This document shows, piece by piece, positions 1 to 64,000 of a stretch of DNA of 64,000 nucleotides. Every line of letters starts with the position of its first letter. Positions within the stretch are counted from its first letter, which is position 1. The DNA lies in NCBI RefSeq assembly GCF_000190755.2, contig NZ_JH109152.1:1156167-1220166 (forward strand). The letters run 5' to 3'. The notes below the pieces were generated by a model. The model was not told the origin of the DNA and did not search any database. It saw nothing but the letters and a program-made list of their open reading frames with translations. The translations under genes were made by a program, and so were the position numbers. This stretch comes from Methylobacter tundripaludum SV96 (GTDB lineage: Bacteria; Pseudomonadota; Gammaproteobacteria; Methylococcales; Methylomonadaceae).

Positions 1-2888
1 CGCCGCCGACAGGTTATACGTCGCGGTACTCACCGCTGAGGTTCCGTCCTTGTTCAGCAGGGCTTCCACATTAGTCAGGTCGGCTCCGCTGAGCGTCACC
101 GAGAACGAGGTTGCCGAAGTAATCTCCACGCCGGTGGCATTGGTGAGCGTATAAGTCGCTCCGCCTTCGCCGGTAAACGTCAGTTTAGTGAGATCAATAT
201 CGTTGGTCGCACCGGACCTTGACAGGAAGTCCGTACCGGTGACCACCAGGATGTTGGTATTGTAATCGTAGGTGGCGCTGGTGATGGCCGGCACCGCCAC
301 GTTACTCACGGTGATGCCGTTGCCGGTCAGGTCGGCATCGGTGACCCCGGCCGCCGCTCCGGCGGTCCAGTCTTCAGCCGCGGCCAAGTTATAGGTCGTA
401 GCGCCGGTTGACGAGGTGCCGTTTTTGTTAATGATCTGGTTGATTGCCGCTTTGTCGGTCGCGCTCAAGGTGATCGTGAACGCGGTGCCGGAGGTAATTT
501 CGACGTTCGAGGTATCGGTCAGGGTATAGGTCGCGCCACCTTCGCCGGTGAAGGTAAATTTGTTCGCGACGATGTCGTTGGTCGCGCCGGACTTCGACAG
601 GAAGCCGGTACCGGTCACCACTAACGCGCCGGTGGTGGCATCGTAGGTGGACGAGGTAATCGCCGGCACCGCCACGTTGCTGGCGGTGATGCCGTTGCCG
701 GTCAGGTCGGCATCGGTGACCCCGGCCGCTGCTCCGGCGGTCCAGTCTTCGGCCGCGGCCAGGTTATACGTGGTGCCGCTGGTCGACGACGTGCCGTTTT
801 TGTTAATGAACTGGTTGACTGCCGCCTTGTCGGTGGCGCTCAGGGTGATGGTGAACGAGGTGCCCGAGGTGATCTCGACGTTGGCGGTATCGGTCAAGGT
901 GTAAGTTGCGTTGCCCTCCCCCTTAAAGGTGAATTTATTGGCGACGATGTCGTTGCTCGCGCCGTTCAATTTCAGGAAGCCGGTGCCGGTCACGACCAAC
1001 GCGCCGGTGGTGGCATCGTAGGTGGACGAGGTAATGGCCGGCACCGCCACGTTGCTGACGGTGATGCCGTTGCCGGTCAGGTCGGCATCGGTGACCCCGG
1101 CCGCCGCCCCGGCGGTCCAGTCCTCGGCCGCGGCGAGGTTATAGGTGGTGGCGCCGGTCGACGACGTGCCGTTTTTGTTAACGATCTGGTTGATCGCGGC
1201 CTTGTCGGTCGCGCTCAAGGTGATCGTGAACGCGGTGCCGGAGGTAATTTCGATGTTCGAGGTATCGGTCAGGGTATAGGTCGCGCCGCCTTCGCCGGTA
1301 AAAGTGAATTTGTTCGCGACGATGTCATTGGTTGCGCCGGACTTCGACAGGAAGCCGGTGCCGGTCACCACCAATGCGCCGGTGGTCGCATCGTAGGTGG
1401 ACGAGGTAATGGCCGGTACCGCGACATTGCTGACGGTGATGCCGTTGCCGGTCAGGTCGGCATCGGTAACCCCGGCCGCCGCTCCGGCGGTCCAGTCTTC
1501 TGCCGCAGCCAGGTTGTAAGTGGTGCCGCTGGTTGAGGCCGTGCCGTTTTTGTTGATCATCTGGTTGATCGCGGCCTTGTCGGTCGCGCTCAAGGTAATA
1601 GTGAACGCGGTGCCGGAGGTAATCTCAACGTTCGAGGTATCGGTCAGGGTATAGGTCGCGCCGCCTTCGCCGGTAAAAGTGAATTTGTTCGCGACGATGT
1701 CGTTGGTCGCGCCGTTCAATTTCAGGAAGCCGGTGCCGGTCACCACCAATGCGCCGGTGTTGGCATCGTAGGTGGACGAGGTAATGGCCGGTACCGCGAC
1801 GTTACTGACGGTAATGCCGTTGCCGGTCAGGTCGGCATCGGTAACCCCGGCCGCCGCCCCGGCGGTCCAGTCTTCGGCCGCGGCGAGGTTATAGGTGGTG
1901 CCGCTGGTTGAGGCCGTGCCGTTTTTGTTGATCATCTGGTTGATCGCGGCTTTGTCGGTCGCGCTCAAGGTGATCGTGAACGCGGTGCCGGAAGTGATTT
2001 CGACGTTCGAGGTATCGGTCAGGGTATAGGTCGCGCCGCCTTCGCCGGTGAAGGTGAATTTGTTCGCGACGATGTCGTTGGTCGCGCCATTCAATTTCAG
2101 GAAGCCGGTGCCGGTCACCACCAATGCGCCGGTGTTGGCATCGTAGGTGGACGAGGTAATGGCCGGCACCGCGACATTGCTGGCGGTGATGCCGTTGCCG
2201 GTGGCATCGGAAATGTCGCCATTGGTAATGACGGTATTCCAGTCATCGGCTGCGGCGAGATTGTAAGTGGTGGCGCCGGTGGAACTGGTGCCGTCCTTGT
2301 TGAGCATCTGGTTGATCGCCGCTTTGTCGGTCGCACTCAAGGTGATCGTAAACTCAGTGCCGGAGGTAATTTCGACGTTCGAGGTATCGGTCAGTGTATA
2401 GGTCGCACCGCCTTCACCGGTAAACGTGAGTTTATTGGCAGTAATATCGTTGGTCGCGCCGTCGGCTTTCACCAGATGGGTACCGGTCACCACCAGACTG
2501 CCGGTGTTGGCATCGTAAGTGGACGAAGTGATGGTCGGCGTCTGTACGTTGCTAACAGTGATTGCGTTACCGGTCAGGTCGGCGTTACCGGTATTGGCAA
2601 CATTCCAATCGGCAGCGGCGGCGATATTAAAAGTCGTTCCGCCAACGGAAGAGGTGCCGTTCTTGTTCAGCAAGCCTTCCACGTTAATCTGGTCGGCGGC
2701 GTTCAGCGCAACGGTAAACTGGGTTGCCGAATCGATTTCAACGTTCGACGAGGTCAGAGTGTAGGTTGCGCCCCCCTGGCCGGTCAGGGTCAGTTTGCTG
2801 ACGTTGATATCGTTGGTAACACCACCTGTAACGGTCATGAGCGTGCCGGTTACTACGAGAGAGTTGCTACTGGCGTCGTAAGTGGCGG
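1..2888 (-). repeat. Tandem 375-bp (125-aa) coding repeats
   Basis: A fixed anchor (gatgccgttgccggt and variants) recurs at 313, 688, 1063, 1438, 1813, 2188 and 2560, giving spacings of exactly 375 nt five times and 372 nt once. The copies between about 270 and 2140 are nearly identical at the DNA level. The first unit (about 2516-2888, N-terminal) is the most diverged. This pattern fits recent expansion or gene conversion. The copy number in the assembly could be wrong because short reads collapse such arrays. Confidence 0.92.
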
Positions 2889-4176
2889 AGGTGACGGTAG
2901 GGCCGGGAAGAACCGGCGGATCGAAAACAAAATTGTCGAAATCGATAGTATTGAAGCCACCCGCAACAGACGAAATAACAATGGTGTCAACATTTTGCAA
3001 GTTGGTGCTGGCACTTAGAACTTGGTTGGCATTTATTCCACCAGCAACGCCGTTGGCTCCTGTATTGATAGTCTGGGTACCTGTTGAAACACTGTTTAAA
3101 AATCCTTCGACCGTCAACGTACCATGTCCCCAGCCATCACCATTTACATAAACACTGGAAAACTTGAATGTAGTACCTGCGGTTGAACTAACTATCGTAA
3201 GAGTGTCGACATTTGCACCATTCGCACCGCCCAAGTCGATACTCTGACTTCCCGTAGGTCCGCTGGCCTGCGTCCAAATATTTACTGCCCCAGCCCCCCC
3301 ATAGGTAAAGGTAAAGCCATTGTCAGTGATTGATGTGGAGCCAAGATCACTATTAGCAGCCTGTGCATTGAAGTTTGACGTAACCGTAGATCCCAGTGCC
3401 GCGAGTAAATGATCGTAGGAAGCCAGAGATCCGTCACGGAACGCAAGCGAGGTTTCCACCGAACCGGTAACCGACTCAAACGTCCAGTCGCCCCCCAATG
3501 CCGCGGAACCTGTAGCATCGGTAGACGCCGCCACGTCTGCGCCGGTCGATTTCGACAATGCAGCTACCAACGCCGCACCACTCGAGCCCGCCGCCACATC
3601 GCAGCCGTACAGTAAAATATCGCCATTCTGGGTTAACGCATTGCCAATGGTTGCCAAATCGGCAGTATGGTCTTGCAGGTTTTGCGCGGTCAATTGTAGC
3701 GACCCCAAACCCACCGACGCATCATAGCCGTGGGAAACGATATGGATAGCGTCGATACCGCTACGCCCATTGAGGATTTCCGCCATCTGCGTCAAGCCGT
3801 CCTGTGAGGCATCCAGCACGTGTACTTCCGCATTAGGACTGACGCCGTTGATCAGGGTCTGATAATCGCTCACGTTGCTTTCGATAAAGACGACCTCTAT
3901 GCGTTGCAGTTGCGACGTCGGATCAACTTGAACCGCAGGCGGCGCCACATCGGCTGCTGCTTGGACAAGTTTGTCGGCATCAATAGCAGCAGTATCCTGT
4001 GCAACAGGGCTGGAATCTGCCGTGGCATCTACGGCTGTTTCCACCGCCGCGCCGTCGAACATGATGCGCGGCTCCAGCGCTATCATGGTCCGGCGATGTT
4101 TAGATAATGCGGGAGCCGACAAGCTTGAATTTACTTTGCCGGTTTTTTCTTTAAGCATGGTTTTGATAAATTGCAT
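1..4176 (-). CDS. Giant LEPR/DUF4347 repeat adhesin, N-terminal 1392 codons (runs off left edge)
   Basis: An open frame without a stop runs from ATG 4176 off the left edge. A GGGAG ribosome site lies 8 nt before the ATG. The N-terminus has a basic stretch and then a LEPRIMFDGAA motif (about residues 34-44), the hallmark of the LEPR/DUF4347 surface-protein class. A DUF4347-like region follows (about residues 70-220, with HIVSHG and LLYGCDVAAG). A Gly/Asn/Thr-rich stretch comes next, then seven full tandem Ig-like repeats of about 125 residues plus a partial one. Large proteins of this class are secreted, usually by type I systems, and act as adhesins or matrix proteins. That role is inferred here, because the C-terminal export signal and any transporter lie outside the window. 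Confidence 0.85.
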   Translation of the reverse strand, partial: MQFIKTMLKEKTGKVNSSLSAPALSKHRRTMIALEPRIMFDGAAVETAVDATADSSPVAQDTAAIDADKLVQAAADVAPPAVQVDPTSQLQRIEVVFIESNVSDYQTLINGVSPNAEVHVLDASQDGLTQMAEILNGRSGIDAIHIVSHGYDASVGLGSLQLTAQNLQDHTADLATIGNALTQNGDILLYGCDVAAGSSGAALVAALSKSTGADVAASTDATGSAALGGDWTFESVTGSVETSLAFRDGSLASYDHLLAALGSTVTSNFNAQAANSDLGSTSITDNGFTFTYGGAGAVNIWTQASGPTGSQSIDLGGANGANVDTLTIVSSTAGTTFKFSSVYVNGDGWGHGTLTVEGFLNSVSTGTQTINTGANGVAGGINANQVLSASTNLQNVDTIVISSVAGGFNTIDFDNFVFDPPVLPGPTVTSATYDASSNSLVVTGTLMTVTGGVTNDINVSKLTLTGQGGATYTLTSSNVEIDSATQFTVALNAADQINVEGLLNKNGTSSVGGTTFNIAAAADWNVANTGNADLTGNAITVSNVQTPTITSSTYDANTGSLVVTGTHLVKADGATNDITANKLTFTGEGGATYTLTDTSNVEITSGTEFTITLSATDKAAINQMLNKDGTSSTGATTYNLAAADDWNTVITNGDISDATGNGITASNVAVPAITSSTYDANTGALVVTGTGFLKLNGATNDIVANKFTFTGEGGATYTLTDTSNVEITSGTAFTITLSATDKAAINQMINKNGTASTSGTTYNLAAAEDWTAGAAAGVTDADLTGNGITVSNVAVPAITSSTYDANTGALVVTGTGFLKLNGATNDIVANKFTFTGEGGATYTLTDTSNVEITSGTAFTITLSATDKAAINQMINKNGTASTSGTTYNLAAAEDWTAGAAAGVTDADLTGNGITVSNVAVPAITSSTYDATTGALVVTGTGFLSKSGATNDIVANKFTFTGEGGATYTLTDTSNIEITSGTAFTITLSATDKAAINQIVNKNGTSSTGATTYNLAAAEDWTAGAAAGVTDADLTGNGITVSNVAVPAITSSTYDATTGALVVTGTGFLKLNGASNDIVANKFTFKGEGNATYTLTDTANVEITSGTSFTITLSATDKAAVNQFINKNGTSSTSGTTYNLAAAEDWTAGAAAGVTDADLTGNGITASNVAVPAITSSTYDATTGALVVTGTGFLSKSGATNDIVANKFTFTGEGGATYTLTDTSNVEITSGTAFTITLSATDKAAINQIINKNGTSSTGATTYNLAAAEDWTAGAAAGVTDADLTGNGITVSNVAVPAITSATYDYNTNILVVTGTDFLSRSGATNDIDLTKLTFTGEGGATYTLTNATGVEITSATSFSVTLSGADLTNVEALLNKDGTSAVSTATYNLSAA

Positions 4177-4256
4177 GTCGATACTCCCTGCATTGATGGT
4201 AATGAGCTAGCGCGTAGGTCTAGCTTGAAATTTTACGGGTAATGGGCGTGATTCAA

Positions 4257-4364
4257 TTATGGAAGACAGCTTGCTGGTTCCCAAGCTCCAGCTTGGGAAC
4301 CAAAGGAGGCGGACAGGTTTGTTTGGCCTGATTTTTCTTTGAACAGTGATTTGATAAAGTTCAT
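4257..4364 (-). pseudogene. Truncated duplicate of the adhesin 5' end (35 codons)
   Basis: The frame starts MNFIKSLFKEKSGQTNLS, which aligns with the adhesin start MQFIKTMLKEKTGKVNSS, and its upstream sequence (cattaatgcagagagtac) matches the region before the adhesin ATG. The frame then runs into a palindromic repeat (4276-4301) and stops at 4257. It reads as a duplicated leader and start whose coding part was lost, possibly when the palindrome inserted. It could still be translated as a short peptide. Confidence 0.6.
4276..4301. repeat. Perfect 12-bp inverted repeat (hairpin element)
   Basis: The arms ggttcccaagct and agcttgggaacc are separated by 2 nt. The element sits inside the truncated adhesin duplicate and has no T-run, so it is more likely a REP-like intergenic repeat than a terminator. 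Confidence 0.7.
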
Positions 4365-4453
4365 GGGTACTCTCTGCATTAATGATAAGGGGCTATTAGC
4401 TAAGTATAATTACGTATTTTAGGAGTAGCAAACAAATCAGCTGTGAATAACCT

Positions 4454-4879
4454 TCAATTTAATCCACTGGTTGAGTTAGGCATAATCAACTCAACGCTCG
4501 GAAAATAGCTACTGAACCGGCCCCGGTCTCGGGTGATGAGTTGATACCCGGACACTGCCGCATGAGCGCCGATAAAAAAATCCGGCAACACATTGCCTTT
4601 TTGTCCTTGATTCTTCCTGTACTGCAAAAACGCTTTTCCCGCCAAGAATAACGCTTCTTTAGGGATGAGCTTCATTGTAAAGCCCAGATGTTCGAATAAT
4701 GCCTCCACCTCTTCTATGCGCTCATAGCCGACCGAGCACTCTGTGTAAATGATCGGGTTAATAACCAGGGTGTGGATTGGGTCCAGTCTCTCCAAGGTTC
4801 CAGCGCTCCATTCGAACCAATCACTTTCAGGAGAGGCCAGATCAGTGATAATGCAACTGTCGACTAGGATGACCGCCAC
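4454..4879 (-). CDS. vapC: VapC-type PIN-domain ribonuclease toxin
   Basis: This 141-residue protein has the PIN-fold acidic residues: Asp in VDSCIITD near the start, Glu in IIYTECSVGYE, Asp in VLPDFFIGAHA, and Asp in ITRDRGRF near the end. PIN toxins of this class are Mg-dependent endoribonucleases that usually cleave tRNA or rRNA, held inactive by the paired antitoxin. The start overlaps the end of the AbrB-type antitoxin gene by 16 nt, so the two are translationally coupled. All four acidic positions are present, so the toxin looks intact. The target RNA cannot be told from sequence. Confidence 0.85.
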   Translation of the reverse strand: MAVILVDSCIITDLASPESDWFEWSAGTLERLDPIHTLVINPIIYTECSVGYERIEEVEALFEHLGFTMKLIPKEALFLAGKAFLQYRKNQGQKGNVLPDFFIGAHAAVSGYQLITRDRGRFSSYFPSVELIMPNSTSGLN

Positions 4880-5109
4880 GATTCGCCCCGTGTCAATGCC
4901 ATGATGTCATCGGTGCTCATGGTTAATTTGCCCGTCTGATGGGCAGTGCGAAAACGGCTGTCCCGCTTTTTAGCTGTTTTGGCCTTGACGATGTACCAAC
5001 GACCGCTTTCGTCCTGCATAAACTCGATCTCGGTTTCAGAGGGTAGAATGCCCATATTCTCCCGTACATTTTGTGGAATGGTCACTTGACCTTTGCTGGT
5101 TACACGCAT
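4864..5109 (-). CDS. vapB: VapB-type AbrB/SpoVT antitoxin
   Basis: The frame is open further upstream, but the ATG at 5109 gives an 81-residue protein that begins with the classic swapped-hairpin motif MRVTSKGQVTIPQNVRENMG. The N-terminal half should bind DNA as a dimer. The C-terminal tail (about residues 45-81, with DDIMALTRGE) should wrap the VapC partner. A perfect 7-bp inverted repeat just upstream (5130-5150) fits autoregulation by the VapBC complex. The gene precedes and overlaps vapC, the usual antitoxin-first order. Confidence 0.85.
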   Translation of the reverse strand: MRVTSKGQVTIPQNVRENMGILPSETEIEFMQDESGRWYIVKAKTAKKRDSRFRTAHQTGKLTMSTDDIMALTRGESWRSS

Positions 5110-5129
5110 GGTTGCCCTCGGATTTATTG

Positions 5130-5150
5130 GTAATACTTTAATGGTATTAC
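5130..5150. promoter_or_regulatory. Putative VapBC operator (inverted repeat)
   Basis: The arms gtaatac and gtattac are perfect inverted repeats separated by 7 nt, 20 nt upstream of the vapB ATG. AbrB-type antitoxins bind such palindromes to repress their own operon. No experimental support is visible here. Confidence 0.5.
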
Positions 5151-5209
5151 TTTTTGGGAAAACAATCAATCCAAGAAAAAACCTGCAATTTAACGTCCTC
5201 CTATGCATG

Positions 5210-5858
5210 GTAAGACCTTAAAAACGCATAATTGAATTATGAATACCCATCCTAAGATAAGTAATAATACCTAGTTCAATATATCAACGCAATTTATTAG
5301 TCTAACACTTGCAATCTACACCATAGATTTTGGATTTTAACGTTGTTGCTATTGGATATACCCCGCTTAAACCTGATGCAACCCGGATGGATGAGGCATG
5401 CTTATCCCGCTCTACATGCTCATTACCACCCAATTAAAAAACTGCATTATTCCGGCATACTCGTAAAAAACATATGGATGAATACCGCAAACGGGCATTT
5501 TAAGATCTATCGCTCTACATATTACTTAGCCCACAACGGCTTTCCTAAACAATAGACCAATAACCCCAAATAGACGCCGGTCGGATAGAACCGCAATAAT
5601 CGTTTTTCAACCAAGCGTCGACCTTGGGTTGTCGCTACCGGTTATTTCGTTATACACTGTCTTGCCGTTAGACGAGCCATCAAGAGGTTTAATCACGACC
5701 TGATGTCGTGGATGTTTACCGAATGATCAAAGTACATATCCATGAACTCGGCTATACGGGCAAGCGGGGCTTGCGACCAGGGAATGAAGCCACATTCTTT
5801 TCACACTATCGCGATCCACATTCACATCATTAATAATAAAACTTAGGAGTAACGATTT
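5210..5858. other. Intergenic stretch, no convincing gene
   Basis: This stretch holds AT-rich sequence next to vapB, then a plus-strand frame at 5343-5555 whose translation resembles nothing I recognise and lacks a ribosome site. The last 20 bases carry the ribosome site (taggag) of the tail-collar gene. It may contain decayed DNA, but I cannot identify the source. Confidence 0.6.
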
Positions 5859-6530
5859 ATGGATGCACCATTTATTGGAGCTATTTTTATCTGGGCAGGA
5901 AGCTTTGCACCACAGGGCTACCGTTTCTGCGATGGGTCAGTCATGCAGGTTCAACAGAACGCAGCGCTCTTTGCCATACTGGGAACATACTACGGAGGCA
6001 ATGGCTCGACCACTTTCAATCTGCCGGATTTGCGCGGGCGGTTTCCGCTCGGTGTAAATACAACTAACGCCACATATCCTATTGCCCAACCTGGCCAAGT
6101 TGGCGGAAATGCAGCAACCGCATTATCAGCAAACAACCTACCGGCGCATAGCCATACGGCAGTTTTTACCCCAACGGGCGGCGGGACAGTGACACCGCTT
6201 AGCGTAACCACAGACCTATCGGTGAGTACTGCGACAGCCTCAACCGCCACGCCGACACTTGCTAACGGCAATACGGCTTATCTTGCCAATGCTGCGGCAG
6301 GAACAGCCGCAGCTAGTCTTAAAGGCCTTTACACAACGACCGCTCCAGCGACCGGCAGCATTGCCAAAATCCCCGCCAATACCACGGTCACCGGCGGCAC
6401 TGGCGGCATCACCGGCGGCTCTGTCGCCATCGGCAACACCGGCTCGGGCCTAGCTTTCGATATGCACCCTCCGTATCAAGCATTAAATTTTATCATCGCC
6501 ATCGAGGGGCTGTTTCCGCCGCGCAACTAG
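5859..6530 (+). CDS. Phage tail collar domain (Mdp-like) protein
   Basis: This 223-residue protein begins with the tail-collar fold signature: FIGAIFIWAGSFAPQGYRFC, then ALFAILGTYYGGNG and LPDLRGRFPLG (residues about 5-68). A Gly/Thr/Ala-rich middle follows, and it ends with HPPYQALNFIIAIEGLFPPR. Homologues occur as phage tail fibre parts and as the bacterial microcystin-dependent protein (Mdp) group, often without a phage around them. No phage genes lie nearby. A TAGGAG ribosome site precedes the ATG and a strong terminator follows. The DUF6916 and GNAT genes that converge on it often accompany this family, which suggests a bacterial surface or secreted appendage role, but the function is unproven. 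Confidence 0.85.
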   Translation: MDAPFIGAIFIWAGSFAPQGYRFCDGSVMQVQQNAALFAILGTYYGGNGSTTFNLPDLRGRFPLGVNTTNATYPIAQPGQVGGNAATALSANNLPAHSHTAVFTPTGGGTVTPLSVTTDLSVSTATASTATPTLANGNTAYLANAAAGTAAASLKGLYTTTAPATGSIAKIPANTTVTGGTGGITGGSVAIGNTGSGLAFDMHPPYQALNFIIAIEGLFPPRN

Positions 6531-6555
6531 GCCGTCCATAGACTGCTGAGACTAA

Positions 6556-6590
6556 AGCCCTGCCCCGCTGTCCGGGACGGGGCTTTTTTT
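6556..6590 (+). terminator. Intrinsic terminator after the tail-collar gene
   Basis: The stem gccccg/cggggc is followed by seven T. It lies 26 nt past the stop codon at 6530. Confidence 0.8.
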
Positions 6591-6618
6591 ATGGCAAACG
6601 GTAAGTAAAATCGCCCCG

Positions 6619-6936
6619 TCAATTGAAGGTAGCGCGGTAATAAATACCGTTTTCGTCTTGGGCGAACGCCGCCAAGCCGATTTGCAATACTCCGCCATTG
6701 CCGTCCAACATCGACACCATGCCATCGGCTAAGCGGATCTCCGCAGGCCCTACAAAAGTAAGGCGAAACGGTGCATCGCGGAACGGCAGCGATTGCGGCC
6801 AATTGCCCGGTTTTTCCACAGCGGGTAACGCTTCCACGGCAGTCAAACGCAACTCCAGTGCGGAACCGTCGATCAAAGGAGCCGTGTAAACTTTGTCCTT
6901 ATTCGGGGCGAAATCGTCTATTGCCATCATTTCCAT
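6619..6936 (-). CDS. DUF6916-like protein
   Basis: This 105-residue protein has a beta-rich pattern (APLIDGSALELRLTAVEAL, then APFRLTFVGPAEIRLADGMV and a GIYYRATFN end) typical of the small DUF6916 group often found beside tail-collar proteins. No catalytic residues, signal peptide or membrane segment are visible. It is convergent with the tail-collar gene and 24 nt downstream of the GNAT gene, so gene 6961-7470 and this one probably form a short operon. A structural or assembly helper for the collar protein is a reasonable guess, not a demonstrated role. Confidence 0.65.
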   Translation of the reverse strand: MEMMAIDDFAPNKDKVYTAPLIDGSALELRLTAVEALPAVEKPGNWPQSLPFRDAPFRLTFVGPAEIRLADGMVSMLDGNGGVLQIGLAAFAQDENGIYYRATFN

Positions 6937-6960
6937 ACTATTTCCTCTTAAACCTAAACG

Positions 6961-7470
6961 TTAACGTAAAAAATCTGTGCCGGGACGCCAAACCATACGA
7001 TCCTCTATCGGGCCGGTTTGCTCTACGCTGAACCCCAGCCGCTGGTAAAGTTGCTTCGCCTTTAAATTGCTGCGCATCACGTCCAATACCAACGGAGTTT
7101 GCATGCCGGCTGCCGCCTGCTGCAACCCACGCAGGATGCCGCTGCCGTAACCGTTGCCGCGCGCCGCGCCCATAAAGGCAATGCTCAATATTTTAACTTC
7201 GTTGCAGCCAAAATCCACTATGATCCGGCCGATACGCTCGCCAAGTTTCTCCACCACCAGTTGGAGGGCGTTGGGATAATGAGCCGCGTTCCCTTGCATT
7301 TGCAAAGCGTGCTGCATTCTGATCAGCTCTTCGATAAAGTCGTTTTCGGCATCGATCTGCCTAAGGTCATCCCGGGTCGAGCTGTACAGCGCTTCCAAAA
7401 AATCGCGGTCCTCCGGCTGAGCCGGACGCAGGTTCAAGCCGTCGGGAACGGGTATAGTATTTGGCGGCAT
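6961..7470 (-). CDS. GNAT-family N-acetyltransferase
   Basis: This 169-residue protein has the GNAT acetyl-CoA site: the beta4 strand VKILSIAFMGAARGNGYGSG supplies the pyrophosphate loop (R/Q-x-x-G-x-G/A form), followed by LVLDVMRSNLKAKQLYQRLGF, the usual motif B. The N-terminus (LNLRPAQPEDRDFLEALY) is also typical. The length is normal for the family. The substrate is unknown. The gene lies just upstream of the DUF6916 gene on the same strand and may act on the same tail-collar-associated system. Confidence 0.8.
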   Translation of the reverse strand: MPPNTIPVPDGLNLRPAQPEDRDFLEALYSSTRDDLRQIDAENDFIEELIRMQHALQMQGNAAHYPNALQLVVEKLGERIGRIIVDFGCNEVKILSIAFMGAARGNGYGSGILRGLQQAAAGMQTPLVLDVMRSNLKAKQLYQRLGFSVEQTGPIEDRMVWRPGTDFLR

Positions 7471-7502
7471 GATGTTTCCTTGAGTTGCTGCACTGCCATT
7501 AG

Positions 7503-7635
7503 GGAATGTATACGAAATAACTTGGGCAAGTTGCTAATAGCCGGAGTGTAGGCTTCGCCTGCAAGCGCAAGCGAAGCCTGCACTCCCGCTGAAAGTTTAT
7601 CGGCGCGAGTTGTTCAAGTTATTTCATGCATACTC
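7503..7635. repeat. Nested inverted-repeat element, MITE-like
   Basis: Outer arms of about 32 nt (7503-7534, including gaaataacttg; 7602-7635, including caagttatttc) enclose inner arms gagtgtaggcttcgc and gcgaagcctgcactc. The whole unit could fold into one long hairpin. There is no coding capacity. It lies between the divergent GNAT and hydroxylase genes. It looks like a non-autonomous repeat; no obvious target duplication was found by eye. Confidence 0.6.
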
Positions 7636-7776
7636 CTAACTTAATCGCAGTATTGAGTTGCAGGGGCGTTACCGATTACAATCAAAAAGCGCTTTGGTAA
7701 AAATATCGCCATTTTAAAACTGTTTTCCCGATAAACCTACAAATCCAGTCTTTTCACCAAGCAAGGAGCCGCTCTC

Positions 7777-8964
7777 ATGCCGTCAACCGCATCTCATCCC
7801 GATGCTATCATCGAAACCGCCCTTCGCCTGCCTTTTCAATTCGATCCGGCCCGGCTTGAGGAAGATCTTGCCCGCATCAATAGCGCAGATTGGCAAGCCC
7901 ATTTCAACAACAGCATTTACCGGGGGGATTGGAGCGGAGTAGCCTTGCGCGCCGCACCTGGCGGCCATATGGCTCTTTATTCGGACCCCGCCGCGGATAC
8001 TTGGGCGGATACGGCTTTGCTGGAGCAATGCCCCGCTTTCAAGGAGGTTCTGGAAAGTTTCGCTTGTCCACTGACGTCCGTTCGACTATTGCGGCTGGGG
8101 CCGGGCGCTATTATCGAGGAGCACCGCGATCCCATGCTGGGGGTGGATTACGGCGAGGTACGCATTCATGTGGTTATCGCCACCAACCCGAATGTCGAAT
8201 GCCGCCTTCAAGGACGGCCCTATCATTGGGCGGCCGGGGAATGCTGGTATGCCGATTTCAGTTGTACGCACAGTTTCGTCAATCGGGGCGATACCGAACG
8301 TGTCCATATGGTATTGGATTGCAAGGTGAACGATTGGTTACGGGGGCTGCTGACACAACTAGGGGAAGCGTCGCTACCCAGGATGCCGCTGATCAAGCCC
8401 GCCCCTTTAACCATACCCAAGCAAATCGAAACGTTAGACGATTGGATTATGTTGAAAGAGCGTGTTGCGCTGATGCGGGCGGAAAAATGCTGTCTTGCTC
8501 ACGAACGCATTAAATCGGAAAACGGCGTACCCGCTCGCAACACCAGCGCGGAAGACGGTTTCTGCCGCATCGGGTTCTGCAGCCGGGAAATCCGCGATCA
8601 TCAACTTGGATGTGCGCATACGATGGTGCGCTACCAGTTACAGGATATTATCCGGGCATTGGGCAACAGCGACATAATGACAGCAGAAGATTCTACGTCA
8701 TTGGAGCAGTTATTGGATTCGGCGGGCAATGAAATCCAATTCATGGATCATCGCAAAGGCACCGCGGAAAAACATTATGCAATCTTGCACGAACAGCTGA
8801 ACAACCCTGCCATGCAACCCTCCGAAGCTGCGCTTTTGGCCGCGTCCGAACAAATCGCAGCCATAGACATACAGCACGGCGCCTATGTGAAACAAATCGG
8901 TTCGATACGCGACCGGGTTCTGGCTTATTTGGAAGCGGGTATCGCCCGTGAATCGGCCGTCTAA
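7777..8964 (+). CDS. Aspartyl/asparaginyl beta-hydroxylase family dioxygenase
   Basis: This 395-residue protein has a strong AAGGAG ribosome site. The N-terminal half matches the Fe(II)/2-oxoglutarate-dependent Asp/Asn beta-hydroxylase domain: LGPGAIIEEHRDPMLGVDYG gives the first metal His (HRD), and HSFVNRGDTERVHMVLD gives the distal His and the Arg for 2-oxoglutarate, with GECWYADFSCTHSF between. The C-terminal half (residues about 220-395) is mostly helical and unlike anything I recognise. The family hydroxylates Asp, Asn or His side chains of peptides or small products. It is followed by a Nif11-like small gene and a sulfotransferase on the same strand, which suggests a peptide or natural-product modification role; that is inference. 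Confidence 0.82.
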   Translation: MPSTASHPDAIIETALRLPFQFDPARLEEDLARINSADWQAHFNNSIYRGDWSGVALRAAPGGHMALYSDPAADTWADTALLEQCPAFKEVLESFACPLTSVRLLRLGPGAIIEEHRDPMLGVDYGEVRIHVVIATNPNVECRLQGRPYHWAAGECWYADFSCTHSFVNRGDTERVHMVLDCKVNDWLRGLLTQLGEASLPRMPLIKPAPLTIPKQIETLDDWIMLKERVALMRAEKCCLAHERIKSENGVPARNTSAEDGFCRIGFCSREIRDHQLGCAHTMVRYQLQDIIRALGNSDIMTAEDSTSLEQLLDSAGNEIQFMDHRKGTAEKHYAILHEQLNNPAMQPSEAALLAASEQIAAIDIQHGAYVKQIGSIRDRVLAYLEAGIARESAV

Positions 8965-8992
8965 ATAAAATATTTACCGAAAGTCTTTTATT

Positions 8993-9199
8993 ATGGATAC
9001 GCATTTATTTCACTTGCTACGGCAGCGAATGCATGGAGACCACGCTTTGCAAGCGCGTTTGTTTGAATTAACCGATCCCAAGGATTTTCTTGCCGCTGTC
9101 CAGGCATTGGCCGAAGAGTTAGGATATACGTTGGAAAAAGCCGACCTGTTTGAAGCCACATTGGCCGGACGCCGCGCTTGGCATAACAGGAACCGGTAA
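8993..9199 (+). CDS. Nif11-like leader-type small protein
   Basis: This 68-residue protein resembles the Nif11 helical leader domain: a first helix (FHLLRQRMHGDHALQARLFE), then LTDPKDFLAAVQALAEELGY, then a third short helix around LEKADLFEAT. Nif11 domains serve as leader peptides for modified peptides or as stand-alone small proteins. No Gly-Gly cleavage site and no Cys/Ser/Thr-rich core follow; the tail is basic (GRRAWHNRNR). It may therefore be a carrier or chaperone rather than a precursor. Its stop overlaps the sulfotransferase start (TAATG), so the two are translationally coupled. Confidence 0.6.
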   Translation: MDTHLFHLLRQRMHGDHALQARLFELTDPKDFLAAVQALAEELGYTLEKADLFEATLAGRRAWHNRNR

Positions 9200-10203
9200 T
9201 GAACAATACGGATGCCATGGCCGGTTGGCTGCCCTTTTTTCTCACAGCCCATAACGGCCAAAGGCAAGTGGAATGGGGCTACATGGGCCGGGAACGGTTT
9301 ACCGAGCCGTTCTTTCTGGATACCTTGCAACGCCTGCTATACCGGCAATTCAATCATTTATTCCGCCAACAAAGCGGACTGGATTTACTGCTGGAACGGG
9401 CGCAATCCCACCCCGGCTTACCGCTGAAAGGCATCGTATTCCACATGAGCCGTTGCGGCTCCACGTTGGCCGCTCAGTGGCTGGCAGCCTTGCCGGACAG
9501 CGTGGTGCTGTCGGAGCCGGAACCGTTAGACACTTTATTGCAGTGGCCCGGCCCCTATAGCAATACAGAAACGATACAAACATTGCTCGCCGCCTTGGGC
9601 CAGCCGCGCCGGGAAAGCGACCGCCGTCTTTTCCTGAAAACCGACTGCTGGCATACGGCCCACATCGACCGCTTGCTGACAGCCTTCCCCGATACGCCGT
9701 GGGTATTCCTGTACCGCAATCCGGTGGAAGTACTGGTGTCACAACAGCGAATGCCCGGCTGGCACATGGTGCCCGGCACCATGACCGGCCACGGCCTGCA
9801 TCCACCCGATGAACTATGGAATAATCCTCTAGGCAACGGCGCATGGATTTTATCTGCTATTCTGGACCAAGCCGGACAAGCCACGAAGCGCCACAGCAAC
9901 GGCCTGTTGTTAAACTATTCGGAACTGCCGGAAGCGCTGGAAAATAAGCTGGCCATTCATTTCGGCCTGGATTTAAGCACTCAGGACGCCGAAACTCTCC
10001 GCGCGGTAGCCGGGCGGCACTCAAAACATCGCCATGCCGAGTTTAAACCCGATGCCGCCGAAAAACGCGCCGTCGCCGATACGCATATTTTGGAGCTGAC
10101 TGACCGTTGGCTGGATAAACCGTACCGACTGCTTGAACAGTTGCGCTTAGACGACGCGATAAACCTGTCAAGCAAACCGTTATTTCCATTGGACACTCCG
10201 TAG
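9199..10203 (+). CDS. Sulfotransferase family protein
   Basis: This 334-residue protein has the PAPS-binding P-loop-like motif GIVFHMSRCGSTLAAQWLAA (residues about 78-97) and a downstream FLYRNPVEVLVSQQ segment that matches the 3'-phosphate-binding arm (R-x-P-x-x-x-x-x-S). It should transfer sulfate from PAPS to a hydroxyl or amine acceptor in the cytoplasm. The start overlaps the Nif11-like gene by one base. The acceptor is unknown; a hydroxyl created by the upstream beta-hydroxylase is an attractive but untested idea. Confidence 0.8.
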   Translation: MNNTDAMAGWLPFFLTAHNGQRQVEWGYMGRERFTEPFFLDTLQRLLYRQFNHLFRQQSGLDLLLERAQSHPGLPLKGIVFHMSRCGSTLAAQWLAALPDSVVLSEPEPLDTLLQWPGPYSNTETIQTLLAALGQPRRESDRRLFLKTDCWHTAHIDRLLTAFPDTPWVFLYRNPVEVLVSQQRMPGWHMVPGTMTGHGLHPPDELWNNPLGNGAWILSAILDQAGQATKRHSNGLLLNYSELPEALENKLAIHFGLDLSTQDAETLRAVAGRHSKHRHAEFKPDAAEKRAVADTHILELTDRWLDKPYRLLEQLRLDDAINLSSKPLFPLDTP

Positions 10204-10243
10204 GAGCGCGTAGCGAGCGCCGCCGAATGTAGCCAGCCAACCC

Positions 10244-11302
10244 TTAGCCTATTGTTTCATAACACAAACCCGGACGCACTCCCAACTGATAATGGAATTG
10301 CAAAGTTTCGCCGCCCGCAAACGTCGGTTTTCCAGGCAAGGCTTGCGGTAAGTTCAGGCTACTGTCGTAATCTTGCAAACAGGTTTGGCCATAGACCGTG
10401 ATCCGGGTCAGAAGGCGCAGCTGATAACGTTGCAGCAGAGGCGTTGGAATTGTGATGCTTCCGGCAGGCAGCCGCTCCTCGGTTATATCAGCCCACTGCC
10501 TGATATTTTCTGCATTCAGTTCAAAAATTTTACCCAGATAAATCCTGTCGCGCACCGGCTCAACAAGCTTGTCTTGCTGCTCCGCGACCGGCACATACTC
10601 TTTCGACCGGTCCAGCAGACAGGCCTCAACGCTGACGGCTTGCGGCACCATCAGCGCATCCGGCGCCTGCGCCAGCAAATGGCGGGCAATAGATACTTGC
10701 GGTTCTTTGCCCAAACAGACATTCATCGTTTCACTGACGATCACATCGGGTATCGAATCAAGAGGGATTTGGTAGCGGGTTGCGTCTGCGCACACATGCT
10801 CAAGCACATGACTGGAAAAGCCAAAAGCATCAATCAAATGTTGCGCACAACGCAAAGATTCCGGGTGAATATCAATCAGTGTGAATACCACCTGTTGCGC
10901 TGAAAATACCGCCATCAACGGTAAAGCCAACAATGCAAAAGGACCGCAACCGGCATACAGGACTTGTACCGGACGATCTTCGCGCGCCGCATCCTGCACT
11001 GCTGCTCCAGCACCTTTAATAAAAGCAGCGCTGCGTAATACTTCGCGCGCGCAGAAAGCTGCCATCAGAGGCGAAACCGCCATGCCGCTATCGAGCATGG
11101 TCCTGTCCTCGGCCAAATTTACCTCCGTCGTCAACTTTAAAAGAGTATGCCGCTCAAGCAAAGCTCTTAAGTCGCCAATATGCGGAATTAAGTCCACTAT
11201 CGTTTTCTCAGGATCGAGAATATCTTGCGCAATCCTGTTGAGGTTTTCTATATCCTGATTGTTTGGTGACGGGGTAACATGTTTTAGCGATGGCATCATC
11301 AA
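10244..11302 (-). CDS. Class I SAM-dependent methyltransferase, PRMT-like
   Basis: This 352-residue protein has an AAGAGGAG ribosome site. Motif I is VLYAGCGPFALLALPL (the AdoMet GxGxF loop), followed by FTLIDIHPESLRCAQHLIDA (acidic residue for the ribose) and PDVIVSETMNVCLGKEP, which resembles the double-E loop of protein arginine methyltransferases. A beta-rich C-terminal part follows. It is convergent with the sulfotransferase and separated by 40 nt, so it may belong to the same biosynthetic group, though it has its own promoter. The substrate is unknown. Confidence 0.72.
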   Translation of the reverse strand: MMMPSLKHVTPSPNNQDIENLNRIAQDILDPEKTIVDLIPHIGDLRALLERHTLLKLTTEVNLAEDRTMLDSGMAVSPLMAAFCAREVLRSAAFIKGAGAAVQDAAREDRPVQVLYAGCGPFALLALPLMAVFSAQQVVFTLIDIHPESLRCAQHLIDAFGFSSHVLEHVCADATRYQIPLDSIPDVIVSETMNVCLGKEPQVSIARHLLAQAPDALMVPQAVSVEACLLDRSKEYVPVAEQQDKLVEPVRDRIYLGKIFELNAENIRQWADITEERLPAGSITIPTPLLQRYQLRLLTRITVYGQTCLQDYDSSLNLPQALPGKPTFAGGETLQFHYQLGVRPGLCYETIG

Positions 11303-11359
11303 TAACTCCTCTTGAAATATAACGGAAAAAGTTAGCGGCTTTACTTATTGACAGGCATA

Positions 11360-11395
11360 AAAAAACCGTAGCTCCCGAAAGAGCTACGGTTTCTT
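11360..11395. terminator. Bidirectional terminator between cspA and methyltransferase
   Basis: Ten-bp stem accgtagctc/gagctacggt with an A-run on the left and a T-rich right side. On the minus strand it ends cspA transcription just after its stop. Confidence 0.8.
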
Positions 11396-11404
11396 TGTCC
11401 GCAA

Positions 11405-11605
11405 TTAGATGATTGTTACTTCTTCTGCTTGCGGGCCTTTTTGTCCTTGAGTGACAGTAAACTGTACTTTCTGCCCTTCATCAAGAGATTTAAAGCCTGA
11501 GCTGTTAATGTTACGAAAGTGAACAAAAACATCTGGGCCGTTTTCTTGCTGAATGAAACCGAAGCCTTTTTCAGCGTTAAACCATTTAACTGTACCTGTA
11601 GTCAT
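11405..11605 (-). CDS. cspA: CspA-family cold-shock protein
   Basis: This 66-residue protein is a complete cold-shock domain with both RNA-binding motifs: RNP1 as KGFGFI and RNP2 as DVFVHF. Such proteins melt RNA secondary structure and bind single-stranded nucleic acid in the cytoplasm. The gene stands alone between a strong terminator and a 143-nt leader driven by a good sigma-70 promoter, the arrangement known for cold-induced csp genes. Whether it is cold-induced or constitutive cannot be told from sequence. Confidence 0.95.
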
Positions 11606-11749
11606 TTAGTGTAATCCTATTTGTAGTAATTGAAGCCTTATAAAGACTAATGGAGCTGGGAAATTAGAGAATTACTTAATGATAACAGGACGAACAATTA
11701 CATGAAGAACTTCGTAGAGATAAGCATAACGGTAAAACTATTTCAAGCT
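11606..11749 (-). promoter_or_regulatory. Long 5' leader of cspA
   Basis: About 143 nt lie between the predicted transcription start and the ATG, with no other gene. Long leaders of this size in csp mRNAs act as cold thermosensors. The secondary structure was not computed. Confidence 0.4.
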
Positions 11750-11755
11750 GAGCGC

Positions 11756-11784
11756 ATTCTATAGTCGCCCCCCGACAATGTCAA
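11756..11784 (-). promoter_or_regulatory. Sigma-70 promoter of cspA
   Basis: On the minus strand a TTGACA -35 box (11779-11784) and a TAGAAT -10 box (11756-11761) are separated by exactly 17 nt. Confidence 0.7.
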
Positions 11785-12076
11785 GCCTGCTCTTTCAGTT
11801 TCCCGATGTCTTGGCATGAATGCCATATGATTTTAAGAACCCAAGTTTATGAGCAACACGTCCTATTCAGAATTAACGCTGTTCTCTGGACACCTAATGA
11901 CGGCTCAACTCTAAATTTCTAACCTTTTACATTACTTATATGAATACTTTATGAATTTAATGCATCAAATAAGGAAACAATCCATCTACTCCTAGTATTA
12001 TTGTCAACAATAGAGGCCTTTACTATAGTTGAGCCGTAGTCTAAAAAACCTTTCAACGTTATAAGAGGATTTACTC

Positions 12077-12250
12077 ATGAACGACTTTTACAAAGACATT
12101 TTAACCGGAACGGTATTTATAATCGGCCTGCTGGGCTTTATTTCCGGTGAATTCATCATCTCATCCGCCCTATTCGCCGCTGCCGCTATTGCCAGTAACG
12201 TTAACCTGAACCGTAAAAGAGGTAAAGCTGGACAATTATCATGCGAATGA
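12077..12250 (+). CDS. Small membrane protein, 57 residues
   Basis: The protein starts MNDFYKDILTGTVFIIGLLG and has two hydrophobic stretches (about residues 9-24 and 26-40) followed by a basic tail (NLNRKRGK). An AGAGG ribosome site lies 8 nt before the ATG, and an intrinsic terminator lies 20 nt after the stop, so it is a self-contained unit. By the positive-inside rule the tail should face the cytoplasm. I do not recognise a family and assign no function. Confidence 0.6.
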   Translation: MNDFYKDILTGTVFIIGLLGFISGEFIISSALFAAAAIASNVNLNRKRGKAGQLSCE

Positions 12251-12270
12251 CTTTAACCACGCAATTTGAA

Positions 12271-12304
12271 GACTTTCAAGGCTTAACGGCCTTGGAAGTT
12301 TTTT
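12271..12304 (+). terminator. Intrinsic terminator after the small membrane protein
   Basis: Stem ctttcaaggc/gccttggaag with a five-nt loop, followed by six T. Confidence 0.75.
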
Positions 12305-12396
12305 ATGCTTCTTTTTTTGGATGTCTCGATTAAAGACGCTGGCACCGAATTATTGCCACTACAGTTAGAATTTACTCCGTTACATCACCATCAGCT

Positions 12397-12570
12397 TCAA
12401 CCAAAACTAAAATCAGTCTTGATCATTCGTCGTCCATAGCCAGGATGATAATCGCCGACTGGAATACCTTTATAGACCTGAAAAGCCACATAATCAGCTT
12501 GACCGTTACCAGTAAATAGTTTGTTTTCCACGGTAACTGCCGCAGAAATCATCCCGCTATTCAATGTCGA
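12397..12570 (-). pseudogene. C-terminal remnant of an unidentified gene
   Basis: A 57-codon minus-strand frame after an upstream stop reads like real protein (AAVTVENKLFTGNGQADYVA, then VGDYHPGYGRRMIKTDFSFG and a stop). It has no start of its own near a ribosome site. It is probably the tail of a decayed gene left at the edge of the integrated element. I could not identify the parent. Confidence 0.3.
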
Positions 12571-12870
12571 CTATTTCAGACCTATAGCCAAGTCCCCACC
12601 CAAAACCCTTCATCTTCACCCGCCCGGCTTTTGCGAAAAAATTTGCAGTGAAATAAATATTGAAACAAGGATTTGTGCTGAAGTAGCAAAATTGCTAAGC
12701 GTCGAACTCGTAGAACCTGAGATTAGAAATGGCGAGCATTGAATTGATCCGGCGACTTATACCGCCTATCAACCGCCAATTATCACCAAATTTTATTTTT
12801 GAGAGAGGCAATAGAACGATTCTCTACAGGCCACTATTTTAAAGACATTAAGATTGTTGTTTTTTAAATA

Positions 12871-12890
12871 TACCGCCAAATATACCGCCA
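12871..12890 (+). repeat. Left-end TACCGCCA pair (possible integrase arm sites)
   Basis: Two copies of taccgcca at 12871-12878 and 12883-12890 match the motif that clusters upstream of the integrase at 22847-22929. A one-mismatch copy lies near 12757. Confidence 0.4.
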
Positions 12891-12964
12891 CGCGGCCAAT
12901 GCTGCCCCTGTTTTTGCCGCAAAAACCCACATCAAATAGCCCTCATAAATTCCCAGTAGACGAA

Positions 12965-13126
12965 CTAAGCTTTATCGATCTGCTGCCTTAGCCAAACAAC
13001 GCCGCCCAGTTCGATAAATCTTTTATGCTGAGCCTCGGTTAAACGGCAAGATATAACCTTGGCTCGATCTTCAGGCGGTAAAGGTTTACGGCCTGCCCCT
13101 TTGGCGCGTGTTTTCTTTTGTTCCAT
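12965..13126 (-). CDS. Small island protein, 53 residues
   Basis: The protein is MEQKKTRAKGAGRKPLPPED followed by a segment ending LTEAQHKRFIELGGVVWLRQ. The pattern (basic GRKP N-terminus, then a short helical RLTEAQHKRF region and a WLRQQI end) recurs in small phage and island proteins thought to be DNA-binding. The ribosome site is weak (GAGG about 10 nt upstream). The promoter region contains repeated TGTAATACAT motifs. The function is unknown. Confidence 0.6.
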   Translation of the reverse strand: MEQKKTRAKGAGRKPLPPEDRAKVISCRLTEAQHKRFIELGGVVWLRQQIDKA

Positions 13127-13203
13127 TGTCGGTGTCCCTCAGAAAAGCATTAAAAGTAATGCATCGATACCCCGCCGCAAGCGCTGCGGGCTGTATTGAA
13201 TAA

Positions 13204-13360
13204 TATTGTAATACATAAATAACAAATAATGTCAACTTTATGGGCAATAAGGCAAAACACGCTACAGCCCGCGCTGTGCGTAGGATTCAAGAAGTCAAGT
13301 TATTATTGTAATACATTAATAACTTCGAATAACGGACATTATGTTAAATAATGTATTACA
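13204..13360. repeat. TGTAATACAT repeats upstream of the 53-residue gene
   Basis: Near-identical 20-mers tattgtaatacataaataac (13204-13223) and tattgtaatacattaataac (13304-13323) are spaced exactly 100 nt apart. An inverted copy of the core (atgtattaca) lies at 13351-13360. They could be operator sites for an island regulator. Confidence 0.5.
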
Positions 13361-13490
13361 CTATTAAGCGCAAGGGGTGCGGTTTATTTGTGGTCTAGGC
13401 CGAACAACCGCTAACGCCAAAGATTAAAGCCTTAAGTCGGGAATTCCCGATTTGAGTGCCCTTATAACTTTGCTCCCCCATTTGGGGAAG

Positions 13491-13519
13491 CAAAAAACCG
13501 GCACGGTTAGCCGGTGCTT
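13491..13519 (-). terminator. Minus-strand terminator of the 170-residue gene
   Basis: Stem accggc/gccggt with a seven-nt loop, followed on the minus strand by six T. A second GC-rich hairpin (tttgctcccc/ggggaagcaaa) lies just beyond. Confidence 0.65.
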
Positions 13520-13663
13520 ATAACACGATCAATCAGGCTTGCTTAGTGCGTACAAATTCGATAGGTTTGCCCGCCCAAATGGGCGAGCAAATAACCGCTT
13601 ACTCACTATTACGAGTTCGTTAGGCTTATTATTTTACGTTGGCACAAACGTTTTGTCTGAGAG

Positions 13664-14176
13664 TTAAGAAAAAACAAATCGGTTTTGATTAGGGTCTGGT
13701 GAGCTGAACTCGTTGCGGTGAAAAACACCGGCTTTACAACCGTATTTAGAAACCAAGATATTCTTAGCTATAGATGCGCGGCCGAATGATCTGAACCAAG
13801 GGCTATAGTGTTCAACATCGTTCAATATGTACACGACATGATAATAGTCCCTCGGCTGTCGATTTTCCGTTTCGATTGGCATGCTGATGCTTGTACCAAC
13901 CGCTATGTATTGCATCCCATCTTCGTATAGGTCAAGCCGCACGTAATCAGACCCATCATGTTCAAGCATTACGATACAACCAGCCCTAGTCGCTGAATGA
14001 TTGCGTTTTTTCATCATCAAGCTTTGTCCTGGTCGAACGCTCCCCTTAAACAAATATTCGTTAATATCCAGCACATAACTCTCGTGGTCTTCGCTCACGT
14101 CCCCACGATGTATGTGTACTATTGGTGGTTTGTATTGCTGTTTTTCTCTTAACTGCCCTAGTTTATTGTGATTCAT
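13664..14176 (-). CDS. Hypothetical island protein, 170 residues
   Basis: The ATG at 14176 is preferred because AAGGGA lies 8 nt upstream; an in-frame ATG at 14194 overlaps that site. No signal peptide or membrane segment is visible. The middle is rich in beta-type sequence (GCIVMLEHDGSDYVRLDLYE), and the end carries RSFGRASIAKNILVSKYGC. I recognise no family. It follows the DUF3077-like gene on the same strand and ends before a double hairpin terminator. Confidence 0.55.
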   Translation of the reverse strand: MNHNKLGQLREKQQYKPPIVHIHRGDVSEDHESYVLDINEYLFKGSVRPGQSLMMKKRNHSATRAGCIVMLEHDGSDYVRLDLYEDGMQYIAVGTSISMPIETENRQPRDYYHVVYILNDVEHYSPWFRSFGRASIAKNILVSKYGCKAGVFHRNEFSSPDPNQNRFVFS

Positions 14177-14219
14177 GGCGGTGATCCCTTGCATATATAG
14201 TTAATATCGATCTAATGTC

Positions 14220-14525
14220 TTAAACGCGTTTCTCGTCAACATAGGCTTTAAGCAAGGTTTGAGCATCCAAGATTTCAAAGCGGATGGTTTGAGCCACATG
14301 CCAAATTGTCCCATCCTCAAAACTGTCCTTGTCTGCTACTTCACCGGCAATTTCAAGCAAATCAGCCAATGCTCTGGCACGTGCCAGTGATGGGTTTACC
14401 GTGTCGATCAAATTAAAAAACGTATTATCGATACCAGCATTAACGCGGTGGGGAAACTTCGTATCAAAGGCGCTAATGATTTTGGGTGTGGCTTGGGTGT
14501 CGGTTTGCTCGGTAGTTGCGTTCAT
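14220..14525 (-). CDS. DUF3077-like small island protein
   Basis: This 101-residue acidic protein has the pattern of small accessory proteins of islands and prophages: FPHRVNAGIDNTFFNLIDTV, LARARALADLLEIAGEV, then an IWHVAQTIRFEILDAQTLL helix. The similarity to DUF3077 is by pattern only. It has no membrane segment. The function is unknown. Confidence 0.5.
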   Translation of the reverse strand: MNATTEQTDTQATPKIISAFDTKFPHRVNAGIDNTFFNLIDTVNPSLARARALADLLEIAGEVADKDSFEDGTIWHVAQTIRFEILDAQTLLKAYVDEKRV

Positions 14526-14537
14526 ATTATCTCTCGC

Positions 14538-14780
14538 TTATAAATTTATAAGCCGACACCATGATTTTAAGCTGGTGCCGGACTGAACAGGTTGGCGTAC
14601 CGGATTCAAGAAACCGGCCAGTCTTGCGACTGCCTGCCCAGCCCGACATAATGAAGCGCTGAATGCTGCGCACAAAAAAACCGCATAAAGCGGCGGTGCG
14701 CCTTGAAATTTCGGAACGCCAATCCCGGCCTTGCTGTTGCAGGGCGTGGAAAGCATAAGCCCGATAGTAATGGAGGTCAA
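14538..14780 (-). CDS. Possible Ash-like protein (P4 type)
   Basis: This 80-codon frame with a TTG start contains SKAGIGVPKFQGAPP and later QAVARLAGFLNPVRQPVQSG, which resemble the GFLNPV-type motif of the short Ash proteins of P4-like satellites. The codon use and the unusual start leave doubt, and it could be a conserved non-coding stretch read as protein. Its place among other P4-type genes supports the call. Confidence 0.35.
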   Translation of the reverse strand: MTSITIGLMLSTPCNSKAGIGVPKFQGAPPLYAVFLCAAFSASLCRAGQAVARLAGFLNPVRQPVQSGTSLKSWCRLINL

Positions 14781-15026
14781 TAGTTTAATGCCTTGCGCTT
14801 GTTGCTTGTCTGTATTCGATTGCCATTACCTCTAAACTTACTATCTCCCCCCGCGCCCCGAACCGAGACACCATGAGGTGGTGGCATGTTTCAATGTTTT
14901 ATGTTGTGTTCGTCTGAAGGTAGGTCTTCCTCCAATGGAGCATCATAAAGAAATTCAAGCAATGCCGTGTACGTCTGAGATAAGCGCTTGGTGGTCCATC
15001 TTTAAAAGCCAAGTGTGCAAATCTCG

Positions 15027-15044
15027 CTATGGGAATTCCCATAG
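15027..15044. repeat. 18-bp perfect palindrome
   Basis: ctatgggaattcccatag, followed directly by a second hairpin (agtgga/tccact). It lies in the non-coding region of the integrated element. Confidence 0.8.
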
Positions 15045-15759
15045 TGGAAAAACTCCACTTCGAGAGCCACCAGTGGTGGAAGATAACCGGGGCAAAAATG
15101 ATAGCGGCTATGGGTAAGGCGGCGGAAGTGATGCGGGATAATCTCACTTCATTGCCGGCTAATTAGAATTTGATGGAGCCTGTAGCATCAATAATACTTC
15201 CTCCCCCTTGCCCCAAGACAAACACGCCATAAGGTAGCGGGCAAGTGTTGACCTTGTAAGCATCCGTCATGTGCGCCTGCGCCACATGTACCCGGTGGTT
15301 TTTTGTATTTGAAAAACTTATCAATTAAAAGTTTAGCTCTGAACACGGTCACGAAAAGGGCTTGCTGGAGGATTTACACACCCCTATCCCTGCGCTATAC
15401 CCCCCCTCCGAAATTCCCTCGCTTGCAAGAAAGTAACTGCAAGCGGTCTAGGGCTTGGACGCTCCAGGGAATTCACCCCCCCCCCTACCCACCTTGCCCA
15501 ATGTATGGCCGGGTAGCCTATCGCCACGACTTGAACAAATGCCAAGGCGACCAAGACCACAAAACCGGACCGCGGGCATCATGTCGTTTTGATTGCATGT
15601 GCTGATGGTGGTTTCATCGTCTCGGCATACGATCAATTTTGCCTTGATTTCGGTCGTTGCCGATCACTCATTTATTGCCACAAATAAAAACATATACGCC
15701 CCTATGCTTGGAAAACGTGGGGAACGTGGGAAGATAGGCCTTTAGCCCATGCGGGGCGA

Positions 15760-15957
15760 GGCTTTCAAGCTCCCCACGACTTCCAAAAAAGCGGGGATTC
15801 CTCCCACAAACACCTCTCAATATCCCCACAAAATGGCCTTTTTTGGGGTTTTTCGATCAATCGGCGGATGCTTTTCGCTTGGTCTGGTGTTCTACAGCTC
15901 CCCATATTTGCGGGGAATATCCCCACGAAAAATATCCCTGTGGGGAGCTTGAAAGCC
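15760..15957. repeat. 18-bp inverted repeat enclosing G/C-tract sequence
   Basis: The left arm ggctttcaagctccccac (15760-15777) and the right arm gtggggagcttgaaagcc (15940-15957) are perfect complements. The interior carries more tgggga/tcccca motifs. Confidence 0.85.
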
Positions 15958-16133
15958 ATGCTGTATAAGGCTTACAGTTATATCTCCCCTCATTCCCCAC
16001 AAAAAATATACATACCCCTTATATATTATTTCAACCAGACCGGCTGCCAAAATCACGAGGCGGAAAATAAGCGGTCATAACTACCTTATTGGCGTGTCCA
16101 TTGGGGCGCGGGGATAAGCGACCATTAAATGTT

Positions 16134-18116
16134 TTAGCCAGACTCGATCAAATCGGCAGACAAGACCATGACGCGCTTATTTTGTCCGGCCACTATCCTT
16201 TTTACAGCTAAGCGCGGCCTGTTGCGCTCTTTATCCGGCTCGGTCTTCACTATCAAACCCTTTTCATGCATCCGCCGCCAAAGGCTTGATGCGCTTATCA
16301 AGAATGAATCGCCCTGATTACGGGCGAATTGTTGAACGATCTTAAAGGCGGTGTCCTGCTGTAGCCAAACCTCGGCGGGAGTGGTGCCGCTGGCATCGCA
16401 AAACCAGCCCATGCAATCACCCATTGGGCTGTAGTCTTTATTCCCTGCCAGATTAACCGCTCCAGCATCACGCCAACCCCAAGAAAACGGCCTTGAAGGC
16501 GGTGGCCCTTGATTCAGTCGGCAGGCTATATGGGCAGTACCTGAGCTGAACGCCGCGCGTAACAGTTGAAGGAAGCGCTCGGTTTCGTCTTGGTCGGTCT
16601 GATAAGCGCCTTGTTCACTAAATGCCTGTTGTAGCTCTGTCTCGACAGTCGATAACAGCACGTTGCTTTGTTCGCTGGTAATCATGCAGGAATCTTCCAA
16701 GAACTCTAAAAAGGTTTCCGCACCTGCTGCCAAATTGGCGTAAATCTCGGGCGCTCTGGGGTGCGAGGAAGCAAGACCGTCACGCAAGGCCGCATTGCGA
16801 AAGACCTCTACATTTTTGGGAAACTCTTTTTTAAGTTGATCAAGACGTGGCGCTAACCATTGCAGGTAAGCCGACATTAACCCGGCTAGGCTTCCAGCCT
16901 GTGCCGCCTCCTGTAATCGGGTTAATACAGTGTTATCAACATCTGTCCTGGTTAATTCCAAAATCAATAGGCGGCCAAGCAGGGATTGCCCGCGTGGTAA
17001 GTCTTCGGCTGTTACCAGCATCATCGACCGGTTATAAGGCGCGGCTTTGGCTTGCATGGTGGAATCGCGCCTGCCGCGTCCGGCTTGGTTGCCGGTGTTC
17101 CTTATCAAGCGTTCGGCCATTGCGTGTAACTTGGCGGCCTCGGTTTGGCTTACGCTCGGCTTAAAGTCATCCATCACGAATATTGCATCCTTGGCTTGGT
17201 GACTCTTGGCTTCGGCATCGTTGACGGAATCAGACCAGTTACCCGGAAAGCTACGGGCGGTGAAGTTGCCGTAAAAGGCTAAGGCAATAGCGGCGACAGC
17301 ACTTTTTTTCGATCCGGTTAAACCGTGCATCCAGATTGCAAAATCCGTGGGGTGGCACTCTCCCAACGGCGCACGGGCGACAGCTGCTAATAACGCCACG
17401 CCAATATGAGGCTTACTCGGGCAAACATCCAACAACGCCAGGGTATCAGTTACAGCTATTTTCATCTGTTCGCCGGTCAATGGCGCGGGTAATTGGTAAC
17501 GGCTCATGTGTCCAGCGCCCAAATCAACCTCAACGCCATCAACTAAACCACTGCCAGCAATAGCGCCCGATCCGGTCAGATAATGCCACCGATCACCTAT
17601 CTTTTTCCATCCGGTAAACTTAAAGACGGTACGGCGCGGCACATCCCCGCTAAGTGCTGAAAATAAATGAATGGCGGCGCGTAAATTATCCTTTTTGGCG
17701 GCTCCAGGGTAAATAAAGGGCAACGTCCCCCAATGCTCATTTGCCCAATTGCCTTGCGAAGAATAGAAGCTTTTGGCCGGAACATCGACCAACGGCAACA
17801 GCGACCCACTAGCCCGGCGGCCTTCAATGCGTAAAAAGGTGGCATCGGCCAAACCATCGTCTTGAGTAACCTCTTCTACAATCCGGCAAGTAAAATCACA
17901 CAAGGGAAATTCAATAACTCCGCTACTTCCATCCGGCCCGGCCTTAACGGTTTTGACCCGATGAAACGCGCCATTCTTGATGACGTATTCTCCGAACTTC
18001 TGCGTTTTACTGGAACCATTGCCCCCACTGCCGCCCGTGTTGCCGGTATTCTTGCCGGTCGGTTTTTGGGCTGAATTGACCACTTCCAAAACGTGACGGT
18101 TATTCTTCTGCGTCAT
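16134..18116 (-). CDS. DUF927-type P-loop helicase/replication protein of the element
   Basis: This 660-residue protein has a low-complexity linker (about residues 16-40, Gly/Asn/Ser-rich). A core follows with a Walker A-like motif WMHGLTGSKKSAVAA (about residues 278-292) and a Walker B-like motif IFVMDDFKPS, then an RNTGNQAGRGRRD segment. This arrangement fits the DUF927 / superfamily-3-like helicases of integrative elements, which unwind DNA at the element origin. The C-terminal part (about 560-660) looks like a winged-helix region. The start overlaps the end of the primase frame by 17 nt, so the two were translated together before the primase was broken. The helicase frame itself is intact. 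Confidence 0.75.
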   Translation of the reverse strand: MTQKNNRHVLEVVNSAQKPTGKNTGNTGGSGGNGSSKTQKFGEYVIKNGAFHRVKTVKAGPDGSSGVIEFPLCDFTCRIVEEVTQDDGLADATFLRIEGRRASGSLLPLVDVPAKSFYSSQGNWANEHWGTLPFIYPGAAKKDNLRAAIHLFSALSGDVPRRTVFKFTGWKKIGDRWHYLTGSGAIAGSGLVDGVEVDLGAGHMSRYQLPAPLTGEQMKIAVTDTLALLDVCPSKPHIGVALLAAVARAPLGECHPTDFAIWMHGLTGSKKSAVAAIALAFYGNFTARSFPGNWSDSVNDAEAKSHQAKDAIFVMDDFKPSVSQTEAAKLHAMAERLIRNTGNQAGRGRRDSTMQAKAAPYNRSMMLVTAEDLPRGQSLLGRLLILELTRTDVDNTVLTRLQEAAQAGSLAGLMSAYLQWLAPRLDQLKKEFPKNVEVFRNAALRDGLASSHPRAPEIYANLAAGAETFLEFLEDSCMITSEQSNVLLSTVETELQQAFSEQGAYQTDQDETERFLQLLRAAFSSGTAHIACRLNQGPPPSRPFSWGWRDAGAVNLAGNKDYSPMGDCMGWFCDASGTTPAEVWLQQDTAFKIVQQFARNQGDSFLISASSLWRRMHEKGLIVKTEPDKERNRPRLAVKRIVAGQNKRVMVLSADLIESG

Positions 18117-18548
18117 GATCCAACCCCTTCAAGTAAGCGCTGTAGTCGTTAAAGTCGCCATGAATCGGCGGCACCGTGACACTACCGCCTACAGCTTCCG
18201 CCGCTCCGGTGGCTTTGGTCAGGCCGGGATTGCCTGGCGTTTGAGTGTCATTGTCTGCACAAAAAACAATCTCTGCATCAGGGAGTTTCTCTCGAACGAT
18301 GCGCCCGACCGCCATTAGGTTATTCGCTGTGAAAGCCACATAGACGCGGTAGCCGCTTTCTTCGTGGAGTGTTGCGGCAGTGGCGAAGCCTTCAGCAATC
18401 AGTACCTTTTCAGTTTTCGCCCCGATCCACCAAAACAAACCGGCCAGACCGCCACCCGGCAAAAAGTCCTTGTCCCGCTCCAGCTCCGGGTGCTTCTCGG
18501 CAAGTATGCCCTGAAGGCTTCTGATTACGCCGGTTTGGTCATAAGTAG

Positions 18549-19148
18549 TTACGCAAAAGTTATTTGGAATTTTTTACCGATGTCACTCAGGATTTCCAAC
18601 ACCCACTTTTTCAAGTGTCCGTAACTTTGATAGGCATCGAGCGGCAACCATTCGTACTTAACTTTACGCCAGAGTATTTCGATCAGGTTCAGCTCCGGGC
18701 TGTAAGGCGGAAGAAAATGTAAGCACACACCACGTTGTTGCCAGCCCGCCAGCTTTTCTTTGAATACGCCGCTACGATGAATGGAAGCATTATCCAACAC
18801 CACACAGCACGGCACTTTAGTTTCTTCGTACTTGCCGGCATACGTTTCGACAAACGCATCAAAGGCATTGACAACCGTATCCGTTGTCACCGATTGTTCG
18901 GAGCTGTGGAAAAACAGATCATTGCTGCGACTCAAAAAACCTAACACATTCATGCGCTTGCTACGATAGCAGGGTATTTGTCGGGTCTCGCCAATCCGTT
19001 GCCATCCATAGGGTACACAGGGTGTCGTGCTAAATCCGTTTTCGTCAAAGTAGTAAAGCTTCAATTCCCCATCATCCTCTTGCTGTTTCAAGGCCTTCAG
19101 ATATGCCTTATCACGTTGGAAATCTGCTTCATTACGCTTTCCCTTCAC
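18549..19148 (-). CDS. IS630 transposase, DDE catalytic part (ORF B)
   Basis: This 199-residue frame carries the DDE triad: Asp in LYYFDENGFS, Asp in CCVVLDNASIHRSG, and Glu in SPELNLIEILWRKVKYEW. It starts with ATG inside an ATGA overlap with the stop of ORF A, so translation coupling or frameshifting would make the full enzyme. It catalyses cut-and-paste transposition into TA sites. All catalytic residues are present, and the copy has both ends, so it could be active. Confidence 0.92.
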   Translation of the reverse strand: MKGKRNEADFQRDKAYLKALKQQEDDGELKLYYFDENGFSTTPCVPYGWQRIGETRQIPCYRSKRMNVLGFLSRSNDLFFHSSEQSVTTDTVVNAFDAFVETYAGKYEETKVPCCVVLDNASIHRSGVFKEKLAGWQQRGVCLHFLPPYSPELNLIEILWRKVKYEWLPLDAYQSYGHLKKWVLEILSDIGKKFQITFA

Positions 19149-19618
19149 TGATTGCCGACAACGTTTCCAGGCATAGGCACTTTTTTTAAAATTCGTTTAA
19201 AGGTGTCAAGGCTGGCTTCCTTGCCCGTCTCCTCCAGCAATCGTGCTGCGGCGGCCTTGGGCTGGTGTGGGTTTTTGTCAATATAGCCCAGAAAAACGGC
19301 TTGTTCCTCAACCGTGAAGCGCACAGGCCTACCGCTTCGTGGACAATCGTAAAGCCCTATTAATCCCTCTGTTTCCCATTTGTCTAACCATGAGCTGACA
19401 GTCTCATGCTGGGACTCAAACAATTCGCTCAGCCGTGCAATTACATACCTTCTATTATTCAATAAGATAGCATGTGCCCGTTGTCTAACCCGGAATAAGG
19501 GGTGGTTACGATAGGCTTCGGTTAACGTTACTTCCTCTTCCGGGGTCAGTTTGGCGATGAATTTCAGGTGGACTCCTAATTTTTGTCTGTTATTGCAATC
19601 GTTTCCAGTTTGACACAA
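19145..19618 (-). CDS. IS630 transposase, DNA-binding part (ORF A)
   Basis: This 157-residue frame has a TTG start and holds helix-turn-helix segments: RYVIARLSELFESQHETVSS, then WLDKWETEGLIGLYDCPRSG and a RPVRFTVEEQ linker. It should bind the IS ends. It overlaps ORF B by 4 nt. The sequence is identical in protein to the copy at 42429-42902. Confidence 0.9.
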   Translation of the reverse strand: MCQTGNDCNNRQKLGVHLKFIAKLTPEEEVTLTEAYRNHPLFRVRQRAHAILLNNRRYVIARLSELFESQHETVSSWLDKWETEGLIGLYDCPRSGRPVRFTVEEQAVFLGYIDKNPHQPKAAAARLLEETGKEASLDTFKRILKKVPMPGNVVGNQ

Positions 19619-20158
19619 TAAATTTACTTCCTAATAACTTTCGCATTACTACTTACATCGGCAGAATTAGGCAATTTTCGACCACGATTTTTTTAAACTT
19701 GCCGGGTCCGGTCTCAATGCTTCGCTCCCAACGCCCCTCCCTCAAGCCGTGCGGTTTGATCTGCTTACGCGCTAAATACGGATGATCCGGCGGCGCAGGT
19801 TTGACTGTCTGCCAGATTGTCCGCGCCTTACCTGCTGCTTTGTCTTGTTTTCGCTGCTGCTCGGCTTGGCGCCGCTGCTGTTCACGTTGAATACGTTCGC
19901 GCTCGGCTTGTGATATAGGTTCGCCCGACCCGCCGCGACTGTCATTAACAAAAAAGGTTTGCCTTTCACCGCTCTTGTGGTTTTCAACCAGACCGCCTTG
20001 CCGATCTGTGAAAATCTTAATCACTGCATCATTTTTGCCCCGGTGGTCGTCGGCCAGGTCGGCACGGTGCCAAGCACCGTCAGCCGGAACGGACTTGTAA
20101 TCAACGCCAATGGCTTCGCAGGCAGTACGGCAAGCACCTTCAATAGATTGAACGCTCA

Positions 20159-20536
20159 TTATTCACCACCTGACTTTTTGCTGGATTCTATCGCGAGGCG
20201 GCAAATAGCTTTAAGGCGCGTCCGTGATGACTCTATCAAACTCTCAACAATATGCTGATCTGAACAAATCAACACAACTCCGACCAGCTCGCCAATTCCC
20301 ATAATTTGTTTATGTGTGTCTGCCAATAAAACCTCCAGTGCTTTTTTGTTTGCTTCACCAGCCAGTGTGTCACTTGATATTAGAGCAGTTGCACGAGACA
20401 ACGCTCTTCCAGTCACCATAATTTGAGTACTCACAACACCCAAAAGGTCGAGCTGCATTTCTCGTGAAATCACAGGCTCGCTTATGTCGACTCGCATTGT
20501 GGTTTTTATGGACTGGTTAGTTGTTGAATCGATCAT
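20159..20536 (-). CDS. Hypothetical island protein, 125 residues
   Basis: The protein is mostly helical, with SEPVISREMQLDLLGVVSTQ near the start and a LVGVVLICSDQHIVESLIES stretch near the end. It shows no signal peptide. Its stop overlaps the primase start at 20159, and its start overlaps the AlpA-like gene stop by 4 nt, so it belongs to the replication operon. I recognise no family. Confidence 0.55.
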   Translation of the reverse strand: MIDSTTNQSIKTTMRVDISEPVISREMQLDLLGVVSTQIMVTGRALSRATALISSDTLAGEANKKALEVLLADTHKQIMGIGELVGVVLICSDQHIVESLIESSRTRLKAICRLAIESSKKSGGE

Positions 20537-20799
20537 TTAACACCCCCAGCGGCTTCATCAGGCTTTTCAGGTGAATCCAGCAAAGCGCGAATCTCAGCAA
20601 CAGGCCAAACTCTACAGCGTGGGGATAATAGTTTTCCTGCTGGATACTTTCCGGCTTTTACGCCGTTAAGAAAGCTGGTTTTAGATATACCCAGAACTGC
20701 AAGAATGGAAAGTAAGCGGACATACCCCTCAGCGGGTAATGGTGCAGGAATGTAAGTTATTTTTTTACGCGGTTTGCGCGGGGCGGTTTCGGTTGTCAT
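20533..20799 (-). CDS. AlpA-family regulator of the integrated element
   Basis: This 88-residue protein has an MerR-like winged helix: VRLLSILAVLGISKTSFLNG, then GKYPAGKLLSPRCRVWPVAE and IRALLDS. AlpA-type proteins in P4-like elements activate the integrase or excision functions. The N-terminus is basic (RKPRKKITY). It is the first gene of a tightly overlapping operon with the 125-residue protein, the primase and the helicase. Confidence 0.78.
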   Translation of the reverse strand: MTTETAPRKPRKKITYIPAPLPAEGYVRLLSILAVLGISKTSFLNGVKAGKYPAGKLLSPRCRVWPVAEIRALLDSPEKPDEAAGGVK

Positions 20800-20890
20800 T
20801 GGTAGAGCCTCGTTGATTGATAATTAAGCGAGGTTGTATTAGACAGACAGAAAACAGCCTTGTGCAGGTAGAACAGTTCTAGGGAATTGC

Positions 20891-20955
20891 AGCTTTAAGG
20901 GTGGGTAGGTTCTCTACAGGCCGCGTGTCATATAGCTTTATGGGGTGGGTAGGTT
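20891..20955. repeat. Direct repeat upstream of the AlpA-like operon
   Basis: The motif agcttta(a/t)gggtgggtaggtt occurs at 20891-20911 and 20934-20955. They lie between the AlpA-like gene and the 207-residue gene and may be regulator sites. The sequence ttctctacaggcc inside this region recurs near 12830. Confidence 0.5.
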
Positions 20956-20957
20956 TT

Positions 20958-21581
20958 TTAATCCGAAGAAGGAGCGCCACCATTTTTATCTGGATTCAAC
21001 AAGGTAGCAATACGAATCCTCGCTTCTCTGCTTAATGTCTTCTGGTAATGGGTTTCTAGCCATTCTTCTATCAACTTCTTTCGGCTGCCCTGCTTTGGCC
21101 TGTCGGGGTTGTGGTCAAGAACCGCATTCCACGCTTGAATTGCAATGCTTAATTCATCACTAAACGCGGGGTGCTTTGGGTCAAGATATGCCGGCGGCGT
21201 ATTGGTCAAAATGGTTAGCTGTTCGTCAGGCTCTGTGAGGAAATTAGGCACACCAGGCACGTTAAGCCAGTCAATTATTTCAGTAGCCCCCTGCCACTCA
21301 ACGTAAAAATCCGAAACCGGGAAAAATTCGCCTTCCTTTGCATGACCTAAATCTATATAGAGGCCGTTCAATTCCTCAAAAATGTTTGTAAGTTTTGCTG
21401 ACTCACTTTGCCTTGCTTTTTCAGAAAGTTGCGGCTCTTCTCCAATTGCGATATAGGCAACTGCAAGCAGCGAATATTTATCTCGATTTTTCCAATAACT
21501 AGAAATTGTCACTAATAACACCTCGTCAAAGTGTAAGCAGTCCTGAAAGGGGATAACCGGAAATGAAAGGACGAGTTCCAC
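20958..21581 (-). CDS. Hypothetical island protein, 207 residues
   Basis: The C-terminal half contains PPAYLDPKHPAFSDELSIAI, QAWNAVLDHN and a helical KKLIEEWLETHY segment followed by LSREARIRIATLLNPDKNGG. This pattern is common in uncharacterised proteins of integrative elements and prophages. The N-terminal half is acidic and helical. No catalytic motif is apparent. The gene lies between the integrase and the AlpA-like operon and appears intact. Confidence 0.6.
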   Translation of the reverse strand: MELVLSFPVIPFQDCLHFDEVLLVTISSYWKNRDKYSLLAVAYIAIGEEPQLSEKARQSESAKLTNIFEELNGLYIDLGHAKEGEFFPVSDFYVEWQGATEIIDWLNVPGVPNFLTEPDEQLTILTNTPPAYLDPKHPAFSDELSIAIQAWNAVLDHNPDRPKQGSRKKLIEEWLETHYQKTLSREARIRIATLLNPDKNGGAPSSD

Positions 21582-21659
21582 TTTTTAGCCGCTAAGCCTA
21601 TCCGGTTGTTAGAATTATATCAGGTGTTTGTTTTAGCATTGCGCCAATGTCAGCATGTT

Positions 21660-22868
21660 TTACCCGATCTTCTTAAACGGTATCACTTGCGCCCCATTCT
21701 TCAAGCCATCCAGGTAATCAGACCATTGTTGCATCATCTGCCGCCGTTCCGGTAAGTGTTGCGCCCGGTTATAGGCAGCTTTAACTTGATTGCGTTAGGC
21801 GTGTGAAAGCTGTCGCTCGATCATATCCGAATGAAAACCGTGCTCATGTAGAAGGGTGCTGGCGGTGGTTCTGAATCCATGCGCGGTGTGCTGGCCCTGG
21901 TAACCCATACGCCGGATTGCTGCGCCGATAGATTCACGGCTGATATGTTTCTCGCCGTTTTTACCTTGGTTGCTGGCAAATACATACCTTTGATTGCCGG
22001 TGAGCGGGTGAATATCCCTAAGCAATGCCACAGCCTGTGTGCTAAGCGGGACTATGTGCGCGTCCTTCATTTTCATTTTGTCGGCGGCAATGCGCCACTC
22101 TGCCGCGTCAAGGTCGAATTCGTCCCATTCGGCTTGTGCAAGGTTTGCAGGTCTGGCAAATATCAACGGCTGGAGCTGTAGCGCTGTTCTCACTACAAAA
22201 TTACCGCCATAAGCTTCAATGTCTCTTAATAGTTGCCCCAATGGCTTAGGCTCGGTAATGGCGGGGTAATGTCCTTTAACGGGTGAAGGTAAAGCGCCGC
22301 GCAAATCTTGCGTTACGTCTCGCTCTGCTCGGCCTGTGGCGATACCGTACCGAATAGCTTGCCCTATAAACTGCTTGGTTCTTGTTGCTGTTTCTATAGC
22401 TCCACGCGCTGTAATCCGTCTTAATGTTGTTAAAACTTCGACTGCTGATAATTCCTTTAGCGGCCTGCTACCTATCCAGGGATACACATCACGCTCGAAA
22501 CATTCTTTAATATGCTTATGGTGAGATGCGCTCCATTCTTGCTGCTTGGTCATTAAAAAATCTTCGGCAATCGCCTTAAAGGTATTTTCAATGCTACCAG
22601 CTTTTTCTATTTTGCGGGTAATGCCTGGATTTATACCGCCAGCAATTTGTTTTATGGCGGTATCTCGTTTATCTCTGGCTTCTTTAAGTGAAGTTGCCGG
22701 ATAAACACCAAGGGATAAGGTTAAACGCTTATTGTTGAATCTGTAGTTGTACCGAAAGTATTTGCCGCCGTTGGGATGTACAAGCAAGTACATGCCCTTT
22801 TCATCCTGCATTTTATAAGGCTTGGCGGCTGGTTTGGCGTTCTTTATGGCGGTATCTGATAGCGACAT
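21660..22868 (-). pseudogene. int: Tyrosine-recombinase integrase (P4 type) with a nonsense codon before the catalytic Tyr
   Basis: From ATG 22868 the frame reads a P4-type integrase: an N-terminal arm domain (MSLSDTAIKNAKPAAKPYKM, then YRFNNKRLTLSLGVYPA), a SAM-like core domain, and a catalytic domain with the Arg region (LIFARPANLAQAEW) and HTAHGFRTTAS. A TAA stop at codon 358 (21795-21797) follows QLSHA. The frame continues open for 44 more codons (RNQVKAAYNRAQHLPERRQM and on) to a natural stop at 21660. The nucleophile Tyr of AAYNRA (codon 366) lies after the premature stop. The usual residue there is Glu, so a single GAA-to-TAA change explains it. The product should be inactive unless the stop is read through. 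Confidence 0.88.
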
Positions 22869-22929
22869 GGCGGTATATGCTCCAAGGTTTAACGGTATAC
22901 CGCCACTTATACCGCCATTTGTGGCGGTA
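22847..22929. promoter_or_regulatory. Cluster of TACCGCCA motifs at the integrase start
   Basis: Copies lie at 22847-22854 (reverse), 22868-22875 (reverse), 22898-22905, 22910-22917 and 22922-22929 (reverse). The last two form a hairpin. The same octamer recurs at the left end of the element (12871-12890), so these are candidate integrase or excisionase arm sites. Some also overlap the integrase promoter. Confidence 0.5.
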
Positions 22930-22966
22930 TGTCAATGTATCTTACTGCACTTCGTTGGGCAATAAA

Positions 22967-22997
22967 AAACCCGCTAAGCCTTGTGACTTGCGGGTTT
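22967..22997. terminator. Terminator between integrase and tRNA-Ser
   Basis: Stem aaacccgc/gcgggttt with A-runs and T-runs on both sides; it works for tRNA transcription on the minus strand. Confidence 0.75.
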
Positions 22998-23030
22998 TTG
23001 TACTTTACTGAACCTCAGTAAATCGTTGTT

Positions 23031-23118
23031 TGGCGGAGAGAGAGGGGTTCGAACCCTCGATACGTTGCCGTATACACACTTTCCAGGCGTGCGCCTTCGA
23101 CCACTCGGCCATCTCTCC
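23031..23118 (-). tRNA. tRNA-Ser (GGA)
   Basis: The minus strand reads as an 88-nt type II tRNA with acceptor stem GGAGAGA, D-loop GCCGAGTGGTCGAAGGC, anticodon GGA in the loop CTGGAAA, a long variable arm, T-loop GGTTCGAACCC and an encoded CCA end (23031-23033). It decodes UCC and UCU. Its 3' end borders the integrated element. Confidence 0.96.
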
Positions 23119-23274
23119 TATTATTTTGCTTCCCGTAGATCACGGGAAGCCAATTAGAATAATCGATATTGCGTTTTAGCGCAATGCCCTTTGCTTACGA
23201 TCGCACAGATGCAGGAGATAGAGCATCAACAGCAGGCGCTTTAGGCGACATACGGAGCCCGTTGCCGGAAGCGT

Positions 23275-25194
23275 TTATTTTTGGTGACCGCCACCACTCT
23301 CTTCGGTCTGCGCTTCCAGTTCATCCCATCGCTTGTAAACTTGCTCCAGCTTTGCATCGACCTGCTTCAGTTCATCCAGGGTCTTGGCAACGACGGCTTG
23401 ATCTTTTTTGTAGAACTCAGGCGCACTGATTTGGCGGTTTAATTCCGCTTGTTCGGTTTCAAGCTCACCGATCAGTTCCGGCAGTTTATCCAGCTCCTGC
23501 TGTTCCTTAAAGCTTAGTTTTTTTTTCGTTACGGCGCGCGCGGGAGCTTGGGCCGCCGGCTTTTCCTGCTTGGTTACCTTGACAGTTTCGGCCTGCTTCA
23601 CCTGCTTAACATGATCCATCCAATCGGTATAGCCGCCGACAAATTCATCGACTTCGCCTGAGCCGTCAAGCACAAAGACACTGGTCACTACGTTGTCCAG
23701 AAAAGCCCTATCATGACTCACCAGCAGCAAAGTGCCGTCAAAGTCGACCAGTTTTTCTTCCAACAGTTCCAGGGTTTCCAAATCCAGGTCATTGGTCGGT
23801 TCATCCATAATGATCAGGTTGGAAGGCTTGGTAAATAACCTCGCCAGTAACAAGCGGTTTTTCTCGCCGCCCGATAAACTCTTTACCGGAGAACGAGCCC
23901 TGGCCGGAGCAAACAGGAAGTCGCCCAGATACGACATGACATGCCGCTGGTTACCGGCGATTTCGACAAAATCATTACCGTCGGCGACGGTATCGGCAAC
24001 GGTCATGTTCGGGTCGAGTTGATCACGCAACTGGTCAAAGTAGGCGATTTCGAGCCGGGTGCCCTGCTCTACCGTGCCGCTGTCAGGCTCCAACTGCTTT
24101 AACAGCAATTTTAACAAGGTCGATTTACCGGCGCCGTTAGGGCCGATCAGGCCGATTTTATCGCCGCGCTGAATCAGCGTGGAAAAATGCTTAACAATCG
24201 GCCTGTCCTCGTAACCAAAGCTAATATCGTTAACTTCGATTACTTTTTTACCGGAAGCATCGCCCCTATCCAGAGACATCTTGCTGGTGCCTTGGGTGTT
24301 GCGGCGTTGGGAGCGTTCGTTACGCAACTTCTCCAGCGCCCTGACCCGGCCTTCATTGCGTGTGCGCCTGGCTTTTACGCCCTGTCTGATCCAGACTTCT
24401 TCATCGGCCAGTTTCTTGTCGAACTCGGCATTTTGATTGGCTTCGTCTTCCAGAGCGGCGGCTTTGCGGGCCAGATAATCGTCATAACTGCCCTGCCAGG
24501 ACACCAGATTGCCGCGATCCAGATCGATAATCCGGGTCGCCAGTTTTTGCAAAAACGACCGGTCATGGGTCACAAATAACACGGCCCCCTGAAAATTCAG
24601 CAGCTGGTCTTCCAACCAGGTAATGCTTTCAAAATCCAGATGGTTGGTCGGTTCATCCAGCAATAACACTTCCGGCTCTATCACCAAGGCTCTGGCCAAG
24701 GCTACGCGCCGCTTCCAGCCGCCTGACAAGCCGCTGATCTTTAATTCGCCGGGCAAATCCAGCTTGCTTAAGGTGGTTTCAACCCGTTGTTGAAAATGCC
24801 AGCCGTTATGCACTTCGAGTTTGTGCTGCAAATCGCCCAACTCATTCAAGGCTTTGTCGTCATCGTAATCCATGGTTAAAGACAGCGCGTGATAACGGGT
24901 AATCCACTCGCCCAGCTCGCCCAAGCCACCGGCAACCGCGTCGTAGATGGTCGCATCATCCGGCAAATCGGGCGTTTGCTCCAGCCATGCCAGCTTTAAT
25001 TCCGGTTGCCGCCAGATGTCGCCGTGATCGGGCTGAATATTCCCGGCAATGATCTTCATTAAGGTTGATTTACCCTCGCCGTTGCGGCCTAACAAGCCTA
25101 CCCGTTCCCCGGCATCCAGCTGAAAGTCGGAATTTTTCAATAAAGCGTGAGTTCCAAAAGCGATGGAAACGTTGGTCAATCGTAATAAGGGCAT
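23275..25194 (-). CDS. uup: ABC-F ATPase, Uup type
   Basis: Start chosen at ATG 25194 (MPLLRLTNVSIAFGTHALLK), which fits the family and sits one base after the cinA-like stop; the upstream extension overlaps cinA. The 639-residue protein has two ATPase domains, each with Walker A (GRNGEGKST and GPNGAGKST), signature (LSGGWKRRVAL and LSGGEKNRLLL) and Walker B (LLLDEPTNHLD and IIMDEPTNDLD), joined by a basic linker (RRTRNEGRVRALEKLRNERS). A Lys/Glu-rich coiled coil ends it, which separates Uup from the other ABC-F classes. It acts in the cytoplasm on ribosomes or branched DNA. No membrane segments are present. Confidence 0.9.
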   Translation of the reverse strand: MPLLRLTNVSIAFGTHALLKNSDFQLDAGERVGLLGRNGEGKSTLMKIIAGNIQPDHGDIWRQPELKLAWLEQTPDLPDDATIYDAVAGGLGELGEWITRYHALSLTMDYDDDKALNELGDLQHKLEVHNGWHFQQRVETTLSKLDLPGELKISGLSGGWKRRVALARALVIEPEVLLLDEPTNHLDFESITWLEDQLLNFQGAVLFVTHDRSFLQKLATRIIDLDRGNLVSWQGSYDDYLARKAAALEDEANQNAEFDKKLADEEVWIRQGVKARRTRNEGRVRALEKLRNERSQRRNTQGTSKMSLDRGDASGKKVIEVNDISFGYEDRPIVKHFSTLIQRGDKIGLIGPNGAGKSTLLKLLLKQLEPDSGTVEQGTRLEIAYFDQLRDQLDPNMTVADTVADGNDFVEIAGNQRHVMSYLGDFLFAPARARSPVKSLSGGEKNRLLLARLFTKPSNLIIMDEPTNDLDLETLELLEEKLVDFDGTLLLVSHDRAFLDNVVTSVFVLDGSGEVDEFVGGYTDWMDHVKQVKQAETVKVTKQEKPAAQAPARAVTKKKLSFKEQQELDKLPELIGELETEQAELNRQISAPEFYKKDQAVVAKTLDELKQVDAKLEQVYKRWDELEAQTEESGGGHQK

Positions 25195-25195
25195 T

Positions 25196-26422
25196 TTAAA
25201 GTTCTTTATGTTGTAAATAGCGTCGTAATAAATCCAGTGCCAGTAACGCCGCCTGATTTTGCTTGCGTTTGATAGGGCCTGCCACTGAATGGGTGGTTTG
25301 ATGAAATCCATCTCCAGTCAGCAGCGTATTATATAGAATAATGGACTGGTCTTTATCGTGAAATGTTTTATTGTCCCCGGCATAGAGCTGAACCAGTACA
25401 AAATCGGCGGCACCGGTCTTTTTTATTGCGCCGGCGACGGCCTGTGCAGTTGCGATCAAATCGTTGCCGTTAACCGTAACCGCGAGTTTTTGCCTCAGCC
25501 TTTCCAGAGATTGCTCATAGCGCGTTTCCAGCAGCCATGGCAAGCCTATGCACTTGGCCGCCAGCAAGCCTTGGCTGGCTGTTTCCACGACGGCCAAGGT
25601 GTGCCCGCCGACGGTCATCAGCTGATCAATCACAAACACCAGATCGCCGCTTGCCCGCCCGAAACCGTCAATGGCGAAAACAGAATCGCCCAGCTCTTCC
25701 GCAACTTTGGACGCCAACGCGGCCACCGCTGTTTCAGGATAATCATGCGGAAACAGCAATTTGGTCTGCACATCATCCGGGCTGGCACGAAATCCCAGCT
25801 GCACTTGGGGCGGGATTTCAATCGCACTGATGCGCTCCTGAATGGCCGACTCGCCTATGCCTAGCGTTTTGATGGTGATTAACTTTCCGGGTCGCAATAA
25901 AAACCGGCTTGCCAACGTTGTCTGAATGGATTCCGAAAATAAATGCCGCATTTCAAAAGGCACACCGGGTACAAAGGCAAACCAGCAGCGGCCGACTTGC
26001 AGGGAAAAACCCGGAGCAGTGCCCCAGGCATTGTCAATGCGCTCGGCGCCCTTCGGAAACATCGCCTGCTTGCGGTTTGACTCAGGCATGGACCGGTTTC
26101 TGAGCATAAAAAACCGTTTGATCTGCTCAAAGGCAACGTCGTCGAATTCCAGCGGCAGGTCGAACGCTTTGGCGACGGCCTCAGCGGTCAAATCGTCGCT
26201 GGTAGGTCCCAGTCCGCCGGTGCAAATACAGCAATCTGCGCGCACTGAAATTTCCCGCAACAAGGTTACCAGATCATCAAGCTTGTCGCCCACCGCGGTA
26301 TGCCGGGTTACGGTAAAGCCCATAGCGACGACGTGCTCCGACAGCCAAGCCGCATTGGTATCGACGGTTTGACCGGTAACAACTTCTTCGCCTTGCGAAA
26401 AGATTTCTAGCGTTGGATTCAT
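25196..26422 (-). CDS. CinA-like protein with a degenerate C-terminal amidase domain
   Basis: This 408-residue protein starts with a molybdopterin-binding fold (LEIFSQGEEVVTGQTVDTNA, then CICTGGLGPTSDDLTAEAVA and FVPGVPFEMRHLF), the COG1058 domain of CinA. The C-terminal part aligns with the nicotinamide-nucleotide amidase domain, but the usual AESCTGG active site reads VETASQGLLAA. The Ser is thus shifted or lost and the following Gly pair is missing, so deamidase activity is doubtful. It lies 1 nt upstream of uup, so the two are co-transcribed. Confidence 0.8.
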   Translation of the reverse strand: MNPTLEIFSQGEEVVTGQTVDTNAAWLSEHVVAMGFTVTRHTAVGDKLDDLVTLLREISVRADCCICTGGLGPTSDDLTAEAVAKAFDLPLEFDDVAFEQIKRFFMLRNRSMPESNRKQAMFPKGAERIDNAWGTAPGFSLQVGRCWFAFVPGVPFEMRHLFSESIQTTLASRFLLRPGKLITIKTLGIGESAIQERISAIEIPPQVQLGFRASPDDVQTKLLFPHDYPETAVAALASKVAEELGDSVFAIDGFGRASGDLVFVIDQLMTVGGHTLAVVETASQGLLAAKCIGLPWLLETRYEQSLERLRQKLAVTVNGNDLIATAQAVAGAIKKTGAADFVLVQLYAGDNKTFHDKDQSIILYNTLLTGDGFHQTTHSVAGPIKRKQNQAALLALDLLRRYLQHKEL

Positions 26423-26476
26423 ATTGAAAAATTCTTCGGTTAAAAGATCGATTTAATAATTTTCAGCATGTCGACT

Positions 26477-27397
26477 TTAGTTCATCAGCACGCTATGCCA
26501 GAACGGCAATGTAATCAGGCTTATTGCCGTCGTTACCGTTACCGCCATCGCATACAGCGAACTATCCAGCCGGTAACGATCGCAAACAACAATACCCAGC
26601 ACCATGCACGGCATGGCCAGATCAAGCACTGCCGCCGCCCGGTATTCGCCGTTTATCGGTAAAAATCCGATCATAGCCATGGCAAACAATGGCATCAGTA
26701 CCATTTTGATAACGATAACGGGGATAACGTAGGGGATATTACGGACGGTTAGCGCCTTCCAACTCAAGGCCAACCCCAGAGAAAACAACATCAACGGCAC
26801 GACTGCGACGGATAATTTTTGCAATACGCCGAGAAGCCAAACCGGGGCAACGAAGCCGTTAACGTTAAGAATAACCGCAATGACCGCCGCCCAGAACGGC
26901 GGTGCATTAAAAAACAGCCAAAGCGGCCTCGGTTTTTCTACGACCTCTTCGCCGTAATACCGCGCCACCATAATACCGACGGTAAACAATAACGGTGAGA
27001 CTGCAAACAAATCCAGCTGTATAACCACCGACCTGGCCCAGCCGCCAAAGGCTTGCTCCAAAACAGGCAAGCCCAGATAAGTCACATTGGGAAAGGCTGC
27101 CGCCAGTATCATCGCCCCCAAACGCCTGTCTTCAAACTTAAACAATGCGCCTACTGTCCAGATACAAAACATCGCAAAAGCAATGCTACTCATCCCCAGC
27201 AAGGCGTACTGAAACGAATGCAAGCCTAGATCCGCAGACCACAAGACCTCCAGGACCATAGCCGGTAACAGCAAATAATAGACCACCGTGGTCAACACCA
27301 ACCGGGTTTGCTCAGCGGGCAACCCCGCCGGTCTTGCAAAACGCCAAACTGCGCCGCAAGCCATTATCAAGGTCATTTGTATCAATGTTAAGTTCAT
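26477..27397 (-). CDS. AEC-family transporter
   Basis: This 306-residue inner-membrane protein has about ten hydrophobic segments in two groups of five, with the middle hydrophilic loop around YYGEEVVEKPRP. The segments AAAFPNVTYLGLPVLEQAFG and PLMLFSLGLAL match the auxin-efflux-carrier/AEC signature regions. The family exports organic acids or amino-acid-like substrates. The substrate is unknown. It is divergent from the rhodanese gene. Confidence 0.8.
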   Translation of the reverse strand: MNLTLIQMTLIMACGAVWRFARPAGLPAEQTRLVLTTVVYYLLLPAMVLEVLWSADLGLHSFQYALLGMSSIAFAMFCIWTVGALFKFEDRRLGAMILAAAFPNVTYLGLPVLEQAFGGWARSVVIQLDLFAVSPLLFTVGIMVARYYGEEVVEKPRPLWLFFNAPPFWAAVIAVILNVNGFVAPVWLLGVLQKLSVAVVPLMLFSLGLALSWKALTVRNIPYVIPVIVIKMVLMPLFAMAMIGFLPINGEYRAAAVLDLAMPCMVLGIVVCDRYRLDSSLYAMAVTVTTAISLITLPFWHSVLMN

Positions 27398-27492
27398 AAT
27401 TTAAGGTCTATTGTGGCAATAGTGAATTTTAACATTCACCGTTAAAACAAGTTCCGGTAATATATATCGACTTATTATTTGGGAGCGTTTGC

Positions 27493-27876
27493 ATGCGCCT
27501 GTTTTCAAAGTATTGCCGACTCGGTGTTTTTTTATTGATCGCCAGCCCTTTTGCGATGGGGGAAACCGATGTTGTCTCGCCTAAAGAAGCCGCAGCGATG
27601 TATGCCAAGCGCCAGGCAATCATTGTCGATGTACGTGAAAATGGCGACTGGAATGAACACCGTATTCACGGCGCCATTCATATTCCGCTGAGCCAACTAA
27701 ATGAACGGCTACAGGAACTTGAACCTTATAAAAACCGCCCGGTCATCACCCAATGCCAAGCCGGCCTACGTTCCGCACAAGCCCAGCTGATATTGAAATC
27801 GGCCGGATTTGCCAAGACTTACTTAATGAACGGCGGAATTCAGGCTTGGCATGAACAAGGCTTGGTGACTGAATAA
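27493..27876 (+). CDS. Periplasmic rhodanese-like protein
   Basis: This 127-residue protein has an N-terminal signal peptide (MRLFSKYCRLGVFLLIASPF, probably cleaved after AMG or a few residues on). A single rhodanese domain follows: IIVDVRENGDWNEHRIHGAI and the active-site loop TQCQAGLRSAQAQ, whose Cys is intact. It probably handles sulfur or acts as a thiol carrier in the periplasm. GGGAG at 27480-27484 is the ribosome site. A short hairpin lies after the stop. Confidence 0.85.
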   Translation: MRLFSKYCRLGVFLLIASPFAMGETDVVSPKEAAAMYAKRQAIIVDVRENGDWNEHRIHGAIHIPLSQLNERLQELEPYKNRPVITQCQAGLRSAQAQLILKSAGFAKTYLMNGGIQAWHEQGLVTE

Positions 27877-27956
27877 GCCGTAGCCCATCAATCATCGATG
27901 GGCTTACGCGCCCCTCATCCTATAGAATTTTTTTATTTTTGACCTTAATATCTAAT

Positions 27957-28682
27957 ATGCCTCAATCATTTATCTCAACCAAACCCATCCCCGTCCGTGA
28001 ACGTTTAATCATGGCGCTGGATGTCCCCAGCATTCCCGAAGCGCAAGCTTTAGTGGAGGAGCTCGGCGATTCGGTGATCTTTTACAAAGTCGGCATGGAA
28101 CTGTTTATGTCCGGCGATTATTTCGATTTTATTGAATGGTTAAAACAGCGCGATAAAAAAATCTTTGTCGATCTGAAGTTTTTCGATGTTCCCGCCACCG
28201 TGGGCCGGGCCATTAAAGCCTTGAGCAGCAAAGGCGTCGATCTTGCCACCATTCACGGCAACGATGCGATTATGGAAGCCGCCGCCAAGGAAAAAGGCGA
28301 CCTTAAAGTGTTGGCCGTAACTGCGTTAACCAGTCTGGATCGAGGCGATCTTGATGATTTAGGCTTTGCCTGCGATGTGCGCGAGTTGGTTTTATCCCGC
28401 GCCAAACGCGCCCTGCAAATCGGCTGCGACGGTATTGTCTCATCCGGGCTTGAAGTCGCCATGCTGAGAAAAGAGCTGGATCATAAGCTGCTGGTCATCA
28501 CGCCGGGCATCCGGCCTGTCGATAACCGCGAAGAGGACGATCAAAAACGGGTTGTCAGTGTGGAAATGGCTTTCCAGAATGGCGCTGATTATATCGTCGT
28601 CGGCAGACCTATACGCGACGCTGAAAATCGCAAAGCGATGGCTGAGAAGATTCAGGGGCAAATTCTTTCGCAGTTTCAATAA
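27957..28682 (+). CDS. pyrF: Orotidine 5'-phosphate decarboxylase
   Basis: ATG 27957 (MPQSFISTKPIPVRERLIMA) is preferred over the upstream TTG at 27939. The 241-residue protein has the TIM-barrel catalytic residues: IMALDVPS, the Lys of VGMELF, the DLKFFDVPATVGRA Asp-Lys pair, and TPGIRP for phosphate binding. It converts OMP to UMP, the last step of pyrimidine synthesis. A terminator follows. The order rhodanese-pyrF is not a known functional link. Confidence 0.93.
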   Translation: MPQSFISTKPIPVRERLIMALDVPSIPEAQALVEELGDSVIFYKVGMELFMSGDYFDFIEWLKQRDKKIFVDLKFFDVPATVGRAIKALSSKGVDLATIHGNDAIMEAAAKEKGDLKVLAVTALTSLDRGDLDDLGFACDVRELVLSRAKRALQIGCDGIVSSGLEVAMLRKELDHKLLVITPGIRPVDNREEDDQKRVVSVEMAFQNGADYIVVGRPIRDAENRKAMAEKIQGQILSQFQ

Positions 28683-28692
28683 ATTCGAATCA

Positions 28693-28730
28693 AAAAAGGG
28701 CGACCGTCCGCTCGCCCTACCCTTTTTTAT
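28693..28730 (+). terminator. Intrinsic terminator after pyrF
   Basis: Stem agggcga/tcgccct, A-run before and six T after. Confidence 0.75.
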
Positions 28731-28747
28731 AATAATGCCTTGCGACT

Positions 28748-29476
28748 ATGGAATTTGATCTAGCCTTTACCACCTCATATCTGGTCGCCTTTACGATGGG
28801 ATTGTTCAGCAGCATGCATTGTATCGGCATGTGCGGTTCCATTATCGGAACCTTGACCTTAAGCCTCAGCCCGGAAATACGGAACCAAAAAAACCGGCTA
28901 TTCCCTTTTGTACTTAATTACAACATCGGCCGCATTACCAGCTACACAATAGCCGGTGCATTGGCGGGCGTTATTGAAGCATTGATCACCATGCCGATGG
29001 GCGAAATCAGCGGTCATAGACTGTTGCAATTGCTTTCCGCTGCGATTATGACCGGCGCGGGGCTTTATATAGCCGGATGGTTCCCCCGTTTTGCCTATAT
29101 TGAAAAAATCGGCCTGCGTTTCTGGAAGATGATCGAACCTTTCGGCCGCAAACTGATCCCGGTAAAAAATCGCAGCCAAGCTTATCTTTTCGGCATGGTG
29201 TGGGGATGGCTGCCGTGCGGCTTGGTTTATTCAGCGTTGGCGCTCGCCGCAACCGCAGGCGACATCAGCCAAAGCGCACTGACCATGTTGTTTTTCGGAT
29301 TGGGAACTTTACCTGCGGTCATGGGAGTCGGTATAATGACCGGCATATTAACAAGGTTATCCAGAATGCAACGCTTCAAGCAGGCTATCGGCCTGTTCAT
29401 GATTGCACTGGCTCTGCTGGCCGCCCTGCCCTGGCTTAATCCCATGGCGATCACATCACATTCGGCACTACATTAA
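28748..29476 (+). CDS. SafE/TauE-like membrane protein (cytochrome-biogenesis type)
   Basis: This 242-residue protein has about six membrane helices. The conserved pairs are SMHCIGMCGSIIG in the first half and WGWLPCGLVYSALA in the second. These Cys/Pro-containing repeats match the sulfite-exporter/DsbD_2-like group often linked to cbb3 oxidase or metal/thiol handling. It probably sits in the inner membrane. A sigma-54 activator gene follows by 9 nt and is likely co-transcribed. The exact role is unknown. Confidence 0.75.
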   Translation: MEFDLAFTTSYLVAFTMGLFSSMHCIGMCGSIIGTLTLSLSPEIRNQKNRLFPFVLNYNIGRITSYTIAGALAGVIEALITMPMGEISGHRLLQLLSAAIMTGAGLYIAGWFPRFAYIEKIGLRFWKMIEPFGRKLIPVKNRSQAYLFGMVWGWLPCGLVYSALALAATAGDISQSALTMLFFGLGTLPAVMGVGIMTGILTRLSRMQRFKQAIGLFMIALALLAALPWLNPMAITSHSALH

Positions 29477-29485
29477 GAGGCTTCT

Positions 29486-30445
29486 ATGGATCATTTTAAC
29501 GCGATCATTGGTCAATCTCCTGCATTGGATTCCTTAATCCGTAGCGCCAGAATCGTTGCCGCTACCGATGTTACTGTATTGCTTAAGGGTGAAACGGGCA
29601 CCGGCAAGGAAGTACTTGCTACGGCCATTCAGCAAGCCGGCGCTCGTGCCAACAAGGCCTTTATTACCTTGAATTGTGCGGCATTACCTGAAAGCCTGAT
29701 CGAATCGGAATTGTTCGGTCACAAAAAGGGTTCGTTTACTGGTGCGACAACCGATAAGCAAGGCCTTTTCCAGGCAGCTGATGGCGGCACCTTGTTTCTC
29801 GATGAGATCAATTCCTTGCCGCTGTCGATTCAGGCAAAGTTATTGCGTTTTCTTGAATCCGGTGAATGTCTTGCCGTCGGCGAAATCAAGCCTTACAAAG
29901 TCGATGTCCGCGTTATTTCTGCAACTAACGCCGATCTGAACAAGCAAATCGAAACCGGCCAATTCAGGTCGGATTTGTATTTCCGCTTGAATGTTGTGCC
30001 TTTAGAACTACCGCCGTTGGCCCAACGCACAGAAGACATTGAATCGCTGATCAAGCACTTTCTGGCCTTATTTGAAAATGCCCATACACTGACCGCGCCC
30101 AAATTCAGCAAGCAGGCTTTAAAAGCGCTGAAAGCCTACTCATGGCCGGGCAATATCCGCGAATTGCGTAACTTATGCGAAAGACTCAGCATTTTATTGG
30201 CCGGCAGAGTCATCGAGCCGGAAAATCTCCCGTCTGAATTCACAACCAAATACATCAGCAATACGCCTGCAACAACCGATTTCACCCTGCCTGAAAACGG
30301 TCTACAGCTGGATACGCTAGAAGCCGATTTAATCCATCAGGCCCTGAACCGCACCAAAGGCAATCGCAGCAAGTCCGCAAAACTACTGGGCATTTCTCGT
30401 GACACCTTGCTTTACCGTATGCAGAAACACGGCTTTGCAAGCTAA
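29486..30445 (+). CDS. Sigma-54-dependent activator without sensor domain
   Basis: This 319-residue protein starts almost directly with the AAA+ domain: Walker A LLKGETGTGKEVLATA, the sigma-54-contacting loop KKGSFTGATT (GSFTGA in place of the usual GAFTGA), Walker B GGTLFLDEINS, and the Arg finger region FRSDLYFRLNVV. A C-terminal Fis-type helix-turn-helix (NRTKGNRSKSAKLLGISRDT) ends it. It resembles PspF-class activators, which lack a receiver and are controlled by a partner. It is the only sigma-54 activator in the window, though nothing shows that it drives the sigma-54 promoters further right. AGAGG precedes the ATG. Confidence 0.85.
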   Translation: MDHFNAIIGQSPALDSLIRSARIVAATDVTVLLKGETGTGKEVLATAIQQAGARANKAFITLNCAALPESLIESELFGHKKGSFTGATTDKQGLFQAADGGTLFLDEINSLPLSIQAKLLRFLESGECLAVGEIKPYKVDVRVISATNADLNKQIETGQFRSDLYFRLNVVPLELPPLAQRTEDIESLIKHFLALFENAHTLTAPKFSKQALKALKAYSWPGNIRELRNLCERLSILLAGRVIEPENLPSEFTTKYISNTPATTDFTLPENGLQLDTLEADLIHQALNRTKGNRSKSAKLLGISRDTLLYRMQKHGFAS

Positions 30446-30451
30446 TATTAT

Positions 30452-31186
30452 TTAGGGTCTTCTTACCCACTGAGCGGTAACGTTGTCACTTTTCCCGTGA
30501 GCGCGAAATATCGCTAATTGCACCAATTTGGCTAGCTCATCCTTGCCGCCGTCAGGCTGAGCCAACTGCAAAAGTTCCGCTTGTTTTACATACTCCCAGA
30601 AACCATCGCTGCAAAGCATAAAAGTCTCGCCTTTTTTCATGGCGGGATACAAATTAATCTCTACCTCATCCGCTTTCAAGATATTGATGCTGCGTGTTAA
30701 CTTATTTTGCTCCGGATGCCGCGCCATCTCCTGCTCGGTAATCATGCCTTCATTCAATAATTGCTGCGGGATGGAATGATCCCTGGTTCGCCACAAGACC
30801 TGTTGCGGATTCATCCTGTATATCCGCGAATCGCCGCAATGTGCGGTCAATACCCGCTGCTCATCCAGGTAAAGAATGGCGCAGGTGGTATGCGCATCAT
30901 CACCGAATTTATCGAAGGCAAACAGCCTTCTCATTTCGTTGACAGCCGCAGCAATCCAGATCGAAAAGGTATCGACTGGATTCCGCACCATCTGTTTAGC
31001 GTAAGTATCTGCAAACCTGAGCAAGCCCTGACAGAAAAAACAGGACGCTTTTTCTCCGGCATGATGACCGCCCAAACCATCGGCAACGACAAACAACGCA
31101 TAGCTATCATTAATAACATGCGCCATGAAGTCCTGGTTAATCTCCCGATCGCCTCTCGAAGTTAATTGATAAAACTCCAGCGCCAC
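30452..31186 (-). CDS. PP2C-family serine/threonine phosphatase
   Basis: This 244-residue protein has PP2C metal-binding motifs: LTSRGDREINQDFMAHV near the start, FVVADGLGGHHAGE, TAHCGDSRIYR, FMLCSDGFWEYV and SDNVTAQWV near the end. It should be an Mg/Mn-dependent phosphoprotein phosphatase in the cytoplasm. It lies between the sigma-54 activator (convergent) and pdxJ (same strand, 14 nt upstream). No kinase is nearby, so its partner is unknown. Confidence 0.87.
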   Translation of the reverse strand: MALEFYQLTSRGDREINQDFMAHVINDSYALFVVADGLGGHHAGEKASCFFCQGLLRFADTYAKQMVRNPVDTFSIWIAAAVNEMRRLFAFDKFGDDAHTTCAILYLDEQRVLTAHCGDSRIYRMNPQQVLWRTRDHSIPQQLLNEGMITEQEMARHPEQNKLTRSINILKADEVEINLYPAMKKGETFMLCSDGFWEYVKQAELLQLAQPDGGKDELAKLVQLAIFRAHGKSDNVTAQWVRRP

Positions 31187-31200
31187 TGATTTTCCTTGAG

Positions 31201-31947
31201 CTATACGCTCTGCAATCTTGCATTCCGCATGATCTGTTTCAAATCCTTAACCGTCTGGGCCAAACCGGAAAACACTGCCTGCGCGATAATCGAATGACCG
31301 ATATTAAGCTCCACTATCTCCGGTATCGCGCATATTGCCTCAACATTATAAAAATTCAAACCATGCCCGGCATTAACTTGCAGTCCCGCACTGTGCGCAT
31401 AAACGGCGGCTCTCCTGATACGCGCCAGCTCTTCGGCTTGCTGTAAGCGATTGCCCGCTTCGGCATAACACCCGGTGTGCAATTCGACAACCGGCGCACC
31501 GGCTTTTACCGCCGCATCAATCTGCATTTCATCGGGATCGATAAACAGCGACACTTCAGCACCTGCGCCAGCCAATTTATCGCAAGCCCATTGCAAGCGA
31601 TGCAAGTTGCCGGCGACATCCAACCCGCCCTCGGTGGTCAATTCTTCGCGTTTCTCCGGCACCAAACAGCAAGCATAAGGCTGTACTTTCACAGCAATAC
31701 CGACCATCTCATCGGTCACCGCCATTTCCATATTCAGCCGGGTGTGCAGCATCTCTTTTAATAAATAGATGTCCCGGTCCTGGATATGCCGACGGTCTTC
31801 CCGCAAATGCGCGGTAATGCCATCAGCGCCGGCCTGCTCTGCAACTAATGCTGCTTGAACCGGTTCAGGATAAAGCGTGCCTCTGGCCTGCCTCAAGGTA
31901 GCGACGTGATCGATATTCACGCCTAATAGGATCTGTGTTTTATTCAT
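31201..31947 (-). CDS. pdxJ: Pyridoxine 5'-phosphate synthase
   Basis: This 248-residue protein matches PdxJ throughout: [20 protein letters not shown] at the start, [28 protein letters not shown]-type residues in [11 protein letters not shown], and [12 protein letters not shown] and ELNIGHSII at the end. It condenses 1-deoxyxylulose 5-phosphate with 3-amino-1-hydroxyacetone phosphate to give pyridoxine 5'-phosphate. In gammaproteobacteria it follows recO, as here, on the same strand but separated by a repeat. Confidence 0.95.
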
Positions 31948-31977
31948 TTTAGTGTTTGATATTTTATAATGAACTGT

Positions 31978-32172
31978 AATGGAACGCGGATGACGCTGAT
32001 ATTTATGATTGAATAAGATTTTTGGATTATCGCGGAAAAATCAGTTGCTCGCCATTCTAAATGGCATTCATCATAGTCATCTGCAACATCTGCGTGCTGT
32101 TGTATTTGATAGCTGGATAGTTACACAATTTATTTAGATTTATCCGCGTTTATCGGCCTAATCCGCGTTCTA
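31978..32172. repeat. Intergenic hairpin repeat, gaacgcggat type
   Basis: The left arm ggaacgcggatgacgctgat and the right end atccgcgttct form an imperfect inverted repeat around AT-rich sequence. The same family occurs at 35710-35797. It separates recO from pdxJ. Confidence 0.6.
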
Positions 32173-32889
32173 TTGATCTAAACGCTGAGCAGTTGCGAAG
32201 ACTTTATTAATTACCGCCCGGCTTTTAAGTTGCCTGCCCTGCAAATAAACATCAATGACCGTCCTCATCAGTGTTTTTGCTTCGCTTAAAACTTGCGGGT
32301 CAGTCAACTCCCCGGAACTGAGTGCCAGTAAAGTTTTACCTGAAAACGGACCATCAACGACCTCAACCGCCCCCTTGCCGGCATTGAATTCATATTTTTT
32401 TAATGACTCAATGGGGCTTTCATTGTCATCGTATTCCAGCTGCAAACCATAACCTGCGCACTCCATCAGGTTAAGCTCAAATTGCCGCAATGCGGCTTCC
32501 ACGTTAGGCCCGTCCGAGAGACACGATAAACATTCGCCGTAATGACCGAACACTTCAGGATGAGGGTCGTATTTGTGTAAAAAATATCCGACCAACTCAT
32601 TAATGTAAAAACCGCAATAAAGTGCAAGTCCCTTTATTTCGCTAAACGGCTGAATCATTTCGACATCGGTCAGCGTTTTTAACTCTGCCTTGCCAAAATA
32701 GGAAACGAGTAACGGGATAAAGGGTTGCAGCATCCCTGCTGTTTTTGACTTGGCTTTTCTTACGCCTTTGGCCAGCAGGGAAATCCGGCCGAAATCCCGG
32801 GTCAACACATCAATAATCAGGCTGGTTTCCCGGTATTTGCGATGCCGCAGGATAAAGGCAGGTTGCAAATAAACTGCGGATTCAGTCAT
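32170..32889 (-). CDS. recO: DNA repair protein RecO
   Basis: ATG 32889 (MTESAVYLQPAFILRHRKYR) is chosen over the earlier frame start because it overlaps era by 8 nt in the usual way. The 239-residue protein has the N-terminal OB fold (ETSLIIDVLTRDFGRISLLA, GVRKAKSKTAG) and a helical C-terminal part. It helps load RecA with RecR and RecF in gap repair. It lacks the four zinc Cys seen in some RecO proteins, like other gammaproteobacterial RecO. Confidence 0.92.
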   Translation of the reverse strand: MTESAVYLQPAFILRHRKYRETSLIIDVLTRDFGRISLLAKGVRKAKSKTAGMLQPFIPLLVSYFGKAELKTLTDVEMIQPFSEIKGLALYCGFYINELVGYFLHKYDPHPEVFGHYGECLSCLSDGPNVEAALRQFELNLMECAGYGLQLEYDDNESPIESLKKYEFNAGKGAVEVVDGPFSGKTLLALSSGELTDPQVLSEAKTLMRTVIDVYLQGRQLKSRAVINKVFATAQRLDQ

Positions 32890-33763
32890 TAAAGCCCAGG
32901 CTTTGCAAGGCTCGTTCACTATCCGACCAGCCTTTTTTAACTTTCACCCAAAGCTGCAAATAAACTTTCTGCCCGAGCAGTTTTTCTATATCCATCCGGG
33001 CGTCGGTACCGACTTTTTTCAGCATGTCGCCGTCCTTGCCGATAACGATGTTCTTCTGGGTCAACCGTTCCACCCAGATAATCGCATATATTTTGGTGAT
33101 GCCGGGCTTCTCTTCGTAGCGCTCAATTTCTACCGTAAGCGCATAAGGCAACTCATCGCCTAAGCGCCGGGTCAGCTTTTCCCGGACAATTTCAGCCGCT
33201 AAAAACCGCTCGGACCGGTCGGTCACCTGGTCCTCTGGATAAATCAAATCCCGTTCAGGCAACAGCGCCATGATCAAATCTTCCAGCTGGTCGAGATTGG
33301 TTCTTTTTAACGCGGAAATGGGCACCAGATGCTTGAACGGAAAACGATGTTGGGCGTCGTTAAAGAAAGTCAAAATGGCTTCCTTGTCCGCTACCTTATC
33401 AACCTTGTTAACCGCCAGAATAACCGGCAAACCCGCCTGTTCCAGCTTTTTGAAGATAACCTCGTCATATTCATGCCAGGACAAGCCGTCAATCAACCAG
33501 ACGATCACATCGACACCCAGCAAGGTTGTCTCCGCCGTCCGGTTTAAATAACGATTCAACGCCCGCTTTTCACTGTTATGCATGCCCGGCGTATCCATAT
33601 AAATGGCCTGCCCCGCGTCAGTGGTGTTAATGCCGAGAATGCGATGCCGGGTTGTTTGCGGCTTGCGCGAAGTAATGCTGATTTTTTGCTTCAACAAATG
33701 ATTCATCAATGTTGATTTGCCAACATTGGGGCGCCCAATCAGGGCGACGAAACCACAATTCAT
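32882..33763 (-). CDS. era: GTPase Era
   Basis: This 293-residue protein has G1 GRPNVGKST, G3 DTPGM, G4 NKVDK and a C-terminal KH domain (NIVIGKDGDMLKKVGTDARM). It binds 16S rRNA and completes small-subunit assembly. It overlaps rnc by 4 nt and recO by 8 nt. Length and motifs are normal. Confidence 0.97.
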   Translation of the reverse strand: MNCGFVALIGRPNVGKSTLMNHLLKQKISITSRKPQTTRHRILGINTTDAGQAIYMDTPGMHNSEKRALNRYLNRTAETTLLGVDVIVWLIDGLSWHEYDEVIFKKLEQAGLPVILAVNKVDKVADKEAILTFFNDAQHRFPFKHLVPISALKRTNLDQLEDLIMALLPERDLIYPEDQVTDRSERFLAAEIVREKLTRRLGDELPYALTVEIERYEEKPGITKIYAIIWVERLTQKNIVIGKDGDMLKKVGTDARMDIEKLLGQKVYLQLWVKVKKGWSDSERALQSLGFND

Positions 33764-34443
33764 TTAGTGTCCTTATTTAATAATTCGAGCATAAGCTCTG
33801 CCGCCGACTGCTCGGCTTTTTTTCTGGAATTTCCGGTGCCGATGCAAGGCTCCGCTGTTAACGGCGTCGTACATTTCACTTTGAAAGTTTGTTCATGCGC
33901 AAGTCCGGACATGGTCATTAAGGTATAATCCGGCAGCTCCATTTTTCTGGACTGCATTAACTCCTGCAATTGAGTTTTAGGATCTTTCTGCCAATTATCC
34001 AGCGACAAACTTTTCAGTTTTTCCGCAAATAGCTGCAAGATCCATTGCTGACTAGCATCCATGCCCTGATCGTTGTACAACGCGCCTATAATGGCTTCCA
34101 CTGCATCGGACAGAATGGAATCGCGACGAAAGCCGCCGCTCTTCAACTCCCCCGAACCCAGCAACAAATAATCGCCCAACTGATGTTTCCTGGCCAGCTC
34201 TGCCAGCGACCCCTGATTGACCAAACTCGCTCTTAACCGGCTTAAAACGCCTTCACAGGCGCCGGGAAATAACTCAAACAACTTCTGGGCGATAACAAAA
34301 CCCAAAATAGAATCCCCCAAAAACTCCAACCGTTCATTATTGTTCGAACTTGCGCTTCGATGCGTTAAAGCCATGGTAAAAAGCTGAGGATTATTAAATT
34401 TCAAACCCAGCTTTTTACATAATTCTTCAGGCTTCCTTATCAC
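33760..34443 (-). CDS. rnc: Ribonuclease III
   Basis: This 227-residue protein has the catalytic signature NERLEFLGDSILGFVIA (Glu and Asp metal ligands), a second DAVEAIIGALYND motif, and a C-terminal dsRNA-binding domain (DPKTQLQELMQSRKM, then GTGNSRKKAEQSAA). It cleaves double-stranded RNA, including rRNA precursors. It overlaps the DUF4845 gene and era by 4 nt each. Confidence 0.97.
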   Translation of the reverse strand: MIRKPEELCKKLGLKFNNPQLFTMALTHRSASSNNNERLEFLGDSILGFVIAQKLFELFPGACEGVLSRLRASLVNQGSLAELARKHQLGDYLLLGSGELKSGGFRRDSILSDAVEAIIGALYNDQGMDASQQWILQLFAEKLKSLSLDNWQKDPKTQLQELMQSRKMELPDYTLMTMSGLAHEQTFKVKCTTPLTAEPCIGTGNSRKKAEQSAAELMLELLNKDTK

Positions 34444-34817
34444 TCTTGACCGGCCTCGATAGTGTCATGAAACTCGGCTAATGCACTCAGGTTACCGACC
34501 AATTTCACGACCGTCTCATACTCGATGTCCACTTTCACATAATTGCCATGCTTGATAACTTTAATATCCTCTTGTTTGACGTCATAAACATAATTAATGC
34601 TAAAACGCTTGGTTAAGCTGTCCCTGATCTCGAATTCGCTTTTCGTCGCAAGCTCAGGGGTTGCTTTTAACGCCTCCAACGCACTCTTTACCTTGCCGTG
34701 ATCCAAATAAATAGGAACTATCTTAAGTGTCAATAAGACAAAAAATCCGATGAGTCCCAGGATAAAAATAATCGAAATCAAGGTCAAACCTTGCTGACGT
34801 TTAGGCGATAAATTCAT
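34440..34817 (-). CDS. DUF4845 membrane protein
   Basis: This 125-residue protein has a single N-terminal membrane helix (LTLISIIFILGLIGFFVLLT) after a short basic start, then a periplasmic alpha/beta part with EALKATPELATKSEFEIRDS. DUF4845 genes lie between lepB and rnc in many gammaproteobacteria, as here. The start resembles a pilin-like leader (KRQQGLTLISII). The function is unknown. Confidence 0.88.
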   Translation of the reverse strand: MNLSPKRQQGLTLISIIFILGLIGFFVLLTLKIVPIYLDHGKVKSALEALKATPELATKSEFEIRDSLTKRFSINYVYDVKQEDIKVIKHGNYVKVDIEYETVVKLVGNLSALAEFHDTIEAGQE

Positions 34818-34860
34818 TTTTTCTCCAGATGATTTATTAAAAGAAATAAGTATAGAGCAG

Positions 34861-35637
34861 TTATTTCAACACGGTGCCAATCCGATCAAGACCTACACCT
34901 TCATGTTGCCAGTCCCAACTCATCCAGATAAAAAATGCTTTTCCAACCAGATTTTCTTCAGGAACCGTACCCCAGTAACGACTATCGTTGCTGTTGTCGC
35001 GGTTATCGCCCATCACAAAATAGCTCCCTTTCGGCACGATATAAACACCTTCGGCGGAAGCTGCGCCATTTCTGATCAGAATACTGTGTTCAACGCCGGT
35101 CAAATCTTCCGACAAATGCTCATTCCCGGTCATATCCTCGCCTTGCCCCACGCCCTGATAGCGACCTAAAGAAACCTGATTGATGGGAACGCCATTGATA
35201 TGCAGTTTTTTATCGTGATAAGCGACCCGGTCGCCCGGCAAGCCAATCACGCGCTTGATATAATCGACAGCCGGATCTTTAGGATAACGAAAAACGACAA
35301 TATCCCCGCGCTGAGGCTCATTCAACTCAATGACTTTTTTATTGATAACCGGCAACCGTATTCCGTAGGTAAATTTATTAACCAGAATAAAATCGCCTAT
35401 CAGCAAAGTCGGCATCATCGATGCGGAAGGTATGCGAAAAGGCTCGGCTATGAATGAGCGCAGCAATAACACAATCAACACGACCGGGAAAAAAGAACGC
35501 GCATACTCGACCAGTAAGGGTTCTTTTTCTTCATCAAAAACCTCCCCTGTTGATTTGAGTACCAGCAAATACCCGCCCCAGATTACACCGGTAACCAGCG
35601 TGGCGACGGCAAGAAAAAAGGAAAAATCGTAGTCCAT
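34861..35637 (-). CDS. lepB: Signal peptidase I
   Basis: This 258-residue protein has a membrane helix at the N-terminus, a second one around PVVLIVLLLRSFIAEPF, then the catalytic Ser in IPSASMMPTLLIGDFILVNK. The catalytic Lys is in PAVDYIKRVIGLPGDR, and GDNRDNSNDSRYWG closes the active site. It cleaves signal peptides on the periplasmic side of the inner membrane. It follows lepA in the operon, separated by a hairpin repeat. Confidence 0.96.
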   Translation of the reverse strand: MDYDFSFFLAVATLVTGVIWGGYLLVLKSTGEVFDEEKEPLLVEYARSFFPVVLIVLLLRSFIAEPFRIPSASMMPTLLIGDFILVNKFTYGIRLPVINKKVIELNEPQRGDIVVFRYPKDPAVDYIKRVIGLPGDRVAYHDKKLHINGVPINQVSLGRYQGVGQGEDMTGNEHLSEDLTGVEHSILIRNGAASAEGVYIVPKGSYFVMGDNRDNSNDSRYWGTVPEENLVGKAFFIWMSWDWQHEGVGLDRIGTVLK

Positions 35638-35709
35638 GGTTATATAGTCAAATGAAAGATTAAAAACTGTAAGATTATTCGTAACTGCCCAGCGCCACCA
35701 AACACAATG

Positions 35710-35797
35710 GAACGCTGATGACGCTGATGAATATGATCAACACAGATAATTCAAGAAAAATCTTATTTCATCATAAACATCAGCGTCATCTGCGTTC
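35710..35797. repeat. Intergenic inverted repeat, gaacgctgatgacgctgatg type
   Basis: The arms gaacgctgatgacgctgatg (35710-35729) and catcagcgtcatctgcgttc (35778-35797) pair with one mismatch around an AT-rich loop. It lies between lepA and lepB and shares its arm with the repeat at 31978-32172. Confidence 0.75.
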
Positions 35798-35825
35798 TAT
35801 TTTTTTAACTGCTGAATAGTTACGA

Positions 35826-37625
35826 TTATTCCTTGTTAAGCTGCAAAACGGCCAGGAATGCCTCTTGAGGAATCTCAATATTACCGACCTGTTTCATGCG
35901 TTTTTTACCGGCTTTTTGTTTTTCCAGCAATTTTTTCTTACGGCTAATATCGCCGCCGTAACATTTGGCAATCACGTTTTTCCGCATCGCTTTAACGGTG
36001 GAGCGGGCAATGACCTTGGAGCCGATGGCCGCCTGTATCGCAACCTCGTACATTTGCCGCGGGATCAGGTCTTTCATCTTTTCCACCAAATCCCGCCCCC
36101 GGTTGTTACTCAGGTCGCGATGCACGATGATCGATAAAGCATCCACCTTTTCGGCATTAATCAACACATCCAGCTTGACCAGCTCGGCCGGTTGAAAACG
36201 CAGGAACTCATAATCAAACGATGCAAAGCCCCGACTCACCGACTTCAAGCGATCGAAGAAATCCAGTACCACTTCGCTCAACGGCATTTCATAATGCAAC
36301 GATACCTGTCTGCCGACATATTGCATATCTTTCTGCACGCCGCGCTTTTCTATACACAGCGTGATGACCCCGCCCAGATAAGCTTGCGGAACCAGAATAT
36401 TAGCGCGAATAATAGGTTCTCTGACTTCCTTGATGGTGCCCATATCCGGCAATTTGGCCGGATTATCAATCATCAGAACCTGATCGTTATGGGTAATGAC
36501 TTCGTAGATAACGGTAGGCGCTGTGGTAATCAGGTCAACATCGTATTCCCTTTCCAAACGCTCCTGCACGATCTCCATGTGTAGCATACCGAGAAAACCG
36601 CAACGGAAACCAAAACCCAAAGCCTGCGACGTTTCCGGCTCAAAGTGCAAGGAAGCATCATTGAGATTCAACTTGTTGAGCGCCTCGCGCAAATCTTCGT
36701 AATGATCCGAACTGACCGGATACAACCCGGCAAAAACGCGCGGTTGAACTTTTTGAAATCCAGTAAGCTGTTCGGCAGCCGGATTATCCGTCCAGGTAAT
36801 AGTATCGCCGACCGGCGCGCCGAAAATATCTTTAATACCGGCCACGACATAGCCGACTTCGCCGGTATTTAAAATTTCTTTTTCCAGCCGTTTTGGCGTA
36901 AAAACCCCGACTTTCTCGGCGATAAACGACTTGCCGGTGGACATGATGGTGATCTTTTGCTTTCTGCGGATACTGCCATGCATAATCCTGACCAGCGACA
37001 CCACGCCCAGATAGCTGTCAAACCAGGAATCGATAATTAACGCCTGTAACGGACCGGCAGTATTGCCTTCAGGCGGCGGAACTTTAAGCACCAGTTGTTC
37101 CAGCACATCTTCAACGCCCAAACCTGTTTTAGCGCTGATCATCAGCGCCTCGTCGGCAGGGATACCGATCACTTCTTCAATCTCAGCCTGCACCCGCTCC
37201 GGTTCGGCAGAAGGCAAATCGATTTTGTTCAGCACCGGCACCACTTCCAGACCCTGCTCTATCGCCGTATAGCAGTTGGCGACGCTTTGCGCCTCAACGC
37301 CCTGAGCCGCATCGACAACCAGCAGCGCGCCTTCGCAAGCCGCTAACGACCTGGAAACTTCATAAGAAAAATCAACATGCCCGGGGGTATCGATGAAATT
37401 AAGCTGGTAAGTCTCGCCGTCTTTCGCCTTAAAATCCAGCGTGACGCTCTGCGCTTTAATGGTGATGCCGCGCTCTTTCTCAATATCCATCGAATCAAGC
37501 ACTTGCGCGGACATTTCCCTGGCGCTTAAGCCGCCGCAGATTTGAATAAAACGATCCGCCAGCGTCGATTTACCATGATCGATATGCGCGATAATGGAAA
37601 AATTTCTTATATGTTTTAAATCCAC
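35826..37625 (-). CDS. lepA: Elongation factor 4 (LepA)
   Basis: This 599-residue GTPase has G1 AHIDHGKST, the G3 region [14 protein letters not shown]4 NKIDLP, then EF-G-like domains and the LepA-specific C-terminus ([20 protein letters not shown], ending with AVLQLNKE). It acts on the ribosome in translation. It heads the lepA-lepB-DUF4845-rnc-era-recO group. Confidence 0.97.
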
Positions 37626-37837
37626 TTGTATTTCAACTTGTTATGTATAGTGTTAACGCATTGTGCCTAACATTGCCAAGACTTAAGCCTTGCCTTTATC
37701 CGTATTTGCACACCTTAAATTTAGCTGGACATTGTAACAGATCTAGACCTACTCAAAGCCTACTTTCACCATCAATCTCAAGGGGATGATTGCTCGCCGT
37801 GAAGCTTTCTTGATTCAGCCCCATTCGACAAATCAAG

Positions 37838-38623
37838 TCATTGGGCAACGGGAGCCGCCTCCACCGTTACCCCCAGCCAACTGTATATCCGCTTAACCAG
37901 CAAGCCTTCATCATGCAGGTAAGCGTGGCCTTCATCATTGATTTTAACCTGCCGGTAGCCCGTATTTTCTTTTGCCGCCAAGCGCCGATCCCTGGCGCTT
38001 TCCGTAACATCAGGTACGTCTACTGCACCATAAATATCCAGCATCGGCATCTTGATTTTCTTGATAAGTTCCAGCGTTTGGGCCGTTTTGTTCTCGGTGG
38101 TCGGCACCGGCAAACTAATGGTCACCAATGCTTTAATATCCGCCACCTGCTCACTCAGGGCATAAATGCCCATCAAGCCTCCTAAACCATAACCGACCAC
38201 AACAATATTTTCTGCACCATTGCTCTTTGCATAGCCAATTCCGGACTGAATCCGCGCCGCCGCCTCAGGAAACAACGCATAATAGTCTTCCTTTTCAACA
38301 CCTACTTCTCTGAGCGGCATTTGCAGCGAAAGCGTTGTCCAGTTATGTTCGGGTAAAAAGACTCTCAAATCGTAAATCAGTTGTTTCTGATCGGGATGCC
38401 CATCCATGTCATGAAGAATAATAACGACGCCCTTGCCGGCGGCTTTTTCCGTTTCCGTATAAAGGCCGAGAAATTTTCTCCCTTCAGCCTCCAGCCAGAC
38501 CGCCTTGCCTATCGTCAGGGTTTTGTTAATGCCGTCGGCAAAATCGGCTTCCCGCTTTTCATCGCCGGCCAAGCAAACGCCACCCGCCAGGCAAAGCACG
38601 AAAACGATAAACCTGAGGCTCAT
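37838..38623 (-). CDS. DUF3530-like alpha/beta-hydrolase-fold periplasmic protein
   Basis: This 261-residue protein has a signal peptide (MSLRFIVFVLCLAGGVCLAG). The fold is that of an alpha/beta hydrolase: VVIILHDMDGHPDQKQLIYD, then the nucleophile-elbow region VVVGYGLGGLMGIYAL and a late DEGHAYLH. The nucleophile position reads GYGLGG, with Gly where Ser is expected in lipases, as in the DUF3530 group, so it may be non-catalytic. It overlaps the AI-2E-type transporter gene by 4 nt. Confidence 0.72.
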   Translation of the reverse strand: MSLRFIVFVLCLAGGVCLAGDEKREADFADGINKTLTIGKAVWLEAEGRKFLGLYTETEKAAGKGVVIILHDMDGHPDQKQLIYDLRVFLPEHNWTTLSLQMPLREVGVEKEDYYALFPEAAARIQSGIGYAKSNGAENIVVVGYGLGGLMGIYALSEQVADIKALVTISLPVPTTENKTAQTLELIKKIKMPMLDIYGAVDVPDVTESARDRRLAAKENTGYRQVKINDEGHAYLHDEGLLVKRIYSWLGVTVEAAPVAQ

Positions 38624-39675
38624 TGCCGACCGTAAAAATCGCTGTATCGATATAAATCATGCACATGCCGCAACAACACCATAATGACCGAAGCGACAGG
38701 CAATGCCAGCAGGATACCCAGAAAGCCGAATAATTGGCCACCGGCCAATACCGCAAACATGACCGCAACCGGATGCAAGCCGATTTTATCGCCTACCAGC
38801 ATCGGCGTTAGCACCATGCCTTCCAGAGATTGGCCGATGATAAAAACGATAGCGACCGGCACCAGTTGTATTAATTCATGAAATTGCACCAGCGCCGCCA
38901 CACAGGCCATAACAATGCCGACGATTGACCCCAGATAAGGTACAAAACTGACCAGCCCGGCCAGCATGCCTATCAACAAAGCCACATCGAGACCGGTCAT
39001 CCACAAACCAATACTGTAAATACCGCCCAAGGCCAGCATGACATAGAACTGCCCCCGGACAAAAGCCGCCAATACCGTATCAACTTCACCGGCAAGTTTG
39101 GTAGCGGTCGGCGCTACACGGCGGGGCAATAAATCATGGACTTTGGCAATCAGGCCATCCCAATCGCGCAATAAATAGAAAGTGACCACGGGAATTAACA
39201 GCAGATTCATCAGCCATTCGGCTATCACTCCGCCGGAATGCGAAACCGAGCTCATTAACGTTGCAGCAATGCCGCCCGCTTGCTCCCAGTGACTTTTAAC
39301 AAGATTAATAATCTGATTGAGATTAACCGGCCTGATGCCCAGATGAAATCGCCGCTGCGTCCAGGGAATGACGGTCTCATTCAACCACGCGACATAGGCA
39401 GGCAGATTGCTCACAAAATGCTCGACCTGATACTCCAAAAGGGGGACGAGCAGCAGTAAAACCAGCACAAAAACCAGCGTCATCACAGAAAAAACTACCA
39501 GCACGGCCTTGGTTCTGGATAATTGATAGGTTTCCAGCTTATCGGTTAGCGGATCGCCGAGGTAAGCCAGCATCGCCGCAAATGCAAACGGCATCAACAC
39601 CGGCGCTAACAGATAAACCAGCCAGGCTGAACCTGAGATAAAAGCAAAGACCAGCCATTTTTGTGAATCGGTCAT
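38620..39675 (-). CDS. AI-2E family transporter (YdiK/PerM type)
   Basis: This 351-residue inner-membrane protein has the family layout: N-terminal helices (WLVYLLAPVLMPFAFAAMLA), a hydrophilic middle (VAWLNETVIPWTQRRFHLGI), and C-terminal helices with VSFVPYLGSIVGIVMACVAA and GQLFGFLGILLALPVASVIM. The name is historical; most members have no proven autoinducer role. It is co-transcribed with the DUF3530-like gene. Confidence 0.85.
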   Translation of the reverse strand: MTDSQKWLVFAFISGSAWLVYLLAPVLMPFAFAAMLAYLGDPLTDKLETYQLSRTKAVLVVFSVMTLVFVLVLLLLVPLLEYQVEHFVSNLPAYVAWLNETVIPWTQRRFHLGIRPVNLNQIINLVKSHWEQAGGIAATLMSSVSHSGGVIAEWLMNLLLIPVVTFYLLRDWDGLIAKVHDLLPRRVAPTATKLAGEVDTVLAAFVRGQFYVMLALGGIYSIGLWMTGLDVALLIGMLAGLVSFVPYLGSIVGIVMACVAALVQFHELIQLVPVAIVFIIGQSLEGMVLTPMLVGDKIGLHPVAVMFAVLAGGQLFGFLGILLALPVASVIMVLLRHVHDLYRYSDFYGRQ

Positions 39676-39984
39676 TACGAATCCTTAATGTGATTTATAT
39701 CTATGGTAGTGGATTAGTTACCGCTCAGTCATCGCCGCTGTAGTCTGACGAATCGCCCGAACCGTTGCTATGCCTTTATTGAAAGTAATTATTTGAATAG
39801 TTAAGTCACCTGACTTTATGGGTCTTGATCGGAAAACAATAAGACCCTGGGTAGCAAGACAGATAAGAAGAAGGTATAAGCTCATTTACCGCATCACGGT
39901 GTATCCCACCGTCTATAAACAAGCCGATGTAGCGCACCCATAGTAAGCGGCGTCACATCGGCTTATAAAAAACGTCCGCTACGA
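39676..39984. other. Intergenic stretch with a hairpin, no gene
   Basis: No convincing frame. It contains a perfect 10-bp inverted repeat (39921-39930 and 39955-39964, aagccgatgt/acatcggctt) without a T-run, probably a repeat element downstream of the cold-shock-domain gene. Confidence 0.6.
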
Positions 39985-40320
39985 TTAAGGCGCCAAGTTG
40001 AGTGCAATAATCGCTGCGACAATAGCCACCAAAGCCAGTGCTACCAGTACAATGCCCTGCCTGGTGTTAAGAAAGCCCGGGGCTTTGTCTTCCAGAATTT
40101 CCACGCCTTCGATATGCGCATTAATCGCTTTGTACTTGCCCCGATTATCTCTTGCAACCTGGTAATAAATAACATCGCCAGTTACCGGGCGGCGACTCGT
40201 TCCCTTGAGCGCCGAGATATGTATAAAAATATCTTTTCCACCGTCATCAGGACTGATGAAGCCGAATCCCCGATCTTCTTTCCATGTTTTTAAAACTCCT
40301 TTAATCATTGTTTTTGTCAT
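39985..40320 (-). CDS. Cold-shock-domain protein with a C-terminal membrane helix
   Basis: The first 70 or so of 111 residues are a cold-shock domain (GVLKTWKEDRGFGFISPDDG, KDIFIHISALK). The C-terminus is one hydrophobic helix (GIVLVALALVAIVAAIIALN). Related proteins carry a longer DUF1294 membrane part; here only one helix remains. The nucleic-acid-binding domain should be anchored on the cytoplasmic face of the membrane. The RNA targets are unknown. It is distinct from the soluble CspA at 11405. Confidence 0.82.
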   Translation of the reverse strand: MTKTMIKGVLKTWKEDRGFGFISPDDGGKDIFIHISALKGTSRRPVTGDVIYYQVARDNRGKYKAINAHIEGVEILEDKAPGFLNTRQGIVLVALALVAIVAAIIALNLAP

Positions 40321-40445
40321 AAAAATTTCTTTTTTGTTATTTTAACCTTACCTGCGCGAATGCAGATTAAGGGGCGTTAGCCTTGTGGCGTCTAAGTTTT
40401 CAGGTTAAATAAACAAGGCGTATTCCAGAGTGATGATAATCACGC

Positions 40446-40504
40446 AATAAAAAACCGTCCTATCGCCGGATCAATCTAGTGGCTTGCAAAACAGATGATC
40501 CGGC
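40446..40504 (-). terminator. Possible minus-strand terminator after the 123-residue gene
   Basis: A 9-bp inverted repeat (gccggatca/tgatccggc, 40465-40504) followed on the minus strand by gataggacgg and a T-run. The T-run is separated from the stem by 11 nt, so this is uncertain. Confidence 0.4.
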
Positions 40505-40521
40505 CAGAGAATCCCATTAAC

Positions 40522-40893
40522 CTAGATTTTTTTCTTTATGATGACCTTATCATCAATAATCAGCTCCGAGATTCCGCCCAGAGAGGCGTGCAATGTACAC
40601 GACGCATTTTTGAATCCGCCCTTATTGGCATTTTCACCCACCCACTTCAAAGTGACATAAGTTTCCTTGTCACTCTCGACTGCACTAGGAAAAAATACTT
40701 GCTCTCCTGTTTCTTCCTTGATTTTCGGCGGACATTTTTCACTTGCCATGGTTTGCATAGCAACATTGTTTCTAATCCTTGCGGCGGCTTCCACTTGTTC
40801 AACAGGCTGGTCTTCTTTACTTAGGCCGACCAAAACAAAGCCCATTACAAAAACGGCAGCAACAGCTAACATGATTTTTTGTACTTCAGACAT
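40522..40893 (-). CDS. Hypothetical membrane-anchored periplasmic protein, 123 residues
   Basis: ATG 40893 (MSEVQKIMLAVAAVFVMGFV) is preferred, with GAGGAGAA upstream. One N-terminal helix is followed by a periplasmic domain with two Cys (SEKCPPKIKEE and NASCTLHAS), which could form a disulfide, and a C-terminal Lys/Ile strand. I recognise no family. It stands alone between the CSD protein and cobO. Confidence 0.6.
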   Translation of the reverse strand: MSEVQKIMLAVAAVFVMGFVLVGLSKEDQPVEQVEAAARIRNNVAMQTMASEKCPPKIKEETGEQVFFPSAVESDKETYVTLKWVGENANKGGFKNASCTLHASLGGISELIIDDKVIIKKKI

Positions 40894-41045
40894 TTTCTTC
40901 TCCTCGTTGTGACAATCGCTAACCATTTTACAGGTTGGTCAAGGTATTTACCTTAAAATTCTCTACGCTCCATTTATCCTCAACAACTTATGTCGCACGA
41001 GTTAAAAATCCTGAGCCCTACATCATCCATTAAACGCAATACTTT

Positions 41046-41582
41046 TTAAAATTCAATACCTTGCTCAGCCTTGATTCCCTGTTCATAAGCGTGTTTTATT
41101 TTAGTCATCTCGGTCACGGTATCGGCAACGTCTATCACTTCGGGTGCAGCATTGCGGCCGGTCAAGATTAAATGCAGCCAAGCCGGTTTTTCATCGCGGA
41201 TAAAATCGGCTATTTCCTGACCGGAAATCCAATTATAGCCACAGCAGTAATTGATCTCATCCAGCAGCACTACATCGAATTCTTCAGACATAATCTTGGC
41301 CTTACTGAATTCCCAAATTTCCCGGCTGGTTTTAATATCCTGTTCGGGATTTTTAGTATCCCAGGTAAAGCCATCACCCAAAACATGCCATTCGATATTG
41401 TCAAAACGTTCGGCGGCTTTTTGTTCGCCGGTTTGCCATTTCCCCTTAATATATTGGATGACGCAAACCTTCATATCCCAGCCTGCAGCACGAAAAACCA
41501 TGCCCAAGGCGCTGGAAGATTTTCCCTTGCCCGAACCGGTATTGACCAAAACCAGTCCCCGTCGTCTATCTCTGGATTTCAT
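41046..41582 (-). CDS. cobO: Corrinoid adenosyltransferase
   Basis: This 178-residue protein has the CobA/CobO P-loop VNTGSGKGKSSSALGMVFRA, then CVIQYIKGKWQTGEQKAAER, a WDTKNPEQD segment, and VVLLDEINYCCGYNW with LILTGRNAAPEVIDVADTVT. It adds the adenosyl group to cob(I)yrinic acid a,c-diamide or cobinamide. No other cobalamin genes lie in the window. It may serve salvage or synthesis. Confidence 0.92.
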   Translation of the reverse strand: MKSRDRRRGLVLVNTGSGKGKSSSALGMVFRAAGWDMKVCVIQYIKGKWQTGEQKAAERFDNIEWHVLGDGFTWDTKNPEQDIKTSREIWEFSKAKIMSEEFDVVLLDEINYCCGYNWISGQEIADFIRDEKPAWLHLILTGRNAAPEVIDVADTVTEMTKIKHAYEQGIKAEQGIEF

Positions 41583-41787
41583 AACCGTTATTCCTTACTT
41601 TGAGTGAACATAAGAGCTCGCGTGTCTTATAGCGACCGGCATTATCGCCTGAATCGGCTTCAAAACAAATGACAAGCCTTGGCGAGATCAATTCGCCAGA
41701 GAATTTGTAAAAGCAATGAGGAGGGTTCGAACAGGATGGGTTGGGATAGTTTCGAAGGCAGGGCGCCAAAAGTAGGCGCGTCTCTAT

Positions 41788-42432
41788 CTAATGCACAATG
41801 TAAGACTTGACCCCGTGTTTTGCTATCAATGTCAAATGTAAGGCCTGACCCCGGCTTTCGCCGATGTCACTCAGGATTTCCAACACCCACTTTTTCAAGT
41901 GTCCGTAACTTTGATAGGCATCAAGCGGCAACCATTCGTACTTAACTTTACGCCAGAGTATTTCGATCAGGTTCAGCTCCGGGCTGTAAGGCGGAAGAAA
42001 ATGTAAGCACACACCACGTTGTTGCCAGCCCGCCAGCTTTTCTTTGAATACGCCGCTACGATGAATGGAAGCATTATCCAACACCACACAGCACGGCACT
42101 TTAGTTTCTTCGTACTTGCCGGCATACGTTTCGACAAACGCATCAAAGGCATTGACAACCGTATCCGTTGTCACCGATTGTTCGGAGCTGTGGAAAAACA
42201 GATCATTGCTGCGACTCAAAAAACCTAACACATTCATGCGCTTGCTACGATAGCAGGGTATTTGTCGGGTCTCGCCAATCCGTTGCCATCCATAGGGTAC
42301 ACAGGGTGTCGTGCTAAATCCGTTTTCGTCAAAGTAGTAAAGCTTCAATTCCCCATCATCCTCTTGCTGTTTCAAGGCCTTCAGATATGCCTTATCACGT
42401 TGGAAATCTGCTTCATTACGCTTTCCCTTCAC
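41788..42432 (-). pseudogene. IS630 ORF B, copy 2, with an altered C-terminus
   Basis: Identical to the copy at 18549-19148 up to ILSDIG, after which the frame reads through into non-IS sequence (ESRGQALHLTLIAKHGVKSY) instead of KKFQITFA. The DDE residues are all present. The IS end on this side is missing, so the element cannot transpose by itself although the protein might act on the complete copy. Confidence 0.85.
41794..41852. repeat. Direct repeat at the truncated IS end
   Basis: Two near-identical stretches, (aat)gtaagacttgacccc at about 41794-41815 and (aat)gtaaggcctgacccc at 41834-41852, lie directly before the IS breakpoint. Such motifs occur beside many IS elements in related genomes. 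They may have taken part in the deletion. Confidence 0.5.
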
Positions 42433-42937
42433 TGATTGCCGACAACGTTTCCAGGCATAGGCACTTTTTTTAAAATTCGTTTAAAGGTGTCAAGGCTGGC
42501 TTCCTTGCCCGTCTCCTCCAGCAATCGTGCTGCGGCGGCCTTGGGCTGGTGGGGGTTTTTGTCAATATAGCCCAGAAAAACGGCTTGTTCCTCAACCGTG
42601 AAGCGCACAGGCCTACCGCTTCGTGGACAATCGTAAAGCCCTATTAATCCCTCTGTTTCCCATTTGTCTAACCATGAGCTGACAGTCTCATGCTGGGACT
42701 CAAACAATTCGCTCAGCCGTGCAATTACATACCTTCTATTATTCAATAAGATAGCATGTGCCCGTTGTCTAACCCGGAATAAGGGGTGGTTACGATAGGC
42801 TTCGGTTAACGTTACTTCCTCTTCCGGGGTCAGTTTGGCGATGAATTTCAGGTGGACTCCTAATTTTTGTCTGTTATTGCAATCGTTTCCAGTTTGACAC
42901 AATAAATTTACTTCCTAATAACTTTCGCATTACTACT
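41861..42937 (-). mobile_element. IS630 copy 2, one end missing
   Basis: The sequence matches the copy at 18577-19653 with only two differences seen (at 41926 and 42552 by eye), but the last 33 nt with one inverted end are replaced by unrelated sequence. It inserted in a toxin gene, whose other half is gone, so an adjacent deletion removed the IS end and the toxin 3' part. Confidence 0.9.
42429..42902 (-). CDS. IS630 transposase ORF A, copy 2
   Basis: This 157-residue frame is identical in protein to the copy at 19145-19618 and includes the helix-turn-helix part. The ORF itself is intact, but the element has lost an end. Confidence 0.88.
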   Translation of the reverse strand: MCQTGNDCNNRQKLGVHLKFIAKLTPEEEVTLTEAYRNHPLFRVRQRAHAILLNNRRYVIARLSELFESQHETVSSWLDKWETEGLIGLYDCPRSGRPVRFTVEEQAVFLGYIDKNPHQPKAAAARLLEETGKEASLDTFKRILKKVPMPGNVVGNQ

Positions 42938-43149
42938 TACACAATGTTAAAAGGGAACCAACGCAAAACAAAGCGACGTGTACCGGAAACCCATGGTGTA
43001 CCTAACTCCGGATTTCCCGACAAAAGCGAGGTTGCTTTTTCAAACTCTGTGATGAATGCCAAGCCAAGCTGTTTATTTGCCTGCTCAGAATAAAAAGCCG
43101 CCGCATTATTCAGGTCGGCCGTAGCAGACGGGTGAACGATTATTTTCAC
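42937..43149 (-). pseudogene. RelE/ParE-type toxin truncated by IS630
   Basis: A GTG start at 43149 (overlapping the antitoxin stop) gives KIIVHPSATADLNNAAAFYS, then GLAFITEFEKATSLL and RRFVLRWFPFNIV before the IS stop. RelE/ParE toxins need about 25 more C-terminal residues, including the catalytic or gyrase-binding part. The remaining toxin is probably inactive. Confidence 0.82.
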
Positions 43150-43370
43150 TTCAAAGTTGCACGAGCTTGTGCGATCACTTCTTCGAACGCCATGCCGGCA
43201 ACCGCTCCACTCTCGATCTCGGCAACACGCCTTTAAACTTCAACGGCCCAAGCGGATTCGATTTCGTTATCTTCATCAAGACTGGCGATGATGTGTTCCG
43301 CTAACAACGCACGCTCAGCGGGTACAAGTTTTAATACCTCAGCTTCCAGAATTTCAAATTGTGTTGACAT
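43146..43370 (-). pseudogene. Addiction-module antitoxin with an internal stop
   Basis: The frame MSTQFEILEAEVLKLVPAER continues to WAVEV and then a TAA at codon 46 (43233-43235). It stays open afterwards as RRVAEIESGAVAGMAFEEVI to a natural stop at 43146, giving 74 codons. The pattern matches the TIGR02574-type addiction antitoxins, where the residue at the stop is normally Glu. A GAA-to-TAA change is the simplest explanation. With the toxin already broken, its loss is neutral. Confidence 0.78.
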
Positions 43371-43474
43371 GACATTCCCTCCAAACGATAAGTTTTAATT
43401 GTAACGTTTTAGGGCGGTTTCGCGCCAGCAAACCGCCAATCGACGCACAATATCCAATACAATCGGACATAAAA

Positions 43475-43506
43475 AATCCCCGCTTGGAAAAGTCCAAACG
43501 GGGATT
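43475..43506 (-). terminator. Minus-strand terminator hairpin
   Basis: Stem aatccccgcttgga/tccaaacggggatt with one mismatch and a T-run on the minus strand. No intact gene upstream explains it, so it may be a relic. Confidence 0.55.
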
Positions 43507-43596
43507 AAATAGATCATCCCGATCATGGCGGATTGCCTAACGGCGAAACCCTACGAATGATCCACCTTACAGTGTTCAGACATCGCCAAAACATTA

Positions 43597-43621
43597 GGGA
43601 CGGGGTTGCAAACCCCGTCCC
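43597..43621. repeat. 25-nt perfect inverted repeat
   Basis: The sequence gggacggggttgcaaaccccgtccc is self-complementary apart from a one-nt centre. It abuts the 5' end of the IS110 remnant and is probably a REP-like repeat or the insertion point. Confidence 0.75.
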
Positions 43622-44073
43622 GCTTGAAAGTGACGACCGCGTTTAAAGTATTGGCAGAAATCGGTGCTGACTTATCACGATTTAAAGATGCCAAGCATTT
43701 TGCCCCGTGGTTGGGATTGTGTCCTGGAACAAAAATATCCGGGGGTAAAAAAATCTCGGCCGCAACGAGTCGCACCACCAACCGTGCTGCGCAAGCACTC
43801 AAAATGGCTGCGGTAAATTTACGCGCCAGCCAATCGGCTTTAGGCGCGTACTACCGAAGACTTTGTGGCCGCATGGACAAAGCCAAAGCCGTCACCGCTT
43901 GCGCCCATAAACTGGCTCGGTTGATTTATGCGATGCTCACCAAAGGGGAAGACTATGTGGATCAAGGACAAGAACATTATGAAGAAAAATATCGTCAACG
44001 GGTCATTAAAAACTTAACCAAACACGCAGAGAAATTTGGTTTTCAATTGATTCCTGTACCCGAAGGCGTTTAA
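43622..44073 (+). pseudogene. IS110-family transposase, C-terminal remnant
   Basis: The frame contains VLAEIGADLSRFKDAKHFAP, WLGLCPGTKISGGKKISAAT and a helical LARLIYAMLTKGEDYV end, the Transposase_20 part of IS110 enzymes. The N-terminal DEDD catalytic half is missing, so it is a fragment. No start with a ribosome site is visible. Confidence 0.85.
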
Positions 44074-44191
44074 AAATACAAATTATATCAACTAGTTAAA
44101 ATGAGCTTCTTGAGAGGCTGGGATACAGAGATTTAATTTTACCCTGACCCCAGTTATTTTCTTGATCAATCCTGAAAGTAGCGTGTGACAC

Positions 44192-44282
44192 CGGGTCGTA
44201 GGCTGGGTTGAATGCAATGAAACCCAGCATTGGTCGACATCAGAAGCTGGGGTTCGCGTTGCTCTACCCAGCCTACGGCCCT
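44192..44282. repeat. Intergenic repeat, gtaggctgggtt type
   Basis: The arms cgtaggctgggt (44197-44208) and acccagcctacg (44266-44277) are perfect complements, and inner copies of aacccagc and gctggggtt lie between them. This is a common proteobacterial REP-like repeat. It follows the IS110 remnant. Confidence 0.75.
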
Positions 44283-44328
44283 GGCTACATATGATCCACC
44301 GTACAGCGTTTTTGTATGGCACCAAGTA

Positions 44329-45201
44329 TCATATGGGGGCAATTCTTACTCTATAGTAGCCAAGAGACATGAGCATGACTGGAAATATGGCTGCAAGAAA
44401 ATAGGCGATCAACATTTCACGAGAAAGCGCGTTATCTAACCAATACGCAATGCCCGAATGGTCACCTACTGATGAATTCCTTGCTGTGACTGATTCTTGA
44501 GTAGTGTTGCGCTTCTCTTGTGTTTTATCAATCTTGTTTACCAGTATCAAAATCCGAGCATTGTTAGCCTCGATGGCTTTCCGTCGCTCTGCCGTAGACT
44601 TAAGTTTAAGTAAGTCAGTATTGGACTTGTATAGCTCCTTGAGTTGTTCATTTTCTAATTTTGCGTCCTCTTGTAAATTTGTAATTCCGGTCGATTCGCT
44701 TTTAGAAGTGGCTTCATGGGAGTGCAGTTGAGCGGCTCTGTGGGTATCTGCAATTTGAAATACCACAGAGATAAATGGATACGATTGACAAATGCAGAAT
44801 AGTATTAAGACTGGAAGCGGGGATTTGTTCAGGGAGTTCAGACGCCAGAATTCAATCGAAAGAAATATACTAATAACCTCCAGTATCAACAGTAATGAGG
44901 GAACCGCGTACACTTGAGATACGTTTATTAACTCACTTGTTTTTCGAACAGCATCAGCGGTGGCAGAGTTCTGACTCAGAGCAATATTGGGTTTAGATAG
45001 CGTTTCCAGCGGCGGAATAATAGTTCTATAAAAATTGACTGTTGATGGCATAGCAGAGAATGTGTACGCCGCTGATGCACACAAGAGAAGAATTGTCGAT
45101 AGGATCTTACTAACATCGAAATTGATTATGCTCTGTAGAAATGAATATGCAGCATCAATGGATGATGGACTGAATGGATTGTTTTTTTCATCGGATGTCA
45201 C
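44329..45201 (-). CDS. Hypothetical membrane protein with a coiled-coil loop, 290 residues
   Basis: Membrane helices lie near the start (ILSTILLLCASAAYTFSAMP), in the middle (SLLLILEVISIFLSIEFW and LPVLILFCICQSYPFISVVF) and at the end (MLIAYFLAAIFPVMLMSLGY). Between the third and last lies a long charged helix (EDAKLENEQLKELYKSNTDL and on, residues about 180-240) that should form a coiled coil. I recognise no family. It has no operon partner and sits in a region of mobile-element debris, which suggests recent arrival. Confidence 0.6.
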   Translation of the reverse strand: MTSDEKNNPFSPSSIDAAYSFLQSIINFDVSKILSTILLLCASAAYTFSAMPSTVNFYRTIIPPLETLSKPNIALSQNSATADAVRKTSELINVSQVYAVPSLLLILEVISIFLSIEFWRLNSLNKSPLPVLILFCICQSYPFISVVFQIADTHRAAQLHSHEATSKSESTGITNLQEDAKLENEQLKELYKSNTDLLKLKSTAERRKAIEANNARILILVNKIDKTQEKRNTTQESVTARNSSVGDHSGIAYWLDNALSREMLIAYFLAAIFPVMLMSLGYYRVRIAPI

Positions 45202-45416
45202 AAATATCCCCTAAGGTTAATCAGATTGTTAGTAATGGAAGTCCTAAAGTGAAGTAGACACTTTTTCAGGCGTATATTAATTTTTTCAATCGCAGGCGCA
45301 TAACGCAACTCCTGCAATCCGTTAGACAAGATACTATAACTATTGAATGATTGATAGCGTCCCGTTTCGGCAACTCAAAAACACACCTACAAAACTCGCG
45401 AATCCCATGCGTATTC

Positions 45417-46334
45417 CTAACCCGGAATATTCATAACCCCCTCAGCCACCATAACCGCCGCACCACCAACCCGAATAGTCAACATACTCTCCCCCTTATG
45501 ATCCATCTCCAAATTCAACACACTACGCCGATTACTCTGCTCCCCCCGATCCACGGTAAATGTATAAGTCCCTTTCTGCATAAAATCAAACGAGCACAGA
45601 TACGAAGCAAACGCAGGCATAGCGCTACCGACCGGCGGATCGTCGTGAATGCCGATTCTTGGCCCCAGCAGACGGGCATTAAAATCGGCATCCGCATACG
45701 GCGTTTTCGGGGAAAACAGCAGGATTTCCTGGGCGGCGGTTTGCGGAGCAATCGATTGGCTCCAGGCCGCATAATTGAATTTTGCGTTTCTTACGCTTTC
45801 GTAGCGCCAAACCGGAACGATCAGATACGGAACGCCGCAAGACACCAGACGCATAGCGTATTTTTTATGGTCAAGTTCCGACGGCTGTATGGTCAAAAAA
45901 CTCGCCAACTCGTCATCGCTGGGCGTGAAGTAATCAATGACCGATGTCACTTTACGGGTGAACTGCACAAAACTGGGTTTGCCGTCTTCAGCAGAAATAT
46001 TGACGTTGACCGGGCCGGTATTTTGCTCGAAAACCATCGGCGTAACCACTGCATTCAACTGAATGTCGCCGCAACTTGCCAGCACAAAAGCGGTGGCGAT
46101 AATCGGATGTCCGGCAAAATCGACTTCGCCCAGCGGTGAAAAAATCCGCATCACGCGGTTGGTGATTTGTTTATCGGGATGAAATACAAACACCGTTTCC
46201 GATAGGTTCAACTCCCTGGCCACCAGCTGCATTTGCTCTTTGCTTAAGCCTTCGGCATTGGGGAAAACGGCTATTTGCGCGCCGCTGAAAATCTGTTTGG
46301 TAAATACATCGGCGATGTAATAGTTGTATTTCAT
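45417..46334 (-). CDS. PhzF-family isomerase
   Basis: This 305-residue protein has the PhzF signature: YYIADVFTKQIFSGAQIAVF at the start, then LNLSETVFVFHP (with the catalytic Glu) and EVDFAGHPIIATAFVLA. The family isomerises small metabolites, as in phenazine synthesis, but no phenazine genes are present. It overlaps nirD by 4 nt at its start, so it is co-transcribed with nirBD. A link to nitrogen metabolism is possible but unproven. Confidence 0.88.
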   Translation of the reverse strand: MKYNYYIADVFTKQIFSGAQIAVFPNAEGLSKEQMQLVARELNLSETVFVFHPDKQITNRVMRIFSPLGEVDFAGHPIIATAFVLASCGDIQLNAVVTPMVFEQNTGPVNVNISAEDGKPSFVQFTRKVTSVIDYFTPSDDELASFLTIQPSELDHKKYAMRLVSCGVPYLIVPVWRYESVRNAKFNYAAWSQSIAPQTAAQEILLFSPKTPYADADFNARLLGPRIGIHDDPPVGSAMPAFASYLCSFDFMQKGTYTFTVDRGEQSNRRSVLNLEMDHKGESMLTIRVGGAAVMVAEGVMNIPG

Positions 46335-46693
46335 AACGCTGGCTCTCCGTCATGCGGCAATGCTGAAAGGTTGACTTGAACGCTGCCGTTTTCAATGCGG
46401 ATCGCATAAACGGGGATTTTCACGGTTTCATCTTCCAGACAAACGCCGGTTTGCAGGTTAAAGTGTTGTTTGTATAAGGGCGAAGCGACCACCGGTTGCC
46501 CGCCAATATCGCCGATTAAGCCGCGCGACAGGACATTGGCGTTGCCGAACGGGTCGTAATTGCCAACCGCATAAACTTTTGCATCGGGCTCCGGCATCCA
46601 GAAAATCGCCACTTGCTCCCCTTCAACCAGTGCGCAAACCCCCGAATCAGGCTGCAAGTCATCAACACTGCAAACATCTATCCACTGAACCAT
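46331..46693 (-). CDS. nirD: Nitrite reductase small subunit
   Basis: This 120-residue protein has the Rieske-like fold of NirD (VDDLQPDSGVCALVEGEQVA, then AVGNYDPFGNANVLSRGLIG and VVASPLYKQHFNLQTGVCLE). It lacks the Cys-His ligand pairs of a true Rieske protein, as expected for NirD. It partners NirB in NADH-dependent nitrite reduction to ammonium in the cytoplasm. Its start overlaps the nirB stop. Confidence 0.93.
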   Translation of the reverse strand: MVQWIDVCSVDDLQPDSGVCALVEGEQVAIFWMPEPDAKVYAVGNYDPFGNANVLSRGLIGDIGGQPVVASPLYKQHFNLQTGVCLEDETVKIPVYAIRIENGSVQVNLSALPHDGEPAL

Positions 46694-49230
46694 TAGGCTA
46701 CCTCCACCAATTTAAAATGCTTGCGCTCGTTTTCATCGGCAGGACGAATCTGGCCGCGTTCTTCAACAAAGATGACATTATCATCGGACTGGTCGCTGTT
46801 GATGAAATGCCGGAAGCGTTTGAGCTTGGCTTCATCTTCAATCGCGGCTTTCCACTCGCATTGATAAGTATCGATCACATACTGCATTTGCTGCTCCAGT
46901 TGATCGCACAGTCCCAGCTTGTCTTCAAGCACTACCGATTTCAGGTAATCCAGACCGCCTTCCATGTTTTCCATCCACACCGAGGTGCGTTGCAGACGGT
47001 CGGCGGTGCGCACATAAAAACTCAAGAAGCGGTCGATGTATTTAATCAGGGTTTCCTTGTCCAAACCGGTGGCGAATAAATCCGCATGGCGCGGTTTCAT
47101 GCCGCCGTTTCCGCAGACATACAGGTTCCAGCCGTTTTCGGTGGCAATAATGCCGACATCTTTGCCCTGCGCTTCGGCGCATTCTCGGGTACAGCCGGAC
47201 ACCGCGAATTTGATTTTATGCGGTGAACGCAAGCCTTTGTAGCGGTTTTCCAATTCTATCGCCAGCCCCACGCTGTCATCGACGCCGTAACGACACCAGG
47301 TGCTGCCGACGCAGGATTTAACCGTACGTAAGGACTTTCCGTAAGCGTGCCCCGATTCAAAACCGGCATCGATCAATTCTTTCCAGATATGCGGCAATTG
47401 ATCGACCCGCGCGCCGAACATATCCACGCGCTGCCCGCCGGTGATTTTGGTATAGAGTTTGTATTTTTTACCGACCTGCCCTAACGCAATCAGCATGTCG
47501 GGGCTGATTTCGCCGCCGGTGATGCGCGGCACCACCGAATAAGTGCCGTCTTTTTGCATGTTGGCTAAAAAGGTGTCGTTGGTGTCCTGTAGCCCCAAAT
47601 GATCTTTTTCCAGGATATGCTCATTCCACTGCGAAGCCAAAATATTGCCGACAGTCGGCCTGCAAATTTCACAGCCTTTGCCCTTGCCGTGTTTATGCAG
47701 CAAATCGGCAAAGGTTTTGATTTGTTCGACCCGAATCAGGTTGTGGAGATCCTGCCGGGTATAGGCAAAATGCTCGCAAAGATCGGTATTGACTTCAAAT
47801 CCCTGTTTCGACAATTCCGAATCCAGAACCGATTTAAGCAACGCAGAACAGCCGCCGCAACCGGTCGCGGCTTTGGTTTCCGCTTTTAACGCGCCCATCG
47901 TCATGCAGCCGCCCTCAATCGCCGAGCAAATCGTGCCTTTGGTCACGTCGTAGCAGGAGCAGATTTGCGCCGAAGCCGGCAACGCATCCGGGCCCAAACC
48001 GACCGACTCGTCGGAGCGGTGCGGTAAAATCAGCGCATCGGGATTCTCCGGCAGTTCGATACCGTTCAGGCAATATTGCAATAAGGTTCCGTAACCCGAC
48101 GCATCGCCGACCAGCACCGCGCCCAGCAATTGTTTTTTATCCTGACTGACCACCAGGCGTTTATAAACTTCGCTTGCACCATTTTGGTAAGTGTAAACCA
48201 TCGCGCCTTGGGTTTTGGCATGAGCGTCACCGATACTGGCGACATCAACACCCATCAGTTTCAACTTGGTGCTCATATCCGCGCCGGTAAAGCTGGCGGC
48301 ATCGCCCGCCAAATCGGCCACCACCGTGCGCGCCATCGCATACCCCGGAGCGACCAATCCGTAAATCATGCCATTCCACAACGCGCACTCGCCAATCGCA
48401 TAAATGCTAGGATCGGAGGTGCGGCATTGGTTATCGATGACGATGCCGCCGCGCTGGCCGACTTCCAGCCCGGAAGCTCTGGCAAGATCGTCTCGCGGGC
48501 GAATCCCTGCCGAAAACAGCACGATGTCGGTTTCCAGCTCTTCGCCGTCGGCAAAACACATTTTATTAATGCATTGTTCGCCATCGGTAATGATGCTGGT
48601 GTTTTTGCCGGTATGCACGATGACGCCTAAATTCTCAATTTTCAGCCTTAACATCGCACCGCCCGCGTCATCGAGCTGCACCGCCATCAAGCGCGGAGCG
48701 AACTCGACCACATGGGTTTCCAAGCCTAGATCCATTAACGCCTTGGCCGCCTCCAAACCCAACAAGCCACCGCCGACGACGGTGCCGACCTTGCCTGTTT
48801 TGGCAGCGGCGGCAATGGCTTCAAGATCTTCAATCGTCCGATAAACCAGACATTGCGCGCGATCATGCCCGGGAACGGGCGGCACGAATGGATACGAACC
48901 TGTCGCCAAAACCAACTTGTCGTAAGCTATGGTCAAGCCTTTTGCCGAAGTGACGGTTTTGTCGGCTCTGTTAATCGTTGCGACTTTGTCGCCTAGATGA
49001 ATGGTAATGCCATGCTGTTCAAAAAAGCCGTCTTCGACTAAAGACAGTTCTTGCGCCGTTGTGCCGGTAAAAAATGCCGATAAATGCACCCGGTCATAGG
49101 CTGCTCTGGGTTCTTCGCAGAAAGTAATAATTTCATAGTGTTCTTTAATGGGGCTTTCAACCAGACTTGCCAAAAAAGACTGTCCGACCATGCCATTACC
49201 AATGACGACTAATGTTTGTTTGACGCTCAT
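46693..49230 (-). CDS. nirB: Nitrite reductase [NAD(P)H] large subunit
   Basis: ATG 49230 (MSVKQTLVVIGNGMVGQSFL) is chosen, with GAGG 7 nt upstream; the longer frame would extend past the sigma-54 promoter. The 845-residue protein has an FAD/NADH oxidoreductase part (VVIGNGMVG, GTVVGGGLLGLEAAKALMDL), a BFD-like [2Fe-2S] part (ICSCYDVTKG, TGCGGCSALL), and the siroheme/[4Fe-4S] reductase part (SCVGSTWCRYG, AVSGCTRECAEAQGKDVGI). It reduces nitrite to ammonium for assimilation. The operon nirB-nirD-phzF is driven by a sigma-54 promoter. Confidence 0.96.
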   Translation of the reverse strand: MSVKQTLVVIGNGMVGQSFLASLVESPIKEHYEIITFCEEPRAAYDRVHLSAFFTGTTAQELSLVEDGFFEQHGITIHLGDKVATINRADKTVTSAKGLTIAYDKLVLATGSYPFVPPVPGHDRAQCLVYRTIEDLEAIAAAAKTGKVGTVVGGGLLGLEAAKALMDLGLETHVVEFAPRLMAVQLDDAGGAMLRLKIENLGVIVHTGKNTSIITDGEQCINKMCFADGEELETDIVLFSAGIRPRDDLARASGLEVGQRGGIVIDNQCRTSDPSIYAIGECALWNGMIYGLVAPGYAMARTVVADLAGDAASFTGADMSTKLKLMGVDVASIGDAHAKTQGAMVYTYQNGASEVYKRLVVSQDKKQLLGAVLVGDASGYGTLLQYCLNGIELPENPDALILPHRSDESVGLGPDALPASAQICSCYDVTKGTICSAIEGGCMTMGALKAETKAATGCGGCSALLKSVLDSELSKQGFEVNTDLCEHFAYTRQDLHNLIRVEQIKTFADLLHKHGKGKGCEICRPTVGNILASQWNEHILEKDHLGLQDTNDTFLANMQKDGTYSVVPRITGGEISPDMLIALGQVGKKYKLYTKITGGQRVDMFGARVDQLPHIWKELIDAGFESGHAYGKSLRTVKSCVGSTWCRYGVDDSVGLAIELENRYKGLRSPHKIKFAVSGCTRECAEAQGKDVGIIATENGWNLYVCGNGGMKPRHADLFATGLDKETLIKYIDRFLSFYVRTADRLQRTSVWMENMEGGLDYLKSVVLEDKLGLCDQLEQQMQYVIDTYQCEWKAAIEDEAKLKRFRHFINSDQSDDNVIFVEERGQIRPADENERKHFKLVEVA

Positions 49231-49270
49231 ATACAACCTCGATAACGATGTTTCCTGTTTGGAGTTGTAG

Positions 49271-49286
49271 AGCAATGCCTGTGCCA
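49271..49286 (-). promoter_or_regulatory. Sigma-54 promoter of nirBD
   Basis: On the minus strand TGGCAC (49281-49286), five nt, then TTGCT (49271-49275), the -24/-12 consensus. The predicted start is about 30 nt before the nirB ATG. A GCACC...GGCTC element (about 49350-49375) could be a weak NtrC site. Confidence 0.78.
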
Positions 49287-49570
49287 CAATAAACAAGCCA
49301 GTGATTTTAATTACTTATTGAACCATCAGCCTGAAAAATAAAGTACTGCAATGAGCCAAGATGGTGCGTGTAAACAAGTAACGCTCATTATAAGTGCAAC
49401 AACAATTACATTTTCATTGCCGCAGGCGCGTTTACTAGCGACCCGACACGCCTCCGCATTATTCGGCACAACTATAGAAATCAATGGGACTTTATTTATT
49501 GGGCTGGCGACTTAGGCGATTAATACAATCACCGTCAATAAATGGCGTAGTTTGTGCTAATCGTTTGAGA

Positions 49571-50146
49571 ATGAACACCTTAAATATATTACTTATTGAA
49601 GATGAAACGACAGATCAGTTATTAGAAAAGACACTGATTGCTAAAGGCTATTCAGTCACCAACACGGTACCCTCTGAAACAAACATTCCATCCTTAGCGA
49701 TGACCAACAAAACCGACCTTGTTATTTTTAATATCGACAGTCCCAAAAAGTATTTTCCGCACATCCATTACCTCAACCGGAACCAGCCCCTCCCCATCAT
49801 TATCTTTGCAGCTGACGATACCTCCGACACCATCAAGCAAATCGTTAAGGCCGGAGTCAGCGCTTATGTTGTCAACGGTTTGGAAACCAGCCGCATTAAC
49901 AGCATTATCAATATCGCCGTGGCGAGATTTAAGGAACAACAACGGCTTACCAATGAGTTGGAAAAAACGAAATCCAGGCTTGAAGAAAGGAAACTGATCG
50001 ACCGGGCAAAAGGCATCTTAATCAAAACCCGCGGCTTTACCGAAGACGATGCTTATCACACCCTGAGAAAACTGGCGATGGATCGCAATATAGCGATCGG
50101 CGAAATGGCGAAAAACATTATCGCCATGGCTGAACTGCTTAAGTAG
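49571..50146 (+). CDS. ANTAR-domain antiterminator with receiver-like domain (NasT type)
   Basis: ATG 49571 (MNTLNILLIEDETTDQLLEK) is chosen; the frame upstream lacks family similarity. The 191-residue protein has a receiver-like domain with the acidic pair (EDE) and an Asp in IFNIDSPKK, but the usual Lys near the end reads AYVVNG. A coiled-coil linker follows. The C-terminal ANTAR domain is RKLIDRAKGILIKTRGFTED and AYHTLRKLAMDRNIAIGEMA. ANTAR proteins bind RNA hairpins with hexaloops and prevent termination. The gene is divergent from nirBD, which fits a nitrate/nitrite regulator. No NasS sensor gene is next to it. Its C-terminus is copied as a relic at 57978. Confidence 0.87.
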   Translation: MNTLNILLIEDETTDQLLEKTLIAKGYSVTNTVPSETNIPSLAMTNKTDLVIFNIDSPKKYFPHIHYLNRNQPLPIIIFAADDTSDTIKQIVKAGVSAYVVNGLETSRINSIINIAVARFKEQQRLTNELEKTKSRLEERKLIDRAKGILIKTRGFTEDDAYHTLRKLAMDRNIAIGEMAKNIIAMAELLK

Positions 50147-50152
50147 CCGGCA

Positions 50153-50192
50153 TCAAAAATACCACGAAGCCGGATAAAACTTCGTGGTAAAA
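50153..50192. terminator. Bidirectional terminator between the ANTAR and porin genes
   Basis: Perfect 10-bp stem taccacgaag/cttcgtggta with A and T runs at the edges; it separates two convergent genes. Confidence 0.65.
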
Positions 50193-50196
50193 CGCC

Positions 50197-51522
50197 TTAG
50201 CTATCGAATAAACCAAACGTCATTGGCAGCCTGAAATTAAGCGTAACGTCTTGCGAATCTGTCGTAGTGCCGATGCCTAAAGATAAATTGAAGGTAGTTC
50301 GTTTGGAATATTTGAAGGAATAGCCAACTAAAAGCTGCCCTATATCCAGCGTACTTCCCGGAATCGTTCTTCCATCAATTTGAGAATCTAAAACATGCTT
50401 GTGCGAGTACCCTAAACTGTACGATGACCGTTCATTAATGCCGAACCCCATACCAAAACTTAATCCTAGCGTATCACCCGGATCAATCTTCCCGAAGTTC
50501 GTACTGGTTTCGGCATTATAACTGTAGCTAAGATTGCCGAAAAAAACCGCTGGATCGGTTGGATAAAGCGCTGTAACACTGGGCTGAAAACTGTAGTATC
50601 CGGCACCCGTCGGCAATTCGGTTGGAAATGTTGCTCCGGGAACGCCTTGAGCTTGTACAGACACAACGTCGAAAGGGCTTTTTCCTGTGGGTGCCGTTGC
50701 AACGATATTGCCGACAAAAATCGGCCAACCGCCGGCTCCACTGTTAAGCTGATAACGACTGGCAAATTCAAGGTCGCCAATGCCGCTTCCGGTTGCATTA
50801 AAGGTTTCATCAACGCCCGCACCAATACTGACCGGTCGTGAGCGTTGAGTATCATCACGATAGACGTAAGGAACCCTGAACTCCACCTCCAGCCTATCCG
50901 TTATGCCGTAACGGGCTCCCAGAGCGCCGATAAAACTGTGTCGTTTAACTGAGCGAAGATCGATAAGGCCGATAGCAATAGCGGGAAGAAAGGTAAATGC
51001 ATCAAGAAACACCCGGTCATTACTGGTGTAAGCGTAATACATCGACGGTTCGACAACAATTTTCCCTTTTCTGGTTAACACGCCGCCTACGGTTTCGCTT
51101 AATCTGGGTATTTCGGGCGGCCTTGGTTTTTCCGTTGCTCCGGGAGGCGCTTGACCGACAGGCTTGGACGGAAGTTTATTAGGCGATATTGACGGCTCAT
51201 TATTATCTTTTGCCGCAACGATTTGAGGCTTGTTTGCTGCCTGCTGAACCGGTGCCGCTTTATTCTCTACGGCTTGATTGGTCAAGGCATCAAGACGCAA
51301 CTTAAGTTGCTCCAGTTCTTTGCCTTGCTCGGCAATGATCTGCCGTTGTATTTGGAATTCTTTTTGCTGTTCGGCAATTAATTTCTTGTATTGCGCCGCA
51401 GAATTATTTTGCTTAGCTGTTTCTGCATAACTCCTGTTTACAAAAAAAACACAACAGATAAAGATACCCCCCTTAATAGCCAAAAATAGAGGAAATTTTC
51501 CGCTCCTAAATTTCATCTTCAT
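50197..51522 (-). CDS. FapF-like outer-membrane porin with coiled-coil N-terminus
   Basis: This 441-residue protein has a signal peptide ending near VNRSYAE, a coiled coil (QYKKLIAEQQKEFQIQRQII and on to about residue 85), a Pro-rich linker, then a beta-barrel part that starts VGGVLTRKGKIVVEPSMYYA and ends with RTTFNLSLGIGTTTDSQDVT and a terminal Phe-Asp-Ser. This is the layout of FapF, which exports amyloid subunits through the outer membrane in Pseudomonas. The barrel also resembles MetA-pathway phenol-degradation porins, so the family call rests on the layout and on the neighbours. It is the last gene of the operon. Confidence 0.62.
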   Translation of the reverse strand: MKMKFRSGKFPLFLAIKGGIFICCVFFVNRSYAETAKQNNSAAQYKKLIAEQQKEFQIQRQIIAEQGKELEQLKLRLDALTNQAVENKAAPVQQAANKPQIVAAKDNNEPSISPNKLPSKPVGQAPPGATEKPRPPEIPRLSETVGGVLTRKGKIVVEPSMYYAYTSNDRVFLDAFTFLPAIAIGLIDLRSVKRHSFIGALGARYGITDRLEVEFRVPYVYRDDTQRSRPVSIGAGVDETFNATGSGIGDLEFASRYQLNSGAGGWPIFVGNIVATAPTGKSPFDVVSVQAQGVPGATFPTELPTGAGYYSFQPSVTALYPTDPAVFFGNLSYSYNAETSTNFGKIDPGDTLGLSFGMGFGINERSSYSLGYSHKHVLDSQIDGRTIPGSTLDIGQLLVGYSFKYSKRTTFNLSLGIGTTTDSQDVTLNFRLPMTFGLFDS

Positions 51523-52013
51523 ATTATTATTTCCATTTTTTAGGTATTAGATTAGCAGCAATTAAATTCCCTACGTTGTCATTTAGAATTGAATTTAGCT
51601 GTAGCAATTAATAAGCATAACGGACTTATTAATTGTTTTTTAAACATCAATTTTAGTATTTATTACTTGGACTTTTATAGATAAATAAAAGCTCCGGAAA
51701 AAGATAAGCGCGGATAAACAAGCCATCCCGTTAACTTTATAAATTATTAAGCCCATCAGGACAATTAGTATGAATACGTAGCAGATAGGTTATTAATTGG
51801 GTGAATGATGGCATTTTCTACATCATTACTCCATACACAGCGGTACCCATCAGTTCCATAAAAACCGGAACGCAGGTTGGTTGTAAGGCTATACGTTTTA
51901 AGATGCTCGTTTTAAGATGCTCGTTTTAGTCCAAAACGACTCAGCGACTATCGGGATTTATTTAACACCGCTACAGAGTGGATAATGATCGACCACGACA
52001 CCCTTTAATTGGA
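51523..52013. other. Intergenic region inside the Fap-like locus
   Basis: About 490 nt of AT-rich sequence with no gene. A 14-nt tandem repeat (cgttttaagatgct) occurs at about 51893-51928. The gap may hold a separate promoter for the porin gene. Confidence 0.55.
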
Positions 52014-52496
52014 TTAATGCACATTGGGCATAATCAGGTTATTAAAGACCGCACCGTTATTATTCAAATCCAAACCTTTTAAGTTACTAACCGCTATATT
52101 AATATCGGTAACAGTTCTAATAACCTGGTTGTCAACGTTATTCTGAATAACCGAACCCAACCCCGTCATTGCCAACTCCGGAGCTTGATTCAGGGTTCCG
52201 TTCTGAAACAGTGATGCATTCTCCGGTAATTGAAAAAATGAGGAAGAAACTACCGAACCGTTCAACGAAGTGATTCTATCCAAACTAAAATCGATGTTCG
52301 TTCCGTTTGGCAGCGCAAACCCGCCTCTTAGTTGATCCAACTCACTGTCGGACGCACGATCCCAATTATCAAACCGTTGAGCGGCAATGCTTGACATCTC
52401 ATCCGCTGATACCTGACAGGCGAAACCGCCCAAAACCGCTATCCAGAGTGCAACCTTCATGAGTTTTCGGTAGACGTTAAATTTATATGTTTTCAT
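52014..52496 (-). CDS. Secreted FapE-like subunit candidate with a double-Gly motif
   Basis: ATG 52496 (MKTYKFNVYRKLMKVALWIA) has GGAG 8 nt upstream. A signal peptide is followed by ASDSELDQLRGGFALPNGTN. This matches the form of double-glycine processing sites (ELD-x-L-x-GG), and the region is followed by DFSLDRITSLNG. The end has TGLGSVIQNNVDNQVIRTVT, like the other secreted proteins of this locus. A C39-like protease is encoded 18 nt upstream. It may be a matrix subunit or the protease's substrate. Both roles are inferred. Confidence 0.6.
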   Translation of the reverse strand: MKTYKFNVYRKLMKVALWIAVLGGFACQVSADEMSSIAAQRFDNWDRASDSELDQLRGGFALPNGTNIDFSLDRITSLNGSVVSSSFFQLPENASLFQNGTLNQAPELAMTGLGSVIQNNVDNQVIRTVTDINIAVSNLKGLDLNNNGAVFNNLIMPNVH

Positions 52497-52514
52497 CTTA
52501 AACACTCCGCTTAA

Positions 52515-53207
52515 TTAAAAATCCCAACGTCCGGGTTGCAACATATTGAATGCCCCTAAACTGGCTCGATCGGCGGCGGAACCCAGCGGCGCCTTGACCC
52601 GAAGCGCCCACTCTTGCTGATCCTGAAAATGCCCTGCCGCGACATCCTGTTTATCATGGATTAAAAATAAAATACGGTTCCCCCACATTTCTTCAAACTC
52701 ATCGCGGGGTATTACCTTTATGCCTACAGCGGGATCTCCCACCAGAACTTCCTGGTCACTAACGCCTTTAATAATAACGAAATGCAAGTAACCGTTATTA
52801 TTGATAATGGTGATTGCCGGAACATTGGCTGTAACCAATTGATCCAATTTGATCTTGAAACCATCGGAGCGGTAGCCGTGCCTTTCCAGATAAAGTTTTA
52901 TATCCAGTAACGAAAAACCCTGTTTTTGAATCTTCTGCCGATCACCGTTTTGATACATATCAACAAATACGCTTTGCTCGTCTACCGCATCGTCATAATG
53001 GTAGGTCAGCAAGCTGGCCAAAGTGGCCGAACCGCAACTGAAGTCGTACTGTTGCTTGTATACGGTCTTGAATCGCCGTTCTAAAAAACTGGTCACGGGA
53101 ACGTCATAGTTTCCGGCGCCCGCAACGCCATTAAAATTAATATCGCCCGCATTGCTACACAATGTGGGTAGCATGAGAAGAACACATTTAACAAAAAATC
53201 GCATCAT
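52515..53207 (-). CDS. Periplasmic C39-like peptidase (FapD-like)
   Basis: This 230-residue protein has a signal peptide (MMRFFVKCVLLMLPTLCSNA). The C39 core follows: the catalytic Cys in QQYDFSCGSATLASLLTYHY, the His in NNGYLHFVIIKGVSDQEVLV and the Asp in VLVGDPAVG. C39 enzymes cleave after Gly-Gly in secreted peptides, usually inside ABC exporters, but this one is free and periplasmic, like FapD of the Pseudomonas amyloid system. It lies between two genes for secreted proteins. Confidence 0.8.
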   Translation of the reverse strand: MMRFFVKCVLLMLPTLCSNAGDINFNGVAGAGNYDVPVTSFLERRFKTVYKQQYDFSCGSATLASLLTYHYDDAVDEQSVFVDMYQNGDRQKIQKQGFSLLDIKLYLERHGYRSDGFKIKLDQLVTANVPAITIINNNGYLHFVIIKGVSDQEVLVGDPAVGIKVIPRDEFEEMWGNRILFLIHDKQDVAAGHFQDQQEWALRVKAPLGSAADRASLGAFNMLQPGRWDF

Positions 53208-53234
53208 GTCGCACTTCCACTAAATAAAAATTTA

Positions 53235-53597
53235 TTAAGGGGCGATCGTTACATTCACGATAGTCGAATCCTGAATGATGACGTTGTTACCGCTGTTTTG
53301 AATAACACTGGTAAAACCGCTTGCCTGTGTAAATGAACCGCCGTCAATTATGTTGGCGCCATTCACATTATTGTTTGCCTGGTTGTCCGCCAGCGTAGCG
53401 CGTACGTTCATGTTATTAAGGGTAAATATATCGACTCCTTCGCGCCCCCGCGCATTATCCAGCTCTTCCAATAACGCTGTTTCGGTCGAAGAAAAAAGTA
53501 ACTTGTCCTGATTTTGATCAGCTCCGGCTTGCGCCGCCTGACTTTGCGCAATAACTACAAGTAGCGTTAAAACGCAGTTCTTTACAATAGTTCCCAT
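53235..53597 (-). CDS. Small secreted protein of the amyloid-like locus
   Basis: This 120-residue protein has a signal peptide (MGTIVKNCVLTLLVVIAQSQ, cleaved near AAQA). The rest is Asn/Gly-rich and ends GFTSVIQNSGNNVIIQDSTI, then VNVTIAP. The QNSGNN segment is like the strand-turn units of amyloid subunits. It probably is a minor subunit or nucleator, by position and by the shared motif. No catalytic residues are present. Confidence 0.55.
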   Translation of the reverse strand: MGTIVKNCVLTLLVVIAQSQAAQAGADQNQDKLLFSSTETALLEELDNARGREGVDIFTLNNMNVRATLADNQANNNVNGANIIDGGSFTQASGFTSVIQNSGNNVIIQDSTIVNVTIAP

Positions 53598-53700
53598 AGC
53601 ACCCTCCTCACATATTTGACGATATGCCAGTTAAGAACCGGTGAGCGATTGCTCACTCACCGGCAAACTGCAGTTTATTAACCAATACCGTTAATAAACC

Positions 53701-54765
53701 TTAAGGTGCAACAGTTGCAGTGCCTTGGGTAACCGTTACAGTGCCGTCAACCAATACCGATTGTTGCGCTAAACCGCTACCTGAGTTTTGAAAGGTTTGG
53801 GTAATACCGGCGTTGCCGACAATCGAATGATCGATATGATTGCCGAATGGTATAGAAGCCAATACCGTAGTATCGGATGGTAAACCGGCAGGGCTACCAG
53901 TGACTGAACCGTACAAATCTTGATTGTTGGCTTTGTAAGTGCTGGTGGCGTTACCGATACCGGCAACTGCATTGCCATTGCCATGAGCTTTCAACTCGAA
54001 ATATTGCGAGGTGGCGTTTCCGACATTGGCTGATGCTGAACCGTCGCCCTTGGCGTCTGATTTGTTGTTAGTAGCCGTAGCGGTTCCTGTATTGGATGAT
54101 GCTGAACCATCTTTCGCATCTGATTTATTGTTAGTAGCAGTAGCGGTTCCTGTATCGGATGACGCTGAACCATCTTTTGCATATGATTTATTGTTAGTAG
54201 AAGTGGCATCTCCAGTACCGTTTACAGCAGCAGCTTGATCCTGAGCCTTTACTTTGCCGTCGGCACCAGTACTGTTATCGGTTTGAGTGACAGTTTTGGT
54301 AGTAGAAGCATTGCCAGTGCCATTGACAGCCGCGCTGTTATCTTTAGCTTTGGCATAGCCATCTTGACCACTACTGCTATCAGTTTTTGTGATAGTTGTA
54401 GTCTTGGTATCAGTAGTACTTGCAGAACCGCTACCGATTGAAGAAGCACCTTGATCGTCAACCTTCACTTTGCTATCGGAACCAATACTGTTATCAGTTT
54501 TTGTGAGCGTTGTAGTGTCGGTATTAGTTTTGGTGCTGGTGTTATTACTATCCACCGTTTTTACGCTGTTGTTTGTATCGGTGAGGGTTTTAGTATTGGT
54601 ATCAGTAATAGCACCGATTGTAGAAGTACCGCCCCCCTCAATTGAAGAGTTTCCTTGACCTAAGCTTGCTGCTACAGTTATTGGGTCCTGTGCCCATGCA
54701 CTAGAAGCTACGCCCAGTGCAAGAAGAATACTTGCAGTTAATATTTTTTTGTTAAATTGTTTCAT
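53701..54765 (-). CDS. Major amyloid-like subunit candidate, Thr/Asp/Asn repeats
   Basis: ATG 54765 has a GGAG site 8 nt upstream and starts MKQFNKKILTASILLALGVA, a signal peptide cleaved after AWA. The 354-residue protein has low-complexity repeats: about eight DNS/TKT-type units (TKTDNSIGSDSKVKVDDQGA, then TQTDNSTGADGKVKAQDQAA) and three copies of ATNNKSDAKDGSASSNTGTA. It ends GITQTFQNSGSGLAQQSVLV and TVTVTQ. Major Fap subunits have imperfect repeats with Gln/Asn and linkers, so this first gene of the operon is a plausible equivalent, though its sequence is not FapC-like in detail. Confidence 0.58.
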   Translation of the reverse strand: MKQFNKKILTASILLALGVASSAWAQDPITVAASLGQGNSSIEGGGTSTIGAITDTNTKTLTDTNNSVKTVDSNNTSTKTNTDTTTLTKTDNSIGSDSKVKVDDQGASSIGSGSASTTDTKTTTITKTDSSSGQDGYAKAKDNSAAVNGTGNASTTKTVTQTDNSTGADGKVKAQDQAAAVNGTGDATSTNNKSYAKDGSASSDTGTATATNNKSDAKDGSASSNTGTATATNNKSDAKGDGSASANVGNATSQYFELKAHGNGNAVAGIGNATSTYKANNQDLYGSVTGSPAGLPSDTTVLASIPFGNHIDHSIVGNAGITQTFQNSGSGLAQQSVLVDGTVTVTQGTATVAP

Positions 54766-54855
54766 TGTTATTACTCCATGAATATATTTAAATATAATCA
54801 GATGTCGTTCACTAAAAATATCTGATGCAATTGCAACAACCGCCTCTCTCGCCAT

Positions 54856-55341
54856 TTCTGTGAGCTAGCCGGTTATCACAATTACAGTATCCTTAACAGC
54901 CCCTTAAATTTCCATAGAGACAAAATCAACAAAACATTAAAAATCAGTAAGATAGGTATAAACACTTAAGTAGTAAGACGAGTATTCAAGAGAACTCATG
55001 AACATCCGGCGCTTCGACAAACTCTGCACGAATGGAGAACGTTATCCGACCGGCATACAGCACTGACTCTGTATTGCCCTCGCCTTTGACTTATCAAATC
55101 ACGGGACTTTAACGCGACAGAAAAAACCAGCGTCCTTTCGCGTTCCCTGTCGTAAGTGGCAAAGTCTTGACCGGCATTAGCCGGGAAATTGAAGACGCGG
55201 CCGTTTCTATCGTGACGATAAAAACGGCGCGGTCAATGAAGAATCAGGCTGAACCTGAAATGTAGATACGACGATAATCAGTCGGTTGTTTGTCTAAACA
55301 GGCACCCGAACTGCACTGCGGCAGCCCGTAACTCCACCTGG
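54856..55341. other. Intergenic region upstream of the amyloid-like operon
   Basis: About 490 nt without a gene. Promoter elements were not identified with confidence. Transcription of the amyloid-like operon should start here. Confidence 0.5.
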
Positions 55342-56253
55342 CTATGCTATTTTTTTCAACCACTCTTTAACAACAGGCCAGCCGCGTGTGAGCCATTGTT
55401 CTGTTACAAAAGCCGCCGCAGGTTTAATCTTCTTCCCTAGCGTCTTGGCATAAAACCATAACCTGTCCGCAAATGACGCGTCAGTACTATCGCGCATCTG
55501 TAAATAACGCGAACCCAAGCCATCAATAAACACCGGTTTAAACAGCCACATTTCCAGAATAGACGTTACCCACATAAACATGAATGAAACGCCCATGCCC
55601 ATACCGGCAAAAATAACCAACCAGGCAAACATCGGGTGAATCTTGGTCAGCCACCATGACAATATATCGGCTACAAGAAACGCATAAGGCATGCCGATAG
55701 CAATGCACTTATATTGCGTTGTCGTGGTCTCCGCAAAACTAAAGATAAGCCCCACGAACATAAAGATGAAGCTGATGCCGAACATATGCACATGCGAAAC
55801 CCGCGTTAATGACGCGAATGTAGCCCCCGTATCCTCTGTGGTTAAGGCTTTTAGCGCCTCGAATTGGGTAAAATCCGGTATCCCGGACGCTTCCTTGTTA
55901 TGGCACATCACGCAACGGCTCTCGATTATTTTGTCGATGCCGTCCGCCTTATAATCATCGCTGTTCGCGCCATCCCTAACCCATTCCATGATCTTAAATC
56001 GTTCCTGTTCCGGGGCATTATCCTTCATCGAACCATTCAGTTTCTGCTCCAAAACCGTGCCTGACCGATTGCCGTAATAACTGTAAACAATATCATCAAC
56101 GGACAAGCCGAATTTACCGTCCGCCATACCGTGGGTAAACAATATTTGAATTAATGCAAAGAGATAGCCTATGCCAACCGTACACAGATAACCGGTAAAC
56201 AGTACCTTGATAGGGGTATCGTGATCTTTTAGGGGAGTATATTTTGTTGTCAT
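55342..56253 (-). CDS. Membrane-bound c-type cytochrome, four helices
   Basis: ATG 56253 (MTTKYTPLKDHDTPIKVLFT) is preferred over the earlier frame start. One helix (residues about 16-39), then a soluble loop with the heme-binding motif CVMCH (C114, C117, H118), then three helices (HMFGISFIFMFVGLIFSFAE, PYAFLVADILSWWLTKI and IFAGMGMGVSFMFMWVTSIL). His residues near the helices could bind more heme. Such proteins carry electrons at the inner membrane. I do not recognise a named family. It lies between the amyloid-like operon and a sensor gene. Confidence 0.65.
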   Translation of the reverse strand: MTTKYTPLKDHDTPIKVLFTGYLCTVGIGYLFALIQILFTHGMADGKFGLSVDDIVYSYYGNRSGTVLEQKLNGSMKDNAPEQERFKIMEWVRDGANSDDYKADGIDKIIESRCVMCHNKEASGIPDFTQFEALKALTTEDTGATFASLTRVSHVHMFGISFIFMFVGLIFSFAETTTTQYKCIAIGMPYAFLVADILSWWLTKIHPMFAWLVIFAGMGMGVSFMFMWVTSILEMWLFKPVFIDGLGSRYLQMRDSTDASFADRLWFYAKTLGKKIKPAAAFVTEQWLTRGWPVVKEWLKKIA

Positions 56254-56395
56254 AATGTCGATTGATAATGTGTTGCGTTCCAGGTCCAATCATGAACCCA
56301 TGATTTCATGTCTAGCGCCCGGCACGAGTCAATGACCGAACTACAGCGCTCAACAAGATTATACGTTGTCTTGATTACGTTATTATTGCCATTCT

Positions 56396-57364
56396 TCAAC
56401 CCGCTTTCTGCTTATCGCGGTTATTCAGCAGCATCCCCTCCGCCTTGCTGCCCAAGTAAACATAAATACCCAGCGACACCAGCAGCGACGCCACCGCAAT
56501 AATGATCCAGACCGCTTCAATGATATGTTCGCCATCGCCCTTTAATGCGAATTTAAAAATCATCAACAGCGACTCAATGGACACTGCGATAATAATCACC
56601 GCAATAAAACGGGTAATCGTGCGCCGGGTCGAGCTATGCCTGAGCACATCCTTGTACAACAGCACTTCTTCTTCCAGCGTTGTCTTGCCCAGATCAAAAA
56701 TAGCCAGGCTCAAGGTCAGGTAAATAACCACGCCCAACGGCATCTCCAGCCGCTTTTCCGGCGTCATCATCGCATATATCACATCCAAACACTCAACCCC
56801 GGCCGCATAAAGCAACATCAACGCGACCGTAAACAAACCGAGCACGATCAGCGTATACATGGCTTTAAAATAGGGTTCGAAATGAATGCGCCTGCTATCG
56901 CCGGTCAATATCGCCAGCATGGAGCTAAGATCAATATCCAGCACAACGACACCCTTTATGGTGCTGTCATCATTGTTAACTTTCATGCTGGCGGACAGGC
57001 ATAGCTCCCGTCTGACGCTGGACAAATAAGGCTCAGTTACCGCTACCCCGTCAGCCTTCATCGCCGCCAAATAGTAGGGCCGGTTACTACGGTCCGCATC
57101 CAGGCCGATTTTAGGATGATGCTTAAACTGACTGCCCGGCACGTTCATGCAGATTTGCTTGCCTTTTGCGTCAAGCAGGTAAAGAAGACTGACAAACGGG
57201 TAATAAGAACACAGGGAATTGAGAAACTCGGCAAGTTCCTCATCACTTTTCTCGAACATTTTGTCATCGGCAAAACAACTCAAAATGGAAGAAAGCAGGT
57301 TATGAATAGCGACGCGATGTTCCTCGTATTTCTCAATAACATTGATATGACTCATTTTAGACAT
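56396..57364 (-). CDS. PDC/Cache-type sensor protein without output domain
   Basis: The 322-residue protein starts MSKMSHINVIEKYEEHRVAI, followed by a PDC-like sensor part (FVSLLYLLDAKGKQICMNVP, then RPYYLAAMKADGVAVTEPYL and GVVVLDIDLSSML). Four membrane helices follow (about residues 170-310, including YTLIVLGLFTVALMLLYAAG). It has no kinase, GGDEF or MCP output domain, so it may signal through a partner. A broken copy of its start lies at 60393-60488. It is divergent from the EAL gene and shares the regulatory region. Confidence 0.7.
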   Translation of the reverse strand: MSKMSHINVIEKYEEHRVAIHNLLSSILSCFADDKMFEKSDEELAEFLNSLCSYYPFVSLLYLLDAKGKQICMNVPGSQFKHHPKIGLDADRSNRPYYLAAMKADGVAVTEPYLSSVRRELCLSASMKVNNDDSTIKGVVVLDIDLSSMLAILTGDSRRIHFEPYFKAMYTLIVLGLFTVALMLLYAAGVECLDVIYAMMTPEKRLEMPLGVVIYLTLSLAIFDLGKTTLEEEVLLYKDVLRHSSTRRTITRFIAVIIIAVSIESLLMIFKFALKGDGEHIIEAVWIIIAVASLLVSLGIYVYLGSKAEGMLLNNRDKQKAG

Positions 57365-57481
57365 GCTTTCGATCCCGAGAATTCATGATAACTCTCCAGG
57401 CTCCAGCAGGTTTTGTGCCAGACGATCAAAACAGTCAACAACCCTTCCTGTGCGCAGAAATCACACACCAAAACAACCTAA

Positions 57482-57509
57482 TTGGTGCAATGCACAGGGA
57501 ATTTGCACC
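57482..57509. promoter_or_regulatory. NtrC-like half-sites, module A
   Basis: ttggtgcaatgcac followed by tgcacc at 57504-57509 gives inverted GGTGCA/TGCACC half-sites like NtrC enhancer sites. Similar blocks lie at 60686-60712 and 63870-63896. Confidence 0.55.
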
Positions 57510-57617
57510 TATTAAGTGCGTTATTTTAAGGGCTCCGACCACTCTTGTTCTACAACAGGTCGCTTATAGCACTTATATTTGTTAAATAATTAACATAAAT
57601 AACCCATATAGAAATTT

Positions 57618-57632
57618 TGGCACAACGATTGC
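57618..57632 (+). promoter_or_regulatory. Sigma-54 promoter, module A
   Basis: TGGCAC (57618-57623), five nt, TTGC (57629-57632), an exact -24/-12 match, about 425 nt before the EAL gene. Confidence 0.85.
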
Positions 57633-57643
57633 TTTTAACACTG

Positions 57644-57758
57644 CAGAGACTCCAATGGCGGAGCATTAAAGAAATATTGGTTTAATGGCGAACTCTATTG
57701 ACAAAGGCGTCTATCAGACTGAATGCATTGAGCATTCCGCTGAGAGACGCTTTTTTTT
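57644..57758 (+). ncRNA. Leader RNA A: dual ANTAR-type hexaloops plus terminator
   Basis: Hairpin P1 has stem ctcc/ggag with loop AATGGC (57650-57663). Hairpin P2 has stem ggttt/gaact with loop AATGGC (57679-57694). Both loops have A at position 1 and G at position 4, the features read by ANTAR proteins. A two-storey terminator follows (ggcgtct/agacgc with inner gaatgc/gcattc, then eight T, to 57758). The start is inferred from the promoter. P2 does not overlap the terminator by eye but ends 8-12 nt before it. Confidence 0.75.
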
Positions 57759-57977
57759 GCCTGATCCAGGCCGCTATTTCCATGAGTTAAATCACTTTAT
57801 GTATTTGCCGATATTTTGATATTTGCGCATCAAACATAAACAGGGCTATTTCTGAGACACCTTAGAACTGAACAACAGCAGTTTCTTGCGGGCATGTAAA
57901 AAACGAATTAAGACGAATTTGAACAATGGAAACGGGTAGATCAACTAAAGACGACATTTACCCTCCAAAAAACCGGG
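57759..57977. other. Spacer between leader A terminator and the ANTAR relic
   Basis: No gene is visible. It probably contains the eroded body of an ANTAR-domain gene, since its last 25 codons remain at 57978. Confidence 0.4.
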
Positions 57978-58061
57978 ATGAACAGCACTCTAGTAATCGG
58001 GGAAATGGCAAAAAATGTTATTTCCATGGCTGAACTCATTAAACAAACATTTCTATTATGA
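57978..58061 (+). pseudogene. ANTAR-gene relic (C-terminal end)
   Basis: A 27-codon frame reads MNSTLVIGEMAKNVISMAEL and IKQTFLL. The part GEMAKNVISMAELIK matches the end of the ANTAR protein at 49571 (GEMAKNIIAMAELLK). Its stop overlaps the EAL start (ATGA). The rest of an ANTAR gene has been lost, so an antiterminator gene once lay directly upstream of the EAL gene in one operon. Confidence 0.75.
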
Positions 58062-59332
58062 ATACGGAAAAAAAACTATTCTCTTATTTTGAACCTATTG
58101 TTAGCACTGTCGGCGGCTCTATCAGCAGCCATGAAGCATTAGCCAAACAAAACAAACCTATGAATCAAGAAAAGATACTATTCCCCTATTTCCAACCTAT
58201 TATTGGCGCTGCCAGCGGCACTATCATCGGTTACGAAGCATTAGCCCGGCAACATGACGCCAATGGCCGGGTTATTTCGGCCGGTGAATTATTCTCTTCG
58301 CCGGACATTGCCCCCGACCAACTGATAGCCTGGGATCGCATGGTTCGACGTCAAGCTCTGGAGCAATTCAGTCGATCAAATTACAAGGGATATTTAACCA
58401 TCAATATTTCAGCCGCCTGGATCGACCACCTCGCTGACTTTACTTCATTGCCGACACTGCTCATGCTGGACGAGTTTAATGTTGACAGAAACCGCGTCAT
58501 TATTGAAATAACCGAATCAAAAGGCGACTTGGATAAACTTGTTGAAATTGCCGACCTGTATCGCCAACACGGCTTAAAAATAGCGATTGATGATTTTGGC
58601 GCCGGGTTTTCTCAGCTGGAAAGAGTCATGGCCATACAACCCGACATCATCAAACTGGACATGCAATTATTCCAGAATGCCGCCAAAGGCGGCATAGCCA
58701 GCGATGTGGTGCATTTAATATCCCGCCTGGCGAAACGCACCGGTTGCCGTATCGTTTGCGAGGGAGTGGAAACCATTGACGACTTCCATTTCGGCTTAAG
58801 TTGCGGCGCTCAATATATGCAGGGCTATCTGTTTTCACCCGCCACAGCGGAATTTAAAGAACCGCTGCATTATCAAAAACAAATCAGTTCACTGAGAAAG
58901 ACCTTCCTGAAAAAAACCTTGGCCAAAGAAGAACACAAGATACAGTTTATCGCCAATATTAAGGGCTTGATCGAATGCCTGAAAATAGCGCTGGAAACCG
59001 ACTTCAACCTCAAAAAATTATCCGCGCACCCGTTTGAAACGAGCGGCATTTTACGGTTCTATTTATGCAATAACGAAGGCGATCAGATCTCATCGAATTT
59101 TAATTTTGCCGATGGCAACTGGTTCGAGGACCCGACTCAAATCGGCTTTAACTGGGCATGGCGACCTTATTTTTATCAATTGCTGGCGCTTGAGTCGGCA
59201 AAAGACAGTTACCGCCTGGTAACTTCTGAACGCTATCGGGATTTTAATAACGATATGCTGTGCAAAACCCTATCGCTCAGACTGGACGACGAGCGTATTT
59301 TATTAATCGATATTGCTGCCGAATGGCTATGA
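58058..59332 (+). CDS. EAL-domain c-di-GMP phosphodiesterase with YkuI-like C-terminal domain
   Basis: The 424-residue protein has an internal duplication at the start: MNTEKKLFSYFEPIVSTVGG and MNQEKILFPYFQPIIGAASG, so an alternative start lies at 58160. The EAL domain keeps its active-site residues: GYEALARQ, NISAAW, EITESKG, the loop IDDFGAGFSQLERV, IIKLDMQLF, CEGVETIDDF and QGYLFSP. The C-terminal domain (about residues 290-424) has HPFETSGILRFYLCNNEGDQ, like the Cache-type YkuI C-terminal domain. It should hydrolyse c-di-GMP in the cytoplasm. Control by sigma-54 and leader A is inferred. Confidence 0.87.
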   Translation: MNTEKKLFSYFEPIVSTVGGSISSHEALAKQNKPMNQEKILFPYFQPIIGAASGTIIGYEALARQHDANGRVISAGELFSSPDIAPDQLIAWDRMVRRQALEQFSRSNYKGYLTINISAAWIDHLADFTSLPTLLMLDEFNVDRNRVIIEITESKGDLDKLVEIADLYRQHGLKIAIDDFGAGFSQLERVMAIQPDIIKLDMQLFQNAAKGGIASDVVHLISRLAKRTGCRIVCEGVETIDDFHFGLSCGAQYMQGYLFSPATAEFKEPLHYQKQISSLRKTFLKKTLAKEEHKIQFIANIKGLIECLKIALETDFNLKKLSAHPFETSGILRFYLCNNEGDQISSNFNFADGNWFEDPTQIGFNWAWRPYFYQLLALESAKDSYRLVTSERYRDFNNDMLCKTLSLRLDDERILLIDIAAEWL

Positions 59333-59473
59333 TGTTTAACCTTCGAAGCGATTTAATCGTCCGTCGCCTTTAGACATTCACTATATCCTGAGATTCGTAC
59401 ATAACGATGCAATCGCCAAACAAGGAAGGCTTTTTTGTGTCTCGCACCACTTTGAGGCGGACGCAATAGCCAA

Positions 59474-60391
59474 CTAAAACAGAAAAGTGACCACCGCTTT
59501 CAACTTTCCGTCATCGATGACGGGCATTGCAAGCATGGAATTCAAGCGTCCTTCTACCGGCACAACTTCCGCGTTATTTCTGATGGCCGGAACGCCGGTT
59601 AGCCATACCCTGCCCAATAGTCCCTCGCCTTTGCGCACGGAGATGGTTTCAAACATTTCTGCCAGCTCATCATTTTGTTTACTGTATCCCGACTGACACA
59701 CCAGCCGTTGACCGCGTTCATCCGGCACCCAGATCTGTATGCGTTTGGCAATCGGCGTCGCTTTAGCCGACAGAAATGTCATGATATAAACCTGGTTTGC
59801 AACCACCGAAACCGGAATACCCAGCGCCGTCGTTATCCCGGCTTTTCTGGCATCCGAACTTCTGATAAAAGCGGAGGCTTGCCCCAGATCCTCTATGAGT
59901 ACGGGCATGCCTGTTGCCCATACCTGTCCGGGTAAACCGGAACCCTTGATGAAGCTCGTTCCTCTGGAGATGTTTTCAAATTCATCCAACGTACCGTAAT
60001 ATCCGTCAATAACCGCCAGCTCAGTATTTTTCTCCGCGCTGTTGCTCCATACTTCTATCGCGCCGGCATGATGCTGATCGTCCCCACACAAAAAAACCAC
60101 CACGGCCATTATAAATTCACCTGAAAAAACAGGTATCGCAATACCGCAGGTTAACCCTGCTTTTTTGGCTGATTTTGTCCGCTTGAAATAAGAGTGGTCA
60201 AATTCGGTTAACACGACAGGATGACCGGCTGCCCATGCTTTACCGGGCAAACCTTCATCATAAGCGAAGGATTCCTTTTCACTGGCAACCCGGAATTCAT
60301 GCAAAGAACCATACAGTCCGGCGCTAAAGCCCAAGCGGGTACGATCTTTTGTGGGTATCCATATTTCCGTTACCTTAATAAATGTTTTCAT
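59474..60391 (-). CDS. Tandem GAF-domain protein, no output domain
   Basis: This 305-residue protein has two complete GAF-like units and part of a third: FAYDEGLPGKAWAAGHPVVL, FIKGSGLPGQVWATGMPVLI and VRKGEGLLGRVWLTGVPAIR. Each carries the LPGxVW motif of one GAF subtype. It has no membrane segments or output domain, so it probably senses a small ligand in the cytoplasm and signals through a partner. It lies downstream of the PDC-gene relic (MSKISH) with a 1-nt gap and is divergent from the chemoreceptor gene. Confidence 0.78.
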   Translation of the reverse strand: MKTFIKVTEIWIPTKDRTRLGFSAGLYGSLHEFRVASEKESFAYDEGLPGKAWAAGHPVVLTEFDHSYFKRTKSAKKAGLTCGIAIPVFSGEFIMAVVVFLCGDDQHHAGAIEVWSNSAEKNTELAVIDGYYGTLDEFENISRGTSFIKGSGLPGQVWATGMPVLIEDLGQASAFIRSSDARKAGITTALGIPVSVVANQVYIMTFLSAKATPIAKRIQIWVPDERGQRLVCQSGYSKQNDELAEMFETISVRKGEGLLGRVWLTGVPAIRNNAEVVPVEGRLNSMLAMPVIDDGKLKAVVTFLF

Positions 60392-60392
60392 A

Positions 60393-60488
60393 TCAAGCCG
60401 TTTGCTTTATGGAAGAAAGCCGCTTATGAGTCGCCGATCGATGTTCTTCATATTTTTCAAAAACATTAAGATGGCTTATCTTGGACAT
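60393..60488 (-). pseudogene. PDC-sensor gene relic (N-terminal end)
   Basis: A 31-residue frame reads MSKISHLNVFEKYEEHRSAT, matching the start of the PDC sensor (MSKMSHINVIEKYEEHRVAI). After HKRLSSIKQTA it stops 1 nt before the GAF gene start. A sensor gene was replaced by the GAF gene, leaving its first codons, perhaps as a translation leader. Confidence 0.72.
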
Positions 60489-60685
60489 AATCGGAATACC
60501 TGAGAATTAATAATGATTCTCCAAGTAGTAGCAGATTTTATGCCGAATTGGAGAAACGGCTTGGACAACAGCATCAATGCAGGAGCCGTATAGCGGTGTA
60601 CCGAGGAGCCTATATCTGTCCATGCTGCCGTAAAACGCCTGCTTTTGGTGCAGCCATTCCTATACCGCATCTCAAGAGAACTCAA

Positions 60686-60712
60686 TTGGTGCACCACATC
60701 GAAAGATTGCAC
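60686..60712. promoter_or_regulatory. NtrC-like half-sites, module B
   Basis: ttggtgcacca at 60686-60696 and tgcac at 60708-60712. The block corresponds to that of module A and lies about 115-140 nt before the promoter. Confidence 0.5.
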
Positions 60713-60824
60713 TCATTCGATGCATTGTTCTCGAAACCCTCATTATCCTTGCGATATGAAAGGTAATCGGTAACCAATTGTAATTATTAAATAAGATCTA
60801 TGGAAAAATATCATATAACCATTT

Positions 60825-60839
60825 TGGCACAACGCTTGC
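60825..60839 (+). promoter_or_regulatory. Sigma-54 promoter, module B
   Basis: TGGCAC (60825-60830), five nt, TTGC (60836-60839), again an exact -24/-12 match, about 330 nt before the chemoreceptor gene. Confidence 0.85.
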
Positions 60840-60850
60840 GTTAAACACGA

Positions 60851-60963
60851 CAGAAGCCCTGATAGCGGGGCACTGAAAGATCTTGGTTTAACGGCGAACC
60901 ATATTGACAAAGGCGTCTAACAGACTGAATGCAGTAGCATTCCGCTTGAAGACGCTTTTTTTT
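60851..60963 (+). ncRNA. Leader RNA B: ANTAR-type hexaloop plus terminator
   Basis: P2 has stem tggttt/gaacca with loop AACGGC (60884-60901), with A1 and G4. P1 (stem gccct/ggggc, loop GATAGC, 60856-60871) lacks the A1/G4 pattern and is less certain. The terminator (aggcgtct/agacgc, inner gaatgc/gcattc, eight T) ends at 60963. The leader has the same order and spacing as leader A. Confidence 0.7.
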
Positions 60964-61171
60964 GTCCTTCTTTAAGGATAGAAAAACCTAACAATGGATT
61001 AATAAATGTCCGCAGCAATTTAAGCTCCCATTACATTGCAAGCATTCGATACATTCTGGATTTAATAGCGTCGGCACATCAATCGTAACGATCGGCCGGA
61101 ACATGGATCTAATCGAAAATATTTACTATTTAACAATCCCAATCATAACTATAGAAACAGGAGATTGCATC

Positions 61172-63412
61172 ATGCTAAATAACTTGAAAAACTCCGGACA
61201 GTTAACTATCAAAATGCGTTTTACGATCATTGTAAGTACGTTGGTCATCGGTTTTTCACTGTTCGGTTTCGCAACATTCAAGGCCATGAATACACTGAAT
61301 GTTAATGGCCCCATTTATCAACGCATAGTTCAGGGTAAAGATATTATTGCCGATGTCCTGCCTCCGCCTGAATACATTATCGAATCCTATCTGGTGACGC
61401 TGCAATTAACCCAAACCACCGACCCGGCTGAAATCAGCACCTTGGTGACGCACTTTCAATCGCTAAAAACGGAATACGAGTCCCGTCATCGTTATTGGAC
61501 AGGCCAATCTTTGGAACAGGGACTCCAGGTTTCTTTACTTGAACGTTCTTACCGGGCGGCGCAAACCTTTTACAATGAAGCCGGCCAGCGGTTTTTGCCG
61601 AGCATCCAGGCGGGCGACCGTGACGGCTCACTCGCCAGCCTCCTGAAAATGCGTCGCGCTTATGAAGAGCATCGTAATGCTATTAATGACGTAGTGAAAC
61701 TTACAACAGCCCGCAACCTGGAAGATGAGGCACACGCGCAAAATACAATACACGGGTACGAAATCCTCCTGGTCGGCATTTTTATCTTCAGCGTTGCTAT
61801 GGCAGTCGTGTTGACCGTACTGATCAGTCGCAGCATCATACGATCGCTCAAGACCGTCCAACAGGTTGCAGGAGCCATTGCCAATGGAGACCTGCACTCC
61901 AGCATTGACACGCATCAAAAAGATGAAATCGGGGATCTGTTGCGCTCCATGAAAACCATGCAGGATTCGATCAACTTCTTCGTTACCGGCCTGGACGATA
62001 TGGCGCAAAAGCACGCACAGGGCTGGGTCAAAGAGCAACTCGACAGTTCAACATTCTCCGGTATCTACGGCAAGATAGCCTATGAAGTTAATGACTTGAT
62101 TCAATCGCGTATCCTGATCAACAGAAAGCTGATCGGCATCGTCTCCCAATATTCAAAAGGTGATTTCTCTCTCGACATGGACGTTTTGCCGGGAGAAACC
62201 ATTGTCATTACCGAGATTATGGACAATGCCAAAAAGACCTTTCTCGCCGTTAACAACGAAATCAAAATGCTTGCGGAAGCAGGCGCTCAAGGCGATTTCT
62301 CAAAGCGTAGCGATCCGGATAAATTTGAGTTCATGTTCAAGGGGATTTTGGCCAATCTCAATCACCTGATGGAAACCTGCGATGTCGGCTTCAACGACGT
62401 GCTGCATGTCGCCGATGCCCTGGCTCAAGGCGACTTGACCCAAACCATCGACAAAGACTATCCCGGCACCTTTGGCGAAGTGATTGTCGGCATGAATAGT
62501 ATTGTAGGAAACCTCAAAGGCCTGGTCGGCAATATCAAGGATTCCACCGACAACATTCACACAGCGGCTAACGAAATCGCCACCGGTAACAATGACTTAT
62601 CGCATCGCACCGAGGAGCAAGCCGCCAGCCTGGAACAAACCGCCGCCAGCATGGAAGAGCTGACCTCCGCCGTGCAGCATAATGCCGTCAACGCCCAACA
62701 GGCCAACCGGCTCGCCGTTGACGCATCCGACATCGCGGGCAAAGGCGTTGAAGTGGTCGGCCAGGTCGTCATGACCATGAATGAAATCAATGAATCGTCA
62801 CGTAAAATCGGGGACATTATCTCGGTGATCGACGATATTGCTTTCCAGACCAACATTCTTGCCCTCAACGCTGCGGTAGAAGCCGCCCGCGCCGGTGAAC
62901 AAGGCCGGGGCTTTGCCGTTGTTGCCGTAGAAGTGCGCAACCTCGCGCAACGCGCCGCGACGGCTGCCGGGGAAATTAAAGAGCTGATTAGCGATTCGGT
63001 CGATAAAGTCTCGGACGGCAGTAAGCTGGTTGCCCAAGCCGGGCTGACCATGGAAGACATTGTCACCTCCATCCGCGGCGTTACCGACATGATGTCTGAA
63101 ATCACCGCCGCCTCCGCCGAACAAAGCGCCGGCATCGAACAAGTCAATCAGGCCATCACCCAAATGGATGACGTAACCCAACAAAATGCCGCTCTGGTAG
63201 AACAAGCCGCTGCGGCCGCGGAATTGCTGGAAGAACAAGCGCAAAACCTGGTGATCACAGTGAGCAGTTTTAAAGTGGTAGATAGCTCGGGCACGTCAAA
63301 CAGCTACTTTCATTTACCGCCTGCGAAAAAAGAAATAGCGCTACCCAGAGCAGTTGCCGGTAGGAAGTTACAGTTACAACTTGCTGGTAATGATGAGTGG
63401 GATGAGTTTTAA
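61172..63412 (+). CDS. Methyl-accepting chemotaxis protein
   Basis: ATG 61172 with AGGAG upstream is chosen; the earlier frame start has no family similarity. The 746-residue protein has two membrane helices ([20 protein letters not shown] and [20 protein letters not shown]), a periplasmic sensor part between them, a HAMP region, a second HAMP-like region ([20 protein letters not shown]) and a signalling tip with [20 protein letters not shown] and [20 protein letters not shown]. It ends NDEWDEF, like the C-terminal tether for CheR/CheB. It should be methylated and couple to CheA. It lies downstream of leader B. Confidence 0.92.
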
Positions 63413-63470
63413 TCCCCCTTTATTATCTAAAAACGATCTATTTTGCCCCTTATTCGCCCTATCAATAGCC

Positions 63471-63869
63471 ATGGACATCACCATCACCACACCCGCCCTG
63501 TTATTTCCCGCCATTTCAGTTTTATTTTTGGCCTATTCCAACCGTTTTCTGGCGATTGCCAGCCGGATTAGAGAACAGCATAACCTGTTTAACAAAACCC
63601 AAAGCCCGGTTGCCAAAAAACAGATCGACAGCTTAAGGCTCCGCATCCGCTTTATTGTGGCGATGCAAGTGCTGGGCGTCGTTGGCATTATCTGCTGCAC
63701 ACTCGCTATGGGGCTGATCTTTTACGGACTACAGTATTACGGCAACATGACTTTCGGCTTCAGCATGGTGTTTATTGTTTTATCGTTGTTAGCATCAATA
63801 AGCGAGTTATTGCTTTCAACAAAAGCGCTCAATATCGAGTTGGAAGATATGGAAGCGCATTCGTCATAG
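63471..63869 (+). CDS. DUF2721 membrane protein
   Basis: ATG 63471 (MDITITTPALLFPAISVLFL) is preferred over the upstream frame start, which overlaps the chemoreceptor. The 132-residue protein has three membrane helices (about residues 8-25, 62-88 and 94-115), with a long basic loop around NKTQSPVAKKQIDSLRLRIR. DUF2721 proteins are common and uncharacterised. It is 58 nt downstream of the chemoreceptor gene and probably co-transcribed. Confidence 0.8.
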   Translation: MDITITTPALLFPAISVLFLAYSNRFLAIASRIREQHNLFNKTQSPVAKKQIDSLRLRIRFIVAMQVLGVVGIICCTLAMGLIFYGLQYYGNMTFGFSMVFIVLSLLASISELLLSTKALNIELEDMEAHSS

Positions 63870-63896
63870 TTGGTGCAAACGAATAGGTGAATGCAC
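63870..63896. promoter_or_regulatory. NtrC-like half-sites at the right edge (module C?)
   Basis: ttggtgcaaacgaataggtg followed by aatgcac, similar to the blocks of modules A and B. It starts right after the DUF2721 stop. The next gene is outside the window. Confidence 0.4.
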
Positions 63897-64000
63897 AAAA
63901 TTGATGCATTACAGACATACACCCCTCTCACCTTGCCCTCCTCAATACGAACTATAACCGCTGATATTCATTAACTTAAATCCATAAAATAAGCATCCAC

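Follow-up and report, generated by a model that had tools for sequence, protein, structure and literature searches.

Leaders read by ANTAR proteins have been described mainly on genes of nitrogen metabolism, and the locus considered here raises the question of why one should stand in front of a gene for a c-di-GMP phosphodiesterase in Methylobacter, a genus of methane-eating bacteria (methanotrophs). By the window I mean the whole stretch of 64,000 nt that was analyzed, part of the genome referred to below as G000. The reading I favor, with a probability of roughly 80%, is that sigma-54 together with nitrate-responsive ANTAR antitermination governs the predicted phosphodiesterase, by means of a leader copied from the neighboring nitrate-transport operon. 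If true, nitrogen supply would be tied to the decision to swim or to settle, and a genuine copy at the EAL gene, along with a sister copy at a chemoreceptor gene, would extend the nitrate antitermination circuit to the control of methanotroph lifestyle.

The leader and the gene behind it

An NtrC-like enhancer, TTGGTGCA-N14-TGCAC-N7-GTGCG (57482-57520, on the + strand like all elements of this leader), begins 136 nt 5' of a sigma-54 promoter, TGGCACAACGATTGC (57618-57632). The consensus for such promoters is GG-N10-GC, or TGGCAC-N5-TTGC, and the sequence TGGCAC-AACGA-TTGC contains the GG-N10-GC pattern, bearing out the promoter claimed in an earlier note on this DNA; transcription would be expected to start near 57644. 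The element is identical in two related genomes (G012 and G021), and the same 18 promoter bases recur upstream of nrtA and of a gene that by eye is nif-like. Three other sites in the genome that fit TGGCAY-RN4-TTGCTTT precede what appear by eye to be nif-like or iron-sulphur-like genes, and they have no box upstream. The box (TGCAC-N7-RTGCR) is conserved and resembles the NtrC consensus; the sigma-54 activator at the EAL leader is probably NtrC. Upstream of a sigma-54-like site, the box occurs in 37 distinct sequences, at a distance of 102-180 nt (mostly 124-139 nt), within a list that was selected for having both features and that leaves box-less sites uncounted. The combined pattern gives 38 matches in 23 genomes of the genus, vs 1 for a reversed control, and some of these matches precede genes other than nitrogen genes. 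One of them (G000:C1:525090), the third match in this genome, was rejected as marking a known nitrogen gene, there being no open reading frame of 90 amino acids in the inspected stretch.

Downstream of the promoter lie the two hairpins with identical AATGGC loops (A at position 1, G at position 4) that had been recognized before: P1, CTCC[AATGGC]GGAG (57650-57663), whose homologous helix covaries in 36 leaders, and P2, GGTTT[AATGGC]GAACT (57679-57694), whose homologous helix covaries as well. The earlier count stands for these two but overlooked a third A1/G4 hexaloop, P3, GAC[AAAGGC]GTC (57700-57711). P3 sits between P2 and an intrinsic terminator, AAAGGCGTCT...AGACGCTTTTTTTT (57703-57758), which has the T-tail previously noted, eight T long, and a minimum free energy of -26.1 kcal/mol. 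P3 overlaps the 5' arm of the terminator, and the two are mutually exclusive because the same bases are used by both.

An ANTAR target is defined, in the accessible text of PMC3369931, as a pair of hairpins, each with a stem of 3 bp or more and a hexaloop carrying A1 and G4, and P1, P2, and P3 all have these properties. The dual-hexaloop leaders read by EutV (eutP and others), as presented in the accessible text of PMC8934654, likewise have A1 and G4, a short linker, and a last hexaloop that overlaps the terminator stem. The leaders considered here differ in having three hexaloops, in serving nitrate genes, and in their use of sigma-54. The linker between P2 and P3 (5 nt) falls within the eut-like range of 5-12 nt and that between P1 and P2 (14-15 nt) outside it, at the length that harmed induction by EutV (PMC3369931, same text).

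How readily might such an arrangement arise by chance? In 40 simulations of 64 kb each, generated by a first-order Markov model, pairs of hexaloops arose at a rate of 2.65 per 64 kb; over the whole set of 40, a pair had identical loops in one instance and was followed by a terminator in four. The window contains two hexaloop pairs, one of which has identical loops and a terminator. The predicted fold of the leader has a z of -2.87 vs shuffles, 2 of 200 of which are equally stable; P2 is missing from both predicted MFE folds, and P1 is formed in one and not in the other. Rfam at gathering thresholds gave no match at the leader, and a simple terminator scan with a loop limit of 8 did not list its terminator.

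The elements span about 140 nt, as had been claimed, but they are not all within 140 nt of the c-di-GMP hydrolase gene: 300 nt lie between the end of the terminator and the first ATG (58058), and 402 nt between it and a second one (58160), at which the alignment of many orthologs starts. The gap contains a relic (57870-58043, +, ending ...VIGEMAKNVISMAELIK) of the 3'-terminal part of an ANTAR gene, recognized by its translation and by tblastn (37% to ANTAR residues 122-191).

The gene (58058-59332, +, with 58160 as alternative start) encodes EAL and YkuI_C domains (PF00563, E = 1.2e-46; PF10388, E = 1e-15). The nearest solved relative of the protein is YkuI (2bas, E = 1.1e-46), to which it aligns over residues 7-388 of 390, including both the EAL and the C-terminal domain (PDB 2bas/2w27). 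The two differ at DDFGAG, which is DNIGKE in YkuI, the other YahA catalytic positions being kept. E (of EAL), N, E, DD, K, E, and Q all align with residues of YahA that I take to be its catalytic positions, and since the alignment holds throughout, the protein is predicted to be an active c-di-GMP phosphodiesterase. The gene is under purifying selection (dN/dS 0.08-0.12 in eight comparisons), dS between G000 and G012 being 0.385. An apparent tandem duplication of 102 nt, imperfect, lies at its N-terminus (58058-58261; MNTEKKLFSYFEPIVS.../MNQEKILFPYFQPIIG...), and for many orthologs the alignment begins only with the second copy.

Copies of the leader and their shared structure

Thirty-six leaders preceding nrtA or nirB were found with a search model, R1, and aligned by MAFFT without structure. 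In this alignment, 97.6% of the cells of P1, P2, and P3 are paired, and two-sided changes number 35, vs 10.1 ± 4.4 in shuffled alignments (0 of 500 as high) and at most 7 in slid controls. Further pair types are not in excess of shuffles (149 of 500 as high). The covariation belongs to the nrtA/nirB homologs, the EAL rows alone being too few.

The loops are conserved at the positions expected of ANTAR targets. In the nrtA/nirB rows, the P1 loop has A1 in 35 of 36 and G4 in 35 of 36, and the P2 loop, in rows where the homologous hairpin was picked, has A1 in 26 of 27 and G4 in 27 of 27, with positions 3, 5, and 6 variable in both hairpins; by eye, P2 is not an intact hexaloop in about 8 of the 36. 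These counts come from a table that used 54 of 85 matches (excluding reverse-strand echoes and repeats of a place), with L123, whose gene is unknown, kept out of group counts. The hairpin entered in the table is the best one having a 6-nt loop and is not always the homologous one: P2 was wrongly picked in L152-L155, L161, L164, L002, L015, L147, and the EAL row of the window, and P1 in L004, L010, and L147. The raw P2 tally for nrtA/nirB was A in 30 of 33 and G in 31 of 33, from which the six wrong picks (L152-L155, L161, L164) were then removed; three further rows had no P2 pick. R1's structure does not include P3 as a hairpin; the outer pair of P3 is AU in 22 leaders, UA in 4, CG in 1, G-U in 3, and unpaired in 6, and its loop variants AACGGC, AAAGAC, and AAAGGT keep A1 and G4. 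At the place of P3 in the EAL leader of G018, both stem and loop are changed, to TAGGC[AATGGC]GCCTA.

The earlier note had proposed a covariance-model search as a check. The model used here, R2, was trained on the 36 nrtA/nirB leaders only, so that the EAL and chemoreceptor copies lie outside its training. It matches the EAL leader (57633-57728, 69.7 bits, E = 6.9e-25) and a second leader of ANTAR type (60840-60964, with hairpins and terminator at 60856-60963, +; matched at 60840-60934, 65.0 bits, E = 5.1e-23), and the third and last match listed in the window, up to an E of 10, has 11.7 bits (E = 0.062). The second leader precedes a gene for a methyl-accepting chemotaxis protein (MCP; 61103-63412, +; PF00015, E = 9.9e-55), for whose ligand domain Pfam gives nothing significant. 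It consists, on the + strand, of an NtrC-like enhancer (60686-60724, recognized from its sequence and unmatched by the gapped box pattern in the genome), a sigma-54 promoter (60825-60839), P1 with a GATAGC loop that has neither A1 nor G4 (60856-60871), P2 with loop AACGGC (60884-60901), P3 with loop AAAGGC (60906-60917), and a terminator (60909-60963).

In the whole genome, R1 and R2 recognize three leaders, those of the EAL, MCP, and nrtA genes, two further R1 matches being reverse-strand echoes. The nrtA leader (G000:C1:1220188) lies 22 nt beyond the end of the window, and the EAL leader is, as judged by sequence, its paralogue; an invariant core, CAAAG.CGTC, shared by 17 aligned leaders corresponds to P3 and the terminator arm. 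The order of the locus is nirB (-), ANTAR (+), others, EAL (+), a triple-GAF gene (-), MCP (+), and DUF2721, followed past the end of the window by nrtA (whose product matches the solved NrtA, 2g29, at E = 5.6e-55) and then, by eye, by nrtB-, nrtC-, and nitrate-type MFS transporter-like genes. The link to nitrogen that the earlier note drew has thus gained computational support, from the paralogy with the leader of the nrtA operon and from the position of the ANTAR gene beside nirB.

A relic of the start of a dCache gene (itself at 56396-57364) is found at 60408-60488 (-), upstream of the triple-GAF gene (tblastn 74%), and suggests that the regions upstream of the EAL and MCP genes stem from one segmental duplication that included the start of the divergent gene. 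The triple-GAF gene (59474-60391, -), with GAF_2 matches in three stretches, is near the EAL gene in many relatives. Its product is a candidate signal input; its resemblance to the nitrate sensor NreA is weak and falls far short of the cut-off (E = 8.2e-5, 22.4 bits vs 175), and a PDB search gave no useful match. Between the ANTAR and EAL genes are small secreted-looking proteins and a peptidase-like protein (52014-54855, -), whose homologs, in the fetched stretches of relatives, are in the same place only in G021 and G012 and elsewhere in G008.

Across the family, R1 matches at E 0.1 turn up in 83 of the 151 genomes, belonging to 21 of the 29 genera, and across the order, R2 matches at E 0.01 turn up in 129 of the 251 genomes, belonging to 28 of the 48 genera. 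Those strong family matches that were checked are mostly upstream of nrtA or nirB, many other matches being unclassified. Twenty family places were inspected, mostly the second or weaker match of a genome: 8 are before nrtA, 10 before nirB, 1 before an MFS gene resembling the gene downstream of nrtC in the present locus, and 1 before an EAL gene. Because the leaders mostly precede nrtA or nirB, it is simplest to suppose that the nitrate/nitrite leader is ancestral and the EAL copy derived. EAL and MCP copies occur in Methylobacter, plus one at a divergent EAL gene in another genus. Among EAL orthologs, 11 records not titled Methylobacter (L108-L115, L117-L119) have no leader match better than E 0.18, and the same is true of L104, L105, and L107; the ortholog in L102, which is G018, does have a match.

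The divergent case (L234, from genome G176) has a leader match at 251-428 (R1, 41.4 bits; R2, 30.2 bits) in which the places of P1 and P3 are taken by A1/G4 hexaloops and a terminator is present; there is no evident P2, and an insertion separates P1 from P3. Behind it are an EAL gene (459-2901, 29% identity to that of the window) and then a homolog of the triple-GAF gene. Known from a single genome, it may be an instance in which an EAL gene came under ANTAR control independently. In G019, what follows another leader (L144, G019:C5:282447) is the remnant of an EAL gene.

The ANTAR protein

Two genes in the genome encode an ANTAR domain, and the one beside nirB in the window (49571-50146, +) encodes a NasT-like protein, with a degenerate receiver (PF00072, 25.8 bits, below the cut-off of 30.2) joined to an ANTAR domain (PF03861, E = 8.5e-20, above its cut-off). 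Divergent from it is nirB (46693-49296, -), assigned by Pfam as nitrite reductase, and the same pair is found in many relatives. In the regions of 21 EAL orthologs (L036-L056, stretches of unequal length), a full ANTAR gene is in the same stretch as the EAL gene in 10. The protein is likely to be the trans-acting partner of the leader. Amongst the residues that contact RNA in EutV, as given in the accessible text of PMC8934654, mapping by alignment finds R142, K143, K149, E160, Y164, R168, and M172 kept and K147 replaced by R, with N173, R175, and R177 not conserved.

At the position of the phospho-acceptor Asp of canonical response regulators, the protein has Asn, as do 14 of 16 orthologs, the other 2 having Gln. 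A distant ANTAR protein in G004 retains the Asp, and a NasS-like protein adjoins it. In G000, a search for NrtA-like proteins at E 0.001 found only nrtA itself, so NasS is apparently absent. The NasS-NasT system of Paracoccus is similar in that a protein with a receiver-like and an ANTAR domain, linked to nirB/nrt genes, acts by antitermination in a leader; the present system differs in having no NasS homolog at that threshold and in the replacement of the phospho-Asp by Asn or Gln. NasS-NasT is also present in Pseudomonas and Azotobacter. In Klebsiella oxytoca, nasF and NasR combine Ntr-controlled initiation with ANTAR antitermination before nitrate-assimilation genes (PMC5424462 and PMC3369931, accessible texts), and the nrtA gene of G000 has the same design. 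Here, however, the ANTAR partner is receiver-like rather than of the NIT-domain type, the leader has three hexaloops, and copies of it also precede the EAL and MCP genes.

Does the leader depend on the protein? Orthologs were sought with the window protein as query in all 23 genomes of the genus and were found in 16 (at 66% or more); each of these 16 has an R1 match whose E is no higher than 4e-26. Six genomes have none (G002, G009, G015, G016, G017, and G022; G015 has a 24% match). A strong R1 match is present in 16 of 16 genomes with the ortholog vs 1 of 6 without it (G004 excluded; p = 2.3e-4), the genomes being non-independent, several of them incomplete, and some of the leaders having trained R1. 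G004, with its distant ANTAR protein (35%), keeps the nrtA leader. Five genomes of the genus have nrtA and no ortholog, and four of them lack the hairpin array and terminator, the fifth having damaged hairpins. In the four (G002, G009, G016, and G017) there is no R2 match and no A1/G4 hexaloop with a 4-bp stem between the sigma-54-like element and the nrtA ATG, which are 62-88 nt apart (157 nt in G000); weak other folds remain there, of -6 to -17 kcal/mol. The leader of G022 has a P1 loop that lost G4 and a broken closing pair in P2. With the covariation of the hairpins, these losses in genomes without the ortholog lend computational support to the ANTAR reading offered in the earlier note. 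For the EAL leader in particular, association with the ANTAR ortholog across genomes of the genus is not significant (p = 0.09).

What the leader may do for the EAL gene

The EAL leader is recognizable in 8 of the 18 genomes of the genus that have the EAL gene (G000, G010, G012, G013, G014, G018, G019, and G021) and unrecognizable in the other 10, of which 6 have an ANTAR ortholog. It is complete, with three hexaloops and a terminator, only in G000 and G012. The leader of G018 has three hexaloops and no T-run; that of G021 is damaged in the P1 stem, in A1 of the P2 loop, and in the terminator; copy 2 of G019, a genome whose nrtA leader is intact, has no P3 hexaloop and the C263 copy of G014 no P1 hexaloop; and in G013, P1 is the sole intact A1/G4 hexaloop. 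The terminator is absent in G010, G013, the C231 copy of G014, and copy 1 of G019, and in these terminator-less alleles P2, where kept, is near the start codon. In G019, GAACTCCTTAAAT is common to P2 and the ANTAR relic, suggesting that the sequence between them was deleted.

This decay, the sigma-54-like sites and the box often persisting where hairpins are missing or damaged, is what one would expect if the leader were a passenger, promoter and attenuator having been duplicated together and only the promoter mattering to the EAL gene. The plain paralogy with the nrtA leader fits that account too, as does the lack of a leader at EAL orthologs in records not titled Methylobacter, save the one from G018. 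I nonetheless consider it unlikely. If there were no antiterminator, the strong terminator would keep silent a gene on which purifying selection acts, and A1 and G4 are kept while other loop letters change in G018, G010, the C231 copy of G014, and G019. Moreover, between G000 and G012 the promoter, P1-P3, and the 3' arm of the terminator have 3 changes in 75 sites, all three preserving pairing in the alignment, vs 39 in 131 for the spacers (p = 3.5e-6), sets that leave aside the box, the loop of the terminator, and, beyond the terminator, both gap and relic. When the gap and relic are added, the comparison is with 62 of 315 (p = 4.6e-4), and vs the gap and relic alone (23 of 184) the conservation of the leader is marginal (p = 0.041). 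The contrast is weaker between G000 and G021, 5 of 75 vs 29 of 132 (p = 0.006) or 67 of 417 (p = 0.033).

Less probable still is that the leader acts on translation or mRNA stability rather than on termination. Alleles with the short leader, P2 just before the start codon and no terminator, would suit such a role, and putative ANTAR targets that overlap ribosome-binding sites, one of them at an MCP gene, are mentioned in the accessible text of PMC3369931, but the allele in the window has a strong terminator overlapping P3 and an EAL start 300 nt away. It is very improbable that the transcript ending at 57758 sequesters the ANTAR protein as a small RNA, like EutX or Rli55, with the EAL gene driven from another promoter: hexaloop sponges are known (EutX, in the accessible text of PMC8934654) and the terminator is separated from the ATG by the 300 nt that hold the ANTAR relic, but the paralogous leaders sit upstream of nrtA and MCP, a simple scan listed no sigma-70-like site on the + strand within 57000-58400, and a similar promoter and hairpin are found fewer than 100 nt upstream of the start of EAL in G010, G013, the C231 copy of G014, and copy 1 of G019, from which it follows that the promoter serves the EAL gene.

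Under nitrate-responsive antitermination, the favored reading, events would run as follows. Nitrogen limitation would lead NtrC, with sigma-54, to initiate transcription of the EAL leader, a step that I infer from the box and from the precedents in the accessible text of PMC5424462. By default the transcript would end at 57758. Given nitrate or nitrite, the ANTAR protein would bind the hexaloops, favoring P3 over the terminator, and RNA polymerase would read into the EAL gene. The enzyme being made, c-di-GMP would drop, alongside induction of nitrate uptake by the nrtA operon and of the chemoreceptor. The nitrate signal would have to reach the ANTAR protein by a route in which no NasS has been found and with Asn at the phospho-acceptor position. 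Within the genus the ANTAR gene, single hairpins, or the terminator have been lost naturally, which makes the model directly testable.

A connection between c-di-GMP and ANTAR antitermination has been made elsewhere: the NasT of Pseudomonas putida, once it binds c-di-GMP, has a reduced affinity for the leader (Nie et al. 2024, as reported in the accessible text of the review PMC12830290). There c-di-GMP acts on NasT, whereas here the leader would act on the gene of a phosphodiesterase, the reverse arm, and would give that reported inhibition its return. I put forward tentatively, as something that may well prove otherwise, a positive feedback loop completed by the EAL leader: an ANTAR protein held back by c-di-GMP would read into the gene of the enzyme that relieves it, falling c-di-GMP would free more ANTAR protein, and nitrate would set off a switch that reinforces itself, toward nitrate uptake, chemotaxis, and motility. 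The ANTAR protein would then serve as a sensor of both c-di-GMP and nitrate that needs neither NasS nor phosphorylation.

The leader of nrtA and nirB is an ordinary member of the known ANTAR type; its predicted use on a c-di-GMP gene is the aspect that seems new. The earlier note knew of no description of such a use, and in the literature within reach (which did not extend to supplements, preprints, and most subscription papers) no ANTAR leader before an EAL or c-di-GMP gene was found. That much of its claim holds, but the surroundings are less novel, with the inhibition of NasT by c-di-GMP already reported, as well as a putative ANTAR target at a chemoreceptor gene (legend of Figure S3, PMC3369931), which gives the MCP leader a precedent. 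The full tables of targets in that paper are supplements, and so an EAL target could be listed there.

Elsewhere in the window, at 14571-14653 (-), lies a C4 antisense RNA (Rfam RF01695, 64.4 bits), usually an element of P1/P7-type prophages.
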